Origin: a virus
Strand: one strand, 5' to 3'
DNA: 20,260 bases
Virus record (IMG/VR): IMGVR_UViG_3300027844_000933
Coordinates: 1 to 20,260 of that record
Part shown: one piece after another, positions 1-20,260 of the stretch
How positions within the stretch are numbered: the stretch's first letter is position 1
Layout: each line of letters begins with the position of its first letter
Notes under the pieces: model-generated
What the model was told of the DNA's origin: nothing
Databases searched by the model: none
Seen by the model: only the letters and a program-made list of their open reading frames with translations
Program-made: the position numbers and the translations under genes

Positions 1-64
1 CAAATCTCCAAAGTGTTGCGGAAAAGTCCGCGTCAATATTGCGATGGTATGTATGCCGCCCCAT
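1..64 (-). CDS. possible 5' end of an unidentified gene (partial)
   Basis: An ATG at 64-62 opens a minus-strand frame of 21 codons with no stop before the window edge, beginning MGRHTYHRNIDAD. It lies downstream of the ERF gene in the same direction, beyond the pentamer array, where the next operon gene would be expected. I see no clear ribosome binding site in front of the ATG, and a frame this short can stay open by chance. I do not recognise the fragment. Confidence 0.25.
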   Translation of the reverse strand, partial: MGRHTYHRNIDADFSATLWRF

Positions 65-79
65 CGCTAGGCAGCTTTT

Positions 80-245
80 GCCGTGCCTGCCTCGCCCTGC
101 CACGCCTCGCCACGCCACGCCCCGCCGCGCCAGGCCGCGCCATGCCTGCCCCGCCTCGCCCGGCCTTGCCTCGCCAGGCCCAGCCACGCCTGCCACGCCC
201 TGCCCGGCCACGCCGCGCCGCGCCTCGCCACGCCTGCCTCGCCTA
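80..245. repeat. degenerate GCCNN pentanucleotide array
   Basis: GCC recurs every 5 bases from 80 to about 245, giving roughly 34 units with two variable bases each (GCCAC, GCCTC, GCCGC, GCCCG, GCCAG and others). Phase slips by one base at four places (85/89, 144/148, 192/188 and 236/232), each time within a GCCTGCC. Five is not a multiple of three and the units hold no stop codons, so all three plus frames look open; I do not call a gene there. The tract starts right at the ERF stop codon. On the minus strand it reads as GG tracts separated by three bases, which could in principle form two-quartet G-quadruplexes. Confidence 0.9.
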
Positions 246-983
246 CGAAAACGCCGCGTCGGCCTCAGCGTTCAACGCTGCCTCCGTACTGGCCGACTTG
301 TTTTCTGGGTGGCAATTAACGTAGAAAGTTACGCGCTTCTTGATCTCCTCCCACTCCTCGCCGGTGCAAGATTCTTTATGTGCATAGGCAGCGGCAAGTG
401 CCTCGGTGTAGCTGGCGACGCTCGGGAATCCGTCGCGGTATTCGCCGATCTTGGCGACGGCCTCTAGTATCCCCGCACCGTCGCCAGCCGCAGCAAACGA
501 AGACTTAGCGCGGGCTACCAAGTCCTTTTGCGGCACCTTTTTAGCGGCTGCCTTTTTAGGTTGCGATCGTTTCGCTGGCGTGGCCTTAGTCTCAGTGTGC
601 GCCGCGTTGCCGTCGTCGTCTTCGTCGGCCGCCACGTTGAGTAGGCCGCATAGGTTGTAGCGCCGAGCGTAAGTGATCGCCGATCCCAAACCTTGCATAC
701 CGTCGCCGGCAATGATCGGAATCGAGCTGTGTACTGTTTCGCCGCTCACATGGTGCAGCGTCGTCACTAGCACCGGCCGCTCCGAGTGCTCCTCAAAGTG
801 GTGCGTTACCGCTAGGCCGTGTTTGCATAGGATCGGTCTGGTAGCCTTGATCACGGCGTCTAGGGTTGCGTATTTACTTTTGAAAAAGGTATTGGTTTTG
901 TCTTTTGTGATCTCAGTGAATTCGCCCTGTGCTTGCGATAGCGCAGCAACCAATTCGCTGCTATCGCCTACTGATTTCCCCAC
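243..983 (-). CDS. erf: ERF-family single-strand annealing recombinase
   Basis: 246 aa. ERF-family proteins (P22 Erf type) anneal complementary single strands during phage recombination and genome circularisation. Visible support is the family signature: GSAITYARRY at residues 100-109, followed by LCGLLNVAADEDDDG ending near 125. A Lys/Ala-rich linker follows at about 133-150, then a C-terminal part of roughly 95 residues that probably serves protein contacts. The start is GTG at 983, chosen because GGAGG lies 7 bases upstream and the residues that follow fit the family N-terminus. It overlaps the preceding gene by 16 bp, which implies a shared early operon. No exonuclease or single-strand binding partner is visible. 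The family is secure; the mechanism is inferred from it. Confidence 0.93.
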   Translation of the reverse strand: MGKSVGDSSELVAALSQAQGEFTEITKDKTNTFFKSKYATLDAVIKATRPILCKHGLAVTHHFEEHSERPVLVTTLHHVSGETVHSSIPIIAGDGMQGLGSAITYARRYNLCGLLNVAADEDDDGNAAHTETKATPAKRSQPKKAAAKKVPQKDLVARAKSSFAAAGDGAGILEAVAKIGEYRDGFPSVASYTEALAAAYAHKESCTGEEWEEIKKRVTFYVNCHPENKSASTEAALNAEADAAFS

Positions 984-1252
984 GTTATTTCCTCCGTTTC
1001 AATGTCGTCTGGTTGGTATCGTCCGAAATTATCAAGTGCGCGTTGGCACTTCTCAGCCTTCCCCATTTCGTCGACGGCGGCAACGATCCGCCAATTAGCG
1101 GCGTGTATTGTGTCGCGAACCTTCGCCCACATCGTACGAACGTCGTCGTCTTTGCACTCGGCCAACTTGCCCTGGACATGCCGCAAGCATTCCCGCAGCG
1201 CCCAAAAACCTTTGTCCACCTCCGCGCGTGCTGTCGCTAGGTCTTCTGTCAC
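968..1252 (-). CDS. hypothetical 94-aa helical protein upstream of erf
   Basis: Not recognised. The start is GTG at 1252, overlapping the upstream gene's TGA as GTGA, so translation is probably coupled. The frame is open further upstream, but that stretch is a glycine-rich out-of-frame reading of the membrane-protein gene. The product (MTEDLATARAEVDKG...) is mostly helical, rich in Glu, Asp, Lys and Arg, and has three cysteines and several tryptophans. It shows no signal peptide or membrane segment. It overlaps the ERF gene by 16 bp, so a role in the same recombination or replication module is a fair inference, no more. Confidence 0.68.
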   Translation of the reverse strand: MTEDLATARAEVDKGFWALRECLRHVQGKLAECKDDDVRTMWAKVRDTIHAANWRIVAAVDEMGKAEKCQRALDNFGRYQPDDIETEEITWGNQ

Positions 1253-1443
1253 CCCACCACCCAAACAATTCCCGCAATAATAATTTGATAGCACGCCCCC
1301 ACCAGCACCCCCAAACAAAATGCGTAGCGGTGATAGGTAGGCATCGGCCGCGGCCGAATCGGAAAGTCCGTTTCAACTGGCGTCTCGGCGATTGCCGCGT
1401 CCCAAATATCTTCAGCGGTTTCTATTTTGCGTTTAGTCGTCAT
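1249..1443 (-). CDS. small single-span membrane protein, 64 aa
   Basis: Not recognised. ATG at 1443 is preceded by a G-rich Shine-Dalgarno (AGGGGGGG) about 7 bases upstream. The N-terminal 30 residues are charged. Residues about 40-64 form a hydrophobic stretch (YAFCLGVLVGACYQIIIAGI and on) running to the C-terminus, so a single membrane span with the N-terminus inside is likely. It is followed by a GTGA overlap with the next gene. A holin or antiholin is conceivable from size alone, but one span at the extreme C-terminus in an early-type operon does not make that persuasive. Function unknown. Confidence 0.68.
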   Translation of the reverse strand: MTTKRKIETAEDIWDAAIAETPVETDFPIRPRPMPTYHRYAFCLGVLVGACYQIIIAGIVWVVG

Positions 1444-1457
1444 CGTCAGTCCCCCCC

Positions 1458-1697
1458 TTACAAAAAATTAAGTGACAAACCTTCTCGGTACTGTTTTTTT
1501 TGCTGTTCCAATATTTGCTTCCTTTCTAGTATCCGCTTTTGATTCCTTTCTAGAATCCGCTTTTGATATATTCGCCACCTCTCGCATCCTATCTCGCTTC
1601 GAACGTAACTCGGATCGAGACAAACTAGCCGGGCTATTTCTTTCGCTACAAACCCCTGCCGCCACAATTTTATAATACGTCGTTTTTTTGCATTCAC
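1458..1697 (-). CDS. helix-turn-helix protein with basic repeat tail, 79 aa
   Basis: GTG start at 1697, with GAGG about 11 bases upstream. Residues about 6-36 (RRIIKLWRQGFVAKEIARLV then a turn and PSYVRSEI) have the pattern of a helix-turn-helix of the homeodomain-like/resolvase type, suggesting DNA binding. The remainder is a very basic, glutamine-rich helix carrying a perfect-frame octapeptide duplication, QKRILERN/QKRILERK, probably a coiled coil. It lies within a run of minus-strand genes between 64-aa genes. A small regulator of the early operon is the likeliest role; the target is unknown. The repeat tail could vary in copy number between relatives. Confidence 0.62.
   Translation of the reverse strand: MNAKKRRIIKLWRQGFVAKEIARLVCLDPSYVRSEIGCERWRIYQKRILERNQKRILERKQILEQQKKQYREGLSLNFL
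1519..1566. repeat. 24-bp tandem direct repeat inside the HTH gene
   Basis: Two adjacent 24-base copies (1519-1542 and 1543-1566) differ at one position, t at 1530 versus a at 1554. Because 24 is divisible by three, the reading frame is kept and encodes the eight-residue repeat in the basic C-terminal helix of the helix-turn-helix protein. Confidence 0.9.
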
Positions 1698-1713
1698 TTA
1701 GACGGTTGCCTCA

Positions 1714-1908
1714 TTAAATAGTGTCAGGATCGTCTTCACCTATTTCGTCCCGGGTTATGCAGGAACAAATGATTGCCGCGTCGTACCAGGAAAGATTCAG
1801 TTTCTTGCTAGCGGCCCAGCAGCGCACGTGAACGCGCGCCAAGTCCTTAGTGGACTCGTCGTAGCGCACATAGTAGCGGTGGACGCCCTTAGAAAATTGG
1901 CAAGTCAT
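1714..1908 (-). CDS. hypothetical 64-aa protein
   Basis: Not recognised. ATG at 1908 has a strong Shine-Dalgarno, GGAGG, about 6 bases upstream, which makes it a convincing gene despite its length. The product (MTCQFSKGVHRYYVRYDEST...) has four cysteines, including CSC near residue 50, several aromatic residues in the first third and an acidic C-terminus (EIGEDDPDTI). There is no signal peptide or membrane segment. It lies 16 bp before the helix-turn-helix gene in the same direction and is probably co-transcribed with it. Confidence 0.65.
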   Translation of the reverse strand: MTCQFSKGVHRYYVRYDESTKDLARVHVRCWAASKKLNLSWYDAAIICSCITRDEIGEDDPDTI

Positions 1909-1920
1909 CGGCCCTCCAGG

Positions 1921-2193
1921 TCAGATCCTGTGCATTTTACGCCGCCCGCCGCAGCGTAAGAAATTCGCGTCAAGACGATAAAGCTTAGACGGGCGGGCGA
2001 CGTGAAACACACAGGGTAGAATCGTCTTGACTGGTCGAAATCTAGCATAATCGCCGGCGGTGGCAATAGCATCCCAAAAAAAACTTCGGATATACGCTAC
2101 GCTAGCAGTGGCTGCGGAGCTATTTTGGTTTATTTTGGAATAATGTGCAGAATACTCTTGCAGCCTGTCGATTGGTGTGTATAATAAGGGCAT
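1921..2193 (-). CDS. possible 90-aa protein, start uncertain
   Basis: A minus-strand frame from ATG 2193 to a stop 12 bp before the next gene. Residues such as AGDYARFRPVKTILPCVFHV look like ordinary protein, and spacing to the next gene is operon-like. Against it, there is no Shine-Dalgarno at this ATG, no other in-frame start, and the ATG lies on top of the plus-strand promoter and first ATG. The same interval also holds an 11-bp inverted repeat. If it is not a gene, 1909-2191 is a divergent intergenic control region. Confidence 0.38.
   Translation of the reverse strand: MPLLYTPIDRLQEYSAHYSKINQNSSAATASVAYIRSFFWDAIATAGDYARFRPVKTILPCVFHVARPSKLYRLDANFLRCGGRRKMHRI
1969..2031. repeat. perfect 11-bp inverted repeat, 41-bp spacer
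   Basis: GTCAAGACGAT at 1969-1979 is exactly complementary in reverse to ATCGTCTTGAC at 2021-2031. It lies in the divergent region between the leftward early genes and the rightward island. It could be a paired operator or an RNA stem. It could also be a chance feature of the uncertain 1921-2193 reading frame. Confidence 0.7.
2158..2185 (+). promoter_or_regulatory. candidate promoter of the plus-strand island
   Basis: A perfect TATAAT lies at 2180-2185. The only -35 candidate at suitable spacing is TTGCAG at 2158-2163 (16-bp spacer), which matches the consensus only in TTG. Initiation about 7 bases after the -10 box would fall at or near the ATG at 2192, about 36 bases before the better-supported ATG at 2228. 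Confidence 0.55.
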
Positions 2194-2227
2194 GACAACA
2201 ACAACCACCACCACAAAGGACGAAACG

Positions 2228-2410
2228 ATGAAAACAACCACCCCCCCAGCCATGTGCCCACATTGCCGTCGCGAAAACAAAGCAGCTCACGCCGAAGGCG
2301 CAGCGGAAGGGCCGCGAGAATACCATGCCGAGTGCTGGGATTTGGCAGCGGCCAGCATGACAGAAGACGAGCGCCAGGCGGCTTTTGACGACTCGGAAAT
2401 CGAAAACTAA
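2228..2410 (+). CDS. small zinc-ribbon-like protein, 60 aa
   Basis: ATG at 2228 is chosen because AAGGA lies 7 bases upstream. An in-frame ATG at 2192 would add a threonine-rich leader from ACA/ACC repeats and would make the mRNA nearly leaderless. Cys10-Pro-His-Cys13 and His33-Ala-Glu-Cys36 form a CxxC...HxxC pattern that could bind one zinc ion. The C-terminal part is acidic (MTEDERQAAFDDSEIEN). It is the first gene of the plus-strand island. Such small zinc-binding proteins often contact nucleic acid or another protein; the target here is unknown. Confidence 0.68.
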   Translation: MKTTTPPAMCPHCRRENKAAHAEGAAEGPREYHAECWDLAAASMTEDERQAAFDDSEIEN

Positions 2411-2451
2411 TCCCACCACAACTCCCAACAACAACCAAAGGAAAACAGATC

Positions 2452-2712
2452 ATGTCCAACATCACTGGGTATAAACCAATGAATGCAATAATAACGAGCT
2501 ACCATGACGCCGCCTCAGTCCGTTGGTTCTACCGCCTCGAATTCGCTTCCGGTCGACGATTATCCGCCGCCGCGCCCGGACCTATCACCGCGACGACTGC
2601 TACCGACGACGTGCTGGCACATTTTGCGTACGACTGGACGGATGACGCCAGTCACGACGGCGAGTACATCCACGCAAGCACCAGGAGCCCTGTCCCCCCA
2701 ACGGAAAGATAA
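2452..2712 (+). CDS. hypothetical 86-aa protein
   Basis: Not recognised. ATG at 2452 is preceded by AAGGA at about -13 to -9, and it follows the zinc-ribbon gene after 41 bp, so the two probably share a transcript. The product has an N-terminal part with likely beta strands (AIITSY, VRWFYRLEFASGRRLSA) and a Thr/Ala/Asp-rich middle, with no signal peptide or metal-binding pattern. It ends 5 bp before the next gene. Confidence 0.62.
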   Translation: MSNITGYKPMNAIITSYHDAASVRWFYRLEFASGRRLSAAAPGPITATTATDDVLAHFAYDWTDDASHDGEYIHASTRSPVPPTER

Positions 2713-2717
2713 TCGAT

Positions 2718-2906
2718 ATGAGCAAGCGCAAAAACCTTACCCAACCGGCCGACTGGTGGCTGGAATTTGAGCGAGCCGCCCGAGGCCGCAATATCTCCCT
2801 CAGCGAATTCGCCGGGGATTCCATGCGGGCCATGCTGCCGGCCAGCCGATCACGGAAACTGTCGGAGCGAGCTGGCGTCGGCGCGCCGAGGAAGGCAAAA
2901 GGCTAA
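2718..2906 (+). CDS. ribbon-helix-helix-like small DNA-binding protein, 62 aa
   Basis: ATG at 2718 follows GGAAAG about 9 bases upstream. The layout fits a ribbon-helix-helix (Arc/CopG/MetJ class) protein: a short strand (KNLTQ) at residues 5-9, helix A with PADWWLEFERAARGRN, a turn at NISLSEF, and helix B with AGDSMRAMLP, followed by a basic tail. Members of this class bind direct repeats as dimers and often repress their own or neighbouring promoters. A 10-bp-phased GGTAC array starts 4 bp after its stop codon, so that array is a natural candidate site. The family call is from pattern only. Confidence 0.55.
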   Translation: MSKRKNLTQPADWWLEFERAARGRNISLSEFAGDSMRAMLPASRSRKLSERAGVGAPRKAKG

Positions 2907-2909
2907 AGT

Positions 2910-2944
2910 GGTACACATTGGTACGATTCGGTACACATTGGTAC
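2910..2944. promoter_or_regulatory. four GGTAC units at exact 10-bp spacing (candidate operator)
   Basis: GGTAC starts at 2910, 2920, 2930 and 2940. The outer arrangement is a 16-base direct repeat, GGTACACATTGGTACG, at 2910-2925 and 2930-2945. Spacing of about one helical turn puts every unit on the same DNA face. The array lies between the ribbon-helix-helix-like gene and the secreted-protein gene. Binding is inferred from the geometry. Confidence 0.6.
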
Positions 2945-2977
2945 GCTCACCCCAACCCCAACCCCACGGATAATCCC

Positions 2978-3280
2978 ATGCGTACACTAATCGCCATAAT
3001 CGCCGCCCTGGCCGTATCCTGCCCATCGCACGCCAGGACGCCGCCTAAGGCCCCGCAATTTAAGGGCAGTGATCAGGCTAGGGCGCAGGCGGAGGCCAAC
3101 TACATGGCAGCTAGGGGGATTCGCGGCCACGTTGGGCGGGTTATCGGCAGGTTCGAGGGTTGCGGCTGGTCGTCGCGCGGAATGCCGTCGACTTGCACCC
3201 CCAGGACTCGCATGACGCTGACGGCCGATGCTGTGGCCCGTGGGCGTGGCGGATTCTACCGGGTCCGCGCCTGGCGGTAG
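2978..3280 (+). CDS. secreted protein of unknown function, 100 aa
   Basis: ATG at 2978 is chosen because a typical signal peptide follows at once: MRT, then a hydrophobic core LIAIIAALAVS, with a likely cleavage after SHA near residue 20. The frame is open further upstream but runs through the GGTAC array. The mature part is basic and contains GHVGRVIGRFEGCGWSSRGM, two cysteines (GC...TC) that could pair, and a C-terminal TRMTLTADAVARGRGG. I recall similar exported or phage-borne domains near planctomycete sequences, unverified. An envelope-acting role such as superinfection exclusion is possible but unsupported. Confidence 0.62.
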   Translation: MRTLIAIIAALAVSCPSHARTPPKAPQFKGSDQARAQAEANYMAARGIRGHVGRVIGRFEGCGWSSRGMPSTCTPRTRMTLTADAVARGRGGFYRVRAWR

Positions 3281-3281
3281 G

Positions 3282-3686
3282 CTAAGGGTAGGTCTTGGCC
3301 TGGTACGACGGGTCAGAATACGCAACGAACTGGCGGCCCGCCGCCTGGGCGTCGTGCACGAGGGCAAACAGCTCCGTATCAGCCGGCAGCCAAGCATCGA
3401 TCGTAAACGTAACAATATCAGTCGCCAGCGCCGTGCCGATCGTGGTAGCGGCCAAATCGGCGTTGCCGAGAATATAATTGTTGCGGGGATCGCCCACGCC
3501 CTGCCCGTTGCTCGCGATTATCACGGCCTCGGTACCGACGTTGGTGCCCATGCTCTGGCAGACGATCCGATCGACATATAGGCGGCCTAGCCCCTCGGTT
3601 GCAGTAATCTCGTAGACTGTGCCTGAGCCGTCTCTATTTGTGTTGGCCGCAATCACAGGAACGCGAGTCCATCCGATTCGTGACAT
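3282..3686 (-). CDS. putative small all-beta virion protein, 134 aa
   Basis: ATG at 3686 is chosen over an in-frame ATG at 3710 because GGAG lies 8 bases before it and the longer form would overlap the previous gene. The sequence is rich in predicted strands (PVIAANTNRDGSGTVYEITA, VTFTIDAWLPADTELFALVH, RQFVAYSD) with no charged helices, cysteine pairs or membrane span. It resembles small all-beta proteins often found at the end of phage structural runs, though I cannot name the family. It is the last gene of the minus-strand structural run, and its stop lies one base from the stop of the opposing gene. Confidence 0.7.
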   Translation of the reverse strand: MSRIGWTRVPVIAANTNRDGSGTVYEITATEGLGRLYVDRIVCQSMGTNVGTEAVIIASNGQGVGDPRNNYILGNADLAATTIGTALATDIVTFTIDAWLPADTELFALVHDAQAAGRQFVAYSDPSYQAKTYP

Positions 3687-3691
3687 GATAT

Positions 3692-4042
3692 CTACTCCGC
3701 TATAGGGCAAAATTGGCAGATTGCGTACAACTCAGACTCCGGCCGCTCGCGCCACGCTGCCGCCTGATCTGGGCCGAATCTAGCAGTCGGCAGGCACCGG
3801 CGGAAAACGTCGCAGCGGCTGACCGGAAGCATTAGCTTTACCGATCCAGACGATGCAGGGCAATTGCATTTGACTTTGACCGCCACTCCGGCCCGCTCTA
3901 CCGCGTCGCCGAGATAACCGCAAGGCGGCCCGGGACATACCCGGAAAGCATTTGTGTTGGTAGTCCCCATAGCTCTATATCGACAAACAGGGCATCTAAT
4001 TCCATCGCGGTATCTTTCGAGCTGGCATGGTGTTGGCCTCAT
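3692..4042 (-). CDS. cysteine-rich protein, 116 aa, possible zinc binder
   Basis: Not recognised. ATG at 4042 overlaps the previous gene's TGA as ATGA. Ten cysteines fall mainly in pairs: CPVC at residues 17-20, a CPGPPC group near 36-41, CNC at 59-61, single cysteines near 77 and 83, and CQFC at 109-112. The first pairs look like a zinc ribbon; disulphides are an alternative if the protein ends up outside the cell in the virion. It lies among the unassigned tail-tip genes. Chaperone, structural and DNA-binding roles all remain open. Confidence 0.68.
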   Translation of the reverse strand: MRPTPCQLERYRDGIRCPVCRYRAMGTTNTNAFRVCPGPPCGYLGDAVERAGVAVKVKCNCPASSGSVKLMLPVSRCDVFRRCLPTARFGPDQAAAWRERPESELYAICQFCPIAE

Positions 4043-4695
4043 GGCAGATTCAAAAACGTGTAGTGGGCATCGTTAATCGGAGTCTCGTTCCAGCAAGGCC
4101 CATTCGGCCCAGATGAAGTGAATCCTCCATCCGGGTGCGGAACCTGGTTGGGGTCCACGCTCCCTGACATCTTCCAATCGTCCATCGGTACGCCAAAACT
4201 GAGCAGGACAATCCCGATAGCTCTCACAGGCTGGAAACCACCGTAGCCGCTCCAGGCCAGCGCCGTCAACGAAAGTTGCGCCCAGCTGATGCTGGCAGCT
4301 GTTCCGTCACTGGGAGGCACGAACGTCGACGCGCAGGTAATACGTACCATTAGCGTATGAACGCGCGAATAGCCGCATATGAGCAACCCTAAATCGGCTG
4401 TGTAGGTCGGCTGGCCGAAATTGATATTAGTCTGCTCTAGGTCGATGTCAAGAATTACTGTATTGTCGCTGAGGAACTCGCAGAGATTAAATGGGTCCTG
4501 ATGGCGCCAGCGACCGCATCCGCCTCGACCTTCGGGGTGGGCCATATACTCCGGGAACCGCACTTCCACCGAATCGCCAAACGAAGCATAGAATCCATCA
4601 CACGATTCTGGCAGCCCACCGCAACCCCTCGCAGGCCTCAACCCCTTGCGGCCCGGTCCAGCGGTGCCCCGTTGGCTCGGCAGTAGACTAGGCAC
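4039..4695 (-). CDS. unassigned tail-region protein, 218 aa, GTG start
   Basis: Not recognised. The frame is open to 4860, but the start is placed at GTG 4695 because AGGA lies 5 bases before it and it gives an 8-bp overlap with the preceding gene. No other start lies near that junction. The N-terminal 25 residues are Gly/Arg/Pro rich. The rest alternates likely strands (NTVILDIDLEQTNINFG, LGLLICGYSRVHTLMVRITC) with polar turns, and it has several cysteines (GCGG, ESCDG, GGCGRW, LCEF, CAST). It is coupled to both neighbours, so it belongs to the tail-tip block. A virion protein is likely; no domain is identified. Confidence 0.66.
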   Translation of the reverse strand: MPSLLPSQRGTAGPGRKGLRPARGCGGLPESCDGFYASFGDSVEVRFPEYMAHPEGRGGCGRWRHQDPFNLCEFLSDNTVILDIDLEQTNINFGQPTYTADLGLLICGYSRVHTLMVRITCASTFVPPSDGTAASISWAQLSLTALAWSGYGGFQPVRAIGIVLLSFGVPMDDWKMSGSVDPNQVPHPDGGFTSSGPNGPCWNETPINDAHYTFLNLP

Positions 4696-5245
4696 TGCAG
4701 TCCTCCGAATCGACTTGATAGGCCCGCGTCCCGCCCGGCTTGTACGGTATCGCCATGTCGGGGTCGTCTGCACCCGTGGGTGAATCCCCGAATAGGTTGC
4801 CCGGCAGAGAATACAAATCAAACGGCGCAGCGACGAAAACTTGATCACCATTTTCTGCAACTATTAGCGTACCAACAATCACCACCGGCTGCTCTGGCGT
4901 GCCGATCGTTGGCGTCGTGGACGCTACGTTGCGGCCCAGCAATAATCCGTACGTGTCGTCCTCGATCAGCTTTGACTTTTCATCGTCCCATTTCAAAATT
5001 GTGACCACCGCGGTTTCACTTTCGCCAGGCGTGATCTCGAATGGCTCCACCTCATATACCGCCTCGGGAATTTCGCCGTGGACGACGCCGTAAATAAGCT
5101 CGGGCGGTGCCTGATTCCCTGCGTAGTTCCGTCGCCGCGTAGGTGTCGGCCGCGAAGACTTGCCCGCGCCACCGCCGCGCCACCAGCTAATGAGCTGCTT
5201 GAGCTGTGCCCTGTCGGCCTCAGATAGCACGTAGGAATTGGGCAT
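4688..5245 (-). CDS. unassigned tail-region protein, 185 aa
   Basis: Not recognised. ATG at 5245 shares its A with the previous gene's TGA (TGATG), so translation is coupled. The N-terminus is a short helix ending LKQLISWWRGGGAG, followed by a Pro/Arg-rich linker (SSRPTPTRRR). From about residue 48 it is strand-rich and acidic, for example ELIYGVVHGEIPEAVYEVE and EQPVVIVGTLIVAENGDQVF, suggesting a compact beta domain. The helix-linker-beta layout would suit an adaptor that anchors a fibre or spike. That is inferred from position and layout only. Confidence 0.68.
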   Translation of the reverse strand: MPNSYVLSEADRAQLKQLISWWRGGGAGKSSRPTPTRRRNYAGNQAPPELIYGVVHGEIPEAVYEVEPFEITPGESETAVVTILKWDDEKSKLIEDDTYGLLLGRNVASTTPTIGTPEQPVVIVGTLIVAENGDQVFVAAPFDLYSLPGNLFGDSPTGADDPDMAIPYKPGGTRAYQVDSEDCSA

Positions 5246-6591
5246 CAGAGGGCTGACGGGGTCCAGGTTAGCGATGACTCGACATCAAACACGCCATCGG
5301 CTGGACTGCAGCCGACGAAGTCTATACCGTTGGTGTAGGCCGCGGCCGAGTGATCGCGGAAAGTAAACCCGGCGTAGAGTGTGGTGTTTGTGATCGTGTA
5401 CGCGGTAGCCTTTCCAGCGTCGTACTCACCGCCGCCAAATACAACTAGCGTCGTAATGTTGCCAGATACGTGGCGCACCTTGGCACCCTTCCTCACGTTG
5501 ATCGTACTTATTCCGCCCTCTTGGATTAGCTCGCCGCCAAACATCTCGTAAACTACAGACGTTACGTGATTTGATGTCAGATTGCCGGCGTAAATATCAA
5601 TCGGGTCTGTGCCAGAAGTAAAGCTCGCGCCTGGCCTGAGCGTTACTGCAGGCTTCTTGGCCTTGTGTGATAATTCAAACATCCTAAGCGCGTTTAGCGT
5701 AGTTGGATTTTCGGAAGCACTGAGCCCGACGCCAACACTGCCCGAATATACCGTCAGCAACATAGGCTCGCCGCCAGCGATCAAAACAGCGTCGCCGCCT
5801 ACGCTTGATTTCGCGGGTACGTCGTAAATTGTCATCAAGATAGCGTTGCCGGCATTGGTTCCAAAGTCCAAGTACGTATGCCCTGCCGCCTCTATGTCGC
5901 TGTCCGGTTCGCCTAGTTCGTGTATTGAGCTTCCCGTCGTCGTGGTAATCGGCAAGTCTAGTTTCGTCTGCCGATACTCTGGATAGGTCAGCGTCCCGTG
6001 AGTTGCGTTGATCGAGTCCAGCCCAATATCGCCTTGGAATGAGTTGCGCCGCTCGATAGATATATTCAGGGCGACGTTGTTTAGCGCGTAATATGTGCTG
6101 GATGATCGCTCATCATAAATCAAAACGTCCTGCGTTCCAGGTGCCACCCCGCCTTCCCAATTCGCCGCCGCGTTGAAATGCCACGGCCCAGTAGCTGCGG
6201 TATCCTCTGCAGCGTGCGTAGCTGTCAGCGTGCCGGTTTTGGCTACCGTCGTCGTAAACGGTACGCCAGGTGTCTTGCTTGTCACGGAAACCACGCTGCC
6301 GGAAACGGTCGCTACGATGTCGCGGAATTGTGGATACTCGTAGCCGCCAGCGTTAGCCGTCATGTCGGCCGTGAAGTATTGCTCGTCATGCTGGGTTGCG
6401 CCGAGTAGCTCAGCTAGGCCAGCCGCTACAGCCGCGGTAGTGGACATCGTAGCGCCGCATGTTAGCGTGACGGCCTTGTTGTCGACCGTTACGGTTACCG
6501 TGTCCGTGCTTGCCGTTACACTTCCGCCGATTGTGATTAGGTCGACTTGGGCGACAGCCTGGGCCGCGCCGATATTTCGTTTGGTTGCGAT
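5245..6591 (-). CDS. putative tail spike/fibre-like beta protein, 448 aa, apparent AUC start
   Basis: The first part (about residues 15-125) is a strand-rich domain of the type VDLITIGGSVTAS...TDTVTVTVDN, with a helix TAAVAAGLAELLGA. NWEGGVAP lies at 144-151, and the rest is repetitive short strands with Gly/Asn turns and almost no long helices, compatible with a beta-helix or beta-solenoid. Its place after the tape measure and the 313-aa gene suits a tail spike or fibre. There is no ATG, GTG or TTG in this frame between the upstream gene's stop and codon 49. AAGGAG lies 7 bases before an in-frame ATC at 6591, so AUC initiation is the best reading. The upstream open stretch to 6747 is the neighbouring gene read out of frame. 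Confidence 0.78.
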   Translation of the reverse strand: MATKRNIGAAQAVAQVDLITIGGSVTASTDTVTVTVDNKAVTLTCGATMSTTAAVAAGLAELLGATQHDEQYFTADMTANAGGYEYPQFRDIVATVSGSVVSVTSKTPGVPFTTTVAKTGTLTATHAAEDTAATGPWHFNAAANWEGGVAPGTQDVLIYDERSSSTYYALNNVALNISIERRNSFQGDIGLDSINATHGTLTYPEYRQTKLDLPITTTTGSSIHELGEPDSDIEAAGHTYLDFGTNAGNAILMTIYDVPAKSSVGGDAVLIAGGEPMLLTVYSGSVGVGLSASENPTTLNALRMFELSHKAKKPAVTLRPGASFTSGTDPIDIYAGNLTSNHVTSVVYEMFGGELIQEGGISTINVRKGAKVRHVSGNITTLVVFGGGEYDAGKATAYTITNTTLYAGFTFRDHSAAAYTNGIDFVGCSPADGVFDVESSLTWTPSAL

Positions 6592-6598
6592 TTTTCTG

Positions 6599-6604
6599 CT
6601 CCTT
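6599..6604 (-). promoter_or_regulatory. strong ribosome binding site before an ATC codon
   Basis: AAGGAG at 6604-6599 overlaps the stop codon of the 313-aa gene and is followed by 7 bases (CAGAAAA) and then ATC GCA ACC. The motif and spacing are near ideal. It is what fixes the unusual start of the 448-aa gene. Confidence 0.7.
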
Positions 6605-7544
6605 ATGTAAACAACGGCCCGTATGCTTTTTCTTCTAGGTAGCGGTAGGTGATCACCTCGGTATGATTGCCGCCCTTGTCGCCATTTAGTTTCAGATTGA
6701 TCGGCTCGGCCATATCGTCGCCGTTCAGATCCTTGGCCCTTATCCAACCCTCCTCATGATCGGGTGGATTCGCGAAAACATTCTTAGCTTTCCAGTAGTC
6801 ATAGCCGACATTATCAATAATGAGATCGGTCGTTTTCTTAATTGCTACTCGCGTGAGCCCCGGCCAGTACTCATTCTCGCCCTCAAATAATTGCCCCAGC
6901 GACTCCGTGACCAAGTATTTTAATCGCCGGGCATCGTAGCCCAAAACCGCGGCGCTATTAGTTGTCCCTACGTAGTCTTGATTCAGGGCATCGATTGCGC
7001 CTATCGTCGGGTAGTTTTTCTCGAAGACCAAGACCCCCTCGTAGGTGGTTTCCATTAGCGACTCGTCGGCTCGCTTGCCAGCAGCGTTCACAATCGGGCC
7101 TAATGTACTGGCGGCTCTATTGCCGCCCTTTCCGTCGCCGTGAGACAGCCCCTCTACGTTTCGTGCTTCAACTATTGGGTTTTCCGTTGCAATGTATTCT
7201 ATGTTCCTACGGCCGGGCCGGTTGCTGGGGTCTGCGTCTTGTCCGGCTGGCTCTTGCTCGTTTGGGGCCGGTACTGCATATGCGACATCATAGTTAAACA
7301 CCGACCTACTCTCGTCGGCCACCGTCACGCTGATAGTCGAGACGAAAATATTACTGCGCCCTGGATAAACCGACCGCAGCGATGGCACCGGGTCCGGTGT
7401 CGCCAACTTGGCCAGCGGCAGGGCAACGTAGGGGTCTGTCTGGATCGCGTCAAACTCTACCTGGTACCGCAGCGTAAAAGTGTCTTGCCCCTCTTTGTCA
7501 AAACTCTGCGACTGTATCCCGATTAGATTTGAGGTGTTCGCCAT
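6603..7544 (-). CDS. unassigned tail-region protein, 313 aa
   Basis: Not recognised as a standard distal-tail or tail-associated lysin protein. ATG at 7544 follows the tape-measure TAA with no gap. The first 90 residues are strand-rich (TFTLRYQVEFDAIQTDPYVA, IFVSTISVTVADES). A flexible Pro/Gly/Asp segment at about 93-115 follows, then a second part with PIVNAAGK near 150 and a helix-strand mix (YDARRLKYLVTESLGQLFEG, YWPGLTRVAIKKTTDLIID). There are no cysteines or membrane segments. Standing directly after the tape measure, it occupies the place of the tail-tip or baseplate hub. I recall similar proteins after tape measures in metagenomic phages, unverified. Confidence 0.78.
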   Translation of the reverse strand: MANTSNLIGIQSQSFDKEGQDTFTLRYQVEFDAIQTDPYVALPLAKLATPDPVPSLRSVYPGRSNIFVSTISVTVADESRSVFNYDVAYAVPAPNEQEPAGQDADPSNRPGRRNIEYIATENPIVEARNVEGLSHGDGKGGNRAASTLGPIVNAAGKRADESLMETTYEGVLVFEKNYPTIGAIDALNQDYVGTTNSAAVLGYDARRLKYLVTESLGQLFEGENEYWPGLTRVAIKKTTDLIIDNVGYDYWKAKNVFANPPDHEEGWIRAKDLNGDDMAEPINLKLNGDKGGNHTEVITYRYLEEKAYGPLFT

Positions 7545-9128
7545 TTATAGATTTGCCGGCTGTAGTACGACTGGCGCCGCTAGTTTTTCTTTGATTAAGA
7601 CCAACTCTTTATTGCGCGCCTTGCTCAACTTCATCTCATCGCTTTGATTACGCATCCTTGCCCGCTGGCGGAATGACTCGGCCGATCCGGCTCGCGTGAA
7701 TTGCAGTGAGCCCCTTTGGCTGCCGCCTTGGTCCGGTAGCCTTGCGGATAGTAGGGCTTTTCTCTTGAGGCCTAGCAGCCCTATCTGCGCTTTTGCCGCG
7801 GCCGCCAATGCGCCCGACCTAAACTTTCCAACGCTGCCGCCGACCACGTCGCGTATTTTATCGATAGCACCGACAGCGAACCCCTTGTTTTTCTCGCCTG
7901 TCCGGTACATCTCGAAGGCTTTATCCAGTAGTGCCTTGCCCAGTATTGGCCCGTACTCTCTAGCCATCGCCGTCGCTTGTTTTACTTGATGCCCAGCGAT
8001 CGATTCCCGCGTTTGGAATTGCCTATTGTTTGGCCCCGCTGCTGTCCGCCTTGGGCCGATGTCAGTTTCAGCCGATACTCTGGGGGGCCAGCCCGTGCCT
8101 TGCATATCACTTAACTTCCACCCCCGGTAAATCTCAGATAAAGGGCCTCTGTTGTTTTTGTCGCCCAGGGAACGACCGCTGTCTTTGCTCGGTAAGCGTG
8201 GAAGGGCGATTAACTTAGTTAGCTCCCCAAGTGAACCAACCATTTGCACTAGCGGGGCCAAATCCTTAGATAGGTTGGTAAACGTTTCGCCGAGGCCTTT
8301 GACAGACTCCGACAAGTTATCGAAAGCTTCCCCTATCGCCTCCCCAACTAATTTCGCCTTGCCGCCGCTTGTAAGGAATTCCGTTAGTCGCTTGTTCATG
8401 TCTTCTAGGGCCGGCGCAATACCTATCGCGACCTGCGTCGCTATACCACCGATCGCCAACTTCAATCGACCGAACGCATCGATTGCACGCTCTACGCCTC
8501 GCGCCGACTCCCTGCTTATGGCAATGCCAAGATTCTTAGCTGCGGTTGCCGCTTCGTTGAGGCCCGTCTTGCCAAGTCGCAGCGTGTTAATTAGTGCGGC
8601 ACCTCGCGTGCCGAGTAGTTGTGTCGTAACCGCAAGTTGATCTTGCTTGTTGTTTAGCTTCGCTACCGCCTCGGCTACCTTGAGAAATTGCTTATCTGCG
8701 GAAAGCTTATTGAGCGCCTCGACATTAATGCCAAGCATCTTATAGGCCCGAACGCCCAGGCCGACGCCCTGGTTTGCTTCGCTGGTTGTCTTGACTAGGT
8801 TTACCAGGGCCTTATCCAGTACGGTAGCGCTGGCACCCGTTTCCTCAGATGCTAGCCGTAGTCCCGCCAGCGCTTCAGTCGAAATTCCGATCTTGTCCGA
8901 TACTTTTGCGAGGGAATCAACCGCTCCAAATGCATCGCGCGTTAGCTTTACGAATATCCCAGCACCAGCAGCAACGGCAAGCACACCGATTGCAGCCCCG
9001 GCCTTTGCCACGCCTTTCACGAATCTAACGAGAGACTTCCTGGCCGACTTTATGTTTCTATTTAGCTTCTTCGTGTCCATCGACACGCCGACATTGATCC
9101 CGCCTATGAATTTTCCCCGTGATGCCAT
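7545..9128 (-). CDS. tail tape measure protein
   Basis: 527 aa. Tape measure proteins span the inside of the tail tube and set its length. Support: a basic N-terminus with a likely coiled coil, an Ala/Gly-rich hydrophobic stretch at about 43-60 (GAAIGVLAVAAGAGIFVKL), and the family-typical VSDKIGISTEALAGLRLASE at about 75-94. Long helical segments follow, with a second hydrophobic stretch (LAIGGIATQVAIGIAPALED) near 225-245. It follows the chaperone genes, as in most siphoviruses. ATG at 9128 lies 1 bp after the gpGT stop. At about 0.15 nm per residue the length predicts a short tail of roughly 80 nm. The C-terminal third is Gly/Arg/Lys rich. Confidence 0.92.
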   Translation of the reverse strand: MASRGKFIGGINVGVSMDTKKLNRNIKSARKSLVRFVKGVAKAGAAIGVLAVAAGAGIFVKLTRDAFGAVDSLAKVSDKIGISTEALAGLRLASEETGASATVLDKALVNLVKTTSEANQGVGLGVRAYKMLGINVEALNKLSADKQFLKVAEAVAKLNNKQDQLAVTTQLLGTRGAALINTLRLGKTGLNEAATAAKNLGIAISRESARGVERAIDAFGRLKLAIGGIATQVAIGIAPALEDMNKRLTEFLTSGGKAKLVGEAIGEAFDNLSESVKGLGETFTNLSKDLAPLVQMVGSLGELTKLIALPRLPSKDSGRSLGDKNNRGPLSEIYRGWKLSDMQGTGWPPRVSAETDIGPRRTAAGPNNRQFQTRESIAGHQVKQATAMAREYGPILGKALLDKAFEMYRTGEKNKGFAVGAIDKIRDVVGGSVGKFRSGALAAAAKAQIGLLGLKRKALLSARLPDQGGSQRGSLQFTRAGSAESFRQRARMRNQSDEMKLSKARNKELVLIKEKLAAPVVLQPANL

Positions 9129-9129
9129 C

Positions 9130-9471
9130 TCAGAACCCTAGTATAGAATCGGCCTCGGCGCACTGCTCTTCGATCTGCTTTTCACGTTGCCCAGTATCAC
9201 GCTGCGGGACAAACGCATCGTCATCAATTAAATCTGCGTCTGCCATCTTCTGCCCGCCCATGCCCGATGCAATCATGTGCAGCGTATTTATAGTGCGGGC
9301 CGTTGCTAGGCTTGTCCTCGACCAGTCACCGCCAAACGGCTCCAGCCAATAGAACGCCTCCCACTCTCGCAACTGCTTGAGCGGTGCACTGTCTAGCATC
9401 TCATCGACGTTATAGAATCCTAGGCTCATGGCTAGACGCAGCGCAAACCGCCGCCTAGGATTCCGCTCTAG
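9130..9471 (-). CDS. gpT part of tail assembly chaperone gpGT (made by -1 frameshift)
   Basis: Read in the -1 frame from the slippery site, this segment begins LERNPRRRFALRLAMSLG and continues with LREWEAFYWLEPFGGDW, a pattern typical of tail assembly chaperone T regions. There is no stop between the slip and the end at 9130. The fusion gpGT would be 229 aa: 116 from gpG plus 113 here. An ATG at 9429 lies in frame, but it has no Shine-Dalgarno and falls inside the conserved segment, so separate initiation is less likely. gpG and gpGT together hold the tape measure protein while the tail tube polymerises around it, and neither stays in the virion. Confidence 0.88.
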   Translation of the reverse strand, partial: LERNPRRRFALRLAMSLGFYNVDEMLDSAPLKQLREWEAFYWLEPFGGDWSRTSLATARTINTLHMIASGMGGQKMADADLIDDDAFVPQRDTGQREKQIEEQCAEADSILGF

Positions 9472-9818
9472 TTTTTTTCTTCGTCCTCGTCATCGGCACC
9501 GATTCCGCTGTGGTTGCTGCACGCAGTGGATAGCGAGAGCACCTGCGAGGCTGGCAGCCCCATCAGTTTGGGAATGTCTGCGTCCGTGAATACCAACGAG
9601 CCCTCGGCGTCGACACAATGCGCAGCGATGATCTTGGCCAGTACTGTCTTTCGGCCGCTTTTTGATGTCGTCTTCGATTCGAGCGACACCACATCGGACG
9701 CTAGAAGATTCTGCAAGCGAAACTTGCCGAGCCCTTCGATCGTCTTGTCGGCATAGCTGCGTCTCACCGGCACCGAAAAGATACCTTCGGCTGTGGTGTA
9801 GCCATTGGTTTCACTCAT
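9468..9818 (-). CDS. tail assembly chaperone gpG-like
   Basis: 116 aa. ATG at 9818 overlaps the previous gene by 8 bp. It lies between the tail-tube region and the tape measure, ends in an acidic tail (ADDEDEE) and terminates directly after an A AAA AAC slippery heptamer, as the upstream half of lambda-type G/GT pairs does. The core contains FRLQNLLASDVVSLES and IPKLMGLPASQVLSLSTACS. The N-terminus (ETNGYTTAEG, then SVP) is nearly repeated in the gene upstream. Sequence similarity to known gpG proteins is weak by eye; the frameshift context makes the assignment. Confidence 0.85.
   Translation of the reverse strand: MSETNGYTTAEGIFSVPVRRSYADKTIEGLGKFRLQNLLASDVVSLESKTTSKSGRKTVLAKIIAAHCVDAEGSLVFTDADIPKLMGLPASQVLSLSTACSNHSGIGADDEDEEKN
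9471..9477 (-). promoter_or_regulatory. -1 ribosomal frameshift site A_AAA_AAC
   Basis: The minus strand reads GAA GAA AAA AAC TAG at the end of gpG. The heptamer A AAA AAC is correctly phased for a tandem -1 slip and is followed at once by the zero-frame stop. The -1 frame then runs through the whole gpT region. A run of seven A (9478-9472) strengthens the site. Confidence 0.9.
9784..9812. repeat. short duplicated segment, copy in gpG N-terminus
   Basis: 29 bases matching 9962-9990 at 24 positions in direct orientation, offset 178 bp. It encodes ETNGYTTAEG at the start of gpG. Confidence 0.75.
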
Positions 9819-10212
9819 CGTCGTCGTCCTCCTCTGGTTCCTCGTCGCCCGACTGGTCGAACAGCTCGCCGTCAGGTCTGACGATAGTTGTCTTAGCTGG
9901 TTTTTTTAGTTCGCCCCTGTGATACGCTTCGACTAACGCCGGGCTAGGCACGCTTGCAGATCCTTCTGCAATGGTATAGCCAGTGGTTTCTAGTCGCAGT
10001 CTCTCGACTTCTCCGCGAACATGCCCTCGCAATTCGCAATCAAGAAATCGAATAAACAGCACCGTGGCATTGTTGGCCCGCGCAACAACACCGATCTTGC
10101 GCCACGCCTTGCCGCCGTGTTTTTCCCATATGACATCGAGCGGCTCGGTAGAGACGACCCCATGCTTTCGCCCCGTTAGCTGCGATATCTTGACTTCGAT
10201 GTGGATCGGCAT
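9811..10212 (-). CDS. unassigned tail-module protein, 133 aa
   Basis: Not recognised. ATG at 10212 lies 3 bp after the tail-tube stop. Residues 1-75 look like a small folded domain with strands and helices (MPIHIEVKISQLTGRKHGVV, ATVLFIRFLDCELRGHVRGE). Residues about 76-90 carry ETTGYTIAEG, then SVP, almost the same as the gpG N-terminus next door. The end is strongly acidic (DEEPEEDDDDE). Its place between tail tube and chaperone, the acidic tail and the shared motif suggest a chaperone-associated or tail-tube-associated role, which is inference. Confidence 0.78.
   Translation of the reverse strand: MPIHIEVKISQLTGRKHGVVSTEPLDVIWEKHGGKAWRKIGVVARANNATVLFIRFLDCELRGHVRGEVERLRLETTGYTIAEGSASVPSPALVEAYHRGELKKPAKTTIVRPDGELFDQSGDEEPEEDDDDE
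9962..9990. repeat. short duplicated segment, copy in the 133-aa gene
   Basis: Direct partner of 9784-9812 (24 of 29 bases identical), encoding ETTGYTIAEG in the C-terminal third of the 133-aa protein. Both copies are in the same reading phase relative to their protein motif. Confidence 0.75.
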
Positions 10213-10215
10213 TGC

Positions 10216-10650
10216 TCACTCAGTGACTGTTGGAGCCGATGCCCACTGGAAAGTCAGCGAAGCCGCCATCAGGCTATCAATGCTCAACTCCTCAATCTGT
10301 AGCTCCGTAACGTGGCCGCTGGTGGCGAATGTAGACGCCTCTGTGTTGCCTAGTGTCAGCGTAATGGAGGATTCATCGGCCGTCATGTCGCCAGAATCAA
10401 ACAGTAAATCGTCGATACTCCCCGCTTCGGTGGTGGCAAGCAAGGAAGGATCAAACAAAAACGAGCAAGAAATCGGCGCGATCGTCCACAGGTCCGCGCC
10501 TATCATAGTCCGAGAACCTGTTGTGCTTAGGCCGGTCGTGTCGAGTGAATCTCTGGTCCATCCTGGGCCGCCAATGGATGTGTAAGACGGCAAGTAGGAC
10601 GCGGTCGTCCCGAACGCGAGTGTAGCACCTTGGCCTGTTGCGATAGCCAT
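10216..10650 (-). CDS. major tail tube protein
   Basis: 144 aa. It forms the stacked hexameric rings of the non-contractile tail tube. Support: position between the tail completion protein and the chaperone pair, a strand-rich sequence with Ser/Thr-rich loops (GWTRDSLDTTGLSTTGSRTM, SSITLTLGNTEASTFATSG), a DSLMAASLTFQWASAP ending typical of small tube proteins, and the absence of cysteine-rich or membrane segments. ATG at 10650 is preceded by a weak GGA site. It is shorter than lambda gpV, in the range of minimal tube proteins without the extra C-terminal Ig domain. Confidence 0.83.
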   Translation of the reverse strand: MAIATGQGATLAFGTTASYLPSYTSIGGPGWTRDSLDTTGLSTTGSRTMIGADLWTIAPISCSFLFDPSLLATTEAGSIDDLLFDSGDMTADESSITLTLGNTEASTFATSGHVTELQIEELSIDSLMAASLTFQWASAPTVTE

Positions 10651-10659
10651 GTTAAATCC

Positions 10660-11079
10660 TTAGGCAAAAGTAGGGGAGGTCTGGGAATGTGTTAGTTCAA
10701 AATCGAACGAGTAAACAAATACCCAACGATCGCCGCGGTTCCCCGGCTCTTCGACGTTTGATCGCTCGGAGATGATCGTTGAGCCGTATATCGTGATGTC
10801 ACCAGCGGCCCCCGTGTAACCAGATAAACGGTTGCGAACTAGCTCGCCCAGGTCGTAAGCCTTGACGGCTGTTTCGTCGTAGGCGTCGATCTGTAGTATT
10901 GATGCCTTGGTGGCCACTTCTTCGGACAAAGAATAGTGCCGCTCGCTGGTGATGTTTCGCAGGATCAACAGAGCACCCTGTACATTCTGGATCGCTCGGC
11001 CTTGGTAGATTCGATTGCCAACAACGTCGCGGATGTTGCTTGATCCGTGCAAATACTTTTTAATCTCTCGTTCGATCAT
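10660..11079 (-). CDS. tail completion/terminator protein (DUF3168-like)
   Basis: 139 aa. Proteins of this class (HK97 gp10 neighbour, SPP1 gp17-like) cap the tail tube and join it to the head. Support: an N-terminal helix EREIKKYLHGSSNIRDVVGN followed by RIYQGRA, then ALLILRNITSERHYS and ASILQIDAYDETAVKAYDLG, where a strand leads into a helix as in the family. The last strands (RWVFVYSFDFELTH) also fit. ATG at 11079 overlaps the preceding gene's stop as ATGA, so translation is coupled. Confidence 0.85.
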   Translation of the reverse strand: MIEREIKKYLHGSSNIRDVVGNRIYQGRAIQNVQGALLILRNITSERHYSLSEEVATKASILQIDAYDETAVKAYDLGELVRNRLSGYTGAAGDITIYGSTIISERSNVEEPGNRGDRWVFVYSFDFELTHSQTSPTFA

Positions 11080-11507
11080 GGCTTAGGTACCTCGATCGTC
11101 CGTATGTGGCCCTCGATGCCCTTAATGATTTCGTCCCGAATATACTTCTGATTGCCGTACAGTGCCCTACGTAGAAAACTATCCTCTGGCATGTTGCGAT
11201 TCTTGGAGCCTAGCTCTATTTGTGCCCCACCGAATCCGCTCTTGCTGCCAGATCGTTCGGATGTGCGAACGTGCCGCCCGATTTTGCTTCGGCTTCGTTT
11301 ATTCGCTCCGGCCTTGATTCCTCTGGCCAGCTTCCCCTCGTCGATGTGCCCGGCAATGCCCAGGTTATTTCGCGCCGCGGCTACAAGTTTCTTAGTGACT
11401 TTCTTCAGCTCGTCGCGTGCTATTTTGGTCTGTACTTTTGTTTCTAGTTGGCTGAGTTTCTTGTCTAGTTGCTTGTCGCCGGTAACAATGACCTGCTTCT
11501 TCGCCAT
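11076..11507 (-). CDS. HK97 gp10-like tail/neck protein
   Basis: 143 aa. The family takes part in joining head and tail. Support: a basic helical N-terminal half (DKKLSQLETKVQTKIARDEL, then KKVTKKLVAAARNN), an Arg/Lys-rich middle (GANKRSRSKIGRHV), the typical aromatic/Gly turn with FGGAQIELGSKNRNMPEDSFL, and a C-terminal helix. Position between the head-closure and completion genes agrees. ATG at 11507 shares its A with the previous TGA (TGATG). The frame opens nine codons earlier, but the coupled ATG begins the family-like MAKKQVIVTG. Confidence 0.84.
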   Translation of the reverse strand: MAKKQVIVTGDKQLDKKLSQLETKVQTKIARDELKKVTKKLVAAARNNLGIAGHIDEGKLARGIKAGANKRSRSKIGRHVRTSERSGSKSGFGGAQIELGSKNRNMPEDSFLRRALYGNQKYIRDEIIKGIEGHIRTIEVPKP

Positions 11508-11809
11508 CACATCCCGCCTTCCGTGCACCGCCAAACGTGGAACCGATTACGCTCGCCTTCGTTTATTACGCTCTCGACCTCAAACACTCGATCGCCTGCA
11601 ACGAGCCGCATCGCCGAGTTTGCCGTGGCTACTAGGTGCGTCTGGATTCGGTGCGTCACAGAGCTTTGCATCTGCTGGGCCGCTTCGTACTCTCGGCCAG
11701 ATAACGGCCTGATCTCTCCCCACTGGGTATCGACTTTGCCCCAGGTGGACGGGATTCCGTCGAGGTCGTTTCCCGGCGCCTGCTCCATAATATCGAACAG
11801 CAGCTTCAT
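11507..11809 (-). CDS. head closure / head-tail adaptor (SPP1 gp16-like)
   Basis: 100 aa. This family forms the ring that closes the head after packaging and docks the tail. Support: a compact strand-rich sequence with the family layout, WGKVDTQWGEIRPLSGREYE followed by AQQMQSSVTHRIQTHLVATA and then GDRVFEVESVINEGERNRFH. The GEIRPLSGRE segment and the VTHRI strand are the characteristic parts. ATG at 11809 overlaps the connector stop as ATGA, and the next gene starts within its stop, so the four connector and tail-joining genes form a translationally coupled set. Confidence 0.88.
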   Translation of the reverse strand: MKLLFDIMEQAPGNDLDGIPSTWGKVDTQWGEIRPLSGREYEAAQQMQSSVTHRIQTHLVATANSAMRLVAGDRVFEVESVINEGERNRFHVWRCTEGGM

Positions 11810-12381
11810 CGGTATTGGCCCCAGGAAAGTTGACTGAGCAACGACTTCAAGCTGCGTTCGTTCGGCTTCGCTTCGCGCTCCGTCAGGTCGCCGAATAAAT
11901 CCCGAAGCTTGAGTTTGACGGCTGCCTCTGCCAATCCCGGAACGCTGTCGATGTCGGCATAGCCCGCAAGATAATTGATCGTCACCGCGTCGCTGCGGGT
12001 TGCCAATCCCGGCAGCGAGTAATCGGCGTCGAACTCAAGAACAGCCGCGCCGTCAGTCTCAGCTAGCAATCGGTAATCAGCGGCCGCCACTGTCTGCGAT
12101 GCGTCTGCGGTGTCGTAGTACGTGATCGAGCTGATCGACTTCACCGGCTGCCAATCAAACGCTACCGGATTGATCGGCCAGCCGTCGTAGATTTCCGCGA
12201 TTGTGTAAGACACTCGCAGGGCTCGATGCACCGAACGCTCAACAAACTCCGTAGCGGCGTCGAGCGAAAACTGCACCTCGGTATCTAGGTCGCTGCCGCT
12301 GATGCGTAGCGCTGCCGATGCCTCGCCCAACGTAACGCAAGCGGGCGAGCTCTTGGCGGATATAGTCGTGTATTTGCTCAT
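11806..12381 (-). CDS. head-tail connector, gp6-like
   Basis: 191 aa from ATG 12381. The HK97 gp6 family forms the ring below the portal. Support: helical N-terminus with LGEASAALRISGSDLDTEVQ and FSLDAATEFVERSVHRAL, the middle strand part with WPINPVAFDWQPVKSISSIT, the NYLAGYADIDSVPGLAEAAV segment and the final helix LKLRDLFGDLTERE. No Shine-Dalgarno precedes 12381, which lies 3 bases after the U-tract of a terminator-like hairpin. A TTG at 12426 is an alternative but falls inside the hairpin stem. The start is therefore less sure than the family. Confidence 0.87.
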   Translation of the reverse strand: MSKYTTISAKSSPACVTLGEASAALRISGSDLDTEVQFSLDAATEFVERSVHRALRVSYTIAEIYDGWPINPVAFDWQPVKSISSITYYDTADASQTVAAADYRLLAETDGAAVLEFDADYSLPGLATRSDAVTINYLAGYADIDSVPGLAEAAVKLKLRDLFGDLTEREAKPNERSLKSLLSQLSWGQYR

Positions 12382-12384
12382 GGT

Positions 12385-12433
12385 AAAAACTGCCGCCCGT
12401 GGTCGACTCTGGAGAACGTGCCACAAGCGGCAG
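12385..12433 (-). terminator. terminator-like hairpin between the 163-aa gene and the connector gene
   Basis: In the minus-strand RNA, CUGCCGCUUGUGG (12433-12421) pairs with CCACGGGCGGCAG (12402-12390) over 13 bp including two G-U pairs, with an 18-base loop, followed by UUUUU (12389-12385). It begins 10 bp after the 163-aa gene's stop codon. The connector ATG follows three bases later, so readthrough or partial termination is required. Confidence 0.72.
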
Positions 12434-12443
12434 GTGCGGGGGG

Positions 12444-12935
12444 TTACGCGGTGCCTTCGGCTGTCGTGGTCGAAAACTCGCCAGTTACCGCACCGGTGCC
12501 TCCGGTGTTACCAGTCCCATCGCCGTGCGTAACGGGGCTTTCCGATCCGTTGTAGAGATACGCAACGCATGTCTCGTTGGAATTATTAGTCCCGTTCTTG
12601 TCGCATTTCAGCAGCAAGTAACGCTCGGCATCGTCCATCACCGCGATGTCGATAAAGCGGACTACATCATCGTCAGCAGCAACGAGATTTTGCAGCGTGC
12701 CTGCGATATCTGCACCGCCCGTCAGCGTAGTAGCACTTGCCACTACATTGGATCGACTAACGGAAAGTGCCGTGGTTGCTGATGCTGCCATTGTGCCATT
12801 CTGGTAAACGAAACAGCATCCATTGAATCCTAGCGTGTCAACAACCTTGCAAGCCCTGTCTGCTGATGCGGCTGCGTCAAGCGCGGAAAGCACTCCAACT
12901 ATCTTGATATCTTTTGAGAAAGTTAAACCTGCCAT
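12444..12935 (-). CDS. unassigned head-region protein, 163 aa (possible capsid decoration)
   Basis: ATG at 12935 is preceded by AGGAGA 5 bases upstream; the open frame upstream of it only overlaps the capsid gene. The product starts MAGLTFSKDIKIVGVLSALD and is rich in Ala, Thr, Gly and Asn. It has strand-like parts (GCCFVYQNGTMAASATTALS, FIDIAVMDDAERYLLLKCDK) and a loose Gly/Thr end. No family is recognised. It directly follows the major capsid gene, has a strong ribosome site and has a terminator-like hairpin on each side, which suits an abundant virion protein such as a decoration or cement protein. That role is inference. Confidence 0.75.
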   Translation of the reverse strand: MAGLTFSKDIKIVGVLSALDAAASADRACKVVDTLGFNGCCFVYQNGTMAASATTALSVSRSNVVASATTLTGGADIAGTLQNLVAADDDVVRFIDIAVMDDAERYLLLKCDKNGTNNSNETCVAYLYNGSESPVTHGDGTGNTGGTGAVTGEFSTTTAEGTA

Positions 12936-12951
12936 GATTGTCTCCTGTAAA

Positions 12952-12980
12952 ATCCCTCGGCCCGTATTGGGCCGAGGGAT
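12952..12980 (-). terminator. rho-independent terminator after the capsid gene
   Basis: A perfect 12-bp stem (ATCCCTCGGCCC at 12952-12963, GGGCCGAGGGAT at 12969-12980) with a 5-base loop, followed on the minus strand by a short U run (UUUUA including the stem end). It lies 20 bp after the capsid stop and just before the ribosome site of the next gene. The short U run suggests partial termination, leaving downstream genes at a lower level. Confidence 0.83.
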
Positions 12981-12999
12981 GATTGTTGAAAAACTGAAA

Positions 13000-14388
13000 C
13001 TAGCTAGCCGCACCAGTCGACAACGCACATACGCCACCGGCATTTGTGCCGTCGCCAACATCGTGAGCAACGATGTCGTAGCGAGTCGTCGCACGAATCG
13101 CCAAGCGGTCAGTGTTGAAAGCGTACTGATCGCTTTGAGCAATCCGAACGCCGCCACGGTCGCCAATCAATACGCCATGAGTAAACGCCCCGAAGTACGT
13201 GCAAATCGTACTTACTGCCGTGGCGGTTGGCATTTGCGAACTAAAGGAAACCGGCGCACCCAGGAACATAGGTTGGCCCGACGCACCGCCTTCGATGTTG
13301 CTAACGGCATTGCCGCCAGCGTCCACCATCAGGTTGAGCATCACCTGGTAATAGAACTGCGAACTGCAAAGCCACGAAACGCCCGCGCCCCAATACTGCG
13401 ACGGAAGCAATCCCATGCAATTCGTGAAGTTCACGATTGCCAGTTCTGGCCACGTATCGGCAGAAGTTGTCGTCCCGGTTTCCGTTCCAGCCGACCCTAC
13501 CTCAGTGACCAAGCCGCTGACGTTGCCGTAGGTGCTGGTTCCGTCGCCGTTGATAAACTCATTATCTTCCTGGATGGCTAAATCCAATCCCATTTGCGAA
13601 GCAAGATCGTCCATGATTGGAATGATGCTGTCGTCGCTCAGCTCTTGGCTGATATAGGAAAGGATCGCCCGCTTCTTGGCGTTCAACGAAATGTTGCCCC
13701 AGGTCTGGTCGCTGTCGGTTATTGCAGCGGCCTCGCCAGGATAGTAAACCGTGGTGCCTGCCGTTTTCTTGGCAACGTCGAGCGTGTCAGATGTCATCGG
13801 CATCACGCGGCACAACTGACGAGAAACGCCCGCCGTGTCCCGAACGTCGATGATTGCATTTGACAACGGCGATGGCACCAAGTAACCACCGGCACTCGGT
13901 GTGCCTTCGGTCGCTGTGGCTCGGATATCCCAGCCACGGCCAAGGCAATGCGCCTCAGCATCTTCGTCGCGTCGTCCGTTGGTGTAGCCCAGCAACGCTT
14001 GCAAAAACTTGCCAGAGTCGTAAGCGTCACGCTCGCCTTCCGCACCTTTGAACGCACGTAACTTGCCGATGCGTCGATACGTCGCGGGCATTGCATCAAC
14101 GGGCGTGTTGCCGCTGCCTTCAATGCTCACGCCTGCGAACAGTTGCGGCGTGGCGTTCTGGGCTTGGCGTGCGAGTGCCAAGCGAGCCTTTTCCGCTTCC
14201 AGTTTCTCAGCCTTGACGAGCGATGCGTTGGCCGCCGCCAGCGTTCCTTCGGCTGACATAATGGCATCCCACGACGCCGTTTCCTCCGCCGTGAACTCAC
14301 GATCTTCGGTCTCCGCTAAGTTCGACAGTGCCTGGGCGTCGTCGGTTAGCTGCTCGATGGCAGCTTGGATTTCTCTTTTAGATTTCAT
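13000..14388 (-). CDS. major capsid protein, HK97 fold
   Basis: 462 aa from ATG 14388 (AAAGG about 9 bases upstream). Residues about 1-75 are a charged helical coiled coil (REIQAAIEQLTDDAQALSNL, LVKAEKLEAEKARLALARQA) like the delta scaffolding domain of HK97 gp5. The core follows, with GGYLVPSPLSNAIIDVRDTA, then LSYISQELSDDSIIPIMDDL and the very typical NEFINGDGTSTYGNVSGL. Near the C-terminus are AIRATTRYDIVAHDV and a short tail. The preceding ClpP-like protease probably removes the N-terminal domain during maturation; the cleavage point is not visible. The gene is flanked by a terminator-like hairpin on each side. Confidence 0.96.
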   Translation of the reverse strand: MKSKREIQAAIEQLTDDAQALSNLAETEDREFTAEETASWDAIMSAEGTLAAANASLVKAEKLEAEKARLALARQAQNATPQLFAGVSIEGSGNTPVDAMPATYRRIGKLRAFKGAEGERDAYDSGKFLQALLGYTNGRRDEDAEAHCLGRGWDIRATATEGTPSAGGYLVPSPLSNAIIDVRDTAGVSRQLCRVMPMTSDTLDVAKKTAGTTVYYPGEAAAITDSDQTWGNISLNAKKRAILSYISQELSDDSIIPIMDDLASQMGLDLAIQEDNEFINGDGTSTYGNVSGLVTEVGSAGTETGTTTSADTWPELAIVNFTNCMGLLPSQYWGAGVSWLCSSQFYYQVMLNLMVDAGGNAVSNIEGGASGQPMFLGAPVSFSSQMPTATAVSTICTYFGAFTHGVLIGDRGGVRIAQSDQYAFNTDRLAIRATTRYDIVAHDVGDGTNAGGVCALSTGAAS

Positions 14389-14424
14389 TGCGGTGTGCCT
14401 TTGCTGTTGTCGGCTATCGCAACG

Positions 14425-14479
14425 AAAAAACGGCACGAACTGCCGACCAAGGAAAAATGGTCAACAAGTCGTGCCGTTT
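14425..14479 (-). terminator. terminator-like nested hairpin upstream of the capsid gene
   Basis: Eleven-base arms AAACGGCACGA (14428-14438) and TCGTGCCGTTT (14469-14479) are perfectly complementary and enclose 30 bases that hold a second 5-bp hairpin (GACCA 14445-14449, TGGTC 14458-14462). On the minus strand the outer stem ends in UUUUUU (14430-14425). It lies in the 176-bp gap between protease and capsid genes. Only 36 bp remain before the capsid ATG, and I see no promoter there. An attenuator, RNA processing site or stability hairpin fits better than full termination. Confidence 0.7.
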
Positions 14480-14564
14480 CTTAACGGGGTGAGCTTGCGT
14501 CTTTCTGCGTGACGGTGCCTCTTGGTATTGCGTCCGCAAAAGTAGTTGAATTGTTGCCCGCAGT

Positions 14565-15224
14565 TTACCCCCTCATCTGCTGCCTTGTCAAATCTATTTT
14601 CCGCTGCCTGATGTTAGCGGCGATCTGAGCCATGCCCGTAGTGTTTTTCTCGCTACTTTGCCGCCAGTTCTTCGGCGTGTTGCGATAGCCAAACTCGCTG
14701 GGAACCTTGCACGCCAGCGACTTGACGCCTTCTGCCATGCCGTCAGCGAATCCCATTTCAACTGCTTCAGATGCCTTTAGCCAAACTTCCTCTCGCATCA
14801 TGGCTCGCACTTTGTCAGCGTCGCCGCCGATCCTCGATGCGTATAGTTCAGCCATGTCGTTGGCGGTGGCGTTTAGCCTTTCAACCGACTTGGCATGTTC
14901 GTCTGCATTGCCCACCGTAGCTCCCCACGGATCGTGGATCATGTAGCGACTGCCGTTTGCCATTGTTACTCTTTCGCCGCCCAGTGCCACGATGGTGGCG
15001 GCTGAGGCTGCGAGTCCGTCAATGCTGATGTCCACCGAGCCGCTGTAACCCGCAAGCAGATTCATAATCGTGATTCCGTCAGCGACTAAGCCGCCCGGCG
15101 AATTGATTCGTACCAGAATATCTTCGCCGCTCGCTTCCATGATTTGTGCGTGAACCGATTCGGGCGTTACACCGTCAGGGAAGAAACCTTTGCCGATTAC
15201 GTCGTAGATTAGTATTTCAGCCAT
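14565..15224 (-). CDS. ClpP-like prohead maturation protease (S14 type)
   Basis: 219 aa. It cleaves the capsid delta domain or scaffold during prohead maturation. Support: the ClpP-type RINSPGG at residues 39-45, the nucleophile region DGLAASAATIVA with Ser74, and the catalytic His97 in YMIHDPWG. The family-typical WLKASEAVEMGFAD segment follows near 147-160. ATG at 15224 has a strong AGGAGA upstream, placed across the end of the portal gene. Order portal-protease-capsid is the standard one. The C-terminal part after about 170 is basic and variable. Confidence 0.94.
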   Translation of the reverse strand: MAEILIYDVIGKGFFPDGVTPESVHAQIMEASGEDILVRINSPGGLVADGITIMNLLAGYSGSVDISIDGLAASAATIVALGGERVTMANGSRYMIHDPWGATVGNADEHAKSVERLNATANDMAELYASRIGGDADKVRAMMREEVWLKASEAVEMGFADGMAEGVKSLACKVPSEFGYRNTPKNWRQSSEKNTTGMAQIAANIRQRKIDLTRQQMRG

Positions 15225-15226
15225 TG

Positions 15227-16837
15227 CTATTCTCCTGAGAGGATTTCTTTGGTGAGTTGTTTGGTTAGTGTTCGGATGTGCGCTGCTCGGTCTTTAGCGG
15301 CTGCGGCTTGAGTTGCTGGTGTCGCCAAGTCCATTAGCGTCAGCAAAGCGTCCCAACTATTGCGGCAGTGCCGGGCGAATGTTTCTTCCCACGATGCGGC
15401 AATGCCAATCAGGTTAGCGACTTCGCAAGGAATCGTTAGCCGCTCTTTCCAAATCGTCATCAGGTCCGCGTCGCCGTAGAATTTCTCGGCCCACGCCACG
15501 TAGTTCTTCGCCGTCCGCCCGGCATTCTCAACTCGATAAGCCTCAATAGCAAGCACTGCACCAATCTGCGACTCGATCAGTTCAGCCGTCTTGCCTTGCT
15601 GCGCCGCGACGTTATCGCCGCCTGCTGGTTCGATGGCTGGATTCAAATACTCATCGCCGCCCTCGTAAGGATTCATGTCTTCCAGCCGCCGGGCTTCGTT
15701 CGGACTCATAATGCGATGAGTAATTGCGATGCCGTAACTGGTCATTCGCTTTTGAATGTCGCCGCGAAGGAACGCTTCTGGAAACCACTTGAACCAATGG
15801 CCGCCGCTCACCTGTTGCGACTTCGTCAGCAACTTGCGCTTCGCTTCCTCGGCGAATCGATTCGTCCAGCGGCTAAGACTAGTCTGAAAATAGTCGCGGT
15901 TCTGTTCTTCGAGGTTAGCGCGCACCGCCGAGTTTTCCATTGCGTTGAGTTTGAACGCCGGCAGGTTGAACAACGACGCGACAAACTCTCGGTCAAGCTT
16001 GCGGGCTTCCAGCCATTGCGAATCTTCATTGCTCATGCTCATCGGCTTAAACTCTAGGCCCTCCCAGAGAATCGCTATCGAGTTGCGATTAGCACCGCCC
16101 TGCGTTTCTTGCCATTCCTTACGCAAGTTCTTGTGAGCTTCGGCGTTGAAAGCGGCGTCGGTACGCAGCACGCCGCTCGGCCTTGCGTCGTTTTTGAATG
16201 TGCGATTCCCATGAGCTTGCAGCGCCAGCCCGTGACCTAGTACGTTCTTGGCGACGGCAACCGCCGACAATCCCCAGAAGCCGTTAGACTGCAAGCCGCG
16301 AACGTGGAAACAATCTTCGTAAGGAAACGCCTTCGGCTCGTTATTGATTCGCGTGGTGATAACGAAATCACCCGGCGCGATTTCTTCGTAAGCGGTAACG
16401 TCAGGCGATAACGGAATCAGCCACACCCGCCCGTTGCGTAAACGCTGTATGACGCTAACCGCATTCCCCCACAAAAGGCAATTCGCCATCATGGTTTCCT
16501 TCCACACCGATGGCGTTTGCCAGGGGTTCGGCTCGCAGCTCAGCGAATAGTTGAGCGGGTGGTTGCGGTCTTTGTTGCGGCCCGCTGCGGTTTCGATCAT
16601 CTTCCAAAATGGCAACTGCCCAACGTCGCCTGCAAGAATGTTGACCGCTTGCCAGACTGGCCCGTGACCTAGCGCCGTAGTCGGGTTCACAGTCTCGCCG
16701 CTGTCGGAACGTGAACCGCCCGTCATGGATTCAAAGAACCAATCTTCGGTTGTCTGCGCCGATGCCATTGCGCTAATCTGCGTGTCAATTGTGTCGCTGC
16801 CAGGCGTAGCGACTAGCTGCGAATATGTGCTTATCAT
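15227..16837 (-). CDS. portal protein, HK97 family
   Basis: 536 aa from ATG 16837, which overlaps the large terminase stop as ATGA. The open frame upstream is the terminase gene read out of frame. The protein forms the dodecameric DNA-entry ring. Support: VWQAVNILAGDVGQLPFWKM at about 61-80, LSCEPNPWQTPSVWKETMMA, the DCFHVRGLQSNGFWGLSAV segment, and SQWLEARKLDREFVASLFNL followed by KLNAMENSAVRANLEEQN. GIAITHRIMSPNEARRLEDM appears near 400. Beyond the usual end, about 110 residues form a helical extension (AIEAYRVENAGRTAKNYVAW and on), making it longer than HK97's 424 aa. Confidence 0.95.
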   Translation of the reverse strand: MISTYSQLVATPGSDTIDTQISAMASAQTTEDWFFESMTGGSRSDSGETVNPTTALGHGPVWQAVNILAGDVGQLPFWKMIETAAGRNKDRNHPLNYSLSCEPNPWQTPSVWKETMMANCLLWGNAVSVIQRLRNGRVWLIPLSPDVTAYEEIAPGDFVITTRINNEPKAFPYEDCFHVRGLQSNGFWGLSAVAVAKNVLGHGLALQAHGNRTFKNDARPSGVLRTDAAFNAEAHKNLRKEWQETQGGANRNSIAILWEGLEFKPMSMSNEDSQWLEARKLDREFVASLFNLPAFKLNAMENSAVRANLEEQNRDYFQTSLSRWTNRFAEEAKRKLLTKSQQVSGGHWFKWFPEAFLRGDIQKRMTSYGIAITHRIMSPNEARRLEDMNPYEGGDEYLNPAIEPAGGDNVAAQQGKTAELIESQIGAVLAIEAYRVENAGRTAKNYVAWAEKFYGDADLMTIWKERLTIPCEVANLIGIAASWEETFARHCRNSWDALLTLMDLATPATQAAAAKDRAAHIRTLTKQLTKEILSGE

Positions 16838-18450
16838 AATGTCAACATTCCTGCGGTTTCGTAAATTGACGCCGCTTTCGGTTTGGTGATTTGCCCGACG
16901 CCAATCGCCATGACTGCGGCAACTATTCCGTCGATTCGTTTCGCGCTGCTCTGGTGGTCTGGTTTCACTGGCCTGATGTTTCCGTTGTCGTCGCTGCGAA
17001 CTTGTACGTTTTCTGCCATCCACTCAAGCACCGGATCATTCGAGTGATCTAGCGTGCCTTCGATAACGCACCGCTCAAGTTCCTTGCAAGGCGTTGAAAG
17101 ACTCATCGCACCTTGCCGCATTTTCAGCATCGTGACGCCGCGATCTTCCAGGTAGATTCTGGTCGGCTCGGCGTTCCACGGATCGTAAGCCACGCAGCCG
17201 AAGTTGTAACGGTCGTGGTCTGCGAGGATGCGGTTGTGAACATAGCTATAGTCGATGGCATCGCCCGGCGTTGCCGTCACCCATCCCGCCTCGGCCCAGC
17301 GAGAATATGGCACGCGGTCGCGTTGTTCAGCCTGCCGCATCCGGCCCTCTGGAATGAAGTAATGCCCTTGCAGCTTCCACGAGTCGCCCACCTGTTGAGC
17401 AATCACCCAAGCGGTGATGTCAACATTGCTCGACAAGTCCAGCCCACCGTATACGTCAGCGCCGTTCTGAATGTCCGCTGTGGTGCCGGGGCAGTTCCTC
17501 CACTTTTCCATTTGTAGCCAGCGGGATTCTTGCGAGGTCCACTGGTTGAGATGCAAGCGTCGGAACGTATTTTCAAAAGCGGGATTGTCTTTCGCTTTCT
17601 TGCACTCGCGCTCGATGTACTCCAACGAAATACTCACGCCGAGATTCGGATTCGCCTTCGCCCAGATGTCTGGGTCGGTCCAGTCGTCGGCTTCCTCTGC
17701 TTCGTAGATGATCGGCAAGAAACTATCGTCAACGATCTTTCCGTCACGGACTTGCTTAGCGTAAGTGTAGATTTCATAGCAGATAGAATTGCGGTCATAG
17801 CCTGCTGTGGTGATGTAGGTTTCTAGCGGCTGCGTGCGTGCGCCTGTCGAAGTATGAAGCACATCGTAGAAGTCGCGTCCCGGCCAAGCGTGGATTTCAT
17901 CGCCGTTGATGTAGTGCGAGTTGAACCCATGCGAGCCGCCTTCGTTCGCGGGGATGGCACGCAAGAAACTATCCTTGAAGATGATACGCTTTTGGCTGTC
18001 GCGTATCTTGCACTGTGCCGCGAGTTGCGGCTTGCTGCGAATCATCGACGCTGCGAGGTTGAACACCAGCGAAGCCTGCTCGCGGTCGCACGCTGCGCAG
18101 TAGCACTCGGCACCGCCTTCGGCATCAGCAACCAGAACGTAGGTGGCGTTGCCTGCCATCCATGTAGATTTTCCGTTCTTGCGTGGCACCGAGATAAACA
18201 CCACGCGATAACGACGCGAGCCGTCGGGTCGCTTCCATCCGAACATCAAACGGTTGACATCTGCCTGCCACGGTGCGAGCGTGAACGGCTGACCGGCGAG
18301 CGGTCCCTTTACATGGTGCAAACCCTCAGCGAAATACCGCAGCGACTTTTCGCCCGCGACTGGATCGTAGGTGCAGTTCGATTCGCTTGCATACGGATCA
18401 TATCCGGCTACGGTGAGCGGTCCAGGGTCGTCGGTGGCTTCGGTTATCAT
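16834..18450 (-). CDS. terL: terminase large subunit (HK97-like)
   Basis: 538 aa. ATPase and nuclease that pumps and cuts DNA at the portal. Visible motifs: Walker A VPRKNGKST at 88-96, Walker B YINGDEIHAW at about 180-189 with Asp184-Glu185, and the coupling motif ITTAG at 213-217. The RNase H-like nuclease starts at GGLDLSSNVD (Asp338), continues with CVAYDPWNAEP, and ends with KRIDGIVAAVMAIG, whose Asp completes the acidic set. CYCAACDREQASLVF near 117-130 is typical of this terminase group. ATG at 18450 shares its A with the small subunit's stop (TAATG). Confidence 0.97.
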   Translation of the reverse strand: MITEATDDPGPLTVAGYDPYASESNCTYDPVAGEKSLRYFAEGLHHVKGPLAGQPFTLAPWQADVNRLMFGWKRPDGSRRYRVVFISVPRKNGKSTWMAGNATYVLVADAEGGAECYCAACDREQASLVFNLAASMIRSKPQLAAQCKIRDSQKRIIFKDSFLRAIPANEGGSHGFNSHYINGDEIHAWPGRDFYDVLHTSTGARTQPLETYITTAGYDRNSICYEIYTYAKQVRDGKIVDDSFLPIIYEAEEADDWTDPDIWAKANPNLGVSISLEYIERECKKAKDNPAFENTFRRLHLNQWTSQESRWLQMEKWRNCPGTTADIQNGADVYGGLDLSSNVDITAWVIAQQVGDSWKLQGHYFIPEGRMRQAEQRDRVPYSRWAEAGWVTATPGDAIDYSYVHNRILADHDRYNFGCVAYDPWNAEPTRIYLEDRGVTMLKMRQGAMSLSTPCKELERCVIEGTLDHSNDPVLEWMAENVQVRSDDNGNIRPVKPDHQSSAKRIDGIVAAVMAIGVGQITKPKAASIYETAGMLTL

Positions 18451-18911
18451 TAGGAAATGTATTGGCTGGTAAAGTCGTCGGTGCTTTGTTTTTCAAGTCC
18501 AATGCGGGCTCGGGCAACGGGTGTCATGCCAAGCTCAACTAGCATTTTCAAAGCAGCATCGCGGAAGCGATGCACCTCTGAGCAAAACGGGTTTGGCTTC
18601 CAGGTAGGCGAGCCGTCTTTGTTCTTGACTTTCAAAGCGTAGCCGCTGATCTCAACCATCGCCTCTGCCTTTTTGTAGTTCGAATACGTCGCCGCGAACA
18701 GTTCAAGCAGCGGTGCTTCGGCCAACGTAATCGCGCCGCTGCATCCCATCGTGCGAAGCACATCGTCCCAGATTCCCTTGGCGGTATCGTCGAGCGTGTC
18801 GAGCGGCTGCGGCAAACCTTGCATGGGCTTCGGTTCCTCTTGAATCGGTCGCTTGCCGGGGTTGCCTTCGTGTATCTTGATAGCTGCGGGGATTGGTCTG
18901 CGGCCTTTCAT
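18450..18911 (-). CDS. terS: terminase small subunit, P27 family
   Basis: 153 aa. Recognises the packaging site and loads the large subunit. Support: the P27-family opening MKGRRPIPAAIKIHEGNPGK with RPIQEEPKP, a helix around WDDVLRTMGCSGAITLAEAP, the LLELFAATYSNYKKAEAMVE helix, then GSPTWKPNP and VHRFRDAALKMLVELGMTPV. The start ATG 18911 overlaps the methyltransferase stop as ATGA. A longer frame with ATG at 18947 is possible but gives a non-conserved basic leader and more overlap. Coupled on both sides to neighbouring genes. Confidence 0.93.
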   Translation of the reverse strand: MKGRRPIPAAIKIHEGNPGKRPIQEEPKPMQGLPQPLDTLDDTAKGIWDDVLRTMGCSGAITLAEAPLLELFAATYSNYKKAEAMVEISGYALKVKNKDGSPTWKPNPFCSEVHRFRDAALKMLVELGMTPVARARIGLEKQSTDDFTSQYIS

Positions 18912-20044
18912 AGTAGTTTCGCTTTCTGTTCTGTTAGATTTTCCCATCGCTGGATTATCACGTCGCAATAAGCGGGGGATATTTCCAGACCGTAACACTT
19001 TCGGTTGAGTTGTTCGGCTGCGATTAGGGTTGTGCCGCTGCCGAGGAAGGGGTCGAGGATTATTCCACGCCCGCCGTACCGCTTAATAATCCATGCTATA
19101 ACCGCCGTTGGCTTTGTCGTTGGATGCACCCTGCCTCGGGCTTCATTGTTACCTGAAAATAATGTACAATTATGACGAATAATCTCCCGTTTATGCCTAG
19201 CGATTGACCATATCAACTCAAACGCACTGCCGAACATTTTGTCAAATTGTTCCTCGACGCGTTTATCCCACACAATCCACGAACCGCCTTGGGGCAATGT
19301 TCTCGCATAGTAATCGGCACCGAACCAAAACCCCTCAGAATGTTGCGGTAACTTTATTTCTCGGTAATCAAAGTCGGCATCGTCGCCAAAAACAGGTTCG
19401 TAGTTTTTGTTTCCCTCTGCTTTTGTACTTGGCAACTTGGAATAATCTGTATCTAAATTCATTCCATAAGGCGGGTCCGCAACAACCAAATCAGCCACCG
19501 CCCCGCCCATCACCCGCTCAACATCTTCCGCCTTCGTAGAATCACCACACAGCACCCGATGCTCACCCAGCGCCCACAAGTCGCCCGGCTTCGTTATCGG
19601 ATCGGCTGGCGGTTCCGGTACATCATCCTCGACCACTTCGCCAAAGGTTTCCGCCATCAACTGTTCGAGTTCCTTTTCGTCGTACCCCGCCGCCGCGAGC
19701 AAGTCGGGGTCGTCCGCTGCGATAGCCCCCAGCGTGGCGGCCAGAACTTCGTCATCCCACCCCGCGAGTTCAGCCGTGCGGTTGTCTGCTATCGCGTAAG
19801 CGGTCGCCTCTGAGCCTTGAAGGTCGGTTTCGACAACTTCCACGCTATCCCATCCGAGGGCTTTAGCGGCGGCCAGGGTGCCGTTCCCGGCACGGACCAC
19901 GCCCGACGTATCAACGACGATGGGTTTCTGCTGGCCGAAGCGGCGCAGGCTCGCCGTGATCGTCGCAAGGTTTCGCTCGTCGTGCGTACGGGCGTTCGCC
20001 GGGTCTTGGCTCAGGTCGGTGATCGGGCGGGTGGCGGTTTTCAT
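18908..20044 (-). CDS. ParB-like domain fused to DNA methyltransferase
   Basis: 378 aa. The N-terminal 1-135 is a ParB/sulfiredoxin-like nuclease-superfamily domain: RPITDLSQDPANARTHDER, then FGQQKPIVVD and VVRAGNGTLAAAKALGWD, where the G-N-G replaces the usual G-x-R or G-H-R core. After a Pro-rich linker near 140-155 comes a beta-class methyltransferase. Its DPPYGMN (190-196) is the N6-adenine/N4-cytosine active-site motif, and DPFLGSGTT (331-339) binds S-adenosylmethionine, the order expected for that class. The start is ATG 20044; the frame opens further up at GTG 20149 but that part does not fit. Typical of phage packaging modules. It may protect phage DNA from restriction or mark it for packaging; its target is unknown. 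Confidence 0.93.
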   Translation of the reverse strand: MKTATRPITDLSQDPANARTHDERNLATITASLRRFGQQKPIVVDTSGVVRAGNGTLAAAKALGWDSVEVVETDLQGSEATAYAIADNRTAELAGWDDEVLAATLGAIAADDPDLLAAAGYDEKELEQLMAETFGEVVEDDVPEPPADPITKPGDLWALGEHRVLCGDSTKAEDVERVMGGAVADLVVADPPYGMNLDTDYSKLPSTKAEGNKNYEPVFGDDADFDYREIKLPQHSEGFWFGADYYARTLPQGGSWIVWDKRVEEQFDKMFGSAFELIWSIARHKREIIRHNCTLFSGNNEARGRVHPTTKPTAVIAWIIKRYGGRGIILDPFLGSGTTLIAAEQLNRKCYGLEISPAYCDVIIQRWENLTEQKAKLL

Positions 20045-20173
20045 GGAAAGTATTTTGCCTTTTCTTGAATTATTCTGACTGATTCTTTGCCTACCCCGAT
20101 GGGGGGTATGGCGTGGTTGCCCGTCGAACCAAATCGCCTGTGGCCGCACCTATGCGGCTCAAGCCCTACCTAC

Positions 20174-20260
20174 TTAACATTTCCAATTTCTCGATGACCG
20201 CGCCCCGCCGCCGCCGCCGTGGACGATCTGACGCCAATAGTGCGAAAATAACTGCTCGGC
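20174..20260 (-). CDS. possible 3' end of an unidentified gene (partial)
   Basis: A minus-strand frame is open from the window edge to a TAA at 20174-20176, 28 codons ending VHGGGGGARSSRNWKC. The five glycines come from a GCC run. It lies 129 bp upstream of the ParB-methyltransferase in the same direction, where phages often have an HNH nuclease or regulatory gene, but the fragment shows no motif that identifies it. The gap 20045-20173 holds a GC-rich 6-bp hairpin (20092-20108) and no clear promoter. Confidence 0.35.
   Translation of the reverse strand, partial: AEQLFSHYWRQIVHGGGGGARSSRNWKC

Follow-up and report, generated by a model that had tools for sequence, protein, structure and literature searches.

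Gene order and hairpins of the head operon

The stretch of DNA analysed here (the window) is a virus record of 20,260 bases. The genes, hairpins, leader elements and promoter-like site described below all lie on the minus strand. The gene order is ParB/methyltransferase, terminase small subunit, terminase large subunit, portal protein, ClpP-like protease, HK97-type capsid protein, a 163-aa protein, head-tail adaptor, neck protein and tail terminator. The first of these (18908–20149) is a single gene with a ParB-like part at the N-terminus and a DNA methyltransferase part at the C-terminus, as judged from PHROG matches. The major capsid gene (13000–14388) encodes a 462-aa protein of the HK97 fold family (PF05065). 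It is followed by the 163-aa gene (12444–12935), the product of which weakly matches phrog_5707, a family of unknown function, and by the head-tail adaptor gene (11806–12381). The head and tail genes mostly overlap or almost touch, with the exception of three large gaps in the head operon: 176 nt between the protease stop and the capsid ATG, 64 nt between the capsid stop and the ATG of the 163-aa gene and 62 nt between the stop of the latter and the adaptor ATG. These three gaps are occupied by hairpins A, B and C, respectively. The stems were located where the initial annotation had placed them, in the gaps of the operon.

The energies of the hairpins were compared with those of dinucleotide shuffles (n = 200), and all three proved stronger than shuffled sequence. 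Hairpin A has an energy of −34.6 kcal/mol (z −9.2), was equalled by none of the 200 shuffles and is the most stable 50-nt window of the record, counting both strands. Hairpin B (z −6.4) was likewise not equalled in 200 shuffles, and hairpin C (z −3.4) was equalled once in 200. The next strongest folding windows after hairpin A lie in a repetitive, very G+C-rich region (GGCGCGGCGGGGCGTG-like) at positions 100–330. A generic terminator scan of the window gave 15 sites against 22.4 expected, with no excess over shuffles, and a generic promoter scan of the window also gave no excess. The evidence for the hairpins is therefore the strength of the stems and their position, not a terminator consensus.

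Hairpin B (12952–12980) lies after the capsid gene and before the Shine-Dalgarno (SD) sequence of the 163-aa gene. It is indeed the perfect 12-bp stem that had been annotated, and its U-tract, AUUUUA, is weak. Hairpin C (12385–12433) has a core at 12390–12433 with 13 pairs, including G-U, followed by U5, and ends 3 nt before the adaptor ATG. Simple GC-rich hairpins, often with a U-tract, follow the capsid gene in about half of the relatives and also in several isolated phages. Pairing of hairpin B with its flanks, assessed within a control set of post-capsid hairpins, was not above chance. The best reading of hairpins B and C is that they are ordinary terminators or hairpins at transcript ends, the short U-tract of hairpin B being a caveat. 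Since both resemble post-gene terminators of the kind present in about half of the relatives, a step-down in transcript after the capsid gene is plausible.

In one relative, L011, the hairpin after the capsid gene, which has U6, ends immediately before the adaptor gene, in the position of hairpin C, and no gene of the 163-aa type lies between the capsid and adaptor genes. The weak match to phrog_5707 and the absence of the gene in L011 suggest that gain or loss may have affected the 163-aa gene and hairpin B jointly. The adaptor gene (MSKYTT...) seems to start 3–5 nt after a terminator-like U-tract, both in the window (12376–12390) and in L011 (around 6460), and no SD sequence is visible at either start.

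Elements of the capsid leader

Upstream of hairpin A, a sigma70-type promoter-like site, TTGACA-18-TAAACT (14562–14591), matches the consensus at 10 of 12 positions and overlaps the 3′ end of the protease gene. TTGAC was present no more than 140 nt upstream of hairpin I, the counterpart of hairpin A, in 18 of 23 relatives, compared with 17% of control windows. A promoter score of at least 10/12 was reached in 52% of relatives and 0.5% of controls, although the −35 box of the window lies inside the protease gene and protein conservation could inflate this signal in the closest relatives. The recurrence of the promoter-like site indicates that hairpin A is probably situated within the leader of the capsid transcript, and is not merely the end of an upstream transcript.

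The leader spans about 110 nt, from the promoter-like site to the capsid start. From 5′ to 3′ it consists of segment 0, segment a, an upper stem, element III, segment a′, often a U-tract, element IV, element V with the ribosome-binding site and the start codon. Four alternating pairings can be drawn between these segments: P0 (0:a), hairpin I (a:a′), III:IV and IV:V, the last of them over the ribosome-binding site. Neighbouring pairings are mutually exclusive, so two global folds are possible.

At the place of P0, the window has a hairpin (14465–14497) with the core CCGUU(AAGA)AACGG, which competes with the 5′ arm of hairpin I and does not carry the consensus P0 core described below. Hairpin I, that is hairpin A (14430–14477), is composed of the lower stem a:a′ (ACGGCACGA/UCGUGCCGU) and the upper stem b, and its 3′ arm contains the core of element III, GUCGGC (14442–14447). 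A U6 tract (14425–14430) adjoins the hairpin directly on the 3′ side, giving the window the terminator-like arrangement of a GC-rich stem followed immediately by U6. The core of element IV, GCCGAC (14409–14414), is complementary to that of element III. Support for this pairing is at the level of the family: the 6-bp III:IV pair of the window itself was not above permutations (energy rank 14 of 23), and L005 has an 8-bp version.

Hairpin II, formed in the IV:V region (14386–14424), pairs CGUUGCG (14424–14418) with CGCAAUG (14392–14386). In the window it encloses an SD-like AAAGG (14402–14398), pairs the start codon itself and has a z of −2.6. The calculated energies of the two folds of the window leader are −61.1 kcal/mol for the closed fold and −40.8 kcal/mol for the open fold. 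Being about 20 kcal/mol less stable, the open fold would need kinetic trapping or a stabilising factor.

Conservation of the leader pairings and of the P0 motif

Dozens of uncultivated tailed phages, divergent from one another, have the leader. In 60% of 50 relatives, the fold z of the 150 nt preceding the capsid start was below −3, compared with 5% of 178 random windows. Several capsid relatives are without the element. Isolated phages include no close capsid relative (identity at most about 32%), and in five of the six isolates inspected the gap between the protease and capsid genes is short (4–37 nt) and contains no leader.

The pairings were assessed with a permutation test, in which each leader's own segments were compared with segments from other leaders. 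When hairpins were extended on minimum energy alone, their limits came out wrong and the III:IV test was weakened; hence, they were delimited by hand in the first set, and a fixed rule was applied to the later, new data. Over 25 leaders of the first set, III:IV gave a z of −8.3 and IV:V a z of −10.1. For pairing 0:a, the 5′ arm of hairpin I was matched with the 30 nt upstream of it; z was −4.1, and it ranged from −1.8 to −6.7 over twelve window sizes, being significant in most of them. The 0:a signal is local and was not significant with 80–100 nt of upstream sequence. Pairing of the hairpin I 5′ arm with downstream sequence was not significant in the first set, and 17 post-capsid hairpins subjected to the same tests were negative for III:IV and 0:a.

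Because III:IV had first been spotted by eye in part of the first set, the tests were repeated on new relatives with automatic delimitation. Hairpin I was found by the rule in 21 of 22 leaders. The 21 new leaders gave z values of −6.3 for III:IV, −7.5 for IV:V and −3.6 for 0:a, the control being not significant, and the 40 motif-bearing leaders (less than 90% alike) gave −10 for III:IV and −12 for IV:V. The mutually exclusive pairings 0:a, a:a′, III:IV and IV:V of the 5′ leader are all conserved above permutation. The region from hairpin I to the start codon had a z below −2 in 73% of cases, compared with 5.5% at 165 other gene starts (p 1.6e-13). The spacing from the end of hairpin I to the capsid start is fixed (33–50 nt in the first set), and in many motif-bearing relatives the SD sequence is partly paired (mean 0.46 unpaired).

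Compensatory changes were observed in hairpin I between relatives. The L021 group features a linked three-way change, in which G-C-G in the upper stem, III and IV is replaced by A-U-A, as expected if III alternates between the upper stem and IV. The L034/L019 group has one compensatory change each in a:a′ and III:IV. These within-group counts are small and not decisive alone; the argument is carried by the permutation tests.

Most relatives have the core GC-AA-CU-NNUU-AG-CG-GC at the foot of hairpin I. The pairs flanking this P0 core covary at the first two positions (p 0.0005), and covariation at the third flanking position was not significant. In the L034 group, the A-C mismatch of P0 is replaced by G-U. 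A conserved upstream open reading frame in the leader of the same group was considered and rejected, as the frame breaks in L097 (by eye).

The 17-nt P0 motif, TGCAACTNRTTAGCGGC, was scanned across all IMG/VR contigs and has at least 120 sites there. Sites with more than 900 nt downstream were taken as readable, which applied to 102 among the matches listed, and at 99 of these 102 a capsid gene lies within 1.8 kb downstream. P0 was also considered as a host element and rejected, since 392 Planctomycetota genomes showed no enrichment of the motif (4 sites, compared with 6–7 for the reversed control). A long contig of one Planctomycetota genome (L361) carries two tandem P0 hairpins (1488–1633) before a divergent phage capsid gene; their flanks differ, yet both are self-complementary (CAGAGC..GCUCUG and AGUGC..GCAC). 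The hosts of the phages are uncertain, Planctomycetota being indicated for some of them by one MAG contig and one genome.

Other arrangements were noted before capsid genes. L040, L050, L052, L055 and L065 have a different structured leader (GGCAUAGGCGG..CCGCCGAGAUGCCGUAAUCAUCGCAGCCUAUUACGG, followed by a hairpin and a U-tract), and Rfam gave no meaningful match to the L050 leader. In Marinobacter phage AS1 (L139, 1100–1200), a plain terminator-like hairpin with U6 precedes the capsid gene, and flanking pairings resembling those of the switch are absent by eye.

A proposed capsid switch and its relation to known systems

On the strength of these comparisons, hairpin A is likely to form the central helix of a leader RNA that acts in cis on the major capsid gene and controls its expression through two exclusive folds. 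Transcription would start from the putative sigma70-type promoter where the protease gene ends, and the five alternately complementary segments of the leader would allow two exclusive, presumably interconverting folds. In the closed fold, hairpin I (a:a′) would form together with hairpin II (IV:V), which would cover the ribosome-binding site or the start codon; where a U-tract follows hairpin I, this fold may also terminate transcription. In the open fold, P0 (0:a) would hold the 5′ arm, III would pair with IV and the ribosome-binding site would be freed, which is predicted to raise capsid synthesis. The trigger might be the action of a protein or ligand on P0, or the processing of hairpin I by an RNase.

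The suggestion of the initial annotation that the hairpins tune expression in the capsid region is upheld in part: hairpin A is preceded by a promoter-like site, and B and C resemble post-gene terminators, but the three hairpins are not equivalent. Hairpins B and C seem ordinary, whereas hairpin A, inside the capsid 5′ leader, is one component of a set of helices with mutually exclusive pairings.

Hairpin I could be merely an intrinsic terminator or attenuator that separates the capsid gene from its promoter or from the upstream operon, in which case the other pairings would be secondary. A GC-rich hairpin followed directly by 5–8 U is present in the window and in many relatives (U at five or more of the eight positions after the hairpin in 26 of 30 leaders of the first set), and a plain terminator-like hairpin does precede the capsid gene in phage AS1. 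However, the U-tract is mostly not kept with hairpin A among the motif-bearing relatives: a T run of at least 5 occurs in 13 of the 40 leaders, and the other 27 nonetheless retain hairpin I together with III:IV and IV:V. Termination is therefore not a sufficient explanation of the element. Moreover, III:IV is one of the best supported pairings although IV is made only after the U-tract, too late to affect termination at that point, and plain post-capsid terminators are without such flanking complementarity. We consider a mere terminator unlikely and, in view of the motif-bearing leaders without a T run and of the late transcription of IV, favour control of capsid translation, with termination optional.

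It is rather improbable that the essential event is cleavage of hairpin I by RNase III or another nuclease, after which the 3′ fragment would pair III:IV, expose the ribosome-binding site and protect the 5′ end of the capsid mRNA. Precedents for such processing are found in the T7 processing sites and in E. coli adhE; as a long helix with interruptions, hairpin I is of a type cut by RNase III, and III:IV would be a natural 5′-terminal structure once the cut was made, but the conserved sequence motif of P0 and its covariation would be left unexplained. A static pseudoknot, in which a:a′ and III:IV coexist with the U-tract as a connecting loop and serve ribosome recruitment or mRNA stability without switching, would account for III:IV without opening of the lower stem. 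Element III directly adjoins a′ in the L034 group, and the linker of 8–16 nt is long enough; however, IV:V uses the same IV bases and is even more strongly supported than III:IV, and P0 competes with a:a′, which makes such a pseudoknot improbable. Palindromic DNA is common at recombination, packaging and replication sites, and the leader might be a DNA-level element of this kind, its likeness to an RNA fold arising by chance. Against this stand the strand-specific order of promoter, P0, hairpin I, IV, SD and start, the fixed spacing to the capsid start, the tolerance of G-U, the involvement of the SD in pairing and the occurrence almost only before capsid genes among the IMG/VR matches listed, and a DNA element seems very improbable.

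Returning to the two-fold leader RNA, a broader proposal can be offered only tentatively. The leaders may constitute a new class of phage leader RNA, in which P0 would sense a signal (e.g., capsid protein, an assembly intermediate or a metabolite) and toggle a five-segment switch of capsid dosage in uncultivated tailed phages, some of them infecting Planctomycetota. The output of capsid protein relative to other head proteins in tailed phages is usually attributed to promoters, terminators and translation rates. If true, the presence of a conserved RNA switch almost only at the capsid gene, in phages that lack close cultured relatives, would add a new layer to this regulation. Mutations that should lock capsid translation off or on can be predicted from the pairings, and the short P0 motif could serve as a marker for the capsid genes of such phages in metagenomes.

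A search of Rfam 15 gave no match to the window leader at E up to 5; the leaders of 13 loci had no match at the gathering score, and those of 8 loci had none with an E of 0.5 or less. No description of a capsid leader switch was found in openly licensed papers. Leader attenuators and riboswitch platforms of the trp type likewise consist of consecutive alternating segments with two folds that hide or expose a terminator or ribosome-binding site. Unlike trp-type attenuators, the capsid leader has no conserved leader peptide and no matching Rfam family, its last switch element lies past the terminator-like hairpin and would act at the SD, and it is located before phage capsid genes.

In phage T7, the capsid cassette consists of promoter phi10, gene 10 and terminator T-phi and gives high capsid output. 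The locus studied here is similar in having its own promoter-like site before the capsid gene and terminator-like hairpins after it, but T7 uses its own polymerase, and to our knowledge no switch-like capsid leader of this sort has been described for T7. Plain terminators around the capsid genes of tailed phages, such as Bcep176, E. coli phage 733R5 and Halomonas phage QHHSV-1, are comparable to hairpins B and C, whereas hairpin A differs in its additional conserved pairings and in the frequent lack of a U-tract among relatives.

The put RNA of phage HK022 has two stem-loops in about 70 nt; its target is RNA polymerase in early transcription, and its effect extends over kilobases (PMC9378689). 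It is likewise a cis-acting nascent phage RNA downstream of a promoter that affects downstream expression; however, the capsid leader differs from put as described there in lying directly before one late gene and overlapping its ribosome-binding site. Leaders with exclusive folds are a known kind of device; what appears to be new is this sequence family and its near-exclusive link to the capsid gene.
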